Source: Planomonospora sp. ID67723
GTDB taxonomy: Bacteria > Actinomycetota > Actinomycetes > Streptosporangiales > Streptosporangiaceae
Direction of reading: 5' to 3'
NCBI RefSeq assembly: GCF_015711605.1
Contig: NZ_JABTEZ010000002.1
Span: 434,001-498,000, forward strand
Length of the DNA stretch: 64,000 bases
The notes under the pieces: generated by a model
What the model was told of the DNA's origin: nothing
Databases searched by the model: none
What the model saw: only the letters and a program-made list of their open reading frames with translations
Program-made: the position numbers and the translations under genes
Part shown: in pieces, positions 1 through 64,000 of the stretch
Position numbering within the stretch: the first letter of the stretch is position 1
Layout: every line of letters begins with the position of its first letter

Positions 1-1
1 C

Positions 2-418
2 ACCGAGATCGGCGCGCGCAACCTGGCCGACACCGACCGCTACAACCTGCTCCCGGTCGTCGCCCGGGCGCTCGCCCTGGACACCGGCACCGACCGCTCG
101 CTCTGGCGGGACCACGCCCTGGTGGAGCTGAACGTCGCGGTGCTGCACTCCTTCGAGCGGGCGGGCGTGACCATGACCGACCACCACACCGAGTCCCGGC
201 GCTTCCTGACCCACCTGGACCGGGAGGAGCGGGCGGGCCGGGTCTGCCCGGCCGACTGGAGTTGGATCGTTCCTCCCCTGTCGGGCTCGGCCACTCCCGT
301 CTTCCACCGCTACTACGACGACAGGCAGCTCTCGCCGAACTTCGTCCACCACCCCGACTCGGTGGACCGGGGCCTCGGGCGCCCGCCCGCGCTGTCGCCG
401 GAGGGGGAAAAGGTGTAG
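2..418 (+). CDS. nos: Nitric oxide synthase oxygenase, 3' part (5' end outside window)
   Basis: The open frame enters from the left edge and ends at a TAG, giving the last 138 residues. It begins TEIGARNLAD and continues through DRYNLLP, ALVELNVAVLHSF, ITDHHTES-like MTDHHTES and CPADWSWIVPPLSGSATPVF, which is the C-terminal part of the NOS oxygenase domain, where the TEIG segment contributes to the arginine/haem pocket and the WSWIVPP segment to the pterin side. The family makes nitric oxide and citrulline from arginine; bacterial forms lack a fused reductase, and none is seen here before the stop. The N-terminal haem-ligand cysteine lies outside the window. The last 25 residues after the conserved FHRYY are a low-complexity tail. 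Family assignment is firm; physiological role is not visible. Confidence 0.9.
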   Translation, partial: TEIGARNLADTDRYNLLPVVARALALDTGTDRSLWRDHALVELNVAVLHSFERAGVTMTDHHTESRRFLTHLDREERAGRVCPADWSWIVPPLSGSATPVFHRYYDDRQLSPNFVHHPDSVDRGLGRPPALSPEGEKV

Positions 419-455
419 AACGTTATTCTGTAGTTCGGAGGAAAGGGCGCGGAAA

Positions 456-1229
456 ATGCTGGATCTGGTGCTGCCGTCGATCGACCGGGGCGTGCTGACG
501 TTGACGTTCAACCGTCCGGACCGGCTCAACGCCTGGACCGACGCGATGGGGCGGCGCTACTTCGACCAGCTGGCGGAGGCGGAGCAGAACCCCGAGGTCA
601 GGGTGATCGTGGTCACCGGTGCCGGAAGGGGCTTCTGCGCCGGGGCCGACTTCCAGACGCTCAACGCCATCCAGGACGGCTCCTACGAGGGGGAGCCCGA
701 CAAGCGCCCCAACTCCTTCCCGACCACCATCGGCAAGCCGATCATCGCCGCCGTCAACGGCGCCTGCGCCGGGCTCGGCATGGTCCACGCCCTCTTCTGC
801 GATCTGGTCTTCACCGCCGCGGAGGCCAAGTGGACCACCGCCTTCGCCCGGCGCGGCCTGATCGCCGAGTACGGCCTGTCCTGGGCCCTGCCCCGGCTGA
901 TCGGCCAGGCCAGGGCCATGGACCTGCTGCTGTCGGGCCGGACCTTCACCGGGGCGGAGGCCTACGAGCTGGGCCTGGTCTCCCGCTCGGTGCCCGGCGA
1001 GAGCCTCCTGGAGGAGACCCTGGCATACGCCCGTGAGCTGGCCACGCACAGCTCCCCGGCCTCCATGGCGGTGATGAAGCGCCAGGTCTGGGGCGACTGG
1101 AACAGCACGCTCGAGGCGGCGGAGTCCACGGCCGTGCGCCTGATGGCGGAGTCCTTCGGCCGCCCCGACTTCGCCGAGGGCGTCGCCAGCTTCCTGGAGC
1201 GCCGCGAGCCCCGGTTCCCGCCGCTGTAG
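456..1229 (+). CDS. Enoyl-CoA hydratase/isomerase family protein (crotonase fold)
   Basis: A 257-residue crotonase-fold protein. Residues 55-65 (GAGRGFCAGAD) and 101-108 (NGACAGLG) are the two loops that form the oxyanion hole, and Glu138 in IAEYG sits where the family has a catalytic glutamate. FARRGLIAEYG and the LPRLIG segment are also canonical. The ATG at 456 is supported by a GGAGGA Shine-Dalgarno sequence at 437-442. It follows the nitric oxide synthase gene by 37 bp on the same strand, so co-transcription is possible. The fold is certain; whether it hydrates enoyl-CoA or catalyses another crotonase reaction cannot be read from sequence. Confidence 0.9.
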   Translation: MLDLVLPSIDRGVLTLTFNRPDRLNAWTDAMGRRYFDQLAEAEQNPEVRVIVVTGAGRGFCAGADFQTLNAIQDGSYEGEPDKRPNSFPTTIGKPIIAAVNGACAGLGMVHALFCDLVFTAAEAKWTTAFARRGLIAEYGLSWALPRLIGQARAMDLLLSGRTFTGAEAYELGLVSRSVPGESLLEETLAYARELATHSSPASMAVMKRQVWGDWNSTLEAAESTAVRLMAESFGRPDFAEGVASFLERREPRFPPL

Positions 1230-1235
1230 CGCCGA

Positions 1236-1269
1236 GAGCCCGGATGGGAGGCATTCCTCATCCGGGCTC
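1236..1269. terminator. Convergent hairpin terminator
   Basis: Perfect 11-bp inverted repeat (GAGCCCGGATG / CATCCGGGCTC) with a 12-nt loop, placed seven bases after the crotonase stop and 11 bases before the convergent ABC exporter stop. It can serve both strands. No T tract is present, as is usual in high-GC actinobacteria. Confidence 0.7.
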
Positions 1270-1280
1270 CGGCGCCGCGC

Positions 1281-3161
1281 TCAGGCGGCCTCCACCGCGG
1301 ACGGCTCGTCGAACTGGGTCCGGTACAGCTCCTCGTAGCGGCCCCCGGCGGCGAGCAGCTCGGCGTGCGTGCCGCGCTCCACGATCCGCCCGTCCTCGAC
1401 CACCAGGATGAGGTCGGCAGCCATGATCGTGGAGAGCCGGTGCGCGATCACCACCGCCGTCCGCCCGGCCAGCACCTCGCCCAGCGCCGCCTGCACCGCG
1501 GCCTCCGACGTGGCGTCCAGGTGCGCGGTGGCCTCGTCGAGGATCACCACCCGGGGGCGGGCCAGCAGCAGCCGCGCGATCGTCAGCCGCTGGCGCTCGC
1601 CGCCGGAGAGCCGGTAGCCGCGCTCGCCCACGACCGTGTCCAGCCCGTCGGGCAACGAGGCGACGAGGCCGTCGAGCCGGGCTCGGCGCAGCGCCTCCCA
1701 CAGCTCCTCCTCCTTCGCCTCCGGTCGCGACAGCAGCAGGTTCTCCCGGATCGACTCGTGGAACAGGTGCCCGTCCTGCGTCACCATCCCGACCGTCTCG
1801 CGGATCGACTCGGCCGACAGGTCCCGCACATCCACTCCCGCCAGCCGTACGGCGCCGCCCTCGACGTCGTACAGGCGCGGCAGCAGCTGCGCGATGGTCG
1901 ACTTCCCCGCGCCCGACGATCCCACCAGGGCGACCATCTGGCCGGGCTCGGCGCGGAAGGAGACCCCGTGCAGCACCTCGGCGGAGTCACGGCCGTCGAG
2001 GACGGCCACCTCCTCCAGTGAGGCGAGCGAGACCTTGTCCGCCGACGGATAGCCGAAGCGCACCTCGTCGAACTCCACCGAGACGGGCCCGTCGGGCACC
2101 CGCCGGGCGTCCGGCCCGTCGGAGATCATGGGCTTGAGGTCCAGCACCTCGAAGACCCGCCCGAAGCTCACCAGCGCGCTCATCACGTCCACCCGGGCTC
2201 CGGCCAGGGCGGTCAGGGGCGCGTACAGGCGGGTGAGCAGCAGGGCGAGTGCGACGACGGATCCCGGATCCAGCAGCCCGCGCAGCGCGTAGAAGCCGCC
2301 CAGCCCGTAGACGAGGGCCAGCGCCAGCGCGGAGACCAGCGTCAGCGCGGTGATGAACGCCGACTGCACCATCGCCGTGCGCACCCCGATGTCCCGCACC
2401 CGCCGGGCCCGCGCGGCGAACTCGGCCGACTCCCGCGCGGGCCGGCCGAAGAGCTTGACGAGCGTCGCGCCGGGCGCGGAGAACCGCTCGACCATCTGCG
2501 TGCCCATCGCCGCGTTGTGGCCGGCCGCCTCCTGCCGCAGCCGCGCCAGCCGGGTGCCCATCCGCCGCGCGGGCAGGACGAACACCGGGAGCAGCACCAG
2601 CGCGAGCAGGGTGATCTGCCAGGAAAGCCTGATCATCACGGCCAGCGTGAGCACGAGCGTCACCAGGTTGCCGGCCACCGTGGACAGGGTGTCGGTGAAG
2701 GCCCGCTGCGCGCCGATGACGTCGTTGTTCAACCGGCTGACCAGCGCGCCGGTCCGGGTGCGGGTGAAGAAGGCGATCGGCATGCGCTGCACGTGGTCGT
2801 AGACGGCCGTGCGCAGGTCGAGGATCAGGCCCTCGCCGATGCCCGCCGAGAGCCACCGGGTCAGCAGCCCGAGTCCGGCCTCCGCCACCGCGATGACGGC
2901 GATGAGCGCGGAGAGTCCGACGACGACGTCCAGCGGCTCGCCCGCGACGATCGCGCCGACGGCCTCGCCCGCGAGCACGGGAGTGGCCACCGTCAGCACG
3001 GCCGTCACCACGCTGAGCATCAGGAACAGGGCCAGGCGCCGCCTGTGCGGGCGGGCGAAGGCGCCGATCCGCCGCAAGGTGGCCATGGAGAACGGCCGCC
3101 GGCCCTCCTGGGCGTTCATCGTCCGGTACAGCGTGTTCCAGGCGGTCATCTCCATGCTCAT
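1281..3161 (-). CDS. ABC exporter, fused membrane and ATPase domains
   Basis: A half-size exporter of 626 residues: six-helix membrane domain (about residues 35-330) followed by a nucleotide-binding domain with Walker A VGSSGAGKST, signature LSGGERQRL, Walker B VVILDEATAHLD and a switch histidine in IAHRLS. It would dimerise in the membrane to export a hydrophobic substrate or peptide. The frame stays open to 3431, but I start it at the ATG at 3161 (MSMEMTAWNTLY), because the extension is low complexity, a G-rich ribosome site precedes 3161, and a short upstream ORF ends exactly there with a 4-base ATGA overlap. Substrate unknown. Confidence 0.88.
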   Translation of the reverse strand: MSMEMTAWNTLYRTMNAQEGRRPFSMATLRRIGAFARPHRRRLALFLMLSVVTAVLTVATPVLAGEAVGAIVAGEPLDVVVGLSALIAVIAVAEAGLGLLTRWLSAGIGEGLILDLRTAVYDHVQRMPIAFFTRTRTGALVSRLNNDVIGAQRAFTDTLSTVAGNLVTLVLTLAVMIRLSWQITLLALVLLPVFVLPARRMGTRLARLRQEAAGHNAAMGTQMVERFSAPGATLVKLFGRPARESAEFAARARRVRDIGVRTAMVQSAFITALTLVSALALALVYGLGGFYALRGLLDPGSVVALALLLTRLYAPLTALAGARVDVMSALVSFGRVFEVLDLKPMISDGPDARRVPDGPVSVEFDEVRFGYPSADKVSLASLEEVAVLDGRDSAEVLHGVSFRAEPGQMVALVGSSGAGKSTIAQLLPRLYDVEGGAVRLAGVDVRDLSAESIRETVGMVTQDGHLFHESIRENLLLSRPEAKEEELWEALRRARLDGLVASLPDGLDTVVGERGYRLSGGERQRLTIARLLLARPRVVILDEATAHLDATSEAAVQAALGEVLAGRTAVVIAHRLSTIMAADLILVVEDGRIVERGTHAELLAAGGRYEELYRTQFDEPSAVEAA

Positions 3162-3277
3162 CGCGCGCCCCCCGCCACGATCGGGGCCGCCTCGGACTCC
3201 ACTGCTGCCACTGCTGCCGCCGCGGTCGTCACGGACGCCTCGGCTCCGGGAGGCGGGGTCGCGGGTCGCCTGGTCAT
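3158..3277 (-). CDS. Short ORF upstream of, and overlapping, the ABC exporter gene
   Basis: A 39-codon frame starting at the ATG at 3277 with an AGGAGA-type ribosome site, rich in Ala, Pro and Glu (MTRRPATPPPGAEAS...). Its TGA overlaps the exporter ATG as ATGA. It looks like a translationally coupled leader or a small partner protein. No family recognised; it might also be the remnant N-terminus of a longer exporter. Confidence 0.4.
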   Translation of the reverse strand: MTRRPATPPPGAEASVTTAAAAVAAVESEAAPIVAGGAR

Positions 3278-3407
3278 GGAAGGTCTCCTCAAGTGCGTCG
3301 TCATAGGAGGACCCTAAAACCTCAGCTTTTGTTGAGGTCAAGCGCGCGTTCCGGCGGGGCGGCCCGGGCGGGTCGCCCCGCCTCGCGGGAATGAAACGCT
3401 CCAGTTT

Positions 3408-3421
3408 AGAGAGCGCTCTCT
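3408..3421. promoter_or_regulatory. Palindromic operator upstream of the GH16 glucanase gene
   Basis: AGAGAGCGCTCTCT is a perfect 14-bp palindrome with the central GAGCGCTC core typical of LacI-family operators that control sugar genes in actinomycetes (CebR type). A TTGACT -35-like element begins at 3440, so a repressor here would sit just upstream of the glucanase promoter. No LacI-family regulator is encoded in the window. Confidence 0.55.
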
Positions 3422-3537
3422 GAATTTTCACCGAAAGTATTGACTTGAGTTAACCTTCGCGAAACAGTTACGACACTCGGTCTCTATGCTGCAGCGCTGT
3501 TCGACCGTCTCCCTCGTTCCCCGGAGAGAGGCCTAGT

Positions 3538-4923
3538 ATGAGCCGCCCCCCAGTCAGAAATCGCTCTCTTACCTGGATCTCGGCCCTCCTCGCGGCGCTG
3601 GTGCTACCGGTGACCGCGCTCGCCGCCAACGCCGCCGTCCCGCCCACCCCCTCCGGCTGGTCCCTGGTCTGGAGCGACGACTTCAACGGCAGCGCCGGAT
3701 CCCTCCCCTCCTCCGCCGACTGGATCGTCGACACCGGCCACGGCTATCCCGGAGGCCCCGGCAACTGGGGCACCGGTGAGATCCAGCGCTACACAGGCAG
3801 CCCCTCCAACCTGAGCCTCGACGGCGGCGGGAACCTGCGCATCACCCCGCTGAAGAGCGGCGACGAGTGGACCTCGGCGCGCATCGAGACCCGCCGTTCG
3901 GACTTCAAGCCCGCCGCCGGGCGCGTCCTGCGCATCGAGGGCCGCATCCAGATGCCCAACGTCACCGGCAACGCCGCCCTGGGCTACTGGCCCGCCTTCT
4001 GGGCACTCGGCGCGCCGTACCGCGGCAACTACTGGAACTGGCCCGGCATCGGCGAGTTCGACATCATGGAGAACGTCAACGGGATCAACTCCGTCTGGGG
4101 AGTGCTCCACTGCGGAGTGAACCCCGGCGGGCCCTGCAACGAGACCACCGGCCTCGGCGCCAGCAGGACCTGCCCCGGCGCGTCGTGCCAGTCGGCCTTC
4201 CACACCTACCGCTTCGAGTGGGACCGCAGCGTCACCCCGAACCAGCTCCGCTGGTACGTCGACGGCCAGCAGTTCCACAGCGTGAGCCAGTCCCAGTTCG
4301 ACGCCACGACCTGGAACAACATGACCGGCCACCAGGGATACTTCCTCCTGCTCAACGTGGCCATGGGCGGGGCGTTCCCCAACGCCCTGGGCGGGCAGAC
4401 CCCGACCGCGGCCACGGTCTCCGGGCGGCCGATGCTCGTCGACTACGTGGCCGTCTGGCAGAGCGGCTCCGGCTCCACCCCCACGCCGACCCCCACCGGT
4501 GACCCGGACGGGGTGGACGCCCGCTCGACCATCCAGGCCGAGCGGTACCAGGCGCAGTCGGGCACCTCGGTGGAGGCCACCACCGACACCGGCGGCGGGC
4601 AGAACGTCGGGAACATCGGCAACGGCGACTGGCTGCGCTTCGACAACGTGCGGTTCGGCGGCACGGCGGCCACCCAGTTCAGGGCGCGCGTCGCCTCCGG
4701 GGCGCCGGCCGGCGTCAGCGGGCTGGTCCAGGTGCGCCTCGGCAGCCCGACGGCCGCTCCGATCGGCGACTTCGCCGTCGCCAGCACCGGCGGCTGGCAG
4801 AGCTGGCGCACCGTCCCCGCCAACATCACACCGGTGACCGGCACCCACACGGTCTACGTCACCTTCAGCAGCGGGCAACCGGCCGACTTCGTCAACCTCA
4901 ACTGGTTCTCCTTCGGAAGCTGA
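3538..4923 (+). CDS. Secreted GH16 beta-glucanase with C-terminal CBM6
   Basis: A 461-residue extracellular glycoside hydrolase. Residues 1-32 are a signal peptide ending near ALAANA. The GH16 catalytic domain (about 38-305) contains GEFDIMEN, with Glu173 as nucleophile, Asp175 and Glu178 as acid/base. A Thr-Pro linker (TPTPTPTGD, near 313) leads to a carbohydrate-binding module of family 6 (about 328-461; AERYQAQSGT, GDWLRF). The architecture fits endo-1,3-beta-glucanase (laminarinase), acting on fungal or plant beta-glucan. The ATG is preceded by GGAGAG at about 3523. The upstream 14-bp palindrome suggests sugar-dependent repression. The GH16 assignment is firm; exact linkage specificity is inferred. 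Confidence 0.92.
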   Translation: MSRPPVRNRSLTWISALLAALVLPVTALAANAAVPPTPSGWSLVWSDDFNGSAGSLPSSADWIVDTGHGYPGGPGNWGTGEIQRYTGSPSNLSLDGGGNLRITPLKSGDEWTSARIETRRSDFKPAAGRVLRIEGRIQMPNVTGNAALGYWPAFWALGAPYRGNYWNWPGIGEFDIMENVNGINSVWGVLHCGVNPGGPCNETTGLGASRTCPGASCQSAFHTYRFEWDRSVTPNQLRWYVDGQQFHSVSQSQFDATTWNNMTGHQGYFLLLNVAMGGAFPNALGGQTPTAATVSGRPMLVDYVAVWQSGSGSTPTPTPTGDPDGVDARSTIQAERYQAQSGTSVEATTDTGGGQNVGNIGNGDWLRFDNVRFGGTAATQFRARVASGAPAGVSGLVQVRLGSPTAAPIGDFAVASTGGWQSWRTVPANITPVTGTHTVYVTFSSGQPADFVNLNWFSFGS

Positions 4924-4936
4924 GTCCGTACGGCTC

Positions 4937-5000
4937 GCGCGCCCGGGGCTTCCCGGGCGCGCCCCGCCGTCCGGGAGGCCCGCAGCCGCCCGGACGGCGG
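4937..5000. terminator. Two tandem GC-rich hairpins between convergent genes
   Basis: First stem GCGCGCCCGGG with a 4-nt loop (4937-4962, perfect 11 bp). Second stem CCGCCGTCCGGG (4964-4975) pairs with 4989-5000. They lie between the glucanase stop and the convergent DUF402 gene stop and probably terminate both. Confidence 0.7.
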
Positions 5001-5013
5001 GCCGTACCCGGCC

Positions 5014-5514
5014 TCAGACGACGTGGTCGAGCCACCGCGGCGGGGCGGAGAAGGGAGCGCTGTAGGCGGTGACGGCCTTCAGGAGGTGGTCGGCCGAGGC
5101 GCGGGCCGAGGCGATGACGTCCGGGGGGTAGGCGTAGCGGACCTGGTGCTCGGCGAACTCGTCCTCGTCGTCGAGGTAGATGCGGCCGTCCCGCTTGCGG
5201 ATCACGTCGAGATCCAGATCGACCATGGTGACCTCGCCGTCCCGCCACTCCGGCACCGTGGTGATGTCGCAGTAGATCTCGGTCCGGTTCGGCTCGGCGT
5301 TGAACAGGGCCGTCCACCAAGCGTCCCGGGGGAAGAGGATCACGAACGCCTGATGCCAGGCGACGGGGGGCTCGGAACCCTTGCGGCCGAGGGTGCCCGC
5401 GACGCAGCCGGTCCAGACGCCGTGTTCGTCCTCGCCGAGGAGCAGCGCGGAGTGGTGCCAGTGCAGGGAGCCGTCATACTTCCGGTACACGACGTTCACG
5501 TTTTCGAAGGGCAT
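5014..5514 (-). CDS. DUF402 domain protein
   Basis: A 166-residue soluble protein with a DUF402 (FAU-1/SA1684-like) fold: VVYRKYDGSLHWHH at the N-terminus, then FNAEPNRTEIYCDIT and the acidic VDLDLDVIRKRDGRIYLDDEDEFAEH that forms the metal-binding core in related nucleoside di/triphosphatases. Substrate is unknown, though a phosphohydrolase acting on nucleotides is the family precedent. It lies 70 bp downstream of galactokinase but ahead of it in coordinates, transcribed in the same direction. Confidence 0.75.
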   Translation of the reverse strand: MPFENVNVVYRKYDGSLHWHHSALLLGEDEHGVWTGCVAGTLGRKGSEPPVAWHQAFVILFPRDAWWTALFNAEPNRTEIYCDITTVPEWRDGEVTMVDLDLDVIRKRDGRIYLDDEDEFAEHQVRYAYPPDVIASARASADHLLKAVTAYSAPFSAPPRWLDHVV

Positions 5515-5584
5515 GCCCTGACCCTAGAAGCTCGCACGCCCCGGCGCCGACGGCTTTTCCCGCGCCGGGGAGGTGCGGCGTAGC

Positions 5585-6703
5585 TCAGGCCAGGCGGCGG
5601 GCGCCGGCGGCCGGGGCGGCGGGGTAGATCTCCGGAGCCGCCCAGCCGCGTTCGGCGTAGGCCGCGGTCACCGCGTCCCGCACGGACTCCACCCGGCCGT
5701 CGGCGACCAGCGCGATGGCCGATCCGCCGAACCCGCCCCCGGTCATCCGCGCCCCCCGGGCCCCGCCGCGGACCGCCGCCTCCACGGCCACGTCCAGCTC
5801 GGGGCAGGACACCTCGAACTGGTCCCGCAGGGACAGGTGGGAGGCGTTCAGCAGCGCCCCGATCTCCTGGACCGCCCCGGCGCGCAGCAGCCCGATGACC
5901 GCCTCGACCCGGTGGTTCTCGGTCACCACGTGCTGGACGCGCCTGCGCTCGTCCCCGCTCAGCTTCGCCAGCGCCCCCCCCAGGTCGGTGACATCGCGCA
6001 GCGCGTCCACGCCCAGGCGCTCGGCGGCGTTCTCGCAGTCCTCGCGCCGCCGGGCGTACTGCCCGTCGGCGAGCTCGTGGTGGACCCCGGTGTTGACGAC
6101 CAGGAGCTGGAGGCCGTGCGCGGCCAGGTCGAAGGGGATGCTCCTGCTCGCCAGGGTCCGGCAGTCCAGGAAGAGGGCCCTGCCCTCCTCCCCGAGCGCC
6201 GACGCCGCCTGGTCCATGATCCCGCACGGCATGCCGACGAAGTCGTTCTCCGCCTTCTGCGCCGTCAGAGCGATCTCCATCTTGGTCAGGCCCAGGCCGT
6301 ACAGCTCGTCGAGTGCGGTGCCGACCACCACCTCCAGCGCGGCGCTCGACGACAGCCCCGCGCCCTGGGGCACGTCCCCGTCGACCACGATGTCCGCGCC
6401 CCGCACCGGGTGCCCGGCCGCCCGCAGCGCCCAGAGGACCCCCGCGGCGTATCGGGCCCAGCCCTCGGCGCGCTCGATGTCGTCGAGGACCACCGGCTCG
6501 CCCGCCTGGAGCGACCGCAGCCGGACACCGCCGTCCTCGCGGCGTGCGACCGCCGCGGCGACCCCCCACGGGACGGCGAACGGGAGCACGAACCCGTCGT
6601 TGTAGTCGGTGTGCTCGCCGATCAGGTTCACCCGCCCCGGGGCGTGCCACACGCCGTGCGGCTCGGCGCCGAACGACTCCCGAAAAGCCTCAATAACGCG
6701 CAT
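5585..6703 (-). CDS. galK: Galactokinase
   Basis: GHMP-family kinase that phosphorylates galactose at C1 with ATP in the Leloir pathway. The galactokinase signature GRVNLIGEHTDYNDG is near the N-terminus, the ATP-binding GHMP motif is VPQGAGLSSSAALE, and motif 3 is GARMTGGGFGG. MDQAASALG holds the catalytic-base aspartate region. The frame opens at a TTG (6709), but AGGAG lies nine bases before the ATG at 6703, so I take 372 residues from there. No galT or galE is adjacent. Confidence 0.93.
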   Translation of the reverse strand: MRVIEAFRESFGAEPHGVWHAPGRVNLIGEHTDYNDGFVLPFAVPWGVAAAVARREDGGVRLRSLQAGEPVVLDDIERAEGWARYAAGVLWALRAAGHPVRGADIVVDGDVPQGAGLSSSAALEVVVGTALDELYGLGLTKMEIALTAQKAENDFVGMPCGIMDQAASALGEEGRALFLDCRTLASRSIPFDLAAHGLQLLVVNTGVHHELADGQYARRREDCENAAERLGVDALRDVTDLGGALAKLSGDERRRVQHVVTENHRVEAVIGLLRAGAVQEIGALLNASHLSLRDQFEVSCPELDVAVEAAVRGGARGARMTGGGFGGSAIALVADGRVESVRDAVTAAYAERGWAAPEIYPAAPAAGARRLA

Positions 6704-6863
6704 GATCAAACACTCCTAAACATTGCCTCTCCGTACCCTAGCGAGTGGGGCGGGCCGTCGGAGGAGCAGTGGTGGAGCAAAGGTCACATCTTGGATCAGT
6801 AGGCCCGGCGGATGTGCGAAGTGGGCGGTCCTTTGGTTGAATGCGTCGGTACGGCTTGCGCGA

Positions 6864-6937
6864 GGGGCGGTAGCTCAGCCGGTTAGAGCAGGGGACTCAT
6901 AATCCCTGGGTCGCGGGTTCGAGTCCCGCCCGCCCTA
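6864..6937 (+). tRNA. tRNA with CAT anticodon, probably tRNA-Ile2 (lysidine type)
   Basis: A 74-nt cloverleaf: acceptor 6864-6870 pairs with 6930-6936 (one G-U), D arm GCTC...GAGC, anticodon stem GGGGA/TCCCT with loop CTCATAA (CAT at 6898-6900), T stem GCGGG/CCCGC with TTCGAGT loop, discriminator A6937. CCA is not encoded. The body (GAGCAGG-GACTCATAATC-C-TGGTCGC) is closer to bacterial tRNA-Ile(CAT) such as ileX than to elongator or initiator Met; elongator Met is the alternative. Its 3' half is the attachment core repeated at 15291 and 19217. Confidence 0.93.
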
Positions 6938-7068
6938 CCCTCCGCGATCAGGACAAGAGCGCCTCCGGCTTGGGCTTCTGCGGTTTGGGCGCTCTTCTGC
7001 TGTCCGGCTGTCAGCGGCCGTCGTCGGCCTCTGGCGGGTGATCGTGCCGAATACGTGCCGAAGTTTCG
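6896..7068 (+). repeat. Direct repeat copy 1: tRNA 3' half (att core) plus 132-bp arm
   Basis: The 41-bp core (6896-6936) spans anticodon loop to acceptor end. The following arm to 7068 is nearly identical to 15332-15464, ending in AATACGTGCCGAAGTTTCG in both. It marks the left attachment end of the accessory island. Confidence 0.85.
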
Positions 7069-7228
7069 TGGGCCTTCGGCTGTCACTCTTTTGCGGGCCG
7101 CCGGAGCTATTCGTCGGTTGAGCGATGTCTTCTGATCATGGCCAGGCCACGGCGGGTGCCATGTGAGGCGTGCTTCCTGGCTCAGTGAGACCGTCGGTCT
7201 GGGGGTGGGAACCTGGCCGGACGTTCTT

Positions 7229-7252
7229 TACTTCGGAATGTGTTCCGAAGTA
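7229..7252. promoter_or_regulatory. Operator of the toxin-antitoxin pair
   Basis: Perfect inverted repeat with 10-bp arms (TACTTCGGAA / TTCCGAAGTA) and a 4-nt spacer, ending 10 bases before the antitoxin ATG. Position and symmetry fit autorepression by the antitoxin or TA complex. Confidence 0.65.
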
Positions 7253-7261
7253 TGGTGCGGT

Positions 7262-7723
7262 ATGGCCATGCCGACCGTTCCGTTCTCCGACCTGTCGAAG
7301 CACTCCAAGCAGGTGGCCGAGACCATCGACCGGTTCCACCGCGTACACGTCAAGCGCCGTGACGGGGAGGACCTGTTCATCTCCACGGCCCGGCACGACC
7401 GCCAGCGCGAGGAGACAGCGGATGTGGCGGCCCGTATGATAGCCGCGCTATTGGCCAGTGACGAGGGCACGCGCGCCGTCCTGCACGCCCTGCCCGTGGT
7501 CTTCCCCTGGGTGCGGCACCTGTCCGCGGACGAGCGGCGTGAGTTCGTCCAGGAACTCGTCGACGCCACGCGGGACGCGGTCGACCTGGACGTCCACGCC
7601 ACCCTGCACCGAGTCATCGTCGAGTGGCGCGCCACCGCCCGCATCCTGGCCGACCCCGCGTTGACCGCGCAGCTCACCCGTCCGCTGCCGGAGGAGGACC
7701 ACGGTGAGGTGTCCGCGCCGTGA
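7262..7723 (+). CDS. Prevent-host-death-like antitoxin
   Basis: 153 residues from the ATG at 7262 (MAMPTVPFSDLSKHSKQVAE); an in-frame ATG two codons on is equally possible. The N-terminal VPFSDLSKHSKQVAETIDR followed by HVKRRDGEDLFI resembles Phd/YefM-type DNA-binding antitoxins. It would neutralise the toxin encoded next and repress the operon through the palindrome just upstream. Its stop overlaps the toxin GTG by 4 bases (GTGA), giving translational coupling. The long C-terminal half (about residues 75-150) is where toxin binding would be expected. The gene is the first in the island after the tRNA att copy. Confidence 0.75.
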   Translation: MAMPTVPFSDLSKHSKQVAETIDRFHRVHVKRRDGEDLFISTARHDRQREETADVAARMIAALLASDEGTRAVLHALPVVFPWVRHLSADERREFVQELVDATRDAVDLDVHATLHRVIVEWRATARILADPALTAQLTRPLPEEDHGEVSAP

Positions 7724-8076
7724 GCCCCAAACGCGGCGATGCCGTGGCACCGCCGTCGATCGGTGACGAGTGGCATCTGCGGTTCGCCACCAGTGAGGCA
7801 GCCAAGGGCTGGATCGATCTGTGCGCTGAGGTGCCGGGGAACACCCGGCGGTGTTTCGAGGCGCTGCGCGCGGATCCGCTGTCGCAGAAGGACCCGGACC
7901 GGCAGCACCGGCTGCGCGGCCGCCTGGCGACCGGGACGCTGGGCGGCCGTGAATACCCTCAGTGGGAGTACGAGGTCACCGCGGGCGGCCGGGTGCGTTA
8001 CCTGGTCGACGAGCCCCGGCGGACCGTCCATCTCGTCTACGCCTCGCCCCGGCATCCCAAGGACACCGACACCTGA
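7720..8076 (+). CDS. RelE/ParE-like toxin
   Basis: 118 residues from GTG 7720. The pattern of basic and aromatic residues (RRCFEALRADPL, RLRGRLATGTLGGREYPQWEYEV, GRVRYLVDEPRRTVHLVYASPRHPK) matches RelE-superfamily toxins: a central beta sheet ending in a V-x-L-V-Y-A strand and a basic C-terminus. Such toxins cut mRNA at the ribosome or poison gyrase. The paired antitoxin gene precedes it with a 4-base overlap. Family-level call from sequence pattern and context; which subgroup is uncertain. Confidence 0.7.
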   Translation: MSPKRGDAVAPPSIGDEWHLRFATSEAAKGWIDLCAEVPGNTRRCFEALRADPLSQKDPDRQHRLRGRLATGTLGGREYPQWEYEVTAGGRVRYLVDEPRRTVHLVYASPRHPKDTDT

Positions 8077-8109
8077 AACGACCGCAGGACGTGCCGCTCC
8101 GGATCCGTA

Positions 8110-8574
8110 TCAGTCTGCTTCGGGATGGGTGGCGCGTTCCTCCAGGGGCGGAGCGGGCGGCGTATGGAAGGCCAATCCTGAGATCCGTCCCGACTGGATC
8201 ACCGGACCGAACTGCACGCCTCCGCTGACGACGTTGCGCACGGTGTTCGTTCGCGGGGCGCGCAGCTCCGAGTCCAAGGCGCCGAGCAGGCGCAGCAGTT
8301 CGGCGGCCGTAACGGGGTCGGACAGCAGCAGACGACGCAGCCGGAGGCGCCACTGAGCCTCCACGTCAGCCGCCATGCCGTCGTTGCCTGCTTCATACGC
8401 GGCCACGACTTCGCTGCGGGAGATGTCCAGCTCGCGGACCATGTCTTCCGCTGCATGCTTGCTGGCGAAGAACCGCGTAAGTCTTTCCTTCACCTGGGTC
8501 CAGGAATCCGTGACCATCAGCCCTATCAGCGTCGCTGCTCCCGAACCCGCCAGTGCGGCAAGCTCTGCTTCCAC
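8110..8574 (-). CDS. Small protein with C-terminal RHIM-like motif, last gene of the TIR cluster
   Basis: 154 residues from GTG 8574, chosen because GGAGG lies six bases upstream (the frame stays open to 8691). Residues 1-25 (VEAELAALAGSGAATLIGLM) form a hydrophobic helix. The middle is helical and charged. Near the C-terminus comes NTVRNVVSGGVQFGPVIQSG followed by RISGLAFH. This G-x-V-x-G-P-V-I-Q-x-G-x-I-x-G pattern resembles RHIM-like amyloid signalling motifs (BASS3 type) of actinobacterial immune proteins, including a V-Q-x-G tetrad. Function is inferred: an adaptor or executor recruited through the motif. It lies 55 bp after the SPFH-like gene on the same strand. Confidence 0.55.
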   Translation of the reverse strand: MEAELAALAGSGAATLIGLMVTDSWTQVKERLTRFFASKHAAEDMVRELDISRSEVVAAYEAGNDGMAADVEAQWRLRLRRLLLSDPVTAAELLRLLGALDSELRAPRTNTVRNVVSGGVQFGPVIQSGRISGLAFHTPPAPPLEERATHPEAD

Positions 8575-8629
8575 GATCCACCTCCGAGAAACGTCGTCAG
8601 GGCCGACATGGTGAATGCTGTGATGCGGC

Positions 8630-9709
8630 TCATCCGAGATCATCGATCGGTGGTCCCTCGCTGGGCCTGCCGGAGGCAGGGGCCTCGTCATCGGGCATGA
8701 AGTCGTCAGGCGCGTCGAATCTGCGTATCAGGTCGTCGGCGACGTCCTGCTTTCCGTACTTGGTGAGGCACTCGGCCACCTGCCTGCTGAACAGGGCGCG
8801 TTGCGGGTCGCCGTCCGGAAAGTCAGCGGACTGCAAGAAGGCCGCGAAGAGGTCGACGGCGGAAGAGTCACGCCTCAAGCCGGATGTGTCTGGCTCGCCG
8901 TCGTCCGCCGGCCGGGGGGAGGACGGCCACTGGGTCAAATGGCGAAAATGCTCGGGAACCTCCTGGTTGTTCGCGGCGGAGGAGACCTGGGCGAGGATGC
9001 CTAGGTCCTGCACCACCTTCTCCACCTGGTCGTCGTTCCTGCTGAGCCACCAGACCACGGCGCTACCGGGGTCCTTCAGCACGTCCTTCCCCAGGTACTC
9101 GCGCCTGCTCTGTTCGTATGTCCTCTCGTGCTCCCAGACGGCCTTCTGCTTGCGTATCTCCGCGAGTTTGTCCAACCGCTGCCGGTCGTGATCGGAGAGG
9201 GTGAGCGCGACCGACTCGGCCATCGCCCGCACACGTTCCGCGGCGTCCGGTTGCATCGTGCCCAGCGCACCGTTCAGTTCGTGCTGGACGAGCGAGGCTC
9301 TTCCGGGAGGCCGGTTCCTCGTGATGGCCATGGCGCGCTCCAGGATTGCGTCGACCGCCAGGCCTCCGAGGTTGGCACCCGCCTTGCCCGTCACTCCGCC
9401 GAGGGGAGACCAGCGCACCGTTGCCGAGAAGAGGAAGTCGTAATCCTCCTCCTGGCTCGGCAGCGCGACGTCGACGACCTGATGCTCCCGGTTCTCAACC
9501 GGTGGCGGGAGGAAGTACGTCGGCTCCACCGGAGAGGTGGCATGCGTTCCGCGGCCGAGGTATCTCACGATGAGAAGCGCGGCGCCGGCCACCGCGGCGA
9601 GCGCCGCCCACACCCAGCGCGGAAACGGGGCGAACACGATGAGGCCGGTGAGGAGCAGTCCCGCGAAGACGGTGAAATAAATGGTGATCGTTCTACGACC
9701 GGAGCCCAT
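8630..9709 (-). CDS. Membrane-anchored SPFH/band-7-like protein
   Basis: 359 residues from ATG 9709, preceded by AAGGA (the frame opens slightly earlier at a GTG without a site). Two N-terminal membrane helices (about 8-30 and 31-48) are followed by a cytoplasmic domain with a beta-rich segment (DYDFLFSATVRWSPLGG) and a long helix with HDRQRLDKLAEIRKQKAVWE and REYLGKDVLKDPGSAVVWWL. That strand/coiled-helix pattern resembles actinobacterial SPFH/prohibitin-like proteins. The C-terminal third is acidic and probably disordered. It sits between the P-loop protein and the RHIM-like protein and may anchor the complex at the membrane. Domain call is tentative. Confidence 0.5.
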   Translation of the reverse strand: MGSGRRTITIYFTVFAGLLLTGLIVFAPFPRWVWAALAAVAGAALLIVRYLGRGTHATSPVEPTYFLPPPVENREHQVVDVALPSQEEDYDFLFSATVRWSPLGGVTGKAGANLGGLAVDAILERAMAITRNRPPGRASLVQHELNGALGTMQPDAAERVRAMAESVALTLSDHDRQRLDKLAEIRKQKAVWEHERTYEQSRREYLGKDVLKDPGSAVVWWLSRNDDQVEKVVQDLGILAQVSSAANNQEVPEHFRHLTQWPSSPRPADDGEPDTSGLRRDSSAVDLFAAFLQSADFPDGDPQRALFSRQVAECLTKYGKQDVADDLIRRFDAPDDFMPDDEAPASGRPSEGPPIDDLG

Positions 9710-9745
9710 GGCGTTGTCCTTCTGATGTGTTGTCACGATGACGGC

Positions 9746-11716
9746 TCACAGGCCTCGGAGTCCCAGCACGGTGTCGATCTTCTGCCGGACGAGGCCGGTG
9801 AAGAGAGCACTGCGCTCCTGTCCGTCCGCTGAAGAAGAGGCCAGATCCCGGGCTGCGACGTACAGGGGGGCCAGGAGATCTGTACGCTGCCCGCCTCCCC
9901 TGATGAGGACGTCGAGAAGGGGCCCGCGATGTGCTTCGTCCTCGAGGGCTGCTCGGAACCAGTGCTGCGCCTGGGGCCGCCAGACCTCGTACGAGCACAG
10001 GAGGAAGACGAGGTGCCATCCGGCGGTCAGCTGCTCCTGCACGCCGGGGTCGGACAGCGGGGAGTGCGCGTGCGGCCCAGGAGCTGTGAGCGGTATCGGA
10101 TCGGCGAGTTCCAGGAACAGGTCGGCGTCGAACCGCCGCCACCTCTCGTTTTCCGACTGGAGCCGATGGACCAGTCGTTTCAGCATCCAGATGCGCAACT
10201 GCGTGTCGGAGCCCACTATCTGAGCGAGTGCATCCCGGGCGTGCGCGGTCCCGGTCTCCCTGCGGGCCAGGTGGTGGAGCCGGACCAGAGCCTGGTCCGG
10301 ATGGTGCGCCGCGATCATCTTCCAGCACGTCACGGTGAGCACTTGGGCGAGTTCTCGGGAGACGGAGCTCCTCGCCGCATCAAGGATCCTCTGGCGGAAG
10401 AACCGGCCGTGCGCCTCGTCTCCGAGTCCGTGGCGTAGCGCTTGGACGGAGGCTTCCAACCGGAAACGGGTTACGGGGGCTCCGGTGCACTGCCACACGA
10501 GATCCAGCAGCATGTTCGGGTGTCCGTCACGCAGACACTGCTGGGCGAACCGTTTGACCAGTTCGTCGCGGTCGCTCTGTTCCAGGCCGGGCAAGTCCAC
10601 GATTCCGGTGACCCACTTCTGGATGGGTTTTCGCAACTCCGGCCAGTGGGTCCAGAAGTGGGACCGGACCGCGGAGTCGTATCCGAACTTGCCGAACCTG
10701 ACCCGGCCGGAGGCATCGGTCGATGAATCGATCTCCTTGAGGCGTACGGTGAGGTCCGTGTGCTCCAGCAGAGGGAGGTCGGCCTGCGGGTGCCCCACCT
10801 CCCGTAGGAGCGCAGCGGTGGCACGGTGAATGGCCTCGGCGCGGGCTCCGTGCATCATGGCGGTGGCCAGTAGCAACGCTCGTTGTGGCCCTTCACGCAG
10901 GATGGTGAGCTTTTCCGTGACACGTGTGCTCTGCCGGTTGTCCAGTACGGCCAGGGCGTCCTCGCACCAGGCGGCGAACCCGCTCTCCGACCTTTCTCGC
11001 GCCTCGACGACGAGCTCGGCGAGGTCCGCGATCTTCCGCATCGAGGGCGCCCCCGCCAGGAAATCCGAGAGGGGCTCGGGAGAGGAGTCGGTCTCGGCGA
11101 CCGGGATGTCCGCCGCACGCAGGTAGCGCTGGAACACCGTCTGCTCGGGCGGGCGGGTGATCTCGATTCGGAAGGCGCTGAGATCCGGTTGAAGCCGCCC
11201 GGCCGTCCCGGCCGGGAGCACCACCACCAGCCGGGCGGCGTGATCGTGCGCGGCCACCCGGAGATCGTGAAGTTCGCCCTGGACCTTGGACCAGGTCTGT
11301 TCGTCGGCGGACGCCGACAGGTCCACCAGGATCAGAGCGTCGTCTCCGACCTGGTCGAGGTCGAGACAGCGCTGCCCGCCGTCCTCGTCCGGCAGGATTT
11401 CGTGGAACGTCTCGCGTCCGGAGTACAGCTCGTTCAGGAGCATCCATGCCGCGCTCCTCCGCCCCGCGCCCGGTGCTCCGTCCAGGAAGACGGTGCCGTT
11501 GCATTCCAGGACCCGGCGGGCGCGGGCGAGACCCGGCGGGGGGACGAAACGCTTCCGGAGCCAGGCCAGCTGGTCGCCGGCGATACGCCGGGGGTCTTTG
11601 CCGGCGGCCTGCGCCAGCTGCGTGAACGATATGTGCTGAGTCACGTACTGGTCGCCGTCGCCCGTGTGCGTCGCTCCGTAGTTGCTCTCGACAAAGGTGC
11701 CGGACCGCCCGTTCAA
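9746..11716 (-). CDS. Large P-loop-like protein with degenerate Walker A, partner of the TIR protein
   Basis: 656 residues from a TTG at 11716 whose first bases overlap the TIR gene stop (TTGA); GGAGAGG precedes it. The N-terminal 30 residues are Gly/Asn/Thr-rich (ESNYGATHTGDGDQYV), like the tail of the TIR protein. Next come LAWLRKRFVPPPG and VFLDGAPGAGRRSAAWMLL, a P-loop in which Arg replaces the Walker A lysine, and a Walker-B-like DDALILVDLSAS. The remaining roughly 450 residues are helical with no recognised repeat. It resembles a STAND-like scaffold that may bind but not hydrolyse nucleotide. Role in immunity is inferred from the TIR neighbour. Confidence 0.55.
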   Translation of the reverse strand: MNGRSGTFVESNYGATHTGDGDQYVTQHISFTQLAQAAGKDPRRIAGDQLAWLRKRFVPPPGLARARRVLECNGTVFLDGAPGAGRRSAAWMLLNELYSGRETFHEILPDEDGGQRCLDLDQVGDDALILVDLSASADEQTWSKVQGELHDLRVAAHDHAARLVVVLPAGTAGRLQPDLSAFRIEITRPPEQTVFQRYLRAADIPVAETDSSPEPLSDFLAGAPSMRKIADLAELVVEARERSESGFAAWCEDALAVLDNRQSTRVTEKLTILREGPQRALLLATAMMHGARAEAIHRATAALLREVGHPQADLPLLEHTDLTVRLKEIDSSTDASGRVRFGKFGYDSAVRSHFWTHWPELRKPIQKWVTGIVDLPGLEQSDRDELVKRFAQQCLRDGHPNMLLDLVWQCTGAPVTRFRLEASVQALRHGLGDEAHGRFFRQRILDAARSSVSRELAQVLTVTCWKMIAAHHPDQALVRLHHLARRETGTAHARDALAQIVGSDTQLRIWMLKRLVHRLQSENERWRRFDADLFLELADPIPLTAPGPHAHSPLSDPGVQEQLTAGWHLVFLLCSYEVWRPQAQHWFRAALEDEAHRGPLLDVLIRGGGQRTDLLAPLYVAARDLASSSADGQERSALFTGLVRQKIDTVLGLRGL

Positions 11717-12456
11717 CGCTTGCCCTCTCCGTCCTCGCGGGAGTTCCCGAACCGGTGGCCGATGCCGCCGTGGTTGTCTCCGGCGACATACGTCGCCCCG
11801 TCGCCGGAGAAGTGCTGGGAGTCGCGGTAGACGTTGCCACTGCCCAGATGGGCGATCCCGTGGTTGTTCTTGATGCCGGTGCCGACGTCCCCGGCGGTGA
11901 TGTCGCGGCCCTGGAGGACCGGGCCGTGCACGTTGTCCGCCGCGTTGGAGACGGAACCGGAATCGGGGGCCGTCGCTCGGGAAGCAGGACGGACGACCGG
12001 CCCGAGCGACGGGATCCACTCGGCGAGCCTGGTGAACAGGCGTCTGAGGCCGGCCTGGAGGTCCTCCACGTCCAGGCGCTCCGATTGGACCTCGGCGAGC
12101 CACTTCAGTTCCAACGGAAGATCTGCCGGATCCAACCGTCTGGCGCCCGGCCCTTCCAGGACGGGTACGACCGGTATGCCGAAGGTGAGCGCCTCGAGAA
12201 GCTCCCGGCGGACCCAGTCGTCTTTGTCACGCAGCCTGGGGGAGCGGGTCCAGGCCGGGCCGATGACGGCGAGCACGACGGTGGCGCGCCGTACGTTGCC
12301 GAGCAGTTCCTCGGGGAAGCGCTGACCGGGCCTGATGGACCTGGTGGCGCGGAAGACGTGGTCCTCTCCTCCGAGGATTCCGGAGAGCTCCCTGTCGATG
12401 AGGAGGGCGGTCTTCTCCCCGTCGCCGGTGCGGTAGTTGATGAACACGGTGGCCAT
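11713..12456 (-). CDS. TIR-domain protein with Gly/Asn-rich signalling tail
   Basis: 247 residues from ATG 12456 (GAGAGGA upstream). Residues 1-135 are a TIR domain: VFINYRTGDGEKTA (box 1), FPEELLGNVRRATVVLAVIGP, and DDWVRRELLEAL, whose glutamate near 85 corresponds to the catalytic Glu of NAD-cleaving TIR domains. The tail (about 165-247) has SNAADNVHGPVLQGRDITAG, a RHIM-like G-P-V-x-Q-x-x-x-I pattern, then Gly/Asn/His-rich segments ending YVAGDNHGGIGHRFG. Bacterial TIR proteins commonly deplete NAD+ as anti-phage effectors. It overlaps the P-loop gene by 4 bases and follows the XRE gene by 11 bp. Confidence 0.72.
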   Translation of the reverse strand: MATVFINYRTGDGEKTALLIDRELSGILGGEDHVFRATRSIRPGQRFPEELLGNVRRATVVLAVIGPAWTRSPRLRDKDDWVRRELLEALTFGIPVVPVLEGPGARRLDPADLPLELKWLAEVQSERLDVEDLQAGLRRLFTRLAEWIPSLGPVVRPASRATAPDSGSVSNAADNVHGPVLQGRDITAGDVGTGIKNNHGIAHLGSGNVYRDSQHFSGDGATYVAGDNHGGIGHRFGNSREDGEGKR

Positions 12457-13666
12457 GAGGGTCCTCTCTACGGGGTGATGATCTGGATGGTCGTACCGAG
12501 GTCGGGAGCGAGTTCGCGTACCGACCGGTTGCGCGGGTGACGGGCCAGGACACGAGCGAGGTTGCGCAGGTCCGGGGCGATCGTGGCCGAACCCACCGTG
12601 ATGACGTCGCCGAGCAGCCTGCCGGTGAGGGCGCACGCGTGGTCGACTTCCCCGGCCGCCGCGTGGGCGAGCGCGCAGCGCACCCCGTAACGGACCCGGG
12701 TACGCAGCGCCTGGGGTGACACCCGCTTCAACTGCGCTTCCATGATTTCGGCGGCCTCGGCCGGCCGCCCCAGGTCGTACAGGCACCAACCGGTGATCAT
12801 CCCGGCCGGGTCGGTCAAGTTGGTGGTGCCGATGACGGGTACGTCGGGGTCGGGGATATGGCCGGTGAGGAGCGTCCGTGCCCGGTCCAGAGCGCGCATG
12901 CAGGCCTCGTAGTCGCCCGCGAGCGCATGGCCCTGCGCCTCCCGCTGCGCGGCCAGGCCGCGGATCCGCGGTGGAACCCTGCCGCTCTGCGCCTGCCTGG
13001 CCAACTCGACGGTCTGCACCGCATCCTCGCGGTAGAGCGTGACCAGCGCTCGGCGGACCAGTCCGTACGCGGCCAGGTCATGGTCGCCGCCGGCGGCCGC
13101 CAGGTCGACGGCACGTTGCGTCCACCACAGCGCCGCCTGCTCGTTTCCCGTCTCCTGCACCAGCCAGCCGACGTACTCGGCGTACCGGGCACCGAGTCGC
13201 AGCAGCCCTTGACGGGTCCGGGAACCGGCATGGACGGACAACTCCCGGAGCGTATGGGTCTGTGCGATGAGCGCGGGGAGCAGAAGGCCGGGACCGACCG
13301 TCTGGCCGATCCGCCGGTAATGGTCGAAAAGCGAGCGGGACGTTCCCAGAAGCATCGGGTCCTCGGTTCCAGCTTGGTTCGCCGGTCCGCCGATGCTCAT
13401 CCCCGCGATCGAGACCGCGCCAGCGGCCATCGCCTGCCTCCGGCTCATGGGCTGGAACCGGTTCTGCCCGTCTACGGACAACTGCATCAACCACACCTCG
13501 TCGTCACCGTTCTCTTGGGCGGGTTCTCTGTCAGGAAGTGGCCCGCAGACCAGAGAGGCGAGTCGGCCTCCGGCATCGAGTACGTTGTCGCAGAGACGAG
13601 CCAGTTCGCGGCTCGGTGCTTTGATGCCTCGTTCGACCTTGCTGATCTGGCCTTTGCTGTAATGAA

Positions 13667-14593
13667 TGCATTTCATCCTCGGGCGCCCTGAGCAACACGG
13701 TGGTTCTGTAGGACGGCGATGGCCTTGACGAGGTGGCCGGCTTTGCTGGGGCTGCAGCGCAGCTTCCGGAGGATTCTCCATGACTTGAGCTGCGCGTTCG
13801 CGCGCTCGCCGGGTCCGCGGAGCTTGGCGTGTGATCGGTTGGCCTGCTTCTGGGACTGCGGCTTGTTGCGGCCTTTGTACGGGGTGATGACGACGGTGGC
13901 CTCGGCCCCCTGGTAGCCCTTATCGGCCAAGGTGAGGATCCCTGCCTTCTCCAGTTCGCGCAGGATGCCCCATACTCTGGCCGCGGTCAGGTCGTGCATG
14001 CTGCCCGGCATCGCGCCGGAGGTCCACAGGATCGTCCCGTCCGGGCCCGCGATCACCTGCACGTTCATGCCGTGGATTCGATGCTTGCCGGAGAAGTAGG
14101 GACGGTCGGCCCGCACGCGGTCGGTGTGGATGAGCGTGCCGTCCAAGATGAGGTGGGTCAGCCCGTCCTGCTTGGCTTTGCGTAAGGCCTGGGTGAGCTT
14201 GGGCGAGCGTGCTGACAGCAGCATGACGGTCTCCTGCACGTACCGCCAGGCCGTCGTCGCCGACACGCCGAATCCCGCGCTGATCTCGGCGAACGTCTCA
14301 TCTTTGCGCAGGTGGATCAGCACCATCAGGGCCTGCTGGCCGGGGTTGAGTCGCCGCCAGATCGATCCGATGGCCTTGCGGTGGCGGCGGATGAGCCCGG
14401 CGACGTAGTTCAGCGTTGAACGCGACAAATCGACGGCAGCACGGTAGAACAGCACCCGAAGCTCCTGGTTGTAGCGGGCGTTGGTTGTGGTGATCAACCC
14501 GTCTACCAGGAGCTTCTCTACTTCCGAGGACGAACCGTCAACTCGCGATCATGCCGTGACCAGCGGCCCGGCCCTCAGGGATGAAATGGGTTC
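13667..14593 (-). mobile_element. IS5-family insertion sequence, complete
   Basis: About 927 bp carrying one transposase gene. Near-terminal inverted repeats are CATTTCATCC at 13669 and GGATGAAATG at 14579. The direct repeat AATGAA flanks it (13661-13666 and 14594-14599) and restores the XRE reading frame when one copy is removed. A 5' fragment of a close relative lies at 18452. Confidence 0.85.
13673..14497 (-). CDS. IS5-family DDE transposase
   Basis: 274 residues from a TTG at 14497, apparently intact. The N-terminal helix-turn-helix (FAEISAGFGVSATTAWRYV) is followed by a DDE_4-type catalytic domain: LDGTLIHTDR with the first Asp, GSMHDLTAARVW, LADKGYQGAEA with the second Asp, and GPGERANAQLKSWRIL with the Glu. 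It moves the element inserted into the XRE regulator gene. Its TGA stop lies inside the inverted repeat. Confidence 0.9.
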   Translation of the reverse strand: MITTTNARYNQELRVLFYRAAVDLSRSTLNYVAGLIRRHRKAIGSIWRRLNPGQQALMVLIHLRKDETFAEISAGFGVSATTAWRYVQETVMLLSARSPKLTQALRKAKQDGLTHLILDGTLIHTDRVRADRPYFSGKHRIHGMNVQVIAGPDGTILWTSGAMPGSMHDLTAARVWGILRELEKAGILTLADKGYQGAEATVVITPYKGRNKPQSQKQANRSHAKLRGPGERANAQLKSWRILRKLRCSPSKAGHLVKAIAVLQNHRVAQGARG

Positions 14594-14687
14594 AATGAAC
14601 CAGCTTGGATAAATCGGTAAGGGTGAGATCGGCGGCGAGGCGCCGTCTGCGAAGTTCCCTGCCGAAATGGATCGGCTGCTCGACCAC

Positions 14688-15060
14688 ACGAACCTCCGTC
14701 GCCGTCTGCCCGTGCAGTCTTGAGCCGGTGCGCACCAGCCTGCGTCATCTGCTCTCGGGGAGACAAGACTCGTCCTGGGGTTTCCCGTTTCCTCCTTCGA
14801 AGGAAACGGGAGGTCTTCATTCCTGTCCAGGTTGATCCGAGTGCTCTATGTGGCTTCTTCCTGGTCTCAGAGGATGTTGCCGCGCGAACATGGTCTTCAG
14901 TGGCCGGTTGAAGCCCGGTCGGCCGAAGGGAAAAGGCGGGTACCGGGTTTCACATAGGGTGGCCCGGAAATCGGATGGGAAGACTTGTTCGCATGTTGCG
15001 GGAGGAGTCGCCGATTGCAACTAAAGGAGCAGCCCGTATAGGAGGTTAGGGAGCGAAATT
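14688..15060. other. No convincing gene between the XRE promoter and the next short ORF
   Basis: About 370 bp that should contain the promoter of the broken XRE gene. A short hairpin, CCCGTTTCCTCCTTCG with GAAGGAAACGGG, lies at 14789-14812. Small frames here have no recognisable product. Confidence 0.5.
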
Positions 15061-15231
15061 ATGGCCCTTGATTTTCTTGGGGTCGCCCGAGTGACGATCG
15101 ACCAGGCGTCGTCTCCGGCGGCGGTGGGGTGTCCGGGAGATGAGGTGCTCGGACGGGCACGTGGTGGGCGCGGACATGCGTCCGTGCCCACGTACGGGCC
15201 GTCAGTAGCCGTCACCGGCAACCGACGCTGA
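15061..15231 (+). CDS. Possible small protein, 56 residues
   Basis: ATG 15061 follows AGGGAGCG and an earlier TAGGAGG. The product starts MALDFLGVARVTIDQASSPA and lacks a known domain, although N-terminal hydrophobic start-ups of this kind occur in small actinomycete proteins on integrative elements. It ends just before att copy 2. Coding status uncertain. Confidence 0.3.
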   Translation: MALDFLGVARVTIDQASSPAAVGCPGDEVLGRARGGRGHASVPTYGPSVAVTGNRR

Positions 15232-15290
15232 CGTGCGGAAACGTCCTTATACGGCACCGTCGATCATGGGCCGTCACGGGGTGAGGCACG

Positions 15291-15464
15291 CTCGTAATCC
15301 CTGGGTCGCGGGTTCGAGTCCCGCCCGTCCTACCCTCCGCGATCAGGACAAGAGCGCCTCTGACCTGGACTTCTGCGGTTTGAAGCGCTCCTCTGCTGTC
15401 CGGCTGTCAACGGCCGTCGTCGGCCTCTGGCGGGTGATCGTGCCGAATACGTGCCGAAGTTTCG
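15291..15464 (+). repeat. Direct repeat copy 2: tRNA 3' half plus arm
   Basis: Starts at CTCGTAATCC and repeats the 41-bp tRNA core with two changes, then the 132-bp arm found after the real tRNA. The 5' half of the tRNA is missing, so it is not a gene but a former attachment site between two integrated segments. Confidence 0.85.
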
Positions 15465-15768
15465 ACAAGGCTTCCAGGCCACCGTGATGCCGCGGTTCGA
15501 TGACTGGGTCCGGTGAGAGGTCCGGGAAGGTCGCCCTCGCTCGCCAACGGCGGTGGTTCTTCGGTTGATCTACTGAAAGCGACACAGAGCGGGAAGCACA
15601 TCGTGGGGATGGCGGGCTGTAGACGTCTGGTGTCCGATCAGGGGCTCTTCGAAGGGGCGGAGCAGAGAGGCACCAGGCCGGCTGACCGAGTCAGGTCGTC
15701 ATTGTGACCACAGTAAATCATCGGGCGAAGGAAGAGTTGTGCACGCCCAAGACGGGATGGCCTGGCCA
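15465..15768. other. Non-coding stretch between att copy 2 and IS630 debris
   Basis: About 300 bp with no gene I can support on either strand. Confidence 0.4.
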
Positions 15769-16060
15769 CTGAGCTGATCATAAGTTTTGGTACTTGCTTG
15801 GGGGGCGGCGGGAGATCGGATTCCGGCGGGGCATGTTGAAAGCATGGCCAGGAAAGGTCGCAGAGCGACGTTCGAGGAGAAAGTCTTCGCCCTCCGACTG
15901 CTGGAGCGGAGCCTGTCACCGGACCGGGTGGCCGAGACGCTGGGCGTGGGCCGCGAATCGATCTTCCGGTGGAAACGCCAGGCGCGTACGGGCGGCACCG
16001 AGGCGCTGCAGATCAGGAAGGCGCCCGGTAGGCCGCGGCGGTTGAGGCCCGGCTGGCCGG
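15769..16060 (+). mobile_element. IS630-family 5' fragment with truncated transposase
   Basis: Begins with a 28-bp end sequence starting CTGAGCTGATCATAAG, which recurs inverted at 18753-18780. The transposase starts at ATG 15844 (MARKGRRATFEEKVFALRLL) and shows the helix-turn-helix DRVAETLGVGRESIFRWKRQ of IS630 proteins, then loses homology after KAPGRPRRL around 16050. No catalytic domain remains. Confidence 0.75.
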
Positions 16061-16388
16061 AGCGCTGTGAAGTGAACCGACCCAGGCTTCGTCGATGCTC
16101 GGCGGGACCTCGCCGTCACCCTGGCTCACCGAGCCATCGGTCGAACCACCCGCGAATCTCCTATCAGATGCGAACCGCGATGCCCACCGGTCTCTCTCGA
16201 CCTACAACACCGGATCACCCCAGGTCAGAAGCTGATTCGTTGGAAATTTCGTCATTGCTACCGAGACACCAAGCGATCAATCTTGTACTCCCCCAGGGGT
16301 ACCGGCGGCCGCGCCAAGCAGACGACGACCACGCGGAGCCGGTCGCCGAGGATGGACCGTGACGGCTGCCGATCTCTAAGGAGGCGTT
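16061..16388. other. Degenerate sequence before the AraC gene
   Basis: About 330 bp without a supported gene, probably decayed transposon sequence plus the AraC promoter. AAGGAGG near 16379 is the AraC ribosome site. Confidence 0.4.
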
Positions 16389-17369
16389 GTGGAGACGCTC
16401 AGCACTGCCCAGATCCCGGACAGTGAGCGATTCGCCGCCTGGCGCGAGGTGAGCTCCAAGCGGTGGGTGCCGCTCGAGGCCCGCTGCGACCCGCATCTGG
16501 AGAGCACCTTTCGGGCGCAGGCCAGCTTCAGCGAACTCGGCCCCGTGCAGGTGGTCGTGCTGACCACCACGCCGCTGTCGATCCACCGCACGCCCACGCT
16601 GATCCGCCGATCCGATCCCGAGACGTTCCTGGTGACCTGCACCGTAGGCGGCCGCGTATGGGGCGAGCAGGACGGCCGAAACGCCGAGCTGCACGTGGGT
16701 GATCTGTCCCTGCGCGACAGCTCACAGCCCTACCTGACCCGGCTGGCGCCCGATGGGCACGCGGCGCAGACGGTGTGCCTGCAGTTTGCGCGCTCACTGC
16801 TGCCGTTCGCGCAACGGGACCTGCGCGATCTGCTCGCGCTGCGCATCCCGGGCGATCGGGGCGTCGGCGCGCTGTCCTCGCAGTACCTGCTGCAGCTGGC
16901 CCGGCACCTGCACGAGTTCAGCCCCGCCGATACCGTCCGGCTGTCGACCCTGACGCTGGACGTGTTGACCGCGGCGCTGGCCGGCGCGCTGGACGCCCAC
17001 AGCGCGGTGCCGCCGCACCGCCGGCGGCGGGCGCTGGTGGCCGAAGTCCACGCCTTCATCCTGACCAACCTCGGTGATGCGCACCTGAGCCCGGAGGCGA
17101 TCGCCGCAGCGCATCACATCTCACTGCGCTACCTGCACCGGCTCTTCCACGACGACGGGCACACCGTCGCCGGCTGGATCCGCCAACGCCGCCTGCAGCG
17201 GTGCCGACGCGACCTGGCCGACCCCCGGCTGGCCGCCCACACCATCAGCTCGATCGCGGCCCGGTGGGGGTTCACCAGCCCCGCGCATTTCAGCCAGGCC
17301 TTCCGCAGCGCCTACGGCCTGTCACCACGCCAGTTCCGCCGCCAATGCGCGACAGTGCACGCAGACTAA
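16389..17369 (+). CDS. AraC-family transcriptional regulator
   Basis: 326 residues from GTG 16389 with AAGGAGG directly upstream. The N-terminal 190 residues resemble the AraC_binding_2 sensor domain (SKRWVPLEARC, GDLSLRDSSQPY). The C-terminal HTH_18 domain has two helix-turn-helices: LSPEAIAAAHHISLRYLHRL and ISSIAARWGFTSPAHFSQAF, ending FRSAYGLSPRQFRR. It likely senses a small molecule. The next gene downstream encodes a 42-residue secreted peptide; the target is unknown. Confidence 0.88.
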   Translation: METLSTAQIPDSERFAAWREVSSKRWVPLEARCDPHLESTFRAQASFSELGPVQVVVLTTTPLSIHRTPTLIRRSDPETFLVTCTVGGRVWGEQDGRNAELHVGDLSLRDSSQPYLTRLAPDGHAAQTVCLQFARSLLPFAQRDLRDLLALRIPGDRGVGALSSQYLLQLARHLHEFSPADTVRLSTLTLDVLTAALAGALDAHSAVPPHRRRRALVAEVHAFILTNLGDAHLSPEAIAAAHHISLRYLHRLFHDDGHTVAGWIRQRRLQRCRRDLADPRLAAHTISSIAARWGFTSPAHFSQAFRSAYGLSPRQFRRQCATVHAD

Positions 17370-17460
17370 AGAACTGTGCACGCAGCGGTAAGGACCAACC
17401 TCACCACGTCCAGCATCCTCTAGGGAGGAGAAATCAAAAATTCTTTCGACAGGAGAAGCC

Positions 17461-17589
17461 ATGCGAATCGGGATGCCTTTAAGGACATCGGCGATCGCGG
17501 CTCTGGCGGCGACCAGCATGGCACTGGTCGCGATCCCGGCGTCCGCTCAGACCGGCCAGACCGCGACGGCGGGTCAGTTCCTGGGATAG
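17461..17589 (+). CDS. Very short secreted peptide, or a truncated secreted protein
   Basis: 42 codons from ATG 17461 with AGGAGA upstream. It is almost only a signal peptide (MRIGMPLRTSAIAALAATSM... cleaving after PASA), leaving about 12 mature residues before TAG. A strong hairpin terminator follows 10 bases later. Either a real secreted peptide or the start of a secreted protein whose body was deleted; the correct ribosome site and terminator argue it is expressed. Confidence 0.5.
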   Translation: MRIGMPLRTSAIAALAATSMALVAIPASAQTGQTATAGQFLG

Positions 17590-17599
17590 GGCCTTACGG

Positions 17600-17634
17600 G
17601 GTGAGGCGCTGAGATTCACTCTCAGCGCCTCACC
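17600..17634. terminator. Perfect bidirectional hairpin terminator
   Basis: 15-bp perfect stem (GGTGAGGCGCTGAGA / TCTCAGCGCCTCACC) with a 5-nt loop, followed by TCTTTC on the plus strand, between the short secreted ORF and the convergent secreted-protein gene. Confidence 0.85.
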
Positions 17635-17660
17635 TCTTTCATGATTTGCCGCAGACTGCG

Positions 17661-18158
17661 TTATGAACCGCAGGTTCGCACATACCAGACCGGGGTCCAG
17701 TCCACGACCCCTGCATAGCCCCCCCGGAACCAGCCGAATACCGACTTGTTGCTTCTGAGGGCATTGACCGTCAGTGACCCGTGATTGTGTGCGTCCCAGC
17801 GTCCCTTGAAGCCGACCAGAGCGAAGTCGCCGCATCCGCTGAACCGCCACACGTTGTAGTACCCGGCAGGGCCCTCCTGCATCGTGCAGAACGAATCGCC
17901 GCATCTGCTCCGGTTGTGAATGTAGTTTCGCGCATCTGCAGCGCCTGCGGAAGTGCGAGGGAATGGGATGCTGCGTACCTGGGCGTTCACTCTGTTGACG
18001 TCTACATATGCATGCGGGATGGCGAGAGCATTCGGTCCCGCCGATGTGACGGTTGACGCCGCTGCAGAGTAGGTACCGGCCTGGAGGCCGGCGAAGAGAG
18101 CAGCGAGGGTCAGCGACGCCAATGCCGCCCTCAGCATGTATTGCCGTACTGAACGCAT
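17661..18158 (-). CDS. Small secreted cysteine-containing protein, peptidase-inhibitor-I36-like
   Basis: 165 residues with an N-terminal signal peptide (RAALASLTLAALFAGLQAG). The mature part contains CGDSFCTMQEG, YYNVWRFSGCGDFALVGF and a C-terminal VWYVRTCGS. The C-x-x-x-x-C start, a F-S-G-C-G strand and the terminal W-Y-V-x-T-C resemble small secreted beta/gamma-crystallin-like proteins such as family I36 inhibitors. Four or five cysteines suggest disulfides. AAGGGA precedes the ATG. Extracellular; target unknown. Resemblance is by pattern only. Confidence 0.55.
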   Translation of the reverse strand: MRSVRQYMLRAALASLTLAALFAGLQAGTYSAAASTVTSAGPNALAIPHAYVDVNRVNAQVRSIPFPRTSAGAADARNYIHNRSRCGDSFCTMQEGPAGYYNVWRFSGCGDFALVGFKGRWDAHNHGSLTVNALRSNKSVFGWFRGGYAGVVDWTPVWYVRTCGS

Positions 18159-18451
18159 TTACGTTCCCTTCGATTGATGAGTGGCCTTCTTCGGAGGATG
18201 TCTCTATTGCCTCCTTGCCGACCCGGGAGGCCAACGCCTTTGCGCCGCCCGCGGGCCGGCGACCCGCGCCGGTTTCTCAGTTCGGCCGGCTTCCCTCTCG
18301 CCTAAAGGATGCAAGCCTTGCTCGGGCCCCGTCTTTCGGGAGAGCGCACACCTGTTTAGTCGCCGCGCACAGTTGCGCACCGCCGGCGGCTGGGTGCGGA
18401 CTCCGGTCAGCCCGCAGCCTCGGCATCCAACTCCGCGCAGATCCATGAGGC

Positions 18452-18594
18452 TTTTTCATCCTCGGTAGATGGGCGGCTGGTCACGGCATGATCGTGGGTA
18501 CGGCGTTCGCCTGACGAAGCAAGAGAGCCCCTGGTAGACGGGTTGATCACCACAACCACCACCGTCACAACCAGGAGCTCTGGGTGCTGTTCTA
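18452..18594 (+). mobile_element. 5' fragment of an IS5-family element
   Basis: TTTTTCATCCTC end followed by GGCTGGTCACGGCATGATCG and the transposase start region GGTTGATCACCACAACC, all matching the 5' end of the element at 13667-14593. One base is missing in the transposase start (frameshift) and the copy stops where the IS630 end begins. Confidence 0.8.
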
Positions 18595-18780
18595 CTGAGC
18601 CGACCATAAGTTTTGGGACTATCGCCGCTACCCGGTGACGTAGGCCAGATGCGGGTCGGCGAAGAAGGCCCCAACGATGTCGGGGCGCTTTCGCAACCGG
18701 CGCATGCCAGCGTGCATGACCCCGCCAGAACGCGATCTCTCACCGCCCCCGACAAGTACCAAAACTTACGATCGGCTCAG
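18595..18780 (-). mobile_element. 186-bp internally deleted IS630-type element
   Basis: Bounded by inverted ends CTGAGCCGACCATAAG at 18595 and, inverted, CTGAGCCGATCGTAAG at 18780. Inside, the minus strand encodes only the last residues of an IS630 transposase (MRRLRKRPDIVGAFFADPHL...) before a stop. It is MITE-like and interrupts the IS5 fragment. Confidence 0.75.
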
Positions 18781-18882
18781 TGCCTAGCCGTCACTGCACA
18801 CGGGCAAGACGACTCGGGTGGGCGACGGCAGACGGGACGATCGAGCGAGGGGGTGCCTGCCGGGAAGCGTTAGGTTCTACCC

Positions 18883-19107
18883 GTGTTTGAACTGATCTCC
18901 ACGATGATCAACGCTGCCTTCCCGGTTGCGCTTGTCCTCTTGATCTGCTCGTCGCTCTGGCTCTACGTCACGCAATTTCTCTTCCGTCCAGAGACCAAGC
19001 GTCGTACCGATCGGAGCGCGAGCCCCGCTACCATCCTGTTCGTCGTCAGCCTGATTTTCGTGCTGCCCTGCCTCCTCGTAGTGGCTCTGTCGTCGATCTG
19101 GGAGTGA
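18883..19107 (+). CDS. Small two-helix membrane protein
   Basis: 74 residues from GTG 18883. Two strongly hydrophobic spans (about residues 10-32, AAFPVALVLLICSSLWLYV; and 48-70, ATILFVVSLIFVLPCLLVVA) flank a basic loop RPETKRRTDRS. No family recognised and the ribosome site is weak, but the hydrophobic pattern is unlikely by chance in this high-GC DNA. It sits alone between IS debris and att copy 3. Confidence 0.5.
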   Translation: MFELISTMINAAFPVALVLLICSSLWLYVTQFLFRPETKRRTDRSASPATILFVVSLIFVLPCLLVVALSSIWE

Positions 19108-19216
19108 TAGCACCGCAAGATCCGGACCATGGGCGGACCGGAGATCGACTCACGCTCTCGGAGGCATGCCGGACGTCCAGGTCAACCGCCTGATCCGCGT
19201 CTCAAGATCCTGACCT

Positions 19217-19257
19217 CTCATAATCCCTGGGTCGCGGGTTCGAGTCCCGCCCGCCCT
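19217..19257 (+). repeat. Direct repeat copy 3: tRNA 3' half (att core)
   Basis: The 41-bp core (CTCATAATCCCTGGGTCGCG...) matches the tRNA 3' half except at the last bases. The arm that follows is only distantly similar (GACAAGAGTGCCTCTGGC) to those of copies 1 and 2. An integrase relic lies 0.8 kb to the right with its 3' side facing this site. Confidence 0.82.
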
Positions 19258-19489
19258 CTCCCTTGTGGCCTCGACAAGAGTGCCTCTGGCCCGTGTCCTC
19301 GCACCCTGGGGCGCTTTCATCGCGTCCGGCTGTCGCTGACCCGTTGCGACTTTCTCTTCCCAACGCCTTCCCGCGCCCGTGGAGATCATCTCGGTGGTGC
19401 GGTGGCGACCGGCGGACTACCGAGCTCCACCTCGGGGTGGAGCGCCACCGCCCCGTCGCCCGCAGATCTGATCGTCGGACGTCCACCTG

Positions 19490-20030
19490 GTCGGTAGAGC
19501 TGGTCGCCGGGGCATAGGCAGTAGAGCCTGGGTAGACCGCTCGCCAGTGACCGGCGGCGGTAACGGTGAACTTCTTGGCGAAACCACCTGTCCGCATGGT
19601 GGTCGCGCTTCCAACGGACCGGTAAGCGGATGTGCCCTGCATGCGGAACTGGATGACGACTCGATGGCCGCCGAGCGGTGTGTAAGCCCAACGGGTGGAG
19701 GGGCGTCTGTACAGCGTGCCCTTCATGGTGATGGACATGCCCTTCCCGACCGGTTCGGGGCCGGCACTGACCTGTTTGAGGATTGTGGGGGCCTTGACCG
19801 GAAGGCAGAGGGTGCGCTTGCCAGACCGGCCGTTGCGGTCGGCGCAAGGAACTCGACGGTATGCGTTCCACTGCGGGCCGCAGTCCACTGTCCGCGGTAG
19901 AGGCCGTTCCTGGCATCCCCGGAAACCCGTGCCAGGCGGACGTAGGTCGCTGAACCTTGCCCGCCGACCCGGGTATACAGCGGAGAAGCGGCTCCGCCCG
20001 GGCTCCTCCAACCGCTCCGTCTCAGCGCTC
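19490..20030 (-). pseudogene. Fragment of a secreted Ig-like repeat protein, frameshifted
   Basis: Two reading frames together read like the C-terminus of actinomycete cell-surface proteins: TYVRLARVSGDARNGLYRGQ then, after a frame change near 19830, KAPTILKQVSAGPEPVGKGM, TMKGTLYRR, HRVVIQFRMQGTSAYRSVGS and HWRAVYPGSTAYAPATSS. There is no signal peptide or N-terminus; the piece is joined to an integrase relic. Not functional. Confidence 0.65.
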
Positions 20031-20037
20031 CAGGCCA

Positions 20038-20262
20038 GGGGAGGGACGGTGAAGTTGTGGACGCGGAGACGGACGGCTTCCTCGGGGCGCAGCCCGGTGT
20101 AGTACATGACCGCGAAAAACGCTTTGAGCCGTCTGTCGCTCGGCTTGTGCGGCCTCCACCGCGGCCGGCGGCGCTCGTGTCTGAGCGTGGCTGACGACGC
20201 TCCGGCGGTCCACCTCGGAGACCGTTCTCGGTCGCTTCCACTTCAGATTCTCGATCGGATTC
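20038..20262 (-). pseudogene. Tyrosine recombinase (integrase) fragment
   Basis: Minus-strand remains read NPIENLKWKRPRTVSEVDRR and, after an indel, RRLKAFFAVMYYTGLRPEEAVRLRVHNF. The Y-Y-T-G-L-R-P-E-E-A motif holds the first catalytic arginine of actinomycete tyrosine integrases. The C-terminal half with the His-x-x-Arg and Tyr is gone. It is the relic of the enzyme expected for the tRNA-targeted element. Confidence 0.75.
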
Positions 20263-20293
20263 CCCGGGAGGAGCTCAGCGGGGTTTGGCGTGG

Positions 20294-20383
20294 GTCCCCC
20301 CGCGCCCGTGGGAGTGAGCCGGTCCGGCCACACCGTTGGCTGCTGAGGTCAAAGTCCTCCTCGCGCCCGTGGGGGCCTGCCGA
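20294..20383. CRISPR. Two-repeat relic of a type I-E-like CRISPR array
   Basis: GTCCCCCCGCGCCCGTGGGA...GAGCCG at 20294-20321 recurs imperfectly at 20354-20383; the shared core CGCGCCCGTGGG is spaced exactly 61 bp, the period of 28/29-bp repeats with 32/33-bp spacers. The semi-palindromic CCCGCGCCCGTGGG...GAGCCG form matches type I-E repeats of actinomycetes. One unique spacer (about 32 bp) lies between. No cas gene is visible. Confidence 0.5.
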
Positions 20384-20909
20384 CGCTCATGGTCTCCGGT
20401 GTCGGCCCCAACGTCTTGGCGGGGTTTGGTCACTGTGTTTCTCCAGGGAACCTCTCGGGGTCGGTTCCTGTCCTCGCCGGCTTGCATTCTCATGGTTTTG
20501 ACTTTTCCCTCTCGAAAACTCCGCCCCAAAGGTATCTGGAGTTGAGGGGGTGCTGCGGAACCTATCGCCGGGGATATTGACGATCCCGCTGCCGGGATAG
20601 ATCGTCGGGAAACCGGATGGATGGCGGTCTGCCGGGAGGCGAGGGATGACCGCTGCACCGGACGTAGGTTCGCCAACCGTACGGAGAACCATGTCATGAC
20701 GGTGTACACGCCGATTCTTAAAGGACGCCGCCCCGCTCTCCAGGCGCTGGGGCATGTGGCCGACCGGGTCAAGGGCAACATTCGGCCGATCATCGAGGTC
20801 GTGCCCGGAAGAAGAGACGAGGACATCAAAGTTGTCGTGACACGGCTGGCGAAGGCGGTCGGCCGATATATTCCGGAAGGCGTCAATCTGACATTTGATA
20901 CAGGGAGCC

Positions 20910-21815
20910 CTTTTCAACCTGACGGAGCTGATCAGCGTGGGCGCAAGGAGGCTGGGTCGAGGTGAGAGGAGGCTCCCGGTAAGACAGCAGTCGACCAAGA
21001 TCCGATGCCCCAACCGGGAGCCTCGTTGCTGTCATACCGTGCCGCGATTCCGCTGCCTGACCACACCCTCGTCCGCCTGGCCGAGCTGATCCGCGCCCAC
21101 CGTGCCGAACGGCGCTCCCGATGGCGTCGCCTCGGCCCCGGGCAACAAGCCCTCCTCGTTCTGGCCCACCTGCGCGGGCGGTGATACCTACGCCCGCCTG
21201 GCCAGCGGGTTCGCCATCGGCACCACCACCGCCTGGCGCTATGTGCATGAGAGCGTCGACCTGGTCGCCGCCCTGGCAGACGACGTGCACACCGCCGCAC
21301 GCAAGGCCTCCCGCCTGGCCTACGTCATCCTCGACGGCACACTCCTGCCGATCGACCGGCCGGCCGACGATGCGCCGTACTACTCCGGAAAACATCACCG
21401 GCACGGGGTCAACGTCCAGTTCCTCGCCGATCCGGCCGGCCGTCCGGTGTGGGCCTCGCCCGCGCTGCCCGGCGCGGTGCACGATCTGACCGCGGCCCGG
21501 CGGACCGGCCTGATCGACGCTCTGACCGGCGCCGGTGTCCAGGTCTTCGCCGACCGGGGGTATCAGGGTGCGGGCGGCACGATCCGGACCCCATTCAAGC
21601 GCCACCGGCACCGGCCGCGCCTGTCGCGCCACCAGAAGTCCGTCAACCGCTCCCACGCCCGTATCCGGGCGATCGGGGAACGCGCCGCCGCGACCCTGAA
21701 GGCGTGGAAGGTGCTGGTCCGGCTCCGCTGCTACCCACGTCGCGCCACCGTGATCGTCCAGGCCATCCTCGTCCTGCAACTCATCGAAGAGGGCCGCTGC
21801 TCAGGATGAAAAACA
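20910..21815 (+). mobile_element. IS5-family insertion sequence with a frameshifted transposase
   Basis: Ends are TTTTCAACCTGA near 20911 and, inverted, TTTTTCATCCTGA near 21801-21813. It interrupts the Beta-family gene. I could not define a clean target duplication, so the outer boundaries are good to a few bases only. Confidence 0.7.
21005..21809 (+). pseudogene. IS5-family transposase, frameshifted
   Basis: Starts at ATG 21005 (MPQPGASLLSYRAAIPLPDH), reads LGPGQQALLVLAHLR, then hits a stop because of one extra G near 21178; the rest (GDTYARLASGFAIGTTTAWR to VLQLIEEGRCSG) is in the next frame with DDE motifs VILDGTLLPID, DRGYQGAG and GERAAATLKAW. The shift is either inactivating or a programmed frameshift as in some IS5 relatives. 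About 255 residues if joined. Confidence 0.75.
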
Positions 21816-22646
21816 CTCAGGGCCTCTCGCATTCAGATTCGGTTATATGGCCCCGAGGGAGGCTCTCCTTCTTCTCGGTGCGCAGCTTGAGCCTCTCCAT
21901 CACGCCTTCCGCCCGGTCGTTCACCCCGAGGAAGATCCAGATGGCCTCGACGATATACGGCAGCTCGTCGGGAGGCATCAGATGGGCGTATGCCTCCGAT
22001 TGGATCGTTCCTACGCATCCAATCTTGGTGATTCACGCTCGCTCGTCGAACAAATTGACGCCATCGGTGTCCCGGCGGAGCGGGCCGATGTGGTGCTCGA
22101 CTGCGGTTTCATCTGTTCGGCGGCCGATCCGGCCATCGGCGTGTCCGGCCCGCTGAGCCATCTTCTCGACGGTGCCTGGCAATCGGTCACCGTCGCGGTG
22201 GGATCGTTTCCCGGACCGGCGTTCTTCGACGGCCGCCTGACCCGGAGGGTCATTTCGATCCCCCGTTTGGAGGTGGCGCTGTGGGAGAAGATCCGCCAAC
22301 GGTGGCCTGGTGCCGTTGACTATGGCGACTACGGCGTCGATCATCCTGGTCCACCCCCTGACGAGGCGCGCCCCGTCCCGAACCTCCGCTACACCACCCC
22401 CGAGCATTGGCGTTTGTACCAATGGCCCAAGGACGCCTTCGGCGGGCACAGCACGTTCCACCAGCTCTGCCAGAGCTTGGTCAGATCCTCCGACTGGCCT
22501 CAGGACGGTCCGGCATTCTCCTGGGGAGATCAGCAGATCGCCTTGGCGGCCTGTGAACGCATCGGCCCGGGTTCGGGCTCCGAGTGGAAGGCCTATGCGG
22601 TCTCCCACCACCTGGCGGCCATCGTGGACTCCCTTCAGCCGGACGG

Positions 22647-22685
22647 CTCTGCCGAATGACTCTGCCGAATGACTCTGCCGAATGA
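22647..22685 (+). repeat. Three tandem 13-bp repeats at the end of the Beta-family gene
   Basis: CTCTGCCGAATGA repeated three times without a change. The first copy contains the TGA stop of the gene and each copy provides a stop in that frame. Confidence 0.85.
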
Positions 22686-23177
22686 CTACGCGTCCACGTT
22701 GTGTCCGGCCTGGATGGATTCCATCCAGGCCAGGGCCACGGCTGCGACCTGGGCGACATCGCCGTACACCCGGACCATCCGCTCTTCGCTCTCCAGGGGT
22801 TTGCCCGCGTTCTCGAGCTGGCCGGCGATTTGACCAAGCCTGCTCATCAGTGCCATCAGGCGGAAGGGCGCCAGCCGGTTCAGGGCCACCGCGTCGTGTG
22901 GGATCGCCAGGAGTCGCTCGCGCTCGCGTAGGACGTCGTCGACGGCGGCGTTCAGCCGTAGCCGGGTGGCGTGTTCCTGCACGGCGTCCACGATGAACGC
23001 GGCGACTTGCCTGGGGTACTCGGCGTCGGTGATCTCGAAATAGAGATCGTATTCCTCGCTGTCGCCAGCGGCGACAGCCCACGCGCCGTGCTCGCGCCTG
23101 TCAGGGTTGGACTCGGCGGGAACGACGCACCAGGTGTCGAGATCGAGGGTCCCTGTCTGCTGGAGCTTGGGGATCAT
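22686..23177 (-). CDS. Hypothetical protein, 163 residues
   Basis: Starts at ATG 23177 behind AGGAGGG. N-terminal part is beta-like (TGTLDLDTWCVVPAES, EEYDLYFEITDAEYPRQVAA) and the rest helical (DAVQEHATRLRLNAAVDDVL, MSRLGQIAGQLENAG, VAAVALAWMESIQAG). Soluble, no signal peptide. Proteins with this C-terminal helical motif occur in actinomycetes, but I know no function. It converges on the Beta-family gene with 26 bp between stops, part of which is the 13-bp repeat array. Confidence 0.55.
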   Translation of the reverse strand: MIPKLQQTGTLDLDTWCVVPAESNPDRREHGAWAVAAGDSEEYDLYFEITDAEYPRQVAAFIVDAVQEHATRLRLNAAVDDVLRERERLLAIPHDAVALNRLAPFRLMALMSRLGQIAGQLENAGKPLESEERMVRVYGDVAQVAAVALAWMESIQAGHNVDA

Positions 23178-23923
23178 CTTGCCCTCCTCTGTTCAGCGGT
23201 CGGGGGAACGGAACGGGTGGTCCGTCGGGAGTGGGGTCCATCGTGCCGGGGCGGGGAACCGGCGGGTTGGGATTGGCTCGTTCCGTCTATGCGGTGGCGG
23301 TTGCTTGACACCGCCCGACGGCCGGGAAGACGTCTCGGATCCGAGGGCTGTGGGGCGAATACCGGCGCAGAATCAGGGCGCAGGCCGTACTGCCCCCTCT
23401 CTGCCCCAGGTCAGAGCCGGTTTTCAACCGTGATCACGGAGATTCATGAAAGGGACACCGCGGTGTGCCCGGAGAGGCCGACCCTCGGTCGCGGGAGTGG
23501 TTCCCGGTTCGGCGGGGCGAGGCGCCCTCGGATCGATCCGGCCCCGGGCCCGCAGGGATGACCTCTGTGCCGCCTTCGGCATTCGGGTGACGGCAGGTGA
23601 TTCCGGTGATCCAAAATATGCTGCGTGAACCGTACGTGGGCCATGAAGCTGGAAAAGCAAGAGAAATCGCAGATCAGATCTTGATCGGGGAGGGGTCGTC
23701 GGGGCCGGGAGCGCAAGTTCGAACCTCGAGTGTTTTCATTCCGGGAAGCGGTCCGCTTCGACGGCTTCCCGAATGAGGACGGCCCGCGCGACCGCGGTGG
23801 CGCGACGGCGGACCGGAGATCAACTAGCGCGAGGTCCTCTGCCGGGGCGGGCGTAGGGCTCACTGAGGCCGTATCCGGTGCCCCGCCCGGTCGCGGTGTA
23901 CGGCGGGCCGGGCAGTCCCGGTC
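23178..23923. other. Gene-poor stretch at the right edge of the accessory region
   Basis: About 745 bp. Frames on both strands lack recognisable domains and ribosome sites. It separates the island debris from the siderophore-uptake operon and probably holds the promoter of the preceding minus-strand gene. Confidence 0.5.
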
Positions 23924-24748
23924 CTACCTTCCGCCGCCCGCCCGCCAGTAGCCGCAGAACATGATGTGCTCCTTCGGCACCCCCGCACCGACCCAGTGGC
24001 GGCGCAGGGCGACCGGCAGGGCCTGCTCGCCCACCACCCAGCCGAAGAACGGCCCGGCCGGCACCGGCAGCGCGCGGGCTGCGGCCAACGCCGCGCGGCC
24101 GGGCACCTCGTGCGGGTCCTCGCGCGGCAGCCAGGTCACCGCCACCCCGGCGGGCGCGTCGAGGTCCTGCCGGTCCTCCGGGGAGGGCAGCTCGATGAAG
24201 GCCCGGCCTTCGGTGTCACGCGGGAGCGAGCCGAGGACCGCGGCGGCGGCGGGCAGGCCCGTCTCGTCGGTCACCAGCATGACGCTGCGCGTCCCCGCCG
24301 GGGGGTTGAAGGTGATCCCCTCATCCAGAACGGCCACCTGATCGCCTCTGCGGCAGGTGAGCGCCCAGGTGGACGCGGGACCGGCAGTCCCCTCTCCGGG
24401 CGAGCCGTGGAGCACGAAGTCGACGTCCAGCTCGGGGCCTTCGGAGCGGTAGGCGCGCACCGAGTAGTTGCGCAGGACGGGACGCGAGCTCCGGGGGATG
24501 GTGAGGTACCTGGCATAGGCCAGCGTGGTCAGCTTGCCGGGCAGACGGGACAGGGAGTCGTCGGAGACCGGGATGAACAGCCGGAACCACTGGTCGTAGC
24601 CCATCGGAGTGAAACGGCCGATGTCCCCCTCCCCGAGCGTGACGCGCATGAAGTTGGCGGAGATGCGCTCGCTCCGCACGACACGCAGGGTGAGCAGTTC
24701 GGAGACCGCGGGCTTGACACGGGTCGCGGTCATACCGGACTTCGCCAT
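23924..24748 (-). CDS. Siderophore-interacting protein (flavin-dependent ferric-siderophore reductase)
   Basis: 274 residues from ATG 24748 (GGAG before it; the frame extends further up without a site). FAD-binding domain first (VVRSERISANFMRVTLGEGD, YARYLTIPRSSRPVLRNYSV with the R-x-Y-S flavin motif), then the SIP NAD(P)H domain (VMLVTDETGLPAAAAVL, FFGWVVGEQALPVALRRHWV, and C-terminal IMFCGYWRAG). It would reduce ferric siderophores in the cytoplasm to release iron. It follows the fused permease by 79 bp and completes the uptake operon. Confidence 0.88.
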   Translation of the reverse strand: MAKSGMTATRVKPAVSELLTLRVVRSERISANFMRVTLGEGDIGRFTPMGYDQWFRLFIPVSDDSLSRLPGKLTTLAYARYLTIPRSSRPVLRNYSVRAYRSEGPELDVDFVLHGSPGEGTAGPASTWALTCRRGDQVAVLDEGITFNPPAGTRSVMLVTDETGLPAAAAVLGSLPRDTEGRAFIELPSPEDRQDLDAPAGVAVTWLPREDPHEVPGRAALAAARALPVPAGPFFGWVVGEQALPVALRRHWVGAGVPKEHIMFCGYWRAGGGR

Positions 24749-24827
24749 GGACGCTCCTCGCCCCTCAACGGAGCTGTCAGTAGGGCTGGATTCAGTCGTT
24801 TCGCTATCGGTGCCCGGCACCGGCCGG

Positions 24828-26903
24828 TCAGCCGTCCGCCTGTGCCCGCGAACGCCACAGCAACCAGACGAAGTACGGCGTGCCGAGCAGCGCGGTGACG
24901 AGTCCGGCGGGCACCTGGGCCGGGGCGATGACGGTGCGTCCGAGCGTGTCGGCCAGGCTCACCAGCAGGGCGCCGAGGAGCACGGCCACGGGAAGGACGC
25001 GGGTGTGGCCCGCGCCGACCAGGGCACGGGCGGCGTGCGGGGCGATCAGGCCGACGAAGCCGACCACGCCCACGGCGGAGACCGCGGTGGCGGTCAGCAG
25101 CACCGAGCCGCCCAGGGCGGCCAGCCGTACCGGCTCCAGGGGGACACCGAGGATGCGGGGGGTTTCCTCGTCCAGGGAGAGCAGGTCGAGGTCGCGGCGG
25201 AGCCAGACGATCAGCGGGATCACCAGGACCAGAGCCAGCGCGACCGGGATGAGCTGGACGGGGAGGCGGCCGTAGGTGGAGCCGGACAGCCAGGTCAGGG
25301 CCATGGCGGTGTTCCACGGGTCGGCCTTCACGATGATCAGCACGGTGATGGCGGTGCACGCCGCCTGAACGCCGACGCCGATCAGCACCAGGCGGTCGGA
25401 GCTCAGCCCGCCACGCCACGACAGCAGGTACACCACGGCGGCGGCGACCAGCGCCCCGGCCATGGCCGCCGCGGACATCGGCCAGATTCCGGCGAGCGGC
25501 ACCAGGACCAGCAGCGAGATCGCGCCCACGCCCGCACCGGCGGTGACGCCGAGCACGCCGGGTTCGGCCAGCGGGTTGCGGCACACGGCCTGGACGGCCG
25601 TGCCCGCGGCGGCCAGCGCGGCGCCGGCGAGCACCGCGGCGAGGACGCGGGGATAGCGCTGGTCGAGCACGAAGGTGAGGCCGCGGCCGGTCCGCCCGTT
25701 CAGCCAGTTGACCAGGTCGCCGCCCAGGACCCAGGTGTCGCCGCCGAGCATGCCGAGGAAGACCGCTCCGGCGAGCAGGAGCGCGCAGGCCGCCGCCACG
25801 GTCAGGAAGGCGGCACGCGAGCGGGCCGCGACGCGCACGATCGGCGGCTGGCGGGTCGGCCCGGCGTCCCGGTAGCGGCGTGCCAGCCACACCATCACCA
25901 CGGCGCCGAGCAGCGTGGTCACCACGCCGGGCGGCACGTCCACGCCCGCCTGCCCGCCGAAGACGGCGCGCAGCGCGATGTCGGAGCCCAGGACGATGAG
26001 CACGCCGACGAGGCCCGTCAGCGGCAGCGTCGTCCGGTGGCCGTGCACGCCGGGGAGCAGCCTGACGATCACCGGCGCGCACAGGCCCACGAATCCGACG
26101 GGACCCGCGACGGTCACCGCGGCGGCGGCCAGCACGACGGACAGGAGCGTGGCCCACAGGCGCAGCCGCCTGACGTTGACGCCGAGCACCGTGGCGGTGT
26201 CATCGCCCAGGCTGAGGATGTCGAGCCTCGGCCCGGCCAGTACGGCGGCGGCCAGGGCCGCCAGGATCAGCGGCCCCACCTGCGTGACGGCTTCCAGGTC
26301 GCTCTGCACGAGCGAGCCGCTGCCCCAGGCGAACAGCCCGGTGGTCTCCTCCTCGAAGAGGATCATCAGTAGATTGGTGAGCGAATGGAGCGCCAGCGCG
26401 GTCGCCGAGCCGGCCAGGATCAGCCGGGTGGTTCCGGTCCGGCCGCCCGCGGCGAGCGCCATCACGAGGGCCGCCGCCGCCAGCCCGCCCAGCAGGGCGA
26501 GCAGGCCCGACAGGGCCAGCGGCAGCGTCAGGCCGAAGGCCGCCGCCGCGGCGACCGCGAGGTAGGCGCCGGAGCTGACCGCCAGCGTGTCGGGCGAGGC
26601 CATGGGGTTGCGGGAGACGGACTGCAGCAGCGCGCCCGCCGCGCCCAGGGCGACGCCGACGGCGACACCGGCCAGCAGCCGGGGCAGCCTGGAGGCCAGC
26701 AGGATCCGGGCGGCCTCGCTCTCGCCGTCGCCGAACGGCAGGCGGAGCAGGTCGAGCGCGCCGACCGACGACGTGCCCTGCGTCACGTGGACCGCGGCGA
26801 CCAGGACGACCGCCGCCAGCGTCAGGAGGACCACGCCGGCGCCGCCCAGCCGCCGCAGCGGTGTGGTGGGCGGCGCCGGCGAGGCCTGGACCGAGGTGCT
26901 CAA
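24828..26903 (-). CDS. Fused FecCD-type siderophore ABC permease (FhuB-like, two permease domains)
   Basis: 691 residues with about 20 membrane spans: two BtuC/FecCD permease units in tandem (about 20-340 and 355-690). Each carries the conserved SRLPRLLAGVAVGVALGAAG / QRYPRVLAAVLAGAALAAAG helix and the GPVGFVGLCAPVIVR / GVVGFVGLIAPHAAR EAA-like loop that contacts the ATPase. The fusion is FhuB-like, so one chain forms the whole channel. Start is TTG 26903, overlapping the lipoprotein TGA by 4 bases. Confidence 0.9.
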   Translation of the reverse strand: MSTSVQASPAPPTTPLRRLGGAGVVLLTLAAVVLVAAVHVTQGTSSVGALDLLRLPFGDGESEAARILLASRLPRLLAGVAVGVALGAAGALLQSVSRNPMASPDTLAVSSGAYLAVAAAAAFGLTLPLALSGLLALLGGLAAAALVMALAAGGRTGTTRLILAGSATALALHSLTNLLMILFEEETTGLFAWGSGSLVQSDLEAVTQVGPLILAALAAAVLAGPRLDILSLGDDTATVLGVNVRRLRLWATLLSVVLAAAAVTVAGPVGFVGLCAPVIVRLLPGVHGHRTTLPLTGLVGVLIVLGSDIALRAVFGGQAGVDVPPGVVTTLLGAVVMVWLARRYRDAGPTRQPPIVRVAARSRAAFLTVAAACALLLAGAVFLGMLGGDTWVLGGDLVNWLNGRTGRGLTFVLDQRYPRVLAAVLAGAALAAAGTAVQAVCRNPLAEPGVLGVTAGAGVGAISLLVLVPLAGIWPMSAAAMAGALVAAAVVYLLSWRGGLSSDRLVLIGVGVQAACTAITVLIIVKADPWNTAMALTWLSGSTYGRLPVQLIPVALALVLVIPLIVWLRRDLDLLSLDEETPRILGVPLEPVRLAALGGSVLLTATAVSAVGVVGFVGLIAPHAARALVGAGHTRVLPVAVLLGALLVSLADTLGRTVIAPAQVPAGLVTALLGTPYFVWLLWRSRAQADG

Positions 26904-27886
26904 CCGATGTAGGCCTTCACGACGGCCTCGGCGTACTGCTTGGACGACAGCGGACCGCCGAAGGTCCAGATGCCGTCGGGCAGCTTGACGACCTGCTTCT
27001 TCTCGACGAACGGCAGCTTCTTCCAGATGGCGTTGGAGGCCAGGCCGTCGGCGAAGACGTCGACGCCGTCGGAGGCGTTGTAGAAGAAGCGGGTGTCGGG
27101 GTCCTTCAGCGCGGTCAGGCCCTCGACGTCGGTGGCGCCCAGGCCCCACACCGGGTCCACCTCGCCCGTCCAGGCGTTGGTCAGCCCGAGCTGCGTGGCG
27201 ACGTCGGAGACCAGCGCACCCTTGCCGAACGGGCGGATGGAGATCTTGCTGCCGTCCTTCCAGCCGTCGGCCATGACGAACGGCTTGCCGGCGAAGCCCG
27301 CGGCGGCGAGCTTGGCCTTGCCGTCGGCCAGCGTGGCGTCCAGGTCGGCCAGGAGCTTGTCCGCCTCGGCGGTCTTGCCCAGCACGGTGGCGATCGTCTT
27401 GAGGTCCTTGCGCATCCGGCCCAGGTTGTCGCTCGCGTCACTGCCGGTCATCACGACGACGGGGACGAACTTCTCCAGCTGCGACACCAGAGCGGAATCG
27501 CGCTTGGCCTCCATGACGATCAGGTCCGGCTGGAGGGCGACGATGGAGTCGACGCTCGGCTCCTGACGGGTGCCGACGTCCTTGACCGAGGGGTCGAGCT
27601 TGGCCGCGGTCACCCAGGTGCCGTAGCCCTTCACGTCGGCCACCCCGACCGGCATGACGCCGAGGCTGACCACCATCTCCGCCTCGCCCCACTCCAGGGC
27701 GACCACCTTGGTGGCGGGACGGTCGAGGGTGACCTGCTTGCCGCGGTCGTCGGTCACGGTGATGGGGGCGGCGGAGGCCGTACCGCCGGAAGCGGCCGGT
27801 GCCGGAGCGGCGGTCTCGGTGGTGCCGCAGGCGCCGAGCATGGCGATGGCGGCCACGGCCACGAGGGCTGTGCGCAGGGGGTTCAT
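26900..27886 (-). CDS. Iron-siderophore substrate-binding lipoprotein
   Basis: 328 residues. Signal peptide with lipobox MLGAC (Cys20) anchors it to the outer face of the membrane. The mature part is a type III (FecB/FhuD) binding protein: VTDDRGKQVTLDRPATKVVA, EPSVDSIVALQPDLIVME and an interlobe helix GRMRKDLKTIATVLGKTAEA. It delivers ferric siderophore to the fused permease, to which it is translationally coupled. Ligand class cannot be read from sequence. Confidence 0.9.
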   Translation of the reverse strand: MNPLRTALVAVAAIAMLGACGTTETAAPAPAASGGTASAAPITVTDDRGKQVTLDRPATKVVALEWGEAEMVVSLGVMPVGVADVKGYGTWVTAAKLDPSVKDVGTRQEPSVDSIVALQPDLIVMEAKRDSALVSQLEKFVPVVVMTGSDASDNLGRMRKDLKTIATVLGKTAEADKLLADLDATLADGKAKLAAAGFAGKPFVMADGWKDGSKISIRPFGKGALVSDVATQLGLTNAWTGEVDPVWGLGATDVEGLTALKDPDTRFFYNASDGVDVFADGLASNAIWKKLPFVEKKQVVKLPDGIWTFGGPLSSKQYAEAVVKAYIG

Positions 27887-27896
27887 CGTGTTCCTG

Positions 27897-28715
27897 TCAG
27901 GTTGTGGCGGGGACGCTTCTGGTGTGCCGGCCGATCGGCCGGGTGGTCACCGTCCCCGTCCTCGGGTCGTGCGTGACGTCGATGCGGATGCCGTACACCT
28001 CGGTGAGCAGTTCCTCGGTGAGGACCTCGACGGGTGTCCCGTCGGCCCGGACGCGGCCGCGGTGCAGCAGGACGACGCGGTCGGCCAGCTCGGCGGCCTG
28101 GTTCAGGTCGTGCAGGACGACGCCGACGGCCACGTCGTGCTCGTCGGCCAGGTCGCGCACCAACTCCAGCAGCTCGATCTGGTAGCGCAGGTCCAGGAAG
28201 GTGGTGGGCTCGTCCAGGAGCAGGACGCCGGTGTCCTGCGCCAGGCAGGTGGCCAGCCACACGCGCTGCAGCTGGCCGCCGGACAGCTCGTCCGCCGGGC
28301 GGTCGGCCAGTTCCGTGACGCCGGTGAGCTCCATCGCCCTGGCGATCGCGGCCTCCCCGTCGGGGTCGCCCGCCCGCCACCGGCCTCGATAGGGATGCCT
28401 GCCGTAGCCGATGACATCCCGGACCCGCACGCCGGACGGCGTGGGACGGCTCTGAGCCAGCAGCGTGACCCGCTTGGCGAAGTCTCGTGCCGACATGTCC
28501 AGGGCCGACACGTCACCGGCCAGGGTCACCGTTCCCGCTTCGGGCCTGTGGAGCCGGGCCAGCGCTCGCAGCAAGGTGGACTTGCCGCTGCCGTTCGGGC
28601 CCACCAGGGCCGTCACGCGTCCTTGCCTCAAGGTGATGTGGCCGCTCTCGACGGCAGTGGTGCCGTGGTAGCTGAGACGTAGGCCGGCTCCACGCAGCGA
28701 GATCTTCTCGGTCAC
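27897..28715 (-). CDS. Siderophore ABC transporter ATPase (FecE-like)
   Basis: 272 residues. Walker A GPNGSGKSTLL, signature LSGGQLQRVW, Walker B GVLLLDEPTTFLD and His-switch VVLHDLNQ are all intact; the C-terminal EVLTEELLTEVYGIRIDV is typical of the FecE/FhuC group. I place the start at GTG 28715: it lies seven bases after a TAACCT -10 element preceded at 16 bp by TTGACA, so the mRNA is probably leaderless. An iron box overlaps that promoter. First gene of the four-gene iron operon. Confidence 0.9.
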   Translation of the reverse strand: MTEKISLRGAGLRLSYHGTTAVESGHITLRQGRVTALVGPNGSGKSTLLRALARLHRPEAGTVTLAGDVSALDMSARDFAKRVTLLAQSRPTPSGVRVRDVIGYGRHPYRGRWRAGDPDGEAAIARAMELTGVTELADRPADELSGGQLQRVWLATCLAQDTGVLLLDEPTTFLDLRYQIELLELVRDLADEHDVAVGVVLHDLNQAAELADRVVLLHRGRVRADGTPVEVLTEELLTEVYGIRIDVTHDPRTGTVTTRPIGRHTRSVPATT

Positions 28716-28720
28716 GGGGA

Positions 28721-28750
28721 TTAGGTTAGCCTTACCTAGGTAGATGTCAA
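28721..28750 (-). promoter_or_regulatory. Iron box overlapping the siderophore operon promoter
   Basis: TTAGGTTAGCCTTACCTAG (28721-28739) matches 17 of 19 positions of the actinobacterial DmdR/IdeR consensus TTAGGTTAGSCTAACCTAA. It covers the -10 (28723-28728) and lies next to the TTGACA -35 (28745-28750) on the minus strand, so iron-loaded regulator should block transcription. Confidence 0.8.
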
Positions 28751-28915
28751 CTTTGTCCCGTTTGATCATGGTCTGTTGCCTGATGACGGCTGCTGATCAC
28801 AACCGCCACGCCGTCCAAGGGCTCCATCCCGGTGCTGGCGGTGTCCTACCGGGGTGCGGTCCGCGTCTCGATCCCGGCAGTGCCTCGCCGCATCCGGGGC
28901 TTCTCCCGGGTGCCC

Positions 28916-29521
28916 TCACAACTCGTCCAGGAACGCCGCGAGCGAGGGGGCGACGACCTGCAACGGCGGGGACCCGACCTCCTGCAGCAGGATCTCGCCG
29001 GTGGTGTTGTCCAGGGCGAAGAACAGGTCGGAGCCGGTGCCGCCGATCGGGACGGTGATCGTCTGCATCGACCTCGCCTGGAGGCGCACTCCCATCACCA
29101 GAGAGGCCGTCGTCGTTGCGAGCTGCGCCTCGTTCCACACGGTGTTGAGCATGACCTCCTCGCCGGAGTGCTCGCTTTCCACCGGGCCGGACCAGAAGCC
29201 GCCATAGAAGGCAGCCGCATCAGGGTGGAGAAGAAGCCCGGACTCCGCGAAGGCGGCTTCCACCGCGGCCAGCGGTTCCGGCCGGTCCATCTCGACCGGC
29301 AGCCATCGGATCATGCCCTCGGCGTCCGGCTCACCGGTGCAGCACGGAGAGGGCCATCCGGGATCGAACTCGACGATGTTGTAGCCGTTCCGGCACCAGG
29401 CGGCCAGGAGCTCGCCCAGCATCGTCTTCACCTCGCACCCCGGCATGCCGCCCGCCCTTCCGATCCGCTGCCCACCGACGGAGGCCGACGGTTTCAGCAG
29501 TGCGGCAGCATAGTTGTTCAC
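28916..29521 (-). CDS. Syd/SUKH-2-like protein
   Basis: 201 residues if started at ATG 29521; an internal ATG at 29422 has a better ribosome site (GAGG). The core AAAFYGGFWSGPVESEHSGE, EVMLNTVWNEAQLATTTASL and TVPIGGTGSDLFFALDN with EILLQEVGSPPLQVVAPSL is the Syd fold (SUKH superfamily), and DPGWPSPC is the family N-terminal signature. In E. coli Syd binds SecY; in polymorphic-toxin systems SUKH proteins act as immunity. No toxin is adjacent; it borders an IS scar. Cytoplasmic. Confidence 0.75.
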   Translation of the reverse strand: MNNYAAALLKPSASVGGQRIGRAGGMPGCEVKTMLGELLAAWCRNGYNIVEFDPGWPSPCCTGEPDAEGMIRWLPVEMDRPEPLAAVEAAFAESGLLLHPDAAAFYGGFWSGPVESEHSGEEVMLNTVWNEAQLATTTASLVMGVRLQARSMQTITVPIGGTGSDLFFALDNTTGEILLQEVGSPPLQVVAPSLAAFLDEL

Positions 29522-30354
29522 GCCGGCTCTCGTAACCCATCCCGAGGCCGGTCACCAGGGAAGACCTGACTCGGGAAGGAACCGGTGCCGCATCGCGCCC
29601 GCGCCTCTACGCTCCGTTCATCGAGCGACCGAGACCGTGTGGGCGGTCCTCGGCCTACGGCTGATCGAAGAGGGTCGCGCCACTCGGGATGGGAAACGCT
29701 CCAGGCGCCCATCAGGCCGCTCTCCAGGACCCAGGAGGCGATCTCGACCCGGTTGCGGACGCCGAGCTTGGCCAGGATGGCGGAGACGTGGCCTTTGACT
29801 GTGCTGAGCGAGATGAACAGCTCGGCGGCGATCTCCTGGTTGGTGCGGCCTCTGGCGATCGCCAGGACGACCTCGCTCTCCCGCTCCGACAGCGGCTGTG
29901 CGGACCGGCGGGCGGCCGGGGCACCGGAGGACGTCACGTGGCGCAGCAGCCGCAGGGTGATCGCTGGAGAGATGAGCGCGTCCCCGGCGTGTGCCGCCCG
30001 TACGGCCTCCACCAGCAGGACCGGTCCGGCGTCCTTGAGCACGAAGCCGACGGCGCCGCCGCGGAACGCGCCGTAGACGTACTCGTCGAGGTCGAACGTG
30101 GTGACCACGACCACCCGCAACGGGGCGGGCGCGCCGGGCCCGGCCAGGGCGCGGGTGACCTCGATGCCGTCGAGGCGGGGCATCTGGATGTCGACCAGGC
30201 ACACGTCCGGGCGCAGCCGCCGGGCCAGGGTGACCGCCTCCTCGCCGTCGGCGGCCTCGGCGACGACCTCGATGCCGGGCTGGTCCTCGAGAATGACACG
30301 CAGGCTGGCGCGCACCATCGCTTGGTCGTCGGCCAGCAGAACCCTGATCGTCAT
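29518..30354 (-). CDS. NarL/LuxR-type response regulator with run-on C-terminal tail
   Basis: 278 residues from ATG 30354. Receiver domain 1-120 (LLADDQ acidic pair, VCLVDIQMPRLDG with phospho-Asp near 54, VVVTTFD, FVLKDAG with the conserved Lys), HTH 150-212 (LSERESEVVLAIARGRTNQE IAAEL, STVKGHVSAILAKLGVRNR). Normal homologues end near ESGLMGAW; here another ~60 residues (SVSHPEWRDPLRSAVGRG...) come from antisense of an IS remnant, so the native stop was lost. Its start overlaps the kinase stop (ATGA). Confidence 0.82.
   Translation of the reverse strand: MTIRVLLADDQAMVRASLRVILEDQPGIEVVAEAADGEEAVTLARRLRPDVCLVDIQMPRLDGIEVTRALAGPGAPAPLRVVVVTTFDLDEYVYGAFRGGAVGFVLKDAGPVLLVEAVRAAHAGDALISPAITLRLLRHVTSSGAPAARRSAQPLSERESEVVLAIARGRTNQEIAAELFISLSTVKGHVSAILAKLGVRNRVEIASWVLESGLMGAWSVSHPEWRDPLRSAVGRGPPTRSRSLDERSVEARARCGTGSFPSQVFPGDRPRDGLREPA
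29590..29705 (+). mobile_element. 3' end remnant of an IS5-family element
   Basis: Plus strand encodes TVWAVLGLRLIEEGRATR, like the transposase C-terminus at 21809, followed by CGGGATGGGAAACGCTCCAG, like that element's end. The rest of the IS is gone. The scar abuts the response-regulator gene and supplies its extra tail. Confidence 0.6.
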
Positions 30355-30869
30355 GGGCGCCCCCGTCGGGTCGTCATCAGCCCTTCCGGGAAGGTCATGG
30401 CCGCTCCCCGAGACGGCCGGCGACGTTCCCGGCAGGCCGGTGGCCGAGCGAGCGGGTGGGCAAGGGGCAGGGTGGCGAGCACGGACCAGCCGCCCGGCCC
30501 CGGGCGCGGACCGGCGCGGAGCGTGCCGCCGAGGGCCTCCAGGCGTTCGCGCATGCCGAGCAGGCCGTACCCGCCGCGGCGGTGGCGCCGTACCGGGGAG
30601 GCCAGGATGGCGGCCACCGCGACGGTCTGGCCGGCGACCGCCGTCCCCGCCCGACCGCGCCGGCGTGCCAGGGCGATCCCGCACACGGCCGCCCCGGCCA
30701 CGCATCCGAACCACCGGTAGCCGTCGCCCCAGCTGTCTGCGATCCGATAGGCCCAGAAGGCCAGCAGACCGGCGAATACGGCCGTGAGCCCGGCTTCGGC
30801 CGCCGTCCGCACGTCTCGGACGCCGGCTTCGCCCCCTGGGCGCCCGTCCGGTAGATCCAGGCCGTTCAC
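30351..30869 (-). pseudogene. Sensor histidine kinase with its catalytic core deleted
   Basis: 172 residues in an open frame. Two N-terminal membrane spans (LTAVFAGLLAFWAYRIAD; YRWFGCVAGAAVCGIALA) are followed by a third helix (AVAGQTVAVAAILASP) and then directly by GGYGLLGMRERLEALGGTLR...GGWSVLATLPL, the last strand-helix of the HATPase domain. The dimerisation helix with the phospho-His and the N, D and F boxes are missing, so it cannot autophosphorylate. Frame is preserved across the deletion and it overlaps the response-regulator start. Confidence 0.8.
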
Positions 30870-30989
30870 GCGTTTCAGGCTAGGCCGCCGGCCCTCTTCC
30901 CCGAACCAGTCGAAAGTACGGTCTCGTCCGCCGCGAACCCTGCTTTCGACCCGTGCCGCTCCCGGCCCGGGGCCGCAGGATGGGTTCCC

Positions 30990-32141
30990 ATGTCACGTGA
31001 AGGACTCCCCTCGGCACGGCAAGTCCGGCATCAGCCCGGTTCCTCCGGTCCTGATGGCCCCGCTGCCCTCTCATCGGGGCTGTCAGGCCCCGCCCCTTCC
31101 CCGGTAGGGCGTCACTTCGCCGCCGCGGAGGAGCCGCGTTCGGCCGCCCGCCCTCGCATCGCCGCACTCGACGTCATCCGCGGGTTCGCCCTGTGCGGCA
31201 TCCTGCTGGCCAACGTCAAACCGATCGCCCACATGGCCGGCACCGGATCGGCCGCGCAGCCCGTGGTGACGGCGGGGCAGAACGACGCCTGGCTGGGGCT
31301 GAGCCTGTTCGTCGACCAACGCTTCTTCCCGATTTTCTCCCTGCTGTTCGGCATCGGTTTCTCGCTGCTGCTGGACTCCGCGCAAGCCCGCGTCACCCGT
31401 CCGCGGCTTCTCCTGCTGCGCCGGCTCCTGGTGCTGCTCGCCATGGGTTCGGCTCACATGTTCCTGCTGTGGCGGGGCGACATCCTGACCGTCTATGCCG
31501 TCGTCGGCCTGCTGGTGCTACTGCCCTCGACCTGGCTGCCGCGCTGGGCCGTCGCGGGGCTCGCCGCAGTCCTCATCGCGTTACCGCCGATCTTCGGTAG
31601 CAACGGCGTGCCGCTGGTACCCGGGCTGTTCCTGCTGGGCTCGGCGCTGACCCGGTACGGCGTGATCGACCGGATCGAGCGCTCCACCCGCGTACCGGCC
31701 GCGCTGGGGCTGGTCTTCGCAGCGGGAGCGGTGCCTGCCCTGTGGCTGCAGATCGAGGCCGGGGCCGCCGGCGCCGACGATTTCAGCTCCTGGTTCGCCC
31801 TCGCCGGACTACTGACGGCGGGTGCCTACACGTGCGCCCTGCTGCTCCTGCTCAGAACACCGCTCCGGCCGGTGCTCCAAGGGGTTTTCGCGCCGCTGGG
31901 CCGAATGGCGCTGACCAACTACCTGTCCGCCACGGTCCTCGTCCTGGTGGCCGCCCGTCTCATCGGCGGCTCGCCGGACGGCTGGTCCTCGGCGACGGCC
32001 CTCCTGATCGCCGGAGCCGTCCTCGTCCTCCAGTGGCCGGTGTCCGCGCTCTGGCTGCGCCGCTACCGCCAAGGCCCTCTGGAATGGCTCTGGCGCTGGG
32101 CCACCTGGGTCAGCCGTCCACCTCTGCGCCGCGCCGCCTGA
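30990..32141 (+). CDS. DUF418-family polytopic membrane protein
   Basis: 383 residues. A ~55-residue Pro/Ser-rich cytoplasmic start precedes the family opening [20 protein letters not shown] and about nine to ten membrane spans. [17 protein letters not shown] and [20 protein letters not shown] are the conserved acyltransferase-3/HGSNAT-like segments, and [16 protein letters not shown] with the C-terminal [14 protein letters not shown] is the DUF418 signature. YeiB-type proteins are of unknown function. A start nearer residue 50 is possible. A paralogue lies at 40072-41235. Confidence 0.82.
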
Positions 32142-32414
32142 CCGACGAGAGGGCCGGTGGCGGTATGGGTGACGCCCCGCATCGGCCCCTCCGCGCCGCC
32201 GGTCGGGCAAGTCTCGGGCACGTCATGCGGACCGGTGAGCGAGGAAGGCCTGGGAGCTGGATGTGCCGGGCAGGCCCTCGGGGCCTACCCGGATTCGAAC
32301 CAGGTGAGAAGGAAGCACTCGAATGGCCTCGCCACCGGATGTGAGGAGAGCGGGAGAGCTGGGTTTCAAAGGATGAGGAGGAAGCCCTCCCATGGCCTCA
32401 CGGCCCCAACGCTA

Positions 32415-34526
32415 TCAGGCCGGGATCAGCTCGTGCAGCGTGCCGGCCGTGTACACCCGCGAGCCCGGCGGGAGGTCGGCCGGCGCCTCCAGCCCGATGT
32501 AGGTGGTGCGTCCGGTCGTGGTGCTCTTCGTGCGCAGCAGGTCTGCCAGATAGCGGACACGGAGGTAGTCGCGTTCCACGATCGAGCGCGCCAGCAGCGA
32601 CGCGGTCGCCCGGTTGCCTTCGACCTGGTTGGACCAGAGGTGACCCTTCAGGTAGAGGTGCAGCCACTTCGCCCGCCAGGTCCCGTCGTCGCCGCGGAGG
32701 AAGATCAGTGGCAGGGCGATCCGGCCAGAGCCGCGCAGGTCCGACTTCATGCGCACGGTACGCGGCTCGAAGGGGCGGCCCTCCTGCTCGGCGTCCCTGG
32801 TCATGAAGCCGAAGAACGCCTCCGCGGCCTCGTCGAACCGCTCCCCGGCATAGATGTTGACCTGAGGGATGATGATCGGCCGGTTCGCCTCGGAAAGGCG
32901 GATGTCGATGAACTCCGATGCGCCGTCGGAGGCGTCGGTGAGGTCGCCCGAGTAGTGCGCGAAGCCGTTGGTGTGGTTCGTCCACGAGATGTGCGTCGGG
33001 TCGCCGTAGGACGCGTCGAGCATGAGCGCCGACAGGTCGTAGTCGGTGCACCGTCCGGCTTGGCGCCAGTGGACGAAGAATCTGAGCCGTTCCCCGTCCA
33101 CCTGGGACAGTGACCCGCGGGGGAGCATGCCGAGTCCGGGAGCGACCGCCTTGCCCGACAGCGGAAGGGCCACGTCGAGCACCGCAGGATCGACGACGAG
33201 CTCGCCGGGGTCCGGGAGACGGCGGGTGATCTCCTCGTCCAGGATGGCGAGCATCCGCGACAGCGCCTTCTCGCCGAGCGGCGCACGGCCGTCCGGGGCC
33301 GTCCACGCCCTGCCGTACCGGTTGGTGAAGACGCGGCCGGCGGCGGAGGGGACGATCCGGTTCTGCAGGTGCTCACGCAGGGACAACAGCACGCGACCGG
33401 ACGCCCGTTCGGCGGATCTTCCGGCGGCGTCCAGTACGGCTGACGCGGACGAGCCGGTCCGCAGCAGGTGGTCGATGCGGCGCAGCAGCGCGCCGGGGGC
33501 GTTCTCCAGCAACTGGACGGCATGGGCGGTACGGCCGGCGGACAGAGCGGCCTCGACCCGGCTGTCGAAGCCGGCGGCCTTCCGGACGCCCCTGGCCACC
33601 TCGAAGACCTGGGCGGCCCGGGGGAACTGCGGGAACTCGTGGGGGTGCAGTCGCTCGCCGAGCCGCTTCCACTGCTCCCGGTGGCGTGCGACGTCGCCGA
33701 GCTTGGCCGGGGGCAGCTCGTCCAGAGCGGCCAGGAGCGCGCGGCGCTCGGCGCGGCGGAACGAACGGAACCTGGTGGTCGTGGCCAGCGTGACATCGCC
33801 GCCGGAGGAGCCGCAGGCGAGCCGGAGCACGTCGGTCACCGTGTCGACGAGCAGGGGGAGACCGGCGGCCAGCCGTACCTCGTTGAGGACGGCGCGGTTC
33901 TCGCGCACGGGGATGCGCTCGGGCTGCTCGGTGCAGAACGAGGCCAGCGAACGCAGCGCCGCCAGGTCCTCGGCGGCGAGCGGCACCTCCGAGCCCGCCA
34001 GTGAGAAGTAGAGGTCACGCGCCTCGGATTCCAGGCTCCCGCCCGGCTCCAGCACGGTCACCCGGTCACCGGCCAGCGGGATCAGCTCCGCGTGTACGGC
34101 CAGCAGTTCGGCGTAGGCGTGCCGGTAGCGGCCGTATCCCGGCAGGCTCAGCAGGTCGAGCGTCGGAGGCCGGACCCTTGCGGCGGCGACCGGGTCGAGC
34201 AGGGTCTCGCGCAGCAGACCGGCCCAGAACTCCAGGGTGCCGGGCACGTTGGCGGGGAAGTCGATGAAGTAGGCGTTGTGCTGCACGTGGTCGCCGACCA
34301 GCCGGCGGACCGCGGTCAGGACACGAACGCCGAGATCGACCACCGCCTCGCCGGGCAGTTCGGCCAGCCGTGCGAGCAGGGCCGCGGAGCACTTGAACCC
34401 CACGCTGAGCAGCGCGGCGTCGAGCTGACGGGCGGCCACCTCGCCCCAGCCCCGCACGGCGTCCGCGGGAACGTCGAGGGGAACGCGCAGACGCCTGGTG
34501 ATGACAAGGCTTTCCAGAGTGTCCAC
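32415..34526 (-). CDS. Large protein with C-terminal TerD-like domain (MXAN_6230/SCO0854-like)
   Basis: 703 residues. The first ~440 are helical with no known motif (MDTLESLVITRRLRVPLDVP...). The C-terminal ~230 residues have LPRGSLSQVDGERLRFFVHW, CTDYDLSALMLDASYG, THISWTNH, YSGDLTDASDGASEFIDIRL and FFGFMTRDAEQEG, a TerD-fold domain of calcium-binding stress proteins. Overall layout recalls the MXAN_6230/SCO0854 family found in actinomycetes and myxobacteria, though the RING-like part of that family is not evident. Cytoplasmic; function unknown. Confidence 0.6.
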   Translation of the reverse strand: MDTLESLVITRRLRVPLDVPADAVRGWGEVAARQLDAALLSVGFKCSAALLARLAELPGEAVVDLGVRVLTAVRRLVGDHVQHNAYFIDFPANVPGTLEFWAGLLRETLLDPVAAARVRPPTLDLLSLPGYGRYRHAYAELLAVHAELIPLAGDRVTVLEPGGSLESEARDLYFSLAGSEVPLAAEDLAALRSLASFCTEQPERIPVRENRAVLNEVRLAAGLPLLVDTVTDVLRLACGSSGGDVTLATTTRFRSFRRAERRALLAALDELPPAKLGDVARHREQWKRLGERLHPHEFPQFPRAAQVFEVARGVRKAAGFDSRVEAALSAGRTAHAVQLLENAPGALLRRIDHLLRTGSSASAVLDAAGRSAERASGRVLLSLREHLQNRIVPSAAGRVFTNRYGRAWTAPDGRAPLGEKALSRMLAILDEEITRRLPDPGELVVDPAVLDVALPLSGKAVAPGLGMLPRGSLSQVDGERLRFFVHWRQAGRCTDYDLSALMLDASYGDPTHISWTNHTNGFAHYSGDLTDASDGASEFIDIRLSEANRPIIIPQVNIYAGERFDEAAEAFFGFMTRDAEQEGRPFEPRTVRMKSDLRGSGRIALPLIFLRGDDGTWRAKWLHLYLKGHLWSNQVEGNRATASLLARSIVERDYLRVRYLADLLRTKSTTTGRTTYIGLEAPADLPPGSRVYTAGTLHELIPA

Positions 34527-34674
34527 GGATGCACCTTATCGGCGAAAGCGCCTGGTGCCGTGGGGTGTGCGGATCACCTCGCGCAGGCGGGCGAGCCGGT
34601 CGGGTCCGCACCCGCGCCCCGGTGGCCGGCCCGTCACGGCGCTGATGCGCACGCACCAGCGCCGCTCGGGCTCC

Positions 34675-35943
34675 TCACCCCAAGGGCGGCCCGTGTGGCA
34701 CCTTGGCCGGAGGCGCCCAGTCCCGATCCACGAGCACCTCACCCTCGCCCCCGCAGGTGAGGCACTGGTAGTAGATGTGCGGAGGAGGGTCTCCCCGGTC
34801 GCTCGGCGCGAACCGAAGAATCTTCAGGTTCGAGCTGCCACATGCCCCGCAGTGAGGATCCTGCGATTCAGTCATCCTCATCCCCTTTCCGGTCGTGTCG
34901 GGGGGATGAATCCAGGCTACGCCACCCGGAAAACCACAGCGGCCGGCTGGATCGGGCTCGGTGGCCGGGCCGAAACGCCGGCGGTAGGCCGCGGGGCTGA
35001 GCCCGACCTGCCGCCGCAGCCGAAGCCGGAGGTTGGCGGCGGTCCCGAGCCCGCTGAGCCGGGCGACCATGTCGAGCCTCGGCTCGCCACGCTCGATCAA
35101 CCGGCAGGCCAGCGTGACCCGTTCGGCCGTGAGCCACGCCAGGGGCGTGGTGCCGAGCTGGTCTCTGAACCGCCGGTGCAGGGTGGCGGGGCTGACCGCC
35201 GCGCGCGCCGCCAGGTCCGCGACGGTCAACGGCTCGCCCAGCCGTTCCTGGGCCCACGCCAGCACAGGGGCCAAGGCGGTGTCCGGAACGGGAGGGACGG
35301 GCCGGTCGACGAACTGCCGCTGCCCGCCGTCCCGATGAGCCGCGAAGACCAGGCGGCGGCTCACGGTGTTGGCCACCTCGGCTCCGTGGTCCCGGCGGAT
35401 CAGGTGCAGGCCGAGATCCAGCGCGGCCGCGCTGCCCGCCGAGGTCAGCACATCGCCGTCGTCGACGAACAGCACGTCCGGTTCGAGCCTGACCCGGGGG
35501 TGCAGGGCGGTGAACGCCTCCGCCCAGCGCCAGTGCGTGGTGGCCCGGCGGCCGTCGAGGACACCGGCCGCGGCCAGGGTGAAGGCGCCGGTGCAGAAGC
35601 TCACCAGCCGGGCGCCCCGTTCGGCGCTGCGCCGTACGGCCTCCAGCACCGCAGGATCCGGCTCCACGAGCGGATCGGGCCGGTTGGGCACGATGACGGT
35701 GTCGGCTTCGTCGACCGCTTCGAGCCCGCTCACCCCGGAGAGCGTGAAGAACCCGGCGTGCATGCGGACGGCGGGCAGGGCGGCGCTGAGCGTGAGGCCG
35801 TACCAGGGCCGGTCGATCTCGGGACGGCGCAGGCCGAACAGCTCGGTCGCGACACCCAGCTCGAACGGGTTCGATCCCTCATCGACGATCACGGTCACCC
35901 GGTGGGGCCGGTCTGTGGCCGATTGCGAGGATCCATGCGGCAT
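34675..35943 (-). CDS. GlxA/FtrA-type AraC regulator fused to a zinc-ribbon tail
   Basis: 422 residues. Residues 15-185 are a DJ-1/PfpI-like GATase1 sensor domain (VTVIVDEGSNPFELGVATEL, LVSFCTGAFTLAAAG with the nucleophile-elbow Cys). About 215-320 is an AraC HTH pair (LTVADLAARAAVSPATLHRR, RLSGLGTAANLRLRLRR, VGLSPAAYRRRFG). The last 65 residues form a zinc ribbon: CGACGSSNLKILRF ... CLTCGGEGE. An ATG at 34875 with a GGGATGAGG site could also start the ribbon alone. It is divergent from the cupin gene by 52 bp, which it probably regulates. Confidence 0.82.
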   Translation of the reverse strand: MPHGSSQSATDRPHRVTVIVDEGSNPFELGVATELFGLRRPEIDRPWYGLTLSAALPAVRMHAGFFTLSGVSGLEAVDEADTVIVPNRPDPLVEPDPAVLEAVRRSAERGARLVSFCTGAFTLAAAGVLDGRRATTHWRWAEAFTALHPRVRLEPDVLFVDDGDVLTSAGSAAALDLGLHLIRRDHGAEVANTVSRRLVFAAHRDGGQRQFVDRPVPPVPDTALAPVLAWAQERLGEPLTVADLAARAAVSPATLHRRFRDQLGTTPLAWLTAERVTLACRLIERGEPRLDMVARLSGLGTAANLRLRLRRQVGLSPAAYRRRFGPATEPDPAGRCGFPGGVAWIHPPDTTGKGMRMTESQDPHCGACGSSNLKILRFAPSDRGDPPPHIYYQCLTCGGEGEVLVDRDWAPPAKVPHGPPLG

Positions 35944-35995
35944 ATGCGATTCCTAGCACTCGCGCCGTCCGGACGCCACCCGCCACGATGACTCC

Positions 35996-36406
35996 GTGAT
36001 CAGTGAACCGATCCTCCTCCAGACCGCGCTGGCCCGCTTCGACAGCCTGTGGAGCCCGCGCATCGTGACCCGGGTGAACGACTACGACGTCCGGATCGCC
36101 AAGGTGGCCGGTGAGCACGTCTGGCACGTCCACGAGAACACCGACGAGTTCTTCCTGGTGCTGGAAGGCGAGTTGACCATCGCCCTGCGCGGAACCGGGG
36201 ACGACGGCGCCGGGCGGAGCGAACGCGTCGTCACCCTTCCGCAGGGTGCGGTCTTCGTCGTCCCGCGCGGAACCGAGCACAGGCCGTCGTCGGCGGCGGG
36301 AGCCTCGATCCTGATGTTCGAACCGGCGGGCACTCCGAGCGTCGGAGACCGGCATGATCCGGTTCCCGGCCACATCGACGTCACCACCGGTCACGCGCTC
36401 GGCTGA
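35996..36406 (+). CDS. Cupin-domain protein
   Basis: 136 residues from GTG 35996. A single cupin barrel with motif 1 HVWHVHENTDEFFLVLEGEL (His, His, Glu metal ligands) and motif 2 LPQGAVFVVPRGTEHRP. Likely a small metal-dependent enzyme or binding protein. It faces the GlxA-type regulator across 52 bp and lies 139 bp ahead of the P450 gene on the same strand, so the two may be expressed together. Confidence 0.82.
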   Translation: MISEPILLQTALARFDSLWSPRIVTRVNDYDVRIAKVAGEHVWHVHENTDEFFLVLEGELTIALRGTGDDGAGRSERVVTLPQGAVFVVPRGTEHRPSSAAGASILMFEPAGTPSVGDRHDPVPGHIDVTTGHALG

Positions 36407-36545
36407 GCCGTCTCGCGTCCGCGAGAACCGCCCCGGCGGGGCCGTCCCCGGCGCCGGCCCGATCCGCCTGTTGACGCTCGGCACGGCGCCTCGTACGTTC
36501 CATGGGGGCCGCCTCTTGCGGCACCTCGGACGGCAGGGGGTCGCG

Positions 36546-37760
36546 ATGACCGCAGGACCGGATCCGAACGGGCCCCGGCAGAAGATGCCTCCGGGCCCGC
36601 TGGGCACGCCGCCGCCGGAGTTCGCCCGCAGGCAGGAGTCGGGGCCACTGGAGCAGGCGACCATGCCCAGCGGGGACCGCGTCCCGGTGGCCGTCAGATA
36701 CGAAGACGTCCGGGCCCTGCTGGCCTCGCCGGTCTCCAGCCGCAACCTGCGCCTGCCGGGGCTGCCGCGGCTGGTGAGCGGCATCGGCATCGACGACGAT
36801 CCGGACGCGCTGATCAACCAGGACCCGCCGGGGCACACCCGCTACCGCCGGATCATGCACGGCGCCTTCACCCCGCGTCAGACCGAGCCGTGGCGCCCCC
36901 GCATCGCGGAGATCGCCGAGGATCTCCTCGACGGCCTGGGCGACGACTTCGACCTGGTCCAGGGATACGCGCTGCAGCTGCCGGGCCATGTCATCTGCGA
37001 GCTGCTGGGCGTGCCGGTGGACCGCTACGAGCAGTTCGTCCGGTGGACGGACATGTTCCTCACCACCTCCACGGCGACCGAGCAGGCGCGCTACCAGGGC
37101 TACACCGAGTTCATGGCCTACGCGGCCGAGCTGGTCGCCCGGCACCGGTCCGAACCCGGCGGGGACCTCATCGACCTGCTCATCCAGGCCAGGGACGAGG
37201 ACGACCGGCTGTCCGAGGGCGAGCTGGTCAACACCGTCTTCTCGCTCATCACCGCCGGTCACGAGACGACGGCCTCGATGATCGCCCGTGGTGTGTTCCG
37301 GCTGCTCCTGCACCCCGAGCAGTGGGCCGAGCTGGTCGCCGATCCCGCTCTGACGAGCACCGCCGTCGAGGAGATCCTGAGGTTCGACGGGCCGCCCGCC
37401 AGCGCCTTCATGCGCAGGATCACCAAGGACACCGACATCCCCAGCGGCTCGCTGGGCGCGGGGACGGTCGTCATGCCGAACCTGAACGCCGCCAACCACG
37501 ACCCGCGGGCGTTCCCCGATCCCGGCCGGTTCGACATCCACCGCTTCGCCGGCCACCCTCCCAACCCGCATGTGGCGTTCGGCTACGGCCCGCACCGTTG
37601 CCTGGCCGCCAGTCTCGCCAGAGTCGAGCTCACCGAGGCGATCAGGGCCCTGGCCACCCGGTGCCCGGACCTCCGCCTGGCGGCGCCACCCGAGTCGGTG
37701 ACCTGGACCGACGGCCTGGTCTACCGGCCGGTCGCCATGCGCGTCACCACAGGTGGGTGA
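36546..37760 (+). CDS. Cytochrome P450 (class I bacterial)
   Basis: 404 residues from ATG 36546 (GGCAGGGGGT upstream; the open frame starts earlier without a site). Intact motifs: I-helix AGHETTAS (oxygen activation), K-helix EEILR (ExxR), HDPRAFPDPGRFDIHR, and haem loop FGYGPHRCLAASLAR with the thiolate Cys352. It would hydroxylate a small molecule using separate ferredoxin and reductase; none is encoded next to it. DQDPPGHTRYRR-like NQDPPGHTRYRRIMHGAFTP is the C-helix region of actinomycete CYP105/107-type enzymes. Substrate unknown. Confidence 0.92.
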   Translation: MTAGPDPNGPRQKMPPGPLGTPPPEFARRQESGPLEQATMPSGDRVPVAVRYEDVRALLASPVSSRNLRLPGLPRLVSGIGIDDDPDALINQDPPGHTRYRRIMHGAFTPRQTEPWRPRIAEIAEDLLDGLGDDFDLVQGYALQLPGHVICELLGVPVDRYEQFVRWTDMFLTTSTATEQARYQGYTEFMAYAAELVARHRSEPGGDLIDLLIQARDEDDRLSEGELVNTVFSLITAGHETTASMIARGVFRLLLHPEQWAELVADPALTSTAVEEILRFDGPPASAFMRRITKDTDIPSGSLGAGTVVMPNLNAANHDPRAFPDPGRFDIHRFAGHPPNPHVAFGYGPHRCLAASLARVELTEAIRALATRCPDLRLAAPPESVTWTDGLVYRPVAMRVTTGG

Positions 37761-37848
37761 CCGCCCAGGGCGACCGCGGGATATCGATTCCGCGACAGGG
37801 ACGGCCCGGGCCGCCGCCGGGCGGCTCGCCGCCCGGTCCTCCGCCGCG

Positions 37849-39285
37849 TCATGACACGTCCGCGGAAGACGGAGGACGTGTTGCGAGAGCGCGGCTTCCG
37901 ATCGAGATGACGGGCGCGACGACGATGAGAACCGCCGCGACGGCGAAGGTGATCTGCATGCCGGTCGCGACGGCCTCGGGACTCGCTGTCGTGATGTCGG
38001 TCGTCGCCGAGGCGAAGGCGAACACGGCGCCCATGACCGATGCGCCGGTGATGAGCCCGAGATTGCGCGACAGGCTGAGCATGCCGGAGATGACGCCCCG
38101 CTGCTCCGGGCCGACATCCATCATGACGGCGGTGTTGTTGGCCGCCAGGAACAGCTGATAGCCGGGGGTCAGGACGGCGATGGCGGCGATGTAGCCCGCG
38201 ACGCCCAGCATCGCCGGAAGCACGGACAGGGCGACGGAACCGGCCGTCATGCCGGTGAGCCCGACGATGACGGCGAACGGCGCCCCCGAACGGTCGACGA
38301 TACGACCGGCCGGGACACCGCTCAGGGCGGAGAGGATCGGGCCGATCGACATGACGACTCCGACCAGCGCCTCGTTGAGCCCGAGCGTACGGGAGAGGTA
38401 GAACGGCCCCACCACCAGCGTCGTCATCATCACCGTCGAGACGAGCGCGTTCATGGCCAGCCCGGAACTCAACACCGCGTTGCGGAACGCCGCCAGCCGG
38501 ATCAACGGCGACACCACTCTCGCCTCCGCAAGCACGAAGAGTCCGCCTCCGAAGGCGGCCGCCAGCAGCAGGGCCGTGTTGAGCCAGCCGAAACGGCCGT
38601 CCCCGACCGTCACGGCGAGGGCATAGGCCGCGAGCGTCAGGCCGAGCAGCAGCGTGCCCAAACGGTCGAAGCCGTTCCGGCCGGTCTTCGCCCTCCGCCC
38701 GTCGGCGGGCAGGTGGCGATGAGCGAGAAGGACGTTGAGGATGCCCAGCGGCACCATGATGAGAAAGATCGTCCGCCAACCGGGCCCGGCGATCAGAACG
38801 CCGCCGAGCGACGGGCCGAGAGCGGTGCCGATCGCGGACATCGTTCCGAGCAGTCCCATGGCGCTACCGGTCCTTTCCTTCGGAACCGTCTCGCGGACGA
38901 GCGCCATCGTGAGTGCCATCAAGACGGCCGCTCCGAGTCCTTGCACCGCCCGGGCGGCGATGAGCATCCAGAGCGCGGGCGCGATACCGCACAGGATCGA
39001 GGCCCCGGTGAACAGGGAGATCCCGGCCAAGAGCACCCGCCGATGACCCATGACGTCACCGAGCCGCCCAACGCTGACGATCAGGGTGGTGATGGCGAGG
39101 AGGTAGGCCAGGACGACCCACTGGACCGCTTGGAAGGAGGCTGTGAACGCTTGAGCCAGCGTCGGCAGGGCGACATTCGCGATGCTGACGCCCAGTGACG
39201 ACAGCAGCATCGACAGCGCCAGGCTGCCGACCGCCCACCGGACCGAAGGCGTTCGTCCGCCACGTTCATCGCCGAAGTCATTCAT
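37849..39285 (-). CDS. MFS drug exporter, 14-helix DHA2 (EmrB/QacA) type
   Basis: 478 residues from ATG 39285 (MNDFGDERGG). About 14 membrane helices. Motif A GRLGDVMGHRRVLL lies in the 2-3 loop, motif B ARAVQGLGAAVLMALTMAL in helix 4, and motif C GTALGPSLGGVLI in helix 5, all diagnostic of proton-driven drug antiporters. Divergent from the XRE-cupin regulator across 76 bp with a small palindrome, which points to local repression and induction by an effector. Confidence 0.88.
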   Translation of the reverse strand: MNDFGDERGGRTPSVRWAVGSLALSMLLSSLGVSIANVALPTLAQAFTASFQAVQWVVLAYLLAITTLIVSVGRLGDVMGHRRVLLAGISLFTGASILCGIAPALWMLIAARAVQGLGAAVLMALTMALVRETVPKERTGSAMGLLGTMSAIGTALGPSLGGVLIAGPGWRTIFLIMVPLGILNVLLAHRHLPADGRRAKTGRNGFDRLGTLLLGLTLAAYALAVTVGDGRFGWLNTALLLAAAFGGGLFVLAEARVVSPLIRLAAFRNAVLSSGLAMNALVSTVMMTTLVVGPFYLSRTLGLNEALVGVVMSIGPILSALSGVPAGRIVDRSGAPFAVIVGLTGMTAGSVALSVLPAMLGVAGYIAAIAVLTPGYQLFLAANNTAVMMDVGPEQRGVISGMLSLSRNLGLITGASVMGAVFAFASATTDITTASPEAVATGMQITFAVAAVLIVVAPVISIGSRALATRPPSSADVS

Positions 39286-39316
39286 GCGGCCAGCATCGTG
39301 ACGCGTCCCATCTCGC

Positions 39317-39330
39317 GCAACGAATGTTGC
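39317..39330. promoter_or_regulatory. Candidate operator between exporter and XRE-cupin regulator
   Basis: GCAAC-GAAT-GTTGC, a perfect 5-bp inverted repeat with 4-nt spacer, centred in the 76-bp divergent promoter region, the size expected for an XRE dimer site. Confidence 0.4.
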
Positions 39331-39361
39331 TGAAAGCGGGACACAGCGGTGAAATGGGTGC

Positions 39362-39952
39362 GTGAGCACACCCTCGGCGGACATCGCGACGACACTGGAG
39401 CACGTGGGCGCGCGGCTGAGACGGCTGCGGACACTGCGGAACATCACACTCGCCGCGCTGGCGGAGACGACCGGGATCTCCAAGAGCACCCTCTCCCGGC
39501 TCGAGACCGGCCAACGCCAGCCGAGCCTCGAGCTGCTGCTCCACCTCGCGCAGGCCTACCGCGTGCCCTTGGACGATCTGGTGGGTGCCCCGCAGGTCGG
39601 CGACCCCCGCATCCGGCTGAAGCCGCGCAGGGTCAACGGGAGGACGGTCGTGCCGCTCACACGCCATCCCTCGGGCATGCAGGCATGGAAGATCATCATC
39701 CCCGTCGAGGCCGCCGCACCGGTTCCCCGGGCGCACGAGGGGCACGAATGGCTCTACGTGATCTCGGGGCGCATGCGCCTCATCCTCGGCGACCTCGACC
39801 TCGTCCTGGGCCCGGGTGAGGTCGCGGAGTTCGATACCCAGGTCGACCACTGGTTCGGCAGCACCGGCAGCGAACAGGCCGAGGTCCTCAGTCTCTTCAG
39901 CCGCCAAGGCGAACGCATGCACGTCCGTGCCACGACAGGCGGGAACGGCTGA
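39362..39952 (+). CDS. XRE-cupin transcriptional regulator
   Basis: 196 residues from GTG 39362. HTH of the XRE type at 13-70 (LRRLRTLRNITLAALAETTG, SKSTLSRLETGQRQPSLELL) and a C-terminal cupin sensor (about 105-185; HEGHEWLYVISGRMRLIL, LGPGEVAEFDTQVDHWFG). This MerR-free, SutR/PuuR-like architecture usually represses an adjacent gene and itself. The neighbour is the divergent MFS exporter. No Shine-Dalgarno close to the GTG, so translation may be leaderless. Confidence 0.87.
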   Translation: MSTPSADIATTLEHVGARLRRLRTLRNITLAALAETTGISKSTLSRLETGQRQPSLELLLHLAQAYRVPLDDLVGAPQVGDPRIRLKPRRVNGRTVVPLTRHPSGMQAWKIIIPVEAAAPVPRAHEGHEWLYVISGRMRLILGDLDLVLGPGEVAEFDTQVDHWFGSTGSEQAEVLSLFSRQGERMHVRATTGGNG

Positions 39953-40071
39953 GTCCCAGGCGTCCCGCTCCGCCGTCGCAGGCCGCCGGACCGTCCGGGC
40001 GGCGTACCGCATCCCGGCCGTTCCGGCGGTGCCGCGGTACGCCGCTCACCCGCTGCAGGGCCGGACGGCGG

Positions 40072-41235
40072 TCAGCGGGGTCGCGGCGGGGAGGCGGAGA
40101 GCAGAGTGAAGCGTCTGAGGCCCCATTCGACCGGGCCCTGCCGATGGTGGCGCAGCCACCAGGCGCTCAGCGTCAGCAGGATCGCGTAGATCACCGCGGC
40201 CACGCCCATCACCGCGATCGGTTCCAGTTCGCCCGCCAGCGCCAGGCCGTACCCGGTGAAGACCAGGCACGCCAGCACCGACTGGCCGATGTAGTTGGAG
40301 GCCGCGGCCCGGCCGGCGGGGGCCAGGGCGCCGCCGACCGCCGGGACGCGCTTGACCAGTTCGAGCAGGGTGACCACGTAGGCGGCCGACAGCAGCAGCG
40401 AGGTCACGTTGTTGACCGCCAGACCGACCAGTTGCATGGCGCCGTACGTCTGGGACGACCAGGTGAAGAAGACCGCGGCGGGCAGGCCGATGCCGTAACC
40501 CAGCCACAGGATCCGGGGAACCAGACGGGCCCAGCGCTCCCGCTCCTCCAGCAGCCGTGACATGCCCGCCGCCAGGCCGAACAGGAACAGCGCCATCGCC
40601 ATCGGGCCCTGGCCGACCCACACGAGCGCCGCGAGCATCGGGTAGGTCTCCGCCTGGAATCGCAGGAAGTCCAGCGGCCCGCCGGTGACCAGGGCCTCGG
40701 CCCGCGCGGCGGCGGCCGCGTCGGCGGCCGGAGGCACCGCGCCTGCCGGGTCGAGCAGGGTGAGCCCGGCCAGCAGGAGCCAGATCACCGACATCACGCC
40801 GATGATCCAGCAACCGATCTTGACGGCGGTCCTGGGGCGGATGGTGCGCATCGCCAGCAGGAGAAGACCGAGTGTGGCGTAGAGGGTGAGGATGTCGCCG
40901 ATCCAGAGCAGGAAGCCGTGCGCCACGCCCAGGACGAACAGGGCCAGGCAGCGGCGGAGCATGCGGGCCCTGACCTTCTCGCCCCACGCGCGCATCTGCA
41001 GTGCGAAGGAGTAGCCGAACAGGAACGAGAAGATGACGTAGAACTTCGTCAGCACCAGGGTGCTGATGACGAGGGCGACAGGGCCCTCGCTGATGGGCAT
41101 GGTGCCGAGGCCGACGCCGTATCCGGGGTCGGCGAAGAAACCGATGTTGGCGATCAGGATGCCGCCCAGCGCGAAGCCGCGAACGGCGTCGATTTCGTGG
41201 ACGCGCCCGGATGCCGGTGCCATGGCCTGGGTCAT
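40072..41235 (-). CDS. DUF418-family polytopic membrane protein (second copy)
   Basis: 387 residues from ATG 41235 (MTQAMAPASGRVHEIDAVRG). About ten membrane spans. Shows RVHEIDAVRGFALGGILIAN, VIFSFLFGYSFALQM, GVAHGFLLWIGDILTLYAT and C-terminal ASNYIGQSVLACLVF and RHHRQGPVEWGLRR, matching DUF418/YeiB proteins and the paralogue at 30990. Function unknown; single gene with its own promoter region. Confidence 0.83.
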   Translation of the reverse strand: MTQAMAPASGRVHEIDAVRGFALGGILIANIGFFADPGYGVGLGTMPISEGPVALVISTLVLTKFYVIFSFLFGYSFALQMRAWGEKVRARMLRRCLALFVLGVAHGFLLWIGDILTLYATLGLLLLAMRTIRPRTAVKIGCWIIGVMSVIWLLLAGLTLLDPAGAVPPAADAAAAARAEALVTGGPLDFLRFQAETYPMLAALVWVGQGPMAMALFLFGLAAGMSRLLEERERWARLVPRILWLGYGIGLPAAVFFTWSSQTYGAMQLVGLAVNNVTSLLLSAAYVVTLLELVKRVPAVGGALAPAGRAAASNYIGQSVLACLVFTGYGLALAGELEPIAVMGVAAVIYAILLTLSAWWLRHHRQGPVEWGLRRFTLLSASPPRPR

Positions 41236-41377
41236 GGACCCGATGCTAGGAATCCGGCGTACGGCGCACATCGCACTTTAGGTGTGCGTCCTGCGACGAA
41301 AGTCGGGGCGGTCCCGCGCCTTCGCCGGCTGCAGGCCGAACCTCGAACGGGCCGGCTTCGTGCGGCGCGGCTGAGGG

Positions 41378-43564
41378 TCAGGAGCCGTCCGGGCGGGCGC
41401 CGGGCCCGCCCAGGGCCAGTCGGCGTTGCTCCTCCTCGACGATCTGGCGGGCCAGTGCCTGCTCGGAGACCTCCACGGCCCCGGCGCTGGACTCGGCCAG
41501 GTCGCTCCGGCGCGCGTAGGCGTCGAAGAGCTTCGTCTTGGACCTGAGGATGTCGAGCATGCGCTGATCGACCGTGTCGGCCGCCAGGAGCCGGTGCACC
41601 TGCACCTTGCGCACCTGGCCCATCCGGTAGGCCCGGGCCACGACCTGGGCCTCGATGCTCGGTTTGACCTGCGGTTCACACATGATCACTACGGAAGCGG
41701 CCTGCAGGTTGAGTCCCACACCGCCCGCCTGGATCTGGCTGAGCAGGATCGCGTGCCCCCTGGCGGCCGAGAACTCGTCCACGAGCTGCTGACGGCGGGC
41801 CGGGGCGAGGTCACCGGAGATCGGACCGTGCGCCCGGCCGTCCAGCGCGGTCCGCACGCTCGCGAGCACGTCGCGGAAGTAGGAGAAGACCACCACCTTG
41901 AGCCCGTTGTCCTGTGCCTTGTCGACCAGTTCGAGCAACCGCTTCAGCTTGGCCGAGGTGTCGGGAGCGGCGTAGGCGGCACGGCGCATGGCCATGAAGT
42001 TCCCCTCGGCGACGGCCTGCCGATAGGCGTCGAGGTCGGCGCCGCTGAACTCCACCCAGTCCTCCGCCTGCACCAGGTCGGGCAGTTCGGTGAGCACGTC
42101 CTCCTGGTTGCGGCGAAGGTAGACGGGGGCGACCGCCCTGCGGAAGGCCTCCGCTCCGGCGACGGCGTCGCTGTCGCGGAGGCTCGCGGCCAGTTCGGGC
42201 CGGAGGTAGGAGACCAGGGTGCGGAACTCCTCGACCCGGTTCTCCATCGGGGTGCCGGTCATGAAGAGCACCCGCTCGACGTGCCCGCACCATCGGGCGA
42301 CGGCCTTGGAACGCTTGGTGTGCGGGTTCTTGACGTAGTGCGCCTCGTCGACGACGAGCATGCCGACCTCGACGCCGGCCGGGATCTTCAGCCGGTGGAG
42401 GCTGTCCAAGGTGGCCACGGCCACGCCGCCCCGCCGTACCCACTCCTCCTGGGCAGCCAGGCGCTCACCGCCGTGCAGCGGGTAGACGTCCAGGGTGCTG
42501 CGCGCCTGGATCTCGCGCAGCCAGTTGATCAGCACGCTCGTGGGGCAGACCACCAGGAAGTGGTCGTTCCCCTCCGCCTTGAGGTGCGCCAGCGCGGCGA
42601 TGGCCTCGATCGACTTGCCCAGCCCCATCTCGTCACCGAGGATCACCCGGCCCTGGGCGAGGGCGAAGCGGGCGCCGAAGGACTGGTAGCCGCGCAGGGA
42701 GACCCTGCGATGGGTGCCGTCGAGCTCCTGGGCGTCGACCTTCGCGACCAGGTCGTCGGGGAGCAGTCCCTGGCTCGCCTCTGCGGGTTCACCGGCCAGC
42801 TCGGCGAGCAGACCGTAGTACTCCGGCGACCGGAGCTCGAAGTCGGTCCACGCCTCGAACTCCGGCGCCGGCGGGCGGAGCAGGTCGGCGGTGACCTGGG
42901 CGAGCAGGAGACGGGTCTCGCGGGCGCCGGCCAGCAGTTCCGAGAGCTCCGCCAGCGCCTCCCGGGCATGACGGCGGCGCTCGGAGCCGGCGAACAGCAT
43001 CCGCAGCCGGCTGCGCGCCGGCCGCGCGGCCGCCAGCAGCGGTCCGAGCCGCCTGTCCAGGTCCCGCGCGGTGTCGCAGGCGCCGGGCAGCTCGGGACCG
43101 GCGTTCACCAGCCGGTGCAGCGCGATCACCAGGCCCGTGGTCCCGGGGGTGTGCTCCTCGGCGTCGATGCGGACGCTGACGGCCTCCTCCACCGCCCGCG
43201 CGATCTGGCGGGCCGCGGCGTGCACCTTCTTCACCGTCTGCGCGCCGATCCCGGGGAGCAGCTGCAGGTAGTACGGCGAGGACTCCAGGATCTGCAGGAC
43301 CGTGGTGTAACCGGCGCGTTCCAGGGAGCCGATGCGGAGCCCGCCGCCGGTCAGGTCCTTGAGCCGGGCGACGGGGATCGAGTCCAGCTCGGCCCGGGCG
43401 AGATCGGCGCGGAGCGTGCCGAACGCCTGCTTGACCTCCCGGTGGACCAGGGCGTGCTCGTCGAGCAGGGTCCGCGCCTCGGCGAGCAGGCGGCCCGCGT
43501 CGCGGCAGAGGGCGTCCGCCTCCCCGGCCGTGAGCCGTACCTCCTCCAGTACGGCCACGCCCAC
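41378..43564 (-). CDS. SNF2-family helicase-like ATPase with N-terminal helix-hairpin-helix
   Basis: 728 residues from GTG 43564 (GGGGAGAGG site). N-terminal region includes a helix-hairpin-helix (SSPYYLQLLPGIGAQTVKKV). SF2 motor motifs follow: GDEMGLGKSIEAIA (I), VVCPTSVLINW (Ia), VVDEAHYVKN (II, DEAH), FMTGTPMENR (III), then SQIQAGGVGLNLQAAS (V) and QVVARAYRMGQVRKVQVHRL (VI). Such DNA-dependent ATPases translocate on DNA and remodel protein-DNA complexes. Contexts range from repair to phage defence; neighbours here give no clear clue. Confidence 0.87.
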   Translation of the reverse strand: MGVAVLEEVRLTAGEADALCRDAGRLLAEARTLLDEHALVHREVKQAFGTLRADLARAELDSIPVARLKDLTGGGLRIGSLERAGYTTVLQILESSPYYLQLLPGIGAQTVKKVHAAARQIARAVEEAVSVRIDAEEHTPGTTGLVIALHRLVNAGPELPGACDTARDLDRRLGPLLAAARPARSRLRMLFAGSERRRHAREALAELSELLAGARETRLLLAQVTADLLRPPAPEFEAWTDFELRSPEYYGLLAELAGEPAEASQGLLPDDLVAKVDAQELDGTHRRVSLRGYQSFGARFALAQGRVILGDEMGLGKSIEAIAALAHLKAEGNDHFLVVCPTSVLINWLREIQARSTLDVYPLHGGERLAAQEEWVRRGGVAVATLDSLHRLKIPAGVEVGMLVVDEAHYVKNPHTKRSKAVARWCGHVERVLFMTGTPMENRVEEFRTLVSYLRPELAASLRDSDAVAGAEAFRRAVAPVYLRRNQEDVLTELPDLVQAEDWVEFSGADLDAYRQAVAEGNFMAMRRAAYAAPDTSAKLKRLLELVDKAQDNGLKVVVFSYFRDVLASVRTALDGRAHGPISGDLAPARRQQLVDEFSAARGHAILLSQIQAGGVGLNLQAASVVIMCEPQVKPSIEAQVVARAYRMGQVRKVQVHRLLAADTVDQRMLDILRSKTKLFDAYARRSDLAESSAGAVEVSEQALARQIVEEEQRRLALGGPGARPDGS

Positions 43565-43641
43565 GCCCCTCTCCCCGTCGGGCCGGTGATCGAACCGGCC
43601 CCGTCCGCCGCGAATATCCGATTCTCACAAGAGTGGACCAT

Positions 43642-44796
43642 TCAGCCGGGGAGACGGTAGACCCGGCTGGCGTTGCCGGCACCGACCATCGCGGCGATCC
43701 GGACGGCGTCGCGCTCCGTCCAGGAGTCCTCGTCCAGACCGTCGCGGAGCAGTTCCGACAACGCGCGGCGGAACAGCACCGCGCCGAGATGGTACAGCTC
43801 GGGCAGCCCACACGCGTCGGAGGCGTAGAGCAGCTTGCCGAACGGGGTCAGCTCCAGTGCCTCGGCGAGCAGCGCCCCGGCCCGCCGCCCCAGGTTGTGC
43901 ATCGCCAGGCTGACGTCGGCGAACACGTGCGGGAACACCTGGGCGAGATATCCGGCCTCCCGGTGGTACGGGTAGTTGTGCAGCAGCACGATCGGCACCC
44001 CGGCCGGAGCGGTCGCCCGGAGCAGATCGGTCAGCAGCACCGGGTTCGCCCGGGCCAGGTGCACGTCGGAGTCGCCGTAACCGACGTGGAACTGCACCGG
44101 CAGGCCCAGGTCGAGGGCCGCGTAGACCAGGAACCGGTGCAGCACCTCATCGGCCAGCCGGACCGGGGCGTCCGGCCGCAGAGCGGCCAGCCACCGGCCC
44201 GCCGCGGCGACGACCTCGCGGGGACCCGGCCGTTCGGGGGCCAGCGCCAGCCCCGCCCGGTAGGCGGCGACGGACTTGGCTCCGACCACCCGGACGCCCC
44301 CGGCACGCACCGATGCGGCGAGGCGCTCGTGGACGCGGCCGGCGAAGTCCGCGGCCGAGGTCCCGGACCCGGCCACCTCCTCGGCGACGCGCTCCAGCCG
44401 AAGGATCTCGTACCCGGGCGCCCCGGCCGCCCCGGCCAGCTCGGCGGGGGAGAGCAGCGGCCGGGGGGTGTACCCGGTGTCCACGCACAACCCGCCCAGT
44501 CCCGCCGCGCGCAGCAGCCGCCGGGTCACCTCCGTGTGACCGAGCTCCGCCCGGCGGGCCAGGTACTCCTCCGGCTCGGCGTGCCGGGGCAGATCGAGCA
44601 CGGGCGCGCACCAGCGGCGCACCGCCAGCCCCGCCTGCGTGTCGAAGAGGCTCCCGCCCAGCGGGGAGGCGCCCTCGGCCTCGGTCAGCAACGCCTCGAA
44701 ACCGGCGCGCGACAGGTCCTCGGGCACGACCCCGTGGCAGTGGTGGTCGACCAGGCGGAGCGCGGCGACCGCGGGCAGGAGTTCGGGCATCGGCAT
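43642..44796 (-). CDS. Amidohydrolase family protein (FluG N-terminal-half type)
   Basis: 384 residues. TIM-barrel amidohydrolase (Amidohydro_2): LRLVDHHCHGVV gives the His-x-His metal pair at the start, VQFHVGYGDSDVHLARANP and LLHNYPYHREAGYLAQVFPH carry further ligands, and LLYASDACGLPELYHLGA has the final Asp. This type is the N-terminal half of fungal/plant FluG-like proteins. The gene is divergent by 90 bp from a glutamine-synthetase-like gene corresponding to the other half. Substrate unknown, possibly a gamma-glutamyl compound. Confidence 0.82.
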   Translation of the reverse strand: MPMPELLPAVAALRLVDHHCHGVVPEDLSRAGFEALLTEAEGASPLGGSLFDTQAGLAVRRWCAPVLDLPRHAEPEEYLARRAELGHTEVTRRLLRAAGLGGLCVDTGYTPRPLLSPAELAGAAGAPGYEILRLERVAEEVAGSGTSAADFAGRVHERLAASVRAGGVRVVGAKSVAAYRAGLALAPERPGPREVVAAAGRWLAALRPDAPVRLADEVLHRFLVYAALDLGLPVQFHVGYGDSDVHLARANPVLLTDLLRATAPAGVPIVLLHNYPYHREAGYLAQVFPHVFADVSLAMHNLGRRAGALLAEALELTPFGKLLYASDACGLPELYHLGAVLFRRALSELLRDGLDEDSWTERDAVRIAAMVGAGNASRVYRLPG

Positions 44797-44886
44797 CGTC
44801 TTTTTCGATCGGCGTATCGGACCTGGCTCCGATCAGCATGGTAGACCTGAGACGACGTCCGACCCCGGATCGGAAGGCCCCAGCCG

Positions 44887-46275
44887 ATGCCAGAGCCGCT
44901 GACCGACTCCGACCGCGCCCGCCGCGCCGAGCAGGCCCGTACGGCCGCAGCCCGCCTGACCGCCGACGGCGTCGACGGCGTCGCGGTGACCTGGGTGGAC
45001 ACCAGCGGCATCACCCGGGTCAAGGCGGTGCCGCCGGCCCGCCTGGAGCAGGCCGCGGCCTGGGGCGTCGGGGCCTCTCCGGTGTTCGACGCGTTCCTGC
45101 TCGACGACTCGATCGTCTCCGGCCGCTACGCCGGAGGCCCGGTGGGGGACCTGCGGTTGTACCCGGACCTGGGCCGCCTCACCCGGCTGGCCGCGCTGCC
45201 CGGCTGGGCCTGGGCACCGGCCGACCGCTACGACCAGGACGGAGTGCCGCACCCGCTGGACGCGCGCGCCCTGGCCCGGCGCGAGGCCGAGCGGCTGGCC
45301 GGGAGCGGCTGCACGGTCCGCGCGGCGTTCGAGATCGAGTGGTGCGTCTCGGCGGGCACCGGAGACGACTTCGTTCCCGCGGGCCAGGGCCCGGCGTACG
45401 GCATGGCCCGGCTCACCGGGCTCGCCGGCTACCTGCGCGAGGTGCTCACCGCCCTGGCGGCCCAAGGGGTCGCCGTCGAGCAGGTGCACCCCGAATACGC
45501 CGCCGGGCAGTACGAGGTCTCCACCGCCGCGACGGACCCGGTCGGCGCGGCGGACCTGGTCGTGCTGGTGCGCGAGACCGTCCGCGCGGTCACCGCGCGG
45601 CACGGCATGCGCGCCACGTTCGCGCCGAAGGTGCTCGCCGGCGGGGTCGGCAACGGCGGTCACGTGCACCTGAGCCTCTGGCGCGACGGGGTGAACCTGA
45701 TGTCCGGCGGCCCCGGCCCGTACGGGCTCACCCCCGACGGGGAGGGCTTCGCCGCCGGGATCCTGGAGCGGCTGCCCGCCCTGCTCGCCGTCGGTGCGCC
45801 GGCCGTCGCGAGCTACCTGCGGCTGGTGCCGTCGCACTGGGCCGGCGCGTTCGCCTGCTGGGGCAGGGAGAACCGGGAGGCGGCGCTGCGGCTGGTCACC
45901 GGTTCGGCGGGTGAGCGGAGCCGGGCGGCCAACCTCGAGGTCAAGTGCGTCGATCTGGCGGCCAACCCGTACCTGCTGGTCGCCGCGGTGCTGGCCGCCG
46001 GCAGGCACGGCGCCGGAGCCGGGCTGCGCCTGCCGGAGCCGGTCGAGACGGACCCGGCGGGCATGGACGAGGAGACCCGGCGGAAGCAGGGGATCACCGC
46101 CCTGCCGGGTTCGCTGGCCGAGGCCGTCGTCGCGTTCGAGGCGGACCCGGTCCTCGGCGAGGCGCTCGGGCCGGAGGTCGTGGACACCGTTGCGACGGTA
46201 CGGCGGGGCGAGCTGGCGCTCTTCGAGGGCGCGAGCGCGGAGGAGGTCGTCGCGCGCAGCCGCTGGCGCTACTGA
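44887..46275 (+). CDS. Glutamine synthetase-like ligase (FluG C-terminal-half type)
   Basis: 462 residues. GS-I fold: N-terminal beta-grasp domain, then FEIEWCVSAG, VHPEYAAGQYEVSTAATDP (metal glutamates), FAPKVLAGGVGNGGHVHLSL (GS putative ATP/glutamate motif) and LEVKCVDLAANPYLLVAAVL. Members of this divergent group ligate glutamate to amines (gamma-glutamyl-amide synthetases) rather than making glutamine. The adenylylation tyrosine region of true GlnA is absent. Paired with the divergent amidohydrolase. Confidence 0.85.
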   Translation: MPEPLTDSDRARRAEQARTAAARLTADGVDGVAVTWVDTSGITRVKAVPPARLEQAAAWGVGASPVFDAFLLDDSIVSGRYAGGPVGDLRLYPDLGRLTRLAALPGWAWAPADRYDQDGVPHPLDARALARREAERLAGSGCTVRAAFEIEWCVSAGTGDDFVPAGQGPAYGMARLTGLAGYLREVLTALAAQGVAVEQVHPEYAAGQYEVSTAATDPVGAADLVVLVRETVRAVTARHGMRATFAPKVLAGGVGNGGHVHLSLWRDGVNLMSGGPGPYGLTPDGEGFAAGILERLPALLAVGAPAVASYLRLVPSHWAGAFACWGRENREAALRLVTGSAGERSRAANLEVKCVDLAANPYLLVAAVLAAGRHGAGAGLRLPEPVETDPAGMDEETRRKQGITALPGSLAEAVVAFEADPVLGEALGPEVVDTVATVRRGELALFEGASAEEVVARSRWRY

Positions 46276-46279
46276 CCGG

Positions 46280-46314
46280 GGAGAGGGCGCGGCGGACCCC
46301 ACCGCGCCTTCTCC
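46280..46314. terminator. Convergent hairpin terminator
   Basis: 13-bp stem with one G-U pair (GGAGAGGGCGCGG / CCGCGCCTTCTCC), 9-nt loop, four bases after the synthetase stop and facing the convergent metallopeptidase-like gene. Confidence 0.75.
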
Positions 46315-46361
46315 GGCGCAGGGCCTCCCCGCGTCGGCTCCGGAACACGTCGGCGAGGAGG

Positions 46362-47108
46362 TCAGGAGACCTTGGCGGAGGAGGCCTTCCAGGTGTTGCA
46401 CGCGCCCGGACCTCCGGACGTGTAGCCCTGCTTGAACCAGTAGAGGCGGTTGGCGCGCTTGCCGTACCAGTTGAACCTGTCGTACTCGCGCGGCGTCTCG
46501 GCGCCGAGGAGGGGCTCCCAGTTCCCGGCCGAGCGTCCCAGGGCCTTCATCGACACCCCGACCAGGCAGTCGGTCTGCAGGTAGAAGCGGTACGTCTGCT
46601 CGTTCATCTCGGCCTCTACGCCGCTGCTCGGCAGCGCCCACCAGGCCTTGCTGATGCCCGTCTCCGCCTGGATGAGCCTGCCGTACGCCCGGGTCAGCTC
46701 GACGAGAATGGCCGTATCAGACTTCGCCTTGATCCAGTCGGAGCGGAGCTGCACCACTATGGAGCCGTAGCAGGGGACGGCGATGGACCCGGAGATCTCC
46801 ATGCCGCTGAGGCAGGACTTCAGCTCGATGGTGGATTCGACGTCCGCCTCGGCCGGGGCGAAGTCCTCAACGGTCTTGCTCCAGGCCGAATTCAGGCAAC
46901 CGATGATCTTTTTGATGTACTTCGTGGTGGAGGCTCTGCTGGTCCCCTTGGCCGCCTTGCAGGAGATCGACGGGAGACGACCCTGCTTGTAGAGCGGGTT
47001 GTGGGTCAGCTCGGGAGCCCCCTGGATGGGGTAGGCGGATGCGGCGGCCGTACCGGAGAGCAGCAGGGTGAAAGCTCCGGCCGTGGCAACAAATGTACGA
47101 ATCATCAT
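46362..47108 (-). CDS. Secreted metallopeptidase-like protein lacking the HExxH zinc motif
   Basis: 248 residues, signal peptide 1-25 (GAFTLLLSGTAAASAY). NPLYKQGRLPSISCKAAKGT, YIKKIIGCLNSAWSK and C-terminal ANRLYWFKQGYTSGGPGACN match the actinobacterial YpfJ-like neutral zinc metallopeptidases, including paired cysteines. Where those have V-A-H-E-Y-G-H-H-V-Q, this protein has ELTRAYGRLIQ (about residues 136-147), so both zinc histidines and the catalytic Glu are lost. Probably a secreted pseudoenzyme. Reading frame intact. Confidence 0.78.
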   Translation of the reverse strand: MMIRTFVATAGAFTLLLSGTAAASAYPIQGAPELTHNPLYKQGRLPSISCKAAKGTSRASTTKYIKKIIGCLNSAWSKTVEDFAPAEADVESTIELKSCLSGMEISGSIAVPCYGSIVVQLRSDWIKAKSDTAILVELTRAYGRLIQAETGISKAWWALPSSGVEAEMNEQTYRFYLQTDCLVGVSMKALGRSAGNWEPLLGAETPREYDRFNWYGKRANRLYWFKQGYTSGGPGACNTWKASSAKVS

Positions 47109-47209
47109 GGAACGCGATCGTAGAGGCGGCCCGATCTACGTGATACCTCTGTCACCGATCATTCCGGCCTGGACCGGGAGATATCCTCCCCCCACCGGGG
47201 CCGGCCGGG

Positions 47210-47833
47210 TCAGCGGAGCCGGGGCTCCTCGTGCGGGACGCCCTTGAGCTCGTGGAAGCCCGGGACGCCGGCCACCAGCAGCGTCCCGTCCCACAGGCGG
47301 CCGGCCTGCTCGCCCGAGGGGATCCGGGAGACGACGGGGCCGAAGAACACGGTGCGTCCGCCGCCGGGGTCGGTGACGGCGGTGACCGGAGTGCCGACGT
47401 GCCCGCCGATCAGGCCGACGCCCTCGGCGTGCGAGGCGCGCACCGCCTCGTCGTACTCGGCCGACATGCCTGCGTCGGCCAGTTCCACCGGCAGCCCGGC
47501 GGCGGCCAGCGCGTCCTCCAGGGAGCCGATCCACTCGTCCTCGCCGCGGTCGCCCCCGGCGGTCCACAGCGCGGTGTAGAACCTGCCGAGCGCCTCCTGT
47601 CCGTGGTGCTGCCGTACGGCGGCGCAGACGCGCACCGGCACCCACAGGTAGCCCTCGGGGTCTCCCTCCGGATCGTCGTCCCGGCCCTCGTTGAGCACCG
47701 ACAGGCTCATCACGTGCCAGCGCACCTCGACCGGCCGGACCTTCTCCACCTCCAGCAGCCACCGGGAGATGACCCAGGTGTACGGGCAGGAGGGGTCGAA
47801 CCAGAAGTCCGCGATCGTCTTGTCCTCCGCCAC
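47210..47833 (-). CDS. DsbA-family protein, mycothiol-dependent nitroreductase-like
   Basis: 207 residues from GTG 47833 (GGAGG upstream). Thioredoxin fold with long helical insertion. FWFDPSCPYTWVISRWLLEV and VRWHVMSLSVLNEG are the hallmark of Rv2466c-type mycothiol-dependent reductases. The active site here is C-P-Y-T, keeping the first Cys but not the second of C-P-W-C. Cytoplasmic (no signal peptide). Suggests redox chemistry with mycothiol by a monothiol mechanism. Confidence 0.82.
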   Translation of the reverse strand: MAEDKTIADFWFDPSCPYTWVISRWLLEVEKVRPVEVRWHVMSLSVLNEGRDDDPEGDPEGYLWVPVRVCAAVRQHHGQEALGRFYTALWTAGGDRGEDEWIGSLEDALAAAGLPVELADAGMSAEYDEAVRASHAEGVGLIGGHVGTPVTAVTDPGGGRTVFFGPVVSRIPSGEQAGRLWDGTLLVAGVPGFHELKGVPHEEPRLR

Positions 47834-47940
47834 CGTGCTCCTCCACCTCGCCGATCCGGACCGCTGCGGCGATCACGTGGCCGACGATACCCGGCGGCGC
47901 GACGGTACGGTCCGTGCCTCCGTACGGCCCACGGCGGGCG

Positions 47941-48462
47941 TCAGCCGGGCCCCTCCGCGGCGAGGGCCCGTTCGAAGGCGGCGTACGCGTCGGGGTTGAA
48001 CAGGACGAACCGGATGTCCGTCACCCGCGTCTCGGCGGCCCGCACGGTGCCGACCGCGATGCGGGCGGCGTCGTCCAGCGGCCAGCCGTAGATCCCGGCC
48101 GACACCGCGGGGAAGGCGACACCGGCCGCGCCCAGCTCGTCGGCGACCCGCAGCGACTCCCGGTAGCAGGAGGCCAGCAGCTCGGATCGGTCCTCCTCGG
48201 TGGAGTGGACGGGGCCGACGGTGTGGATGACCCAGCGGGCCGGGAGCTCGCCTGCCGTGGTGGCCACGGCCTGACCCGTCGGCAGTCCTCTGCCGTAGTG
48301 CGAGGCGCGCAGCCTCCGGCACTCCGCGAGGATCGCGGGGCCGCCGCGCCGGTGGATCGCCCCGTCGACCCCGCCGCCGCCCAGAAGGGAGGAGTTGGCG
48401 GCGTTGACGACGGCGTCGACGCGCTGCTCGGTGATGTCCCCCTGGACCAGGGTGATCCTCAT
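47941..48462 (-). CDS. Macrodomain protein (MacroD-type ADP-ribosyl hydrolase)
   Basis: 173 residues from ATG 48462. Intact MacroD motifs: GDITEQRVDAVVNAANSSLL, GGGGVDGAIHRRGG (catalytic loop with the Asp) and FPAVSAGIYGWP (phosphate loop). Family members remove O-acetyl-ADP-ribose or mono-ADP-ribose from proteins. The start lies 9 bp from a 42-bp perfect palindrome that follows the upstream peptidase gene. Confidence 0.9.
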   Translation of the reverse strand: MRITLVQGDITEQRVDAVVNAANSSLLGGGGVDGAIHRRGGPAILAECRRLRASHYGRGLPTGQAVATTAGELPARWVIHTVGPVHSTEEDRSELLASCYRESLRVADELGAAGVAFPAVSAGIYGWPLDDAARIAVGTVRAAETRVTDIRFVLFNPDAYAAFERALAAEGPG

Positions 48463-48470
48463 GGGGACAA

Positions 48471-48512
48471 GTCTGCCACCCGCCATGCCGTACGGCATGG
48501 CGGGTGGCAGAC
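48471..48512. terminator. 42-bp perfect palindrome with no loop
   Basis: GTCTGCCACCCGCCATGCCG and its exact reverse complement meet at the centre (48491/48492). It lies 103 bp after the peptidase stop and 9 bp before the macrodomain ATG. As RNA it forms an extremely stable hairpin that would terminate peptidase transcription and insulate the macrodomain gene; as DNA it could form a cruciform. Confidence 0.7.
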
Positions 48513-48615
48513 GGGAGCACGCGCTGGAACAGCTCCGGCGACTCACCGGGGACCGGCCGCTGAAGGAACGCGTCCACGGACGACCTGACGGCTTACCGCC
48601 GGATGAGTCGCGCCC

Positions 48616-50031
48616 TCAGAACGTCTGGCGGTCGGGGAGCATGTCGTCGTCGGGGACCGACGGCTGCGCGCTCCGTGCGGCCGGAGGCGTGTCGGCCACT
48701 CCGGCCCAGCGCCGCAGGATCGCCGTCGCCGCCTCGCGGTCGCCCTCGGCCAGCGCGGCGATGTTCGCCCCGTGGTTGGCCCCCGGCGCGACGTACAGGT
48801 GCGAGTCGTTCCTGCTGGGGGTGAACCGCTCCGCTCCCCACGGGTCGTTCTCGCCGTAGACGAACATCATCCGGCTCGACCGCGAGCGCACCCAGTGGTC
48901 CACCCCCAGCATCGGCCGCGGGTCGTGCCGGGAGCGCAGCTCGGCGGGCAGGACCGAGTTGGGCTGGTAGAGACCGCGGTGGCGGGTCAGGCCGCGCAGG
49001 TGCCGGAACTTCGGCTCGGGCCAGCCGAGCTGGGTGGCGGCCTGGTAGTAGTACGGCGTGTAGTACTCGATGCCCTGGTCGGTGTAGAACGACCAGCCCG
49101 CGACGGAGTCGATCCAGGCGTAGAGCTCGTCGTCGGAGGCGGTGGCGGGCGGCACGTCCGCGCAGTCGGCCGTGGTGGAGTACTGCCAGAACGCCCACAC
49201 CGTGTCGAGCACCGTCATCTCGAACGACCGGTCGGCGCTGCCCAGCGTCCGGGCGAAGGTGTAGCCGTTCTGCGCGGCGTACGCCTCCAACCGGGGAACC
49301 AGCCGGTCCCGGCGCTTGAGCGCCTCCTTCTGCAGGTCGTCCAGCGCGGTGCGGCAGGCGGCGTCCCCGACACCCGCGAAGAACGCGTCGTAGGCGTGGT
49401 CGGAGGGGTTGACCCGGTCGTTGGGGGCGACGTAGGCCACCACGCCGTCCACGTCGCCGGGATAGAAGCGGCGGTGGTAGACCGAGGTCATGCCGCCCTT
49501 GCTCGCGCCCGTCTGGATCCACTTGCCGGAGTAGACGGTCTTGAGCGCCCGGACGATGCGGTGCTCGTCGCTGGCCTCCTGCCAGATGTCGAGTTTGCGC
49601 CAGTCCGCCGGGTCCGGCCGGGAGGAGCGGAAGAACCGGTGCTCGACCGAGACCTGGTTGCCGTCGAGCAGCCGGGTCGGCTCGGTCCGGGAGGCGGAGG
49701 GGTTCACCGGCAGGCCGTATCCGCCGGTGAAGAGCACGACCGGTGCGTTCTCCGACCGGTGCAGCAGGGTGAGCCGCTGCTGATAGGTGCCCTTGCCGGG
49801 GTCGCGGTGGTCCACCGGCTGGGTGAAGGTGAGGACGAAGAACCGGTAGCCGGCCGGCTGGGTCTCGGAGACCACGCTCAGGCCGGGTATGGCTTTGAGC
49901 CTGGCCAGCAGGGTGTCCTCAGCCGTCGCGGCGGGCGGGGCGGGGGACTCCGCCGCCGCCGTGGCGGGCAGGGCCGCGGAACCGGCCGTGAGCAGCGCGA
50001 GGACGAGGGCGGGGATGACCCGGGTTCGCAC
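48616..50031 (-). CDS. Secreted peptidase S37 (PS-10 type aminopeptidase)
   Basis: 471 residues from GTG 50031; AGGAGG is seven bases upstream, better than the ATG at 50037. Signal peptide VRTRVIPALVLALLTAGSAA... cleaving near ATAAA. PVDHRDPGKGTYQQRLTLLH, GASKGGMTSVYHRRFYPGDV (nucleophile Ser) and MMFVYGENDPWGAERF with YVAPGANHGANIA (Asp, His) make an alpha/beta-hydrolase triad of the S37/PS-10 family, secreted tripeptidyl or prolyl aminopeptidases of streptomycetes. Confidence 0.88.
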   Translation of the reverse strand: MRTRVIPALVLALLTAGSAALPATAAAESPAPPAATAEDTLLARLKAIPGLSVVSETQPAGYRFFVLTFTQPVDHRDPGKGTYQQRLTLLHRSENAPVVLFTGGYGLPVNPSASRTEPTRLLDGNQVSVEHRFFRSSRPDPADWRKLDIWQEASDEHRIVRALKTVYSGKWIQTGASKGGMTSVYHRRFYPGDVDGVVAYVAPNDRVNPSDHAYDAFFAGVGDAACRTALDDLQKEALKRRDRLVPRLEAYAAQNGYTFARTLGSADRSFEMTVLDTVWAFWQYSTTADCADVPPATASDDELYAWIDSVAGWSFYTDQGIEYYTPYYYQAATQLGWPEPKFRHLRGLTRHRGLYQPNSVLPAELRSRHDPRPMLGVDHWVRSRSSRMMFVYGENDPWGAERFTPSRNDSHLYVAPGANHGANIAALAEGDREAATAILRRWAGVADTPPAARSAQPSVPDDDMLPDRQTF

Positions 50032-50277
50032 GATCATTCCTCCTGGGATGGGGTGGCGCCGTCGGAGGTACGCGGGTCCCGGCCAGGGGACGCCGGTGGG
50101 CGGGCCCTGGTCGGGGGAGGGGCTCGCACTCCGGTGACGGCTGGGAGATGGGCGCCTCGTTGCCACCCTAGTGACCTTCGCCGCGCTTCAGAAGATCTCT
50201 GCGGCGGCCGGATCCACCCCCCGTCGACGCCCTGCGGCATCGGGACGTGCGATGGCCGTCCTCACGAAGAGACGCAG

Positions 50278-50316
50278 TGTGGAGGCGCAATGTGGAGGTG
50301 CAGTGTGGAGGCGCAG
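50278..50316 (+). repeat. Three tandem 13-bp repeats after the SARP gene
   Basis: TGTGGAGGCGCAA, TGTGGAGGTGCAG, TGTGGAGGCGCAG in direct succession, starting ten bases past the SARP stop (read from the minus strand). Confidence 0.75.
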
Positions 50317-50325
50317 GCCGGGTGC

Positions 50326-53300
50326 CTAGTGCGCGGCGTCACCGGGCACGGGCCGCAGCGACGGGCCCGCCGTCCTGGTCCGTATCCCGCGCTGCCTCTC
50401 GCGGTTGTGGAGCGTCGCGAGCCGTTCGCTCAGGGACGCGCCGACCTGGGGGTCGATCTGGTCCGTGAGCTCGAGCGCCCTCGACAGCGCTGTGGACATC
50501 GTGGCCTCGTCACCGATCACCTGCGACGCCTCGCCCAGTGTGATGAGGACGTCGGCCTCGCGCATCGGAATCCTCATCTGGCGGAACAGCGAGGCGGCCT
50601 GGTGCATGGGGCTGATGCTGTCGGCCGGCCGGCCCGTCGCGATGGCCAGCTCGCCCAGGGCGGCGAGCGTGTTCGCCTCGGCCAGCCGGTGGCGGGAGGT
50701 CTGGGCGCGGAGCAGGGCCCGTCTCAGCAGGGTGGCGGCCTCCTCCAGCTTGCCCTGGCGCAACCGCGCGGTGCCGAGTCCGTGCAGGGCGATCGCCTCG
50801 CCGATGAGGTCGCCTATCTCCAGCACGACCGTCAGCGCCTCCTCGAACGCGCCCGCCGCGAGGGCGAACTCGTTCGCCTGGAGGTGGGCCTCGCCCATCC
50901 GGTGCAGAACCTGGGCGGTCATCCGCCTGTTGCCGCTGCTCTTGCTGCGCACCAGGGCCTCGGCGAGCAGCATCTTGGCGCCGTCGACGTCGTTGCAGTC
51001 CACCCGGATCTGGGCGAGGTTGTGCAGCGCGTGCGCGGCGGAGACCTGGTCGCCGATGGTGCAGAAGATCTCCAGAGCCTTCTCCAGGCGGCTCGCGGCC
51101 TCCTGGAGCCGGCCGCGCATGCGCTCAAGGAACGCGATGCTCCGGATGGACAGGGCGACCTTCAACTCGTCCCCGACCTCCTCGAAGAGGGTGAGGGCCG
51201 CCTGGAAGTCGCGTTGCGCGTCGTCGAAGCGCTGCTCGGTCAGAGACAGCGCGCCCAGCGCGTACAGCATCTCGGCATGGCCGCGCCGGTCTCCGGCGTT
51301 CCGGGCGGCTTCCAGGGCGATCTCGTGGGTCTCCCGCCAGTCGTCCAGGTAGACCCGCGACTCGAAGAAGTCCTCGGCATGCAGGGCGAGCTGCCAGCAC
51401 AGTTCCACGAACCCCGCCTGCGCGGCCTGGCGGATGCCCGACAGCAGGACGTGGCGCTCGGACTCGAACCAGGTGATCGGCTCGGAGACCAGCCGTTCGA
51501 CGAGTTCCTCGGGCAGCGGCGAGGGGATCGGGACCGGCTGGTGGCCCGTGACGGACGGGCCGTACTCGCGGCTGCGGGCCACCTGGGTCAGGCGGAGCAG
51601 GGAGCTGAGCACGCGGGAGAGCGCGCTGGTGCGTTCGGCGGGGGACTCCTCGGCGGCGAGGCGCTCGCGCGCGAAGACGCGGATGAGATCGTGGAAGCGG
51701 TATTGGGTGTTGATGTGCCGGCCGGTGCTGATGACATCGACGAGCTGGGCGTCGGCCAGGTCGTCGAGGAGGTCTTGCGCGTCGGCGAGCGGCTGGTCGA
51801 GCAGGGCGGCGCTGGTCCATGCGGAGAAGACGTGCGAGTCGAGGACGGCCAGCCGCCGGAAGAGGCGGCGCGTCTCCTCGCTGAGGCCCTCATAGGTCAG
51901 TGAGAGGCTGGCCCTGATGCCCATGTCGCCGTGCATGAGCTCGTCGAGCCTGCGGGCTCCGTCCCTGAGCCGCTCCGTCAGCTGCTCGACGCTCCAGTGG
52001 GGGCGGGCCGCCAGGCGCGCACCGGCGATGCGCAGCGCCAGAGGGAGATGGCCGCACAGTTCGGCGAGTGCGACGGACGACTCGGGCTCCGACTGCATCC
52101 GCTCGGCCCCCGCGATGTGGGAGAGCAGGTCCAGTGACTGGACCGAGTCGAACAGGTCCACGTCCACCTGGGTCACCCCGGCCAGCCCTCCGAGCCTGCT
52201 GCGGCTGGTGACGATGACGGCGGATGCGGGATCGCCGGGCAGCAGGGGCAGTACCTGGCTCTCGGTCGTCGCGTCGTCCAGCATGATGAGCATCCGGCGG
52301 CCGGCCAGAAGCATCCGGTACGTCTCCGCCCGCTCGTCCAGGCTGTCGGGAAGCGTGGTTCCCGGCAGGCCGAGCGCCCGCAGGAACCGCTCCAGAACCT
52401 GCATGGGGCTTACCGGGCGGGAGGTGCCCCCGTGCAGGTCGGCGTAGAGCTGGCCGTCGGGGAAGTGCTCCGCGACGCTGTGCGCCGCGCGGACGGCGAT
52501 GGTGGTCTTGCCGATTCCGGCTTGTCCGGCGATCGTGACGATCGGTACCGCGAAGCGGGCCGCGCCGCTGGAGGCGACCGTCAGGCGCTGCCTGATCATG
52601 TCGATCTGCTTCTGCCGGCCGACGAAGTCGGCGATGTCGGCGGGCAGCATGCTGGGGACGGCGGGCAGGGCCAGGCGCGGCTCGACGCTGATCCGGGTCG
52701 GCGGATCAGGCGGATCGAGACTCTCGTCCGAGGTGAGGATCGCCGACTCCAGCTGCTGCAGCCGTTCGTTGGGCTCGATCCCGAGTTCGTCGATCATCGT
52801 GCGCCGGGCGTTCCGGTAGACCTGCAGGGCTTCCGCCTGGCGTCCTGAGCGGTAGAGCGCGGTCATGAGATGGCCGACGAGCTGTTCACGCAGCGGATGC
52901 TCCTCCACCAGCCTGGTGAGCTCGCTCACCAGCTCGTGGTGCCGGCCGAGATTCAGCTCGAGCTGGATGCAGTCCTCGTTGGCGGTGATCTGCTGCTCGG
53001 CGAACCGGCTCGCCGCCGACTGCACCAGCCTGCTCTCGATGCCCTCCAGCGCCGGACCGCGCCACAACGCGAGCGCGTCACGGTAGTGCGTGACGGCCTC
53101 CTCGAAGCTGTGGCCGTCGCGGGCCTTGCGGGCCTTCAACACGAGGTTCTCGAAGCGGCGGGCGTCTATCTGGTCGTCGTCGACCTGCAGGGCGTAGCCC
53201 TGCGGCCTGGTCGCGATCACCTCGAGGGCGTTGTTCGCACTGAACAGGCGCCTGAGAGCGTGGACGCAGATCTGTACCTGCGCCCGTGAGGTCGCGGGCG

Positions 53301-53460
53301 GGTTGTCGCCGTAGATCGCCTCCATGAGGCGCTCTGTGGTGACCGGCCGGTCGGCGTTCAGGAGCAGGACGGCCAGGACGACCTGCTGCCGAGAACCCCC
53401 GAGATCGAGGTGACGCCCCTCGGATGCGACCTCAAGGGCTCCCAGGACACGAAACTCCAT
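50326..53460 (-). CDS. SARP-family regulator, AfsR-like, with NB-ARC and TPR domains
   Basis: 1044 residues from ATG 53460 (AAGGAGA upstream). Domains: OmpR-type winged-helix Trans_reg_C (1-95; FRVLGALEVASEGRHLDLGG), bacterial transcriptional activation domain (96-245), NB-ARC ATPase (Walker A GQAGIGKTTIAV near 312, Walker B MLIMLDDA, CGHLPLALRIAG), and TPR repeats (about 650-1030; RGHAEMLYALGALSLTEQRF, AAHALHNLAQIRVDCNDVDG). Large SARPs activate antibiotic clusters and bind direct heptad repeats at promoters. Its location at the left edge of the DUF1702/UnbV genes suggests it is the pathway activator. Confidence 0.9.
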   Translation of the reverse strand: MEFRVLGALEVASEGRHLDLGGSRQQVVLAVLLLNADRPVTTERLMEAIYGDNPPATSRAQVQICVHALRRLFSANNALEVIATRPQGYALQVDDDQIDARRFENLVLKARKARDGHSFEEAVTHYRDALALWRGPALEGIESRLVQSAASRFAEQQITANEDCIQLELNLGRHHELVSELTRLVEEHPLREQLVGHLMTALYRSGRQAEALQVYRNARRTMIDELGIEPNERLQQLESAILTSDESLDPPDPPTRISVEPRLALPAVPSMLPADIADFVGRQKQIDMIRQRLTVASSGAARFAVPIVTIAGQAGIGKTTIAVRAAHSVAEHFPDGQLYADLHGGTSRPVSPMQVLERFLRALGLPGTTLPDSLDERAETYRMLLAGRRMLIMLDDATTESQVLPLLPGDPASAVIVTSRSRLGGLAGVTQVDVDLFDSVQSLDLLSHIAGAERMQSEPESSVALAELCGHLPLALRIAGARLAARPHWSVEQLTERLRDGARRLDELMHGDMGIRASLSLTYEGLSEETRRLFRRLAVLDSHVFSAWTSAALLDQPLADAQDLLDDLADAQLVDVISTGRHINTQYRFHDLIRVFARERLAAEESPAERTSALSRVLSSLLRLTQVARSREYGPSVTGHQPVPIPSPLPEELVERLVSEPITWFESERHVLLSGIRQAAQAGFVELCWQLALHAEDFFESRVYLDDWRETHEIALEAARNAGDRRGHAEMLYALGALSLTEQRFDDAQRDFQAALTLFEEVGDELKVALSIRSIAFLERMRGRLQEAASRLEKALEIFCTIGDQVSAAHALHNLAQIRVDCNDVDGAKMLLAEALVRSKSSGNRRMTAQVLHRMGEAHLQANEFALAAGAFEEALTVVLEIGDLIGEAIALHGLGTARLRQGKLEEAATLLRRALLRAQTSRHRLAEANTLAALGELAIATGRPADSISPMHQAASLFRQMRIPMREADVLITLGEASQVIGDEATMSTALSRALELTDQIDPQVGASLSERLATLHNRERQRGIRTRTAGPSLRPVPGDAAH

Positions 53461-53890
53461 GTGCGTCTCCTTGAGGTCACCACGACCTTTGCGGCTCAGG
53501 TGCCCAGCCCCGTGGCAGTGAGAGGTACAAGACGCGAATCCGGGTGAGGTACCGCTTCGCTGATCCCCGGCGGCCGGTGCTGCTGATCCCTGGCGGACAG
53601 TGGTGTCACTGTCCGATGATGGTGGATGCCGCGACGGCCCACTCCGAGATCTGCACACTCGACATTATAATAGTCGCCTTCATAAGCATGTCGGTTTTGT
53701 CTGTGAATCGTACAGTGCCAGTTGACTCATGGCTAGACAAACCTCGCATACGCGAGGAAGGCCATCACGCGATTCCCAGATGTCTCCTCGCGGAAACCGG
53801 GTGATCGCGTGATGGCCTTCCTTGCGTCACCTCGATCAGGGAGGGGTCGCGGAGTGCCGTCGGTGCGGGCGCTGTCAGGCGGCGGGCGCC
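53461..53890. other. SARP upstream region
   Basis: A TATAAT lies at 53664-53669 on the minus strand (palindromic ATTATAAT), about 200 bp before the SARP ATG, a plausible -10 element; the -35 is weak. A compound hairpin is at 53742-53822. No coding frame of interest. Confidence 0.45.
53742..53822. repeat. Compound inverted repeat with alternative pairings
   Basis: Main stem 19 bp perfect: AGGAAGGCCATCACGCGAT (53755-53773) with 53804-53822, loop 30 nt. CCTCGC-ATAC-GCGAGG (53742-53757) overlaps its left foot, and TCCTCGCG in the loop (53785-53792) can also pair with CGCGAGGA (53751-53758). It ends 70 bp before the small-peptide stop and is most likely its terminator, a switch, or a transposon scar. 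Confidence 0.7.
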
Positions 53891-54073
53891 TCAGCCCCAG
53901 GGCTGGGGGCCGTTGGTGGTCGTGGGCTGCGGGGTGGGGCTGGAGGCGGGGACCGAGTCGGAGGCGGTGGCACCCGCGGTGGCGGCGGCCACACCCGCGA
54001 TACCGCTGAAGGCGACGATCGCGACGATCGAGACGACGAGTCGCGTGACGTTCCTGATCGGGCTGGTGCTCAC
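53891..54073 (-). CDS. Small secreted or membrane-anchored peptide
   Basis: 60 residues from GTG 54073, with GGAGGT five bases upstream. N-terminus STSPIRNVTRLVVSIVAIVA is a signal/anchor helix with basic start; the mature part is Ala/Thr/Ser/Pro-rich (DSVPASSPTPQPTTTNGPQP WG end). Small ORFs near SARPs include AfsS-type regulators, but no AfsS repeats are seen. The strong ribosome site supports it. Confidence 0.6.
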   Translation of the reverse strand: MSTSPIRNVTRLVVSIVAIVAFSGIAGVAAATAGATASDSVPASSPTPQPTTTNGPQPWG

Positions 54074-54456
54074 TGCCTACCTCCAGTGTTGGTCTCGGCG
54101 GCACATCGGCGCGCCGGCCGTTGGGGTGATCGGCAATTACGCTGGCGGTGGCCGCCATCCGACTCATATCGGTTCCCTTCTGGGCGGGCATCGGAGCAGG
54201 TGGGAGTGGTGGGAGGGGAGGTGCGTGGACGCTGATCGGGCACTTTCCGAGAACGTCCGGCAACGCCGGCCGGACGGCGCTATCGCCGGGCGCCGTCCGG
54301 CGATAGCGGGCCGAAGCCGCCCCGATAGCACCGTGGACGAATCTGAGCGGGAGCCCGGGTGGCCCGGCGTATGGCAATGTCACCCGGGCGTCCAAGACCG
54401 TGGAGCCGGCGAGACCCGAGGATCGCAATCGACTCCCTAAATCAGGTGACGGTGAG
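54074..54456. other. Divergent leader of the HIUase-like/leuA operon
   Basis: About 380 bp. Contains the promoter of the 60-residue peptide gene on the minus strand and, for the plus strand, a pair of overlapping hairpins at 54269-54308. No convincing leader-peptide ORF with leucine codons was found. Confidence 0.45.
54269..54308 (+). promoter_or_regulatory. Mutually exclusive stem-loops in the leader
   Basis: Stem A: GCCGGACGGCG (54269-54279) with 54291-54301. Stem B: CGCTATCGCCGG (54278-54289) with CCGGCGATAGCG (54297-54308). They share bases on both arms, so only one can form, an attenuator-like layout 150 nt before the first gene. Confidence 0.45.
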
Positions 54457-56563
<2,107 letters not shown>

Positions 56564-56739
56564 GGAACCGATGTCCCCGGCGCCTAGCGTTGTCTGCAAA
56601 GCACGACAGGCGCGTGCTTCCCGGAATCCCGGGAGACGCCCGCCTGACGAGGAGCCCGTGCGTGCCGGTCGCGGCGCGCGCGGCCGACCGGCAGGGGGAC
56701 GTCCCGGCCGGCGCCGGCGGTATGCGACAGGAGAGGGTC

Positions 56740-59505
56740 ATGGGTCTGATCGAACGGGAAGAGGAACTGGCCTCCCTCGAGGACCTCCTTTCCGGCGCGG
56801 TCATGGGCCGGGGCAGGATCGCCCTGGTCGGCGGGGCCGTCGCCACGGGGAAGAGCACGTTGCTGCGTGCGCTCACCGAGCAGGCCATCGAGCTGGGCGC
56901 CCTGTCCGTCACGGCGACGGGCTCGCGCGCCGAGCGCGAGCTGCCGCTCGGCGTGCTGCGCCAGCTGATCCAGGACGCGCCGCTGGTCGCCGCCGAGCGC
57001 GACCGGGCGCTGGCGCTGCTGGACGAGGGCGCGCGCGCGGCGGCCAGCTCCGACGGAGGCGCCGGTCCCCAGGTCGACGCCCAGGTCGTCCACACGCTCT
57101 GCACCGTCCTGCTCGACCTGGCCGAGCGCTACCCCCTGACGATCGTCGTCGACGACGTGCACCACGCCGACCGCGCCTCCCTGCTCTGCCTGGTCTACCT
57201 GGCACGGCGGGTGAGGAACGCGCGGATCCTGGCCGTGTTCAGCCACGCCGACGGGGAGGGGTACACCGACGCGTACTTCCAGACCGATCTTCTGCGCCAG
57301 CCGCACTGCCGCCGCATCCGGCTCACCCCGCTCTCCCGGGCCGGGGTGGCGGCGCTGGTCGCCGCGCGGGCGGGAGTCCGGCCGACCGAGCGGCTGGCCG
57401 ACGAATGGTACGCGCTCAGCGGCGGCAACCCGCTGCTGGCCGGCGCGATGGGCGACGACCACGAGGATTTCGTCCGCGCCTCGGGCGAGCACCCCACCGG
57501 CGCCGTCGTCGGAGACCAGTTCGGCCAGGCCGTACTGGCGTGCCTGCAGCGCGGCCGGCCGCAGACCGTCCAGGTGGCGCACGGCCTGGCGGTCCTGGGC
57601 GAGACCGAGGGATTGGACCGGCTGCTGGACATCCCCGCTCCCGACATCAGCAGGGAACTGCTCTCCCTCGGCGCCGCGGGGCTTATCGACGCGGGGAACT
57701 TCCGTCACGAGGCCGTCCGTGAGGCCGTGCTCGCCGGGGTGGACGTCCAGGAACGGATGGACCTGCACCACCGCGCGGCGGAACTGACCTACGCCATGGG
57801 CCTGCCGCCGTCCGCGGTCGCCGGCCACCTCCTGCGGGCGAGCCGGGTCGACGCCCCCTGGGTCGTGCCGGTGATGGAGGAGGCGGCCAGGAGCGCTCTG
57901 CGTGACGGCCAGGTGGAGTCGGCGGTCGCCTACCTGAGGCTCGCGTGGCGCGAGTGCGCGGACGAGGCCCGCCGATCGAAGATCATGACGATGCTGGTGC
58001 GGGCCGAGTGGCGGATCAATCCGGCTGCGCCGGCAGGCCGCCTCGCCGAACTGGCCGAGGCGATGCACCGGGGCAGCCTGCGGGGCGGCGACGCCGTCGT
58101 GCTCGCGCGGGCCCTGCTGTGGCACGGCCGGTTCGACGACGCTCGTGACGTGTTCGAGCAGCTGAGCAGGTCGGACGCCGCCGACCAGGAGACGACCGCC
58201 GAACTCGTCGTCGCCCAGCTGTGGCTGCGGGCCACCTACCCGCCCTTCCTGACCCATCTGCGGCGCGCGGCGGGGGAGCGGGGGCTGGCGAGCATGGTGT
58301 CCGTGATGGTCAGTCAGCGCCTGGAGTCGACGCTCGCGCTGGCCGAGGTCCTCAGCAAGGGACCGCGCGAGGCGAGCATGAACGCCGTCGAGCGGATTCT
58401 GGAGGACTCCCGCCTCGACGAGATGACGCTGGACACCGTGGAGAACTCGCTGCTGGCGCTCACCTACGCCGGCCGCTGCGAGAAGGCGGCCCCCTGGTGC
58501 GACCTGTTCAGCGTCGAGGCGTCCTCGCGCCAGGCCCCGAGCCGGCAGGCCAGGCTGGCGGCCATCCGCGCCGAGATCGCGATCCGCCAGGGGGACATGC
58601 CCGCCGCCGAGCACCACGCGCGCATCGCGCTCGACATCATCCAGGCGAGCGGCTGGGGCGTGGCCGTCGGAGGGCCGCTGAGCAGCCTGATCCTCGCGCT
58701 GACGGCGATGGGCAGATACGACGCCGTGCGTGAGTACCTCGACTGGCCGGTGCCGGAGGCCATGTTCCAGACCCGGTACGGCCTGCACTACCTGCACGCG
58801 CGGGGCCGTCACAGCATGGCGACCGGATACTTCGCCCTGGCGCTGCGCGACTTCCAGCGCTGCGGCGAGCTGATGGCCGCCTGGAACCTCGACGCGCCGG
58901 GTCTGATCCACTGGCGGGCCGAGGCGGGCGAGGCGTGCCTGCGGCTGGGGCAGCCGCAGGAGGCCCGCCAGCTGATCCAGGCGCAGCTGGACGCCTGCGG
59001 CTCCGGAGCCCGCCGCAGCAAGGGGATCGCCCTGCGGTTGCTGGCCGCCACGTCCGAACCGGCGCGCCGCCCCGCGCTTCTGCGGCAGGCGACCGAGTAC
59101 CTGCAGCTGGCGGGGGACAAGTACGAGCTGGCCCGGGCGCTGTTCGATCTCGTCGAGGCCTACGACGCCCTCGGCGAGCACCGCCGTGCCCGGACGATCG
59201 CGGGGCGGGCGCAGGCCGTGGCCAGGGAGTGCCGGGCCGAGCCGATGATCGGCCTTCTGGCCGGGGGGAACGGTGCCGTGCCCTCCCCGTCGCCCAGCGA
59301 GCTGATCGGCGGGCTGACCGATGCGGAGCGCCGGGTCGCGACCCTGGCCGCGGCGGGCTACAGCAATCGAGAGATCGCGGCGAAGCTCTACGTCACGATC
59401 AGCACCGTCGAGCAGCATCTGACCCGCACCTACCGGAAGCTGAACATCAGCCAGCGGGCCGACCTGCCGCTCCTGCTCGAGTTCGGTGACCAGGCCTCGA
59501 TCTGA
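56740..59505 (+). CDS. LuxR-family LAL regulator (AAA ATPase plus HTH)
   Basis: 921 residues from ATG 56740 (GGAGAGGGTC upstream; the frame opens 128 codons earlier without a site). N-terminal AAA ATPase: LIEREEELASLEDLLSG, Walker A GGAVATGKST (near 32), Walker B LTIVVDDVHHAD. A long helical middle with TPR-like repeats, and C-terminal LuxR HTH (about 857-915; LTDAERRVATLAAAGYSNRE, STVEQHLTRTYRKLNI). LAL regulators commonly activate polyketide clusters. Located directly after leuA-like on the same strand. Confidence 0.9.
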   Translation: MGLIEREEELASLEDLLSGAVMGRGRIALVGGAVATGKSTLLRALTEQAIELGALSVTATGSRAERELPLGVLRQLIQDAPLVAAERDRALALLDEGARAAASSDGGAGPQVDAQVVHTLCTVLLDLAERYPLTIVVDDVHHADRASLLCLVYLARRVRNARILAVFSHADGEGYTDAYFQTDLLRQPHCRRIRLTPLSRAGVAALVAARAGVRPTERLADEWYALSGGNPLLAGAMGDDHEDFVRASGEHPTGAVVGDQFGQAVLACLQRGRPQTVQVAHGLAVLGETEGLDRLLDIPAPDISRELLSLGAAGLIDAGNFRHEAVREAVLAGVDVQERMDLHHRAAELTYAMGLPPSAVAGHLLRASRVDAPWVVPVMEEAARSALRDGQVESAVAYLRLAWRECADEARRSKIMTMLVRAEWRINPAAPAGRLAELAEAMHRGSLRGGDAVVLARALLWHGRFDDARDVFEQLSRSDAADQETTAELVVAQLWLRATYPPFLTHLRRAAGERGLASMVSVMVSQRLESTLALAEVLSKGPREASMNAVERILEDSRLDEMTLDTVENSLLALTYAGRCEKAAPWCDLFSVEASSRQAPSRQARLAAIRAEIAIRQGDMPAAEHHARIALDIIQASGWGVAVGGPLSSLILALTAMGRYDAVREYLDWPVPEAMFQTRYGLHYLHARGRHSMATGYFALALRDFQRCGELMAAWNLDAPGLIHWRAEAGEACLRLGQPQEARQLIQAQLDACGSGARRSKGIALRLLAATSEPARRPALLRQATEYLQLAGDKYELARALFDLVEAYDALGEHRRARTIAGRAQAVARECRAEPMIGLLAGGNGAVPSPSPSELIGGLTDAERRVATLAAAGYSNREIAAKLYVTISTVEQHLTRTYRKLNISQRADLPLLLEFGDQASI

Positions 59506-59735
59506 TCAGGCGGAGGACCGCCGGGCATCACGGACGTTCCCGGAGCCGTGTCGCGCCTCCGCAGGGTGATTTCTTCTTGTGTGCTGTACCACGTCGGTTC
59601 TGCGGGGAATTCCTGCTGCTCGCGCTGATCGCGCAATTTGCAAAATGTCGGATCCGCCCTTCGGACGCATCCTGATGGAGGCGGGCGGCCGAGCATTTTG
59701 CCGTGAAGCCGGCCGGTAGAGCATAAGGAGAAGTG

Positions 59736-60686
59736 ATGGGCAACAGTGTGATTCCGCGCCCGGGGACGGGGGTCGTCCCGGCTCCGGCCGCCGGTCGCCA
59801 CTCACCGAGGCGCGGACTGGTCATCGTGCTGAGCAGCCTGGCGGGCTTCCTGCTCACGGTGGTCTGGTCCGCCGAGTTCGTCGACAAGACGATCGGCGGC
59901 GGCATCGCCGGCACCCTGCTCGGAGACGCGGCCGAGCAGCCGGCCGCGGGCGTCGCGGCGGGCGTCGTGTTCGCCTTCGTCAGCGGGCTGGCCGGCACGT
60001 TCACCGCCTGCAACATCGCCGTGTTCAGCGCAGTGACCCCCCTGATGGGCACCGGCGGCGGGGGCCGCCTCGCTCCGTTCAGGCCGCTTGCGTGGCTGTC
60101 GGCGGGCATGGTCACGGTGTCGGCGGTCTACGGCGCGATCGTGGGCGTCGCCGGCACCTCCATGCCGCAGTTCTCCACGGCGCAGAACGTCGCCGGGACC
60201 CTCTCCGCCCGCAGCATCCAGTCCATGGTGGTCTTCGGCGTGATCGGGCTGACGATGTTCTACCTGGGCCTGGCCGTCCTGGGAGTGGTGCCCGATCCGT
60301 TCGCCCGGATCGCCGGGCGCTTCCCCAACGCGCGGATGGTCTTCATGGGCGCGCTGGTCGGGGGTTTCCTGATCGGACGGCCTTTCCCGCTGTTCCGGCA
60401 GATGTTCCACGACGCGGCCGAGAGCGGCAACCCCCTGTACGGCGCCGCGGTCTTCGTCCTGCAGTCGGCCGGGAACATCGCGATCATGGCGGTGCTGTTC
60501 CTGGCCCTGGCCTACGTCGGCGGAGATCGCCTGCAGCGGTGGTTGCACGCCAAGCCCGGCCGGGCGGTGGTGCTGACGGCGTCGGCGCTGATCGTCGCGG
60601 GCGTGTTCACCTTCCTGTACTGGGACGTGCGTCTGCTGGCCCGTCGGGAGATCATCCCCTGGTACCCGATCGCGCCGTGGTCCTGA
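59736..60686 (+). CDS. Polytopic membrane protein of unknown function
   Basis: 316 residues with about eight membrane helices (LVIVLSSLAGFLLTVVWSAE, AAGVVFAFVSGLAGTFTACN, SMVVFGVIGLTMFYLGLAVL, IAIMAVLFLALAYVGG, TASALIVAGVFTFLYWDV). A single Cys in FTACNIAVFSAVTPLMG recalls CcdA/DsbD-type helices but the pair is missing. AAGGAGA precedes ATG 59736. It is not the UnbU (RnfD-like) type expected in enediyne cassettes. It lies 81 bp before the first DUF1702 gene, likely the same transcript; perhaps electron transfer or export. Confidence 0.6.
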   Translation: MGNSVIPRPGTGVVPAPAAGRHSPRRGLVIVLSSLAGFLLTVVWSAEFVDKTIGGGIAGTLLGDAAEQPAAGVAAGVVFAFVSGLAGTFTACNIAVFSAVTPLMGTGGGGRLAPFRPLAWLSAGMVTVSAVYGAIVGVAGTSMPQFSTAQNVAGTLSARSIQSMVVFGVIGLTMFYLGLAVLGVVPDPFARIAGRFPNARMVFMGALVGGFLIGRPFPLFRQMFHDAAESGNPLYGAAVFVLQSAGNIAIMAVLFLALAYVGGDRLQRWLHAKPGRAVVLTASALIVAGVFTFLYWDVRLLARREIIPWYPIAPWS

Positions 60687-60767
60687 AACGGCCGTCCGCC
60701 CCTCCCGCGTTCCGGAGGGCGGCCGGCCGCCCGACCGCAAGGCCCGTCGGTTGATGAGGAGAGCACA

Positions 60768-61763
60768 ATGTCATCGGTTTCCGGCTCGTTCCGCAAACTG
60801 GTCCTGGCACCGTCCCTGGCCGATGTGACTTTCGGCGCGCGCGGCTTCCCGGTCACCCCCTCGCCCGCCACCCGGCGGCTGGAGGCGATTCCACAGGCGG
60901 TGGTCTGCGGCTTCGAGTGGGGGATCGAGGCGCGCGGCCAGTGGGAGGTCGAGCGCAGGCTGAGCATGGTCGACGTCGAGCTGCGCGGTTTCGCCTACGA
61001 GGGCGCGACGATGGCCTTCACCGTCATGGACGCCATGGGCGGCGGTCGCGGCCGCCGGACCCGTGACCTGATGCTGGGTCCCGGCCGGCCGCACATCTTC
61101 CTCACCTACATCGGCATCGGTTTCGCCATGGCGCGCCTGCCCAGGGTTCTGTGGAAGAAGGTGGTCCCCGACCTGGAGGGATCGCCGTACCACCCGACGA
61201 TGAGCTGGCTGGCGGTCGACGGTTACGGCTTCGACCGCGCCTACTTCGACACCAGGAGCTGGGTCGACGAGCAGAAGGCGCCCAGGCCCTACCCGTGGGA
61301 GGGGGCGCCGGACTACTTCCCGCGGGCGGTGGACCAGGGTGTCGGCCGCGCCCTGTGGTTCATCCACGGCGCGCGGGTGCCGGAGGTGGCAGCGGCCGTG
61401 CGCCGCTTCGCCGCCCACCGGCAGGCGGACCTGTGGAGCGGTGTCGGCCTGGCGGCCACGTTCGCCGGCGGCTGCGGGGCCGGCGAGCTGGCCCTGCTGC
61501 GCGGGGAGGCCGGGGAGCACCGTGCCGAGCTGGGGCAGGGGGCGGTGTTCGCGGCCAAGGCGCGGGACTACGCGGGGTTCGTGCCGCCGCACACCGAGGC
61601 CGCCACGGCCGCGCTCACAGGGCTGTCGGTCGCCGGTGCCGTCGCCCTCGCCGACGACACCGCGGTGGACCCGCGTGCTCCGGGCCGGGTCCCGCCGTAC
61701 GAGACGTGGCGGCGGCGGGTGCGTGCGGGCCTGCCCTCGTCCGCGGACCGGATCTCTATATAA
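60768..61763 (+). CDS. unbL: DUF1702 family protein (UnbL-type), first copy
   Basis: 331 residues from ATG 60768 (GAGGAGAG). Shared family segments: LRGFAYEGATMAFTVMDAMG, FLTYIGIGFAMARLPRVLWK, WLAVDGYGFDRAYFDTRSWV, RAVDQGVGRALWFIHGARV and LWSGVGLAATFAGGCGA, ending PPYETWRRRVRAGL. DUF1702 is the family of UnbL, one of the genes conserved across enediyne warhead cassettes; its reaction is not established. Soluble, no signal peptide. A diverged copy follows. Confidence 0.85.
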   Translation: MSSVSGSFRKLVLAPSLADVTFGARGFPVTPSPATRRLEAIPQAVVCGFEWGIEARGQWEVERRLSMVDVELRGFAYEGATMAFTVMDAMGGGRGRRTRDLMLGPGRPHIFLTYIGIGFAMARLPRVLWKKVVPDLEGSPYHPTMSWLAVDGYGFDRAYFDTRSWVDEQKAPRPYPWEGAPDYFPRAVDQGVGRALWFIHGARVPEVAAAVRRFAAHRQADLWSGVGLAATFAGGCGAGELALLRGEAGEHRAELGQGAVFAAKARDYAGFVPPHTEAATAALTGLSVAGAVALADDTAVDPRAPGRVPPYETWRRRVRAGLPSSADRISI

Positions 61764-61938
61764 GCGTTCCCACTGTTCGCCGCGTTTATCGGCGCGGCGG
61801 CGGCAGAGCATTCCCTGAAATAGGTTACCGGAATTCGGGTTGGCATTTCTGGAGTGGACCCGACGCCGTTTCATATGGATATCTTTGTCACATATCTCCC
61901 TGTGTATCCGGGAGTGGCCGGGAGGGGTTGAGAGGTAA

Positions 61939-62919
61939 ATGCCTGGTTCCCTGCGCGCGTTGAGACGGCGCATTCTCACGCCTGATGTCATGGAAACTAA
62001 ACTTGAAAAGCGCGGATTCCATGTGAAGAACGACGAGGCTCGCGAACTACTGGAGAGGATCGGCGAGACGTTTCTCCGCGGGTACGCCCTGGCGGCGGAG
62101 GCGAGGACTCCGGCGGAGGCGGAGGAGCAGCTGGAGGAGATTCCCCCGAGGTTCCGGGGTTTCGCCTACGAAGGGGCCGGCATGGCCTTCACGATCCTCG
62201 ACGCGCTGCCGTTCGGGAGCGGGCGCGGGGTTGACGGCTTCCTCCGCGGACGCGGGAACGCCCACATATACATGATCTACGTCGGGATCGGCTGGGGGAT
62301 GGCCCGGCTGCCCAGGTTCCTGTGGCCGAAGAGCGCGACCCTCGACCCGTTGCTGTTGTGGCTCGTGCACGACGGATACGGCTTCCACCAGGCCTATTTC
62401 CACACCGAGCGGTATGTGACCCAGCAGTTCCAGGACTCCGGCTTCCCGTGGCCGGCGGGCCGGAACCGGGGGTACGCCGGCCGGGCGATCGACCAGGGCA
62501 TCGGCCGGGCCCTGTGGTTCGTCGGCGGGACCGACGTCGAGAAGGTCGTGTCGATGGTCGAGAAGTTCCCCCGGGCGCGCCGGGCGGACCTGTTCAGCGG
62601 GGTCGGCCTGGCCGCGACGTACGCGGGCGGCGGCGCCGAGGACGAGCTGCGGGAGCTGAGGGAGCGCGCCGGGCACTACCGTCCCCAGCTCGCCCAGGGG
62701 AGCGTGTTCGCGGCCGAAGCCCGGGTCCGGGCCGGCCTGGTGGTGCCGCACAACGAGATCGCGACCCAGGTCTTCTGCGGCTCGACCCCCGAGCAGGCGG
62801 CACGGCTCAGCCTCGACACCCGGCCCGCCGGGGCCGTGCCCGGCGTCCTGCCGGCCTATGAGATGTGGCGGCAGCGCGTCGCCGATCAGCTTATATCCCT
62901 TGGAGGTGTTAGTCCGTGA
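61939..62919 (+). CDS. DUF1702 family protein (UnbL-type), second copy
   Basis: 326 residues from ATG 61939 (GAGAGG). Same architecture as the first copy: FRGFAYEGAGMAFTILDALP, MIYVGIGWGMARLPRFLWPK, WLVHDGYGFHQAYFHTERYV, RAIDQGIGRALWFVGGTDVE and LFSGVGLAATYAGGG. The 175-bp gap before it is comparatively AT-rich. Its TGA overlaps the UnbV-like GTG by 4 bases, so these two are coupled. Duplication followed by divergence suggests distinct roles or a heteromer. Confidence 0.85.
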   Translation: MPGSLRALRRRILTPDVMETKLEKRGFHVKNDEARELLERIGETFLRGYALAAEARTPAEAEEQLEEIPPRFRGFAYEGAGMAFTILDALPFGSGRGVDGFLRGRGNAHIYMIYVGIGWGMARLPRFLWPKSATLDPLLLWLVHDGYGFHQAYFHTERYVTQQFQDSGFPWPAGRNRGYAGRAIDQGIGRALWFVGGTDVEKVVSMVEKFPRARRADLFSGVGLAATYAGGGAEDELRELRERAGHYRPQLAQGSVFAAEARVRAGLVVPHNEIATQVFCGSTPEQAARLSLDTRPAGAVPGVLPAYEMWRQRVADQLISLGGVSP

Positions 62920-64000
62920 CCACGACAGCCGCCTGGCTGCGCCGGCAGACGGCGGGAATCGTCGCCCTGGCGCTGATGGTGACCGCGTTCGTAGTGGGCC
63001 GCCCGTATTTCGCGTCCGCGGCCGAGAAGGAGGACCTGGCCGGCGCGTACGCCTTCACTCCGCACAGCATCGCGCTGCCCGGGGGCTCCCCGATGCAGAC
63101 GATCCGCAAGGTCAACAAGGACTACAAGAAGATCGACGCGTGGATCTCCTCGGTCGGCGCCGCGATCGCGATGGACGACCTGGACGGGGACGGCCTGTCC
63201 AACGACCTGTGCACCGTCGACACCCGGACCGACCAGACCGTGGTCACACCCGCTCCGGGCGACCGCGCCGACCGGTACCAGCCGTTCGCGCTGAACCCCG
63301 GCAGCCTGCCCATGGGCAAGGCGATGGCGCCCATGGGCTGCGTGCCGGGTGACTTCAACGAGGACGGGCGAGCCGACCTGATGGTCTACCTGTGGGGCCG
63401 CTCGCCGATCCTCTACCTGCGCAAGGCCGACGCGACCGGACTCTCCGGCGACGCCTTCCAGCCCACCGAGCTGGTGCCCGGCTCCGCGGGCGCCTACTCC
63501 GGACCGATCTGGAACACGAACGTGGCCACCGTCGCCGACTTCGACGGCGACGGGCACTCCGACATCTTCATCGGCAACTACTTCCCCGACGGCTCGCGCG
63601 TGCTGGACGACACGGTCAGCGGCGGTGTGGAGATGAACGACTCCATGTCCAGGGGGTTCAACGGCGGACGCAACTACTTCTTCCGCTGGACCGGGGGCAG
63701 CGGGGGCGCGCAGCCCTCGGCGACCTTCCAGAGGATCGACGGCGTCCTGACCGACGAGGTCTCCAAGGGCTGGGAGCTCGGGGCCACCTCCGTCGACGTG
63801 GACGGCGACCAGTTGCCCGAGCTGTTCCTGAACAACGACTTCGGGCCGGACCGCCTGCTGCACAACCGCTCCACCCCGGGTCAGCTGAAGTTCGCCGAGG
63901 TGGAGGGCACCCGCACCCCGTGGATCCCCAAGTCCAAGACGATCATGCACGACTCGTTCAAGGGCATGGGCTCCGACGCCGGCGACTTCAACAAGGACGG
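62916..64000 (+). CDS. unbV: UnbV-like secreted FG-GAP repeat protein (3' end outside window)
   Basis: 361 codons from GTG 62916 (GGAGGTG site) to the window end, still open. N-terminal membrane/signal helix (TAGIVALALMVTAFVVG) then VCBS/FG-GAP calcium-binding repeats: DDLDGDGLSNDL, DFNEDGRADLMVYLWG, DFDGDGHSDIFIGNYF, DVDGDQLPELFLNNDFGPDR and GDFNKDG at the edge. This matches ASPIC/UnbV proteins, conserved with UnbL in enediyne clusters and thought to be exported. The C-terminal UnbV_ASPIC domain lies beyond the window. Confidence 0.83.
   Translation, partial: MTTTAAWLRRQTAGIVALALMVTAFVVGRPYFASAAEKEDLAGAYAFTPHSIALPGGSPMQTIRKVNKDYKKIDAWISSVGAAIAMDDLDGDGLSNDLCTVDTRTDQTVVTPAPGDRADRYQPFALNPGSLPMGKAMAPMGCVPGDFNEDGRADLMVYLWGRSPILYLRKADATGLSGDAFQPTELVPGSAGAYSGPIWNTNVATVADFDGDGHSDIFIGNYFPDGSRVLDDTVSGGVEMNDSMSRGFNGGRNYFFRWTGGSGGAQPSATFQRIDGVLTDEVSKGWELGATSVDVDGDQLPELFLNNDFGPDRLLHNRSTPGQLKFAEVEGTRTPWIPKSKTIMHDSFKGMGSDAGDFNKD

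Follow-up and report, generated by a model that had tools for sequence, protein, structure and literature searches.

A conserved actinomycete operon encoding a TIR protein and a pseudo-STAND protein with shared short motifs, beside a predicted SPFH-like membrane protein

Closest described systems

The nearest described counterparts of the operon are the bacterial NLR/effector pairs that carry BASS amyloid signalling motifs (Dyrka et al., 2020, via PMC7889193, PMC8086366, PMC12261475, PMC9815663, PMC7885112), among which TIR is a less frequent effector partner (PMC7889193). As portrayed in the excerpts of these sources consulted, the STAND and effector genes of such pairs adjoin or overlap, the C-terminus of the effector and the N-terminus of the STAND protein carry a matched motif, and the hosts are multicellular actinomycetes. 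The family studied here shares these features: the overlap of the TIR and P-loop genes measures exactly 4 bases at 65 loci out of 78, and across 99 loci one motif type, m2, was counted in 89 tails and 82 heads. It differs from the pairs described in those excerpts in that the STAND part is nSTAND3-like and lacks the Walker A Lys in close copies, the effector is a TIR or cyclase-like enzyme rather than Bell, the operon additionally encodes an SPFH-like protein and a regulator, and a single tail carries two motif types whose BASS class is not established.

The iSTAND MoxR-vWA ternary system, in the portion of its description available to us (PMC7159879), likewise employs an inactive STAND, TIR or cNMP cyclase, and Band-7 as interchangeable parts. 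Here, however, there is no MoxR-vWA couple as a regular neighbour (the genes are not regular in the flanks of the 80 loci described below, and the 108 flanking proteins taken from 27 of them never yield more than 6 matches to one Pfam family), and the parts are separate, overlapping genes joined by short tails. Thoeris also places a TIR enzyme (ThsB) within a bacterial multi-gene system, but none of the seven window proteins scanned matched ThsA, the ThsB profile reached only E 0.018, and the type III ThcB4 model, whose cut-off is 220 bits, scored 17.3. A search against defence-system HMMs, proposed in a sequence-only reading of this DNA as an NAD-depleting immune module, returned no catalogued system: the ThsB value was the best PADLOC match and NCBIfam defence models were not near their cut-offs. 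On these profiles, Thoeris or another catalogued defence identity was rejected. No published description of the operon was found by title or abstract start, a search by which a subscription paper could be missed.

The operon, its distribution and its variants

The window is the whole stretch of 64,000 nt analysed from Planomonospora sp. ID67723 (GCF_015711605.1, NZ_JABTEZ010000002.1, positions 434,001–498,000 of the forward strand). All five genes lie on its minus strand in the order that had been claimed: an XRE (NsdA-type) regulator, the TIR protein (247 aa, 11713..12456), the P-loop protein (656 aa, 9746..11716), the SPFH-like protein (359 aa, 8630..9709, alternative start 9736) and a fifth gene (8110..8574, likely GTG start at 8574 in an ORF open from 8691). 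The tight junctions noted earlier are also real, since the P-loop gene, with its TTG start at 11716, overlaps the TIR gene by the 4 bases TTGA, while 11 bases separate the XRE stop (12468) from the TIR start (12456).

The regulator, previously taken to be an intact sensor, is in fact interrupted by an IS5-family element (13663..14594, minus strand; transposase ORF 13673–14497), whose 25-nt terminal inverted repeats are 76% complementary and of which the genome holds four further copies, 99–100% identical. On one side lies an N-terminal piece of 31 codons (14592..14687, minus strand), which ends LVH with a stop at the IS edge; on the other, the remainder of the HTH-TPR regulator (12468..13661, minus strand) resumes from YSKGQ and matches NF053720, the NsdA family, at E 1.1e-51 (176.7 bits, cut-off 75). 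Because the regulator is split, the operon may be silent or misregulated in this genome.

With the P-loop gene as the sole guide, 80 actinomycete loci were collected; the full set of XRE, TIR, P-loop and SPFH-like genes is present in 69 (individually XRE 77, TIR 78 and SPFH-like 72), and TIR occurs together with XRE in 76. The synteny anticipated for other actinomycetes therefore holds for four genes, which form a real, conserved operon common to many soil actinomycetes, but not for five: the last gene is present in 29 of the 80 loci and is an optional, adaptor-like part. Within the host's order presence is patchy, at 78 of 297 genomes, with distant matches included and four candidates scored per genome; 16 Streptomyces share one genomic slot, and four loci hold broken copies (L095, L124, L141, L144).

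The variants concern the enzyme and the membrane protein. TIR and P-loop are fused in two loci. In four others (L058, L060, L066, L148) the place of TIR is taken by another enzyme whose tail is similar, and the adjacent regulator is of CRP type, with a cNMP-binding domain in the two loci tested, L060 and L148. We call this enzyme cyclase-like because of its invariant D18 and TGDG and the neighbouring cNMP-binding regulator; searches of Pfam, NCBIfam, PADLOC and the PDB gave no match to it within the limits set, the L058 protein showing a weak EAD1 similarity under the cut-off (E 0.049). In eight loci a short membrane protein, with a C-terminal module that by eye is the same as that of the SPFH-like protein, takes the place of the latter, and a membrane-protein gene is consequently found 3' of the P-loop gene in all 80 (72 SPFH-like plus 8 short).

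The proposed tRNA-integrated island was upheld: 35 bases from the 3' part of a tRNA-Met gene (6864..6939, plus strand), the integration site, recur at 15293 (one mismatch) and 19219, with none expected in 100 shuffles. As a tRNA gene was seen in only 4 of the 60 relative loci scanned (60 of the 80), this island is not a general feature. Mobile carriage of the operon comprised two plasmid records, and no phage records or confirmed viral contigs carrying it were found. The flank scan covered 108 proteins from 27 of the 80 loci (a script chose 37, skipping 14 near-copies and loci without four flanking genes, and ten, nine of them slot loci, were dropped by hand); it gave few defence-type matches, with MkoA in two, among the 25 of 62 matched families shown and with no control set. 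Flanking families other than the short membrane protein and those of the slot are each confined to at most 5 of the 80 loci.

Protein features and shared motifs

The TIR protein matches Pfam TIR_2 (E 1.4e-7) and is, on its sequence, a probable NAD-cutting enzyme. The catalytic Glu, on which the proposed NAD depletion hinged, lies in WVRRE within a region that aligns with SARM1, and this WxxxE Glu is invariant, occurring in all 79 proteins from the 80-locus set plus window and in all 38 from the first set. The likeness to SARM1-type TIR NADases extends to the TIR domain and this region; unlike SARM1, the window protein is stand-alone and bacterial, with a motif tail and no other SARM1 domain recognised.

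An initial search that used the P-loop protein sequence on its own gave no matches. With the nSTAND3 profile, 63 of 68 family members matched at E ≤ 0.01 (best 4.6e-8), the window protein scoring 24.8 bits, under the curated cut-off of 27.2. The P-loop had been read as degenerate (GAPGAGRRS in the window), and the family agrees: the Walker A Lys is present in none of 77 readable close copies and replaced by Arg in 75 (80 loci plus window, 4 of 81 unreadable), so that by sequence these copies lack the functional Walker A (GK[ST]) of STAND NTPases. The first set plus window gave 29 Arg, 3 Leu and 1 Lys (8 of 41 unreadable), the sole Lys belonging to the distant copy L069, where the next residue is Arg. 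The protein also has a conserved C-terminal region.

Two hydrophobic N-terminal helices, the putative membrane anchor, stand beside a predicted SPFH fold (residues 70–225) in the fourth protein, in line with the earlier description of an SPFH-like membrane protein. Predicted fold and hydrophobic N-terminus recall the SPFH/Band-7 proteins (stomatin, prohibitin, HflK/C), from which it differs in its extra C-terminal helical module and in the lack of a Pfam Band_7 match, a result common to all 60 family members searched.

Short motifs are shared across the operon. The pattern G-P-V-x-Q-x-x-x-I (m1), recognised in the sequence-only reading, occurs as GPVLQGRDI in the TIR tail and as GPVIQSGRI at the C-terminus of the last protein, and the G-D-G-x-x-Y-V segments pointed out there (m2-type) as GDGATYV, together with HLGSGN, in the TIR tail and as GDGDQYV at the P-loop N-terminus. 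Both occur above chance: m1 is found in 51 of 99 tails (shuffled mean 1.3, maximum 5), and the m2 counts given above compare with shuffled means of 29 for tails (maximum 42) and 4 for P-loop heads (maximum 10). Own tail–head pairs beat 10,000 permutations, with a median rank of 19 of 99 for a tail's own head; against close relatives the matching is weak or non-significant. The BASS3 label suggested for m1 was not confirmed: by eye, its V-[LI]-Q-[GS] differs from V-Q-V-G at that place in the one published BASS3 peptide compared. Also by eye, m2 looks similar to a stretch, G-S-G-D-Q-x-N, in the fungal sigma motif that the paper with this peptide prints.

Possible role and competing explanations

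In our main reading, which we hold about as likely as not, these genes make up a TIR/pseudo-STAND module that is coupled by motifs, tethered to the membrane and used most probably in responses to infection or stress. Transcription of the operon would be under the control of the NsdA-type regulator, and the nSTAND3-like protein, which has probably lost ordinary ATP hydrolysis, would serve as sensor or scaffold, its N-terminal m2 pairing with the m2-type motif of the TIR tail. Once triggered, the assembly would gather TIR domains into oligomers and so switch on NAD+ cleavage, while the SPFH-like protein would anchor or cage it at the membrane; m1 on the same tail would let TIR dock to the optional m1-bearing adaptor too. 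The module is probably a further form of the bacterial NLR-effector matched-motif pair, with an immune role.

The enzyme might instead make a nucleotide signal read by the NsdA- or CRP-type regulator and steer development or stress rather than defence. NsdA-family regulators are resident Streptomyces regulators, and the host genome has six other places above the family cut-off; enzyme and regulator change together, TIR going with XRE and the cyclase-like enzyme with the CRP-type protein, and the slot is common to 16 Streptomyces. Such signalling by itself leaves the pseudo-STAND scaffold, the shared tails and the TIR–P-loop fusions unexplained, however, and the patchy occurrence, tRNA island and broken copies suit a conflict system better; we regard it as rather unlikely. 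More doubtful still is signalling akin to that of Thoeris or Pycsar: a signal made by the TIR or cyclase-like enzyme would open or reorganise the SPFH-like protein, and the membrane protein, not NAD+ loss, would be the executor. The membrane-protein gene after every P-loop gene and the interchangeable TIR and cyclase-like enzymes would fit, but SPFH proteins are usually scaffolds, not pores, and Pfam recognised no nucleotide-binding domain in the membrane protein.

A question of a different kind is whether the Gly/Asn/His-rich tails serve for ordinary heterotypic docking, or are linkers of low complexity that were duplicated over the gene junction, in either case without templated (amyloid) assembly. 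Their simple composition, their contiguity at the TIR/P-loop junction, the median rank of the own head and the fading of the match among close relatives make this a real possibility, if one we lean against, as the motifs are conserved far above shuffles and a similar tail sits on an unrelated, cyclase-like enzyme.

Returning to the motif-coupled module, we tentatively extend it to a plug-in immune platform, for which the case falls a little short of even: the pseudo-STAND scaffold and the membrane SPFH cage would stay constant, while the nucleotide enzyme recruited to them, whether TIR NADase or cyclase-like, would vary together with the regulator that matches it. Two motifs in the tail would form the recruitment code, m2 addressing the scaffold and m1 the optional adaptors, and signalling at the membrane would proceed by motif templating, with no ATP hydrolysed by the STAND protein. 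If this is true, a widespread actinomycete module is absent from the defence libraries searched. It would join a TIR enzyme, a STAND scaffold and matching short motifs, parts seen repeatedly in the innate immunity of animals, plants and fungi, and would add a membrane SPFH-type protein, of which we met no mention in connection with NLR pairs in the portions of the literature examined. The swap of TIR for the cyclase-like enzyme and the fusions would then offer clean natural tests of the power of matched tails, by themselves, to determine which enzyme comes under a STAND scaffold.

Operon layout and tRNA-bounded island

As the sequence-only reading had it, five genes follow one another on a single strand in the order regulator, TIR, P-loop, SPFH-like and a short last gene; they occupy the minus strand from 14687 to 8110 in a genome of 8.34 Mb, and the TIR gene (12456-11713, minus) overlaps the P-loop gene, which starts with TTG at 11716 (minus), by 4 bases. 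The regulator (XRE) start at 14687 also held, in that 31 codons from this position, ending in LVH, correspond to the first part of the intact protein of the related locus L032, but the gene itself is not intact. An IS5-family element (13663-14594) sits inside it, at exactly the point where the L032 regulator reads on from LVH into YSKGQ; the rest of the gene is an NsdA-family regulator by profile (E 1.1e-51). The transposase matches both Pfam and NCBIfam models, the NCBIfam score being below its cut-off, and the 25-nt ends of the element are complementary at 76%. Four more copies, 99-100% identical, are found elsewhere in the genome (contigs C1 and C4), so the element has spread recently; sequences flanking the copies are not alike. 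Since XRE leads the operon in most close relatives, the insertion probably cuts the operon in the window off from its own promoter.

The proposal of a tRNA-integrated island was borne out. Thirty-five bases of the tRNA-Met gene are repeated at 15293 (1 mismatch) and 19219, against an expected number of 0, and 174 bases starting within the gene come back at 15291 with 94% identity. Direct repeats of its 3' part (6896-7068, 15291-15464 and 19217-19257), of which the first two extend about 130 bases past the tRNA part, mark two inserted units in tandem. Because such repeats bound it, the segment at 6.9-15.3 kb looks like one inserted unit carrying the system and a toxin-antitoxin-like pair, which adjoins the operon at 7262-8076 (plus strand). 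The first gene of the pair has a weak DUF6247 match, and an 86% relative lies on the opposite side of the operon in L032 (9534-10001). The ORF at 19202-20107, which begins with what we take to be a tyrosine-recombinase-like motif (YYTGLRPEEAVRLR), is perhaps an integrase remnant.

Spread and variation among actinomycetes

The closest relatives of the system are in actinomycetes. With the P-loop protein as query and only 4 candidates scored per genome, 78 of 297 genomes from the order gave matches, many of them distant, and an alignment-based search confirmed 95 loci, of which 80 were kept (Streptomyces, Actinomadura, Streptosporangiaceae, Saccharopolyspora, Actinopolyspora and others). Conservation of the five genes as neighbours stands for the four core genes, together in 69 of these 80 loci (XRE in 77, TIR in 78, SPFH-like in 72), but not for the last gene, present in only 29. 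In the first, wider set of 40 loci, the XRE gene shares the strand of the other genes in 24 cases, is oppositely oriented in 12 and is missing from 4. The distance patterns of the four proteins correlate (r 0.74-0.89, 63 loci), which common descent alone could explain. Among 396 genomes from the phylum, the SPFH alignment search, which scored only 5 candidates per genome, found at least 2 with a match, the window's included. Some copies look disrupted: L095 has no TIR and a shortened XRE, L124 a shortened TIR, and L141 and L144 a P-loop gene in two frames. In the closest relatives (L032, L033 and L072:10227-13286) a large helicase-type gene, with a phospholipase-D-like end read by eye, directly follows the operon; Mokosh MkoA models match two of 108 scanned flanking proteins.

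Eight loci without an SPFH-like gene (L128, which ends at a contig edge, L137, L138, L139, L143, L146, L149 and L151) instead encode, directly after the P-loop gene and overlapping it by 4 bases, a 104-124-aa protein with two hydrophobic segments (L138 and L151 have one) and, judged by eye, the C-terminal module of the SPFH-like protein. It is a minimal version of the latter, a hydrophobic hairpin and C-terminal module from which the SPFH domain is absent. The more distant L064, L067, L070 and L071 have a second SPFH-like gene past an oppositely oriented XRE gene.

Different lineages of the system share one chromosomal slot in 16 Streptomyces loci (L085, L087, L108, L112, L114, L116, L119-L123, L127, L129, L131, L135 and L136). 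From their sequences we take the flanks to be priA/fmt and metK/coaBC/rpoZ/gmk, the slot apparently lying between priA and metK. On a quick tree its occupancy takes 6 changes, and well-supported branches require at least 4 of them; thus the system either moved into the slot several times or was often lost.

Matched motifs and an exchanged enzyme

Two short motifs mark the enzyme tails and P-loop heads of 99 loci: m1 (GxxVIQ[SAG][RGH]) occurs in 51 tails and 0 heads, m2 ([HN]xGxG) in 89 tails and 82 heads. Tails match their own heads better than others (mean 53.8 versus 39.4; 0 of 10,000 permutations reach the own-pair value), and in 74 of 99 loci they exceed shuffled tails by 3 sd. The own head ranks first for 14 tails and in the top five for 30 (median rank 19). 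With relatedness controlled, it beats the nearest relative's head in 58 loci and loses in 37, with 4 ties (p 0.02), an advantage that holds at 45-60% identity of the relative (p 0.005) and is not significant at 60-80% or above 80%. TIR m1 goes with the last gene (19/27 versus 19/50; Fisher p 0.009, relatedness uncontrolled). Since m2 is in tails and heads and m1 is tied to the last gene, m2 looks like a TIR-P-loop link and m1 like a link from TIR to the adaptor-like last protein.

In L058, L060, L066 and L148 another enzyme with an m2-type tail holds the place of TIR. Its own head ranks 1st, 2nd, 1st and 1st among the 99, respectively; the L060 tail reads EVRGPVNIGGTQHN against GVRGPVNVGGTQVN in the head, and L066 has GAQGPVNIGGRQVN in both. 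From an invariant Asp and TGDG we read this enzyme as class III cyclase-like; it had no match in the libraries searched or among solved structures. It adjoins a CRP-type regulator whose cyclic-nucleotide-binding domain scores E 1.1e-16 in L060 and 3.3e-19 in L148; the L148 locus comprises CRP, cyclase-like, P-loop and SPFH genes. L052 and L053 each have a single ORF (821 and 832 aa, respectively) in which TIR, tail and P-loop are fused.

Possible mechanism and role

Architecture, residues and motifs are observed directly and the fold is predicted by a model; we infer all activities of the system. A trigger would act upon the C-terminal part of the P-loop protein, a pseudo-STAND, whose m2 head would next collect TIR tails and thereby activate TIR; the SPFH protein would keep this assembly at the membrane, and the regulator would set the expression level.

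The immune module suggested earlier drew no support from known-defence profiles, the best PADLOC match of the proteins having E 0.018 and the NCBIfam defence models all lying far below cut-off. An immune role is the likeliest by analogy, because passages of PMC7889193 propose TIR, STAND and a matched motif as an immune arrangement; they also mention that BASS motifs are occasionally paired with TIR. A serious alternative is that the system signals outside immunity, because regulator and enzyme swap together and the system has a resident slot in Streptomyces. In MoxR-vWA systems, according to passages of PMC7159879, the component parts include inactive STANDs, TIR, cNMP cyclases and Band-7 domains; the loci here have the same types of part but, unlike those systems, no MoxR-vWA as a regular neighbour. 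Judging by title or start of abstract, we found no paper describing the operon.
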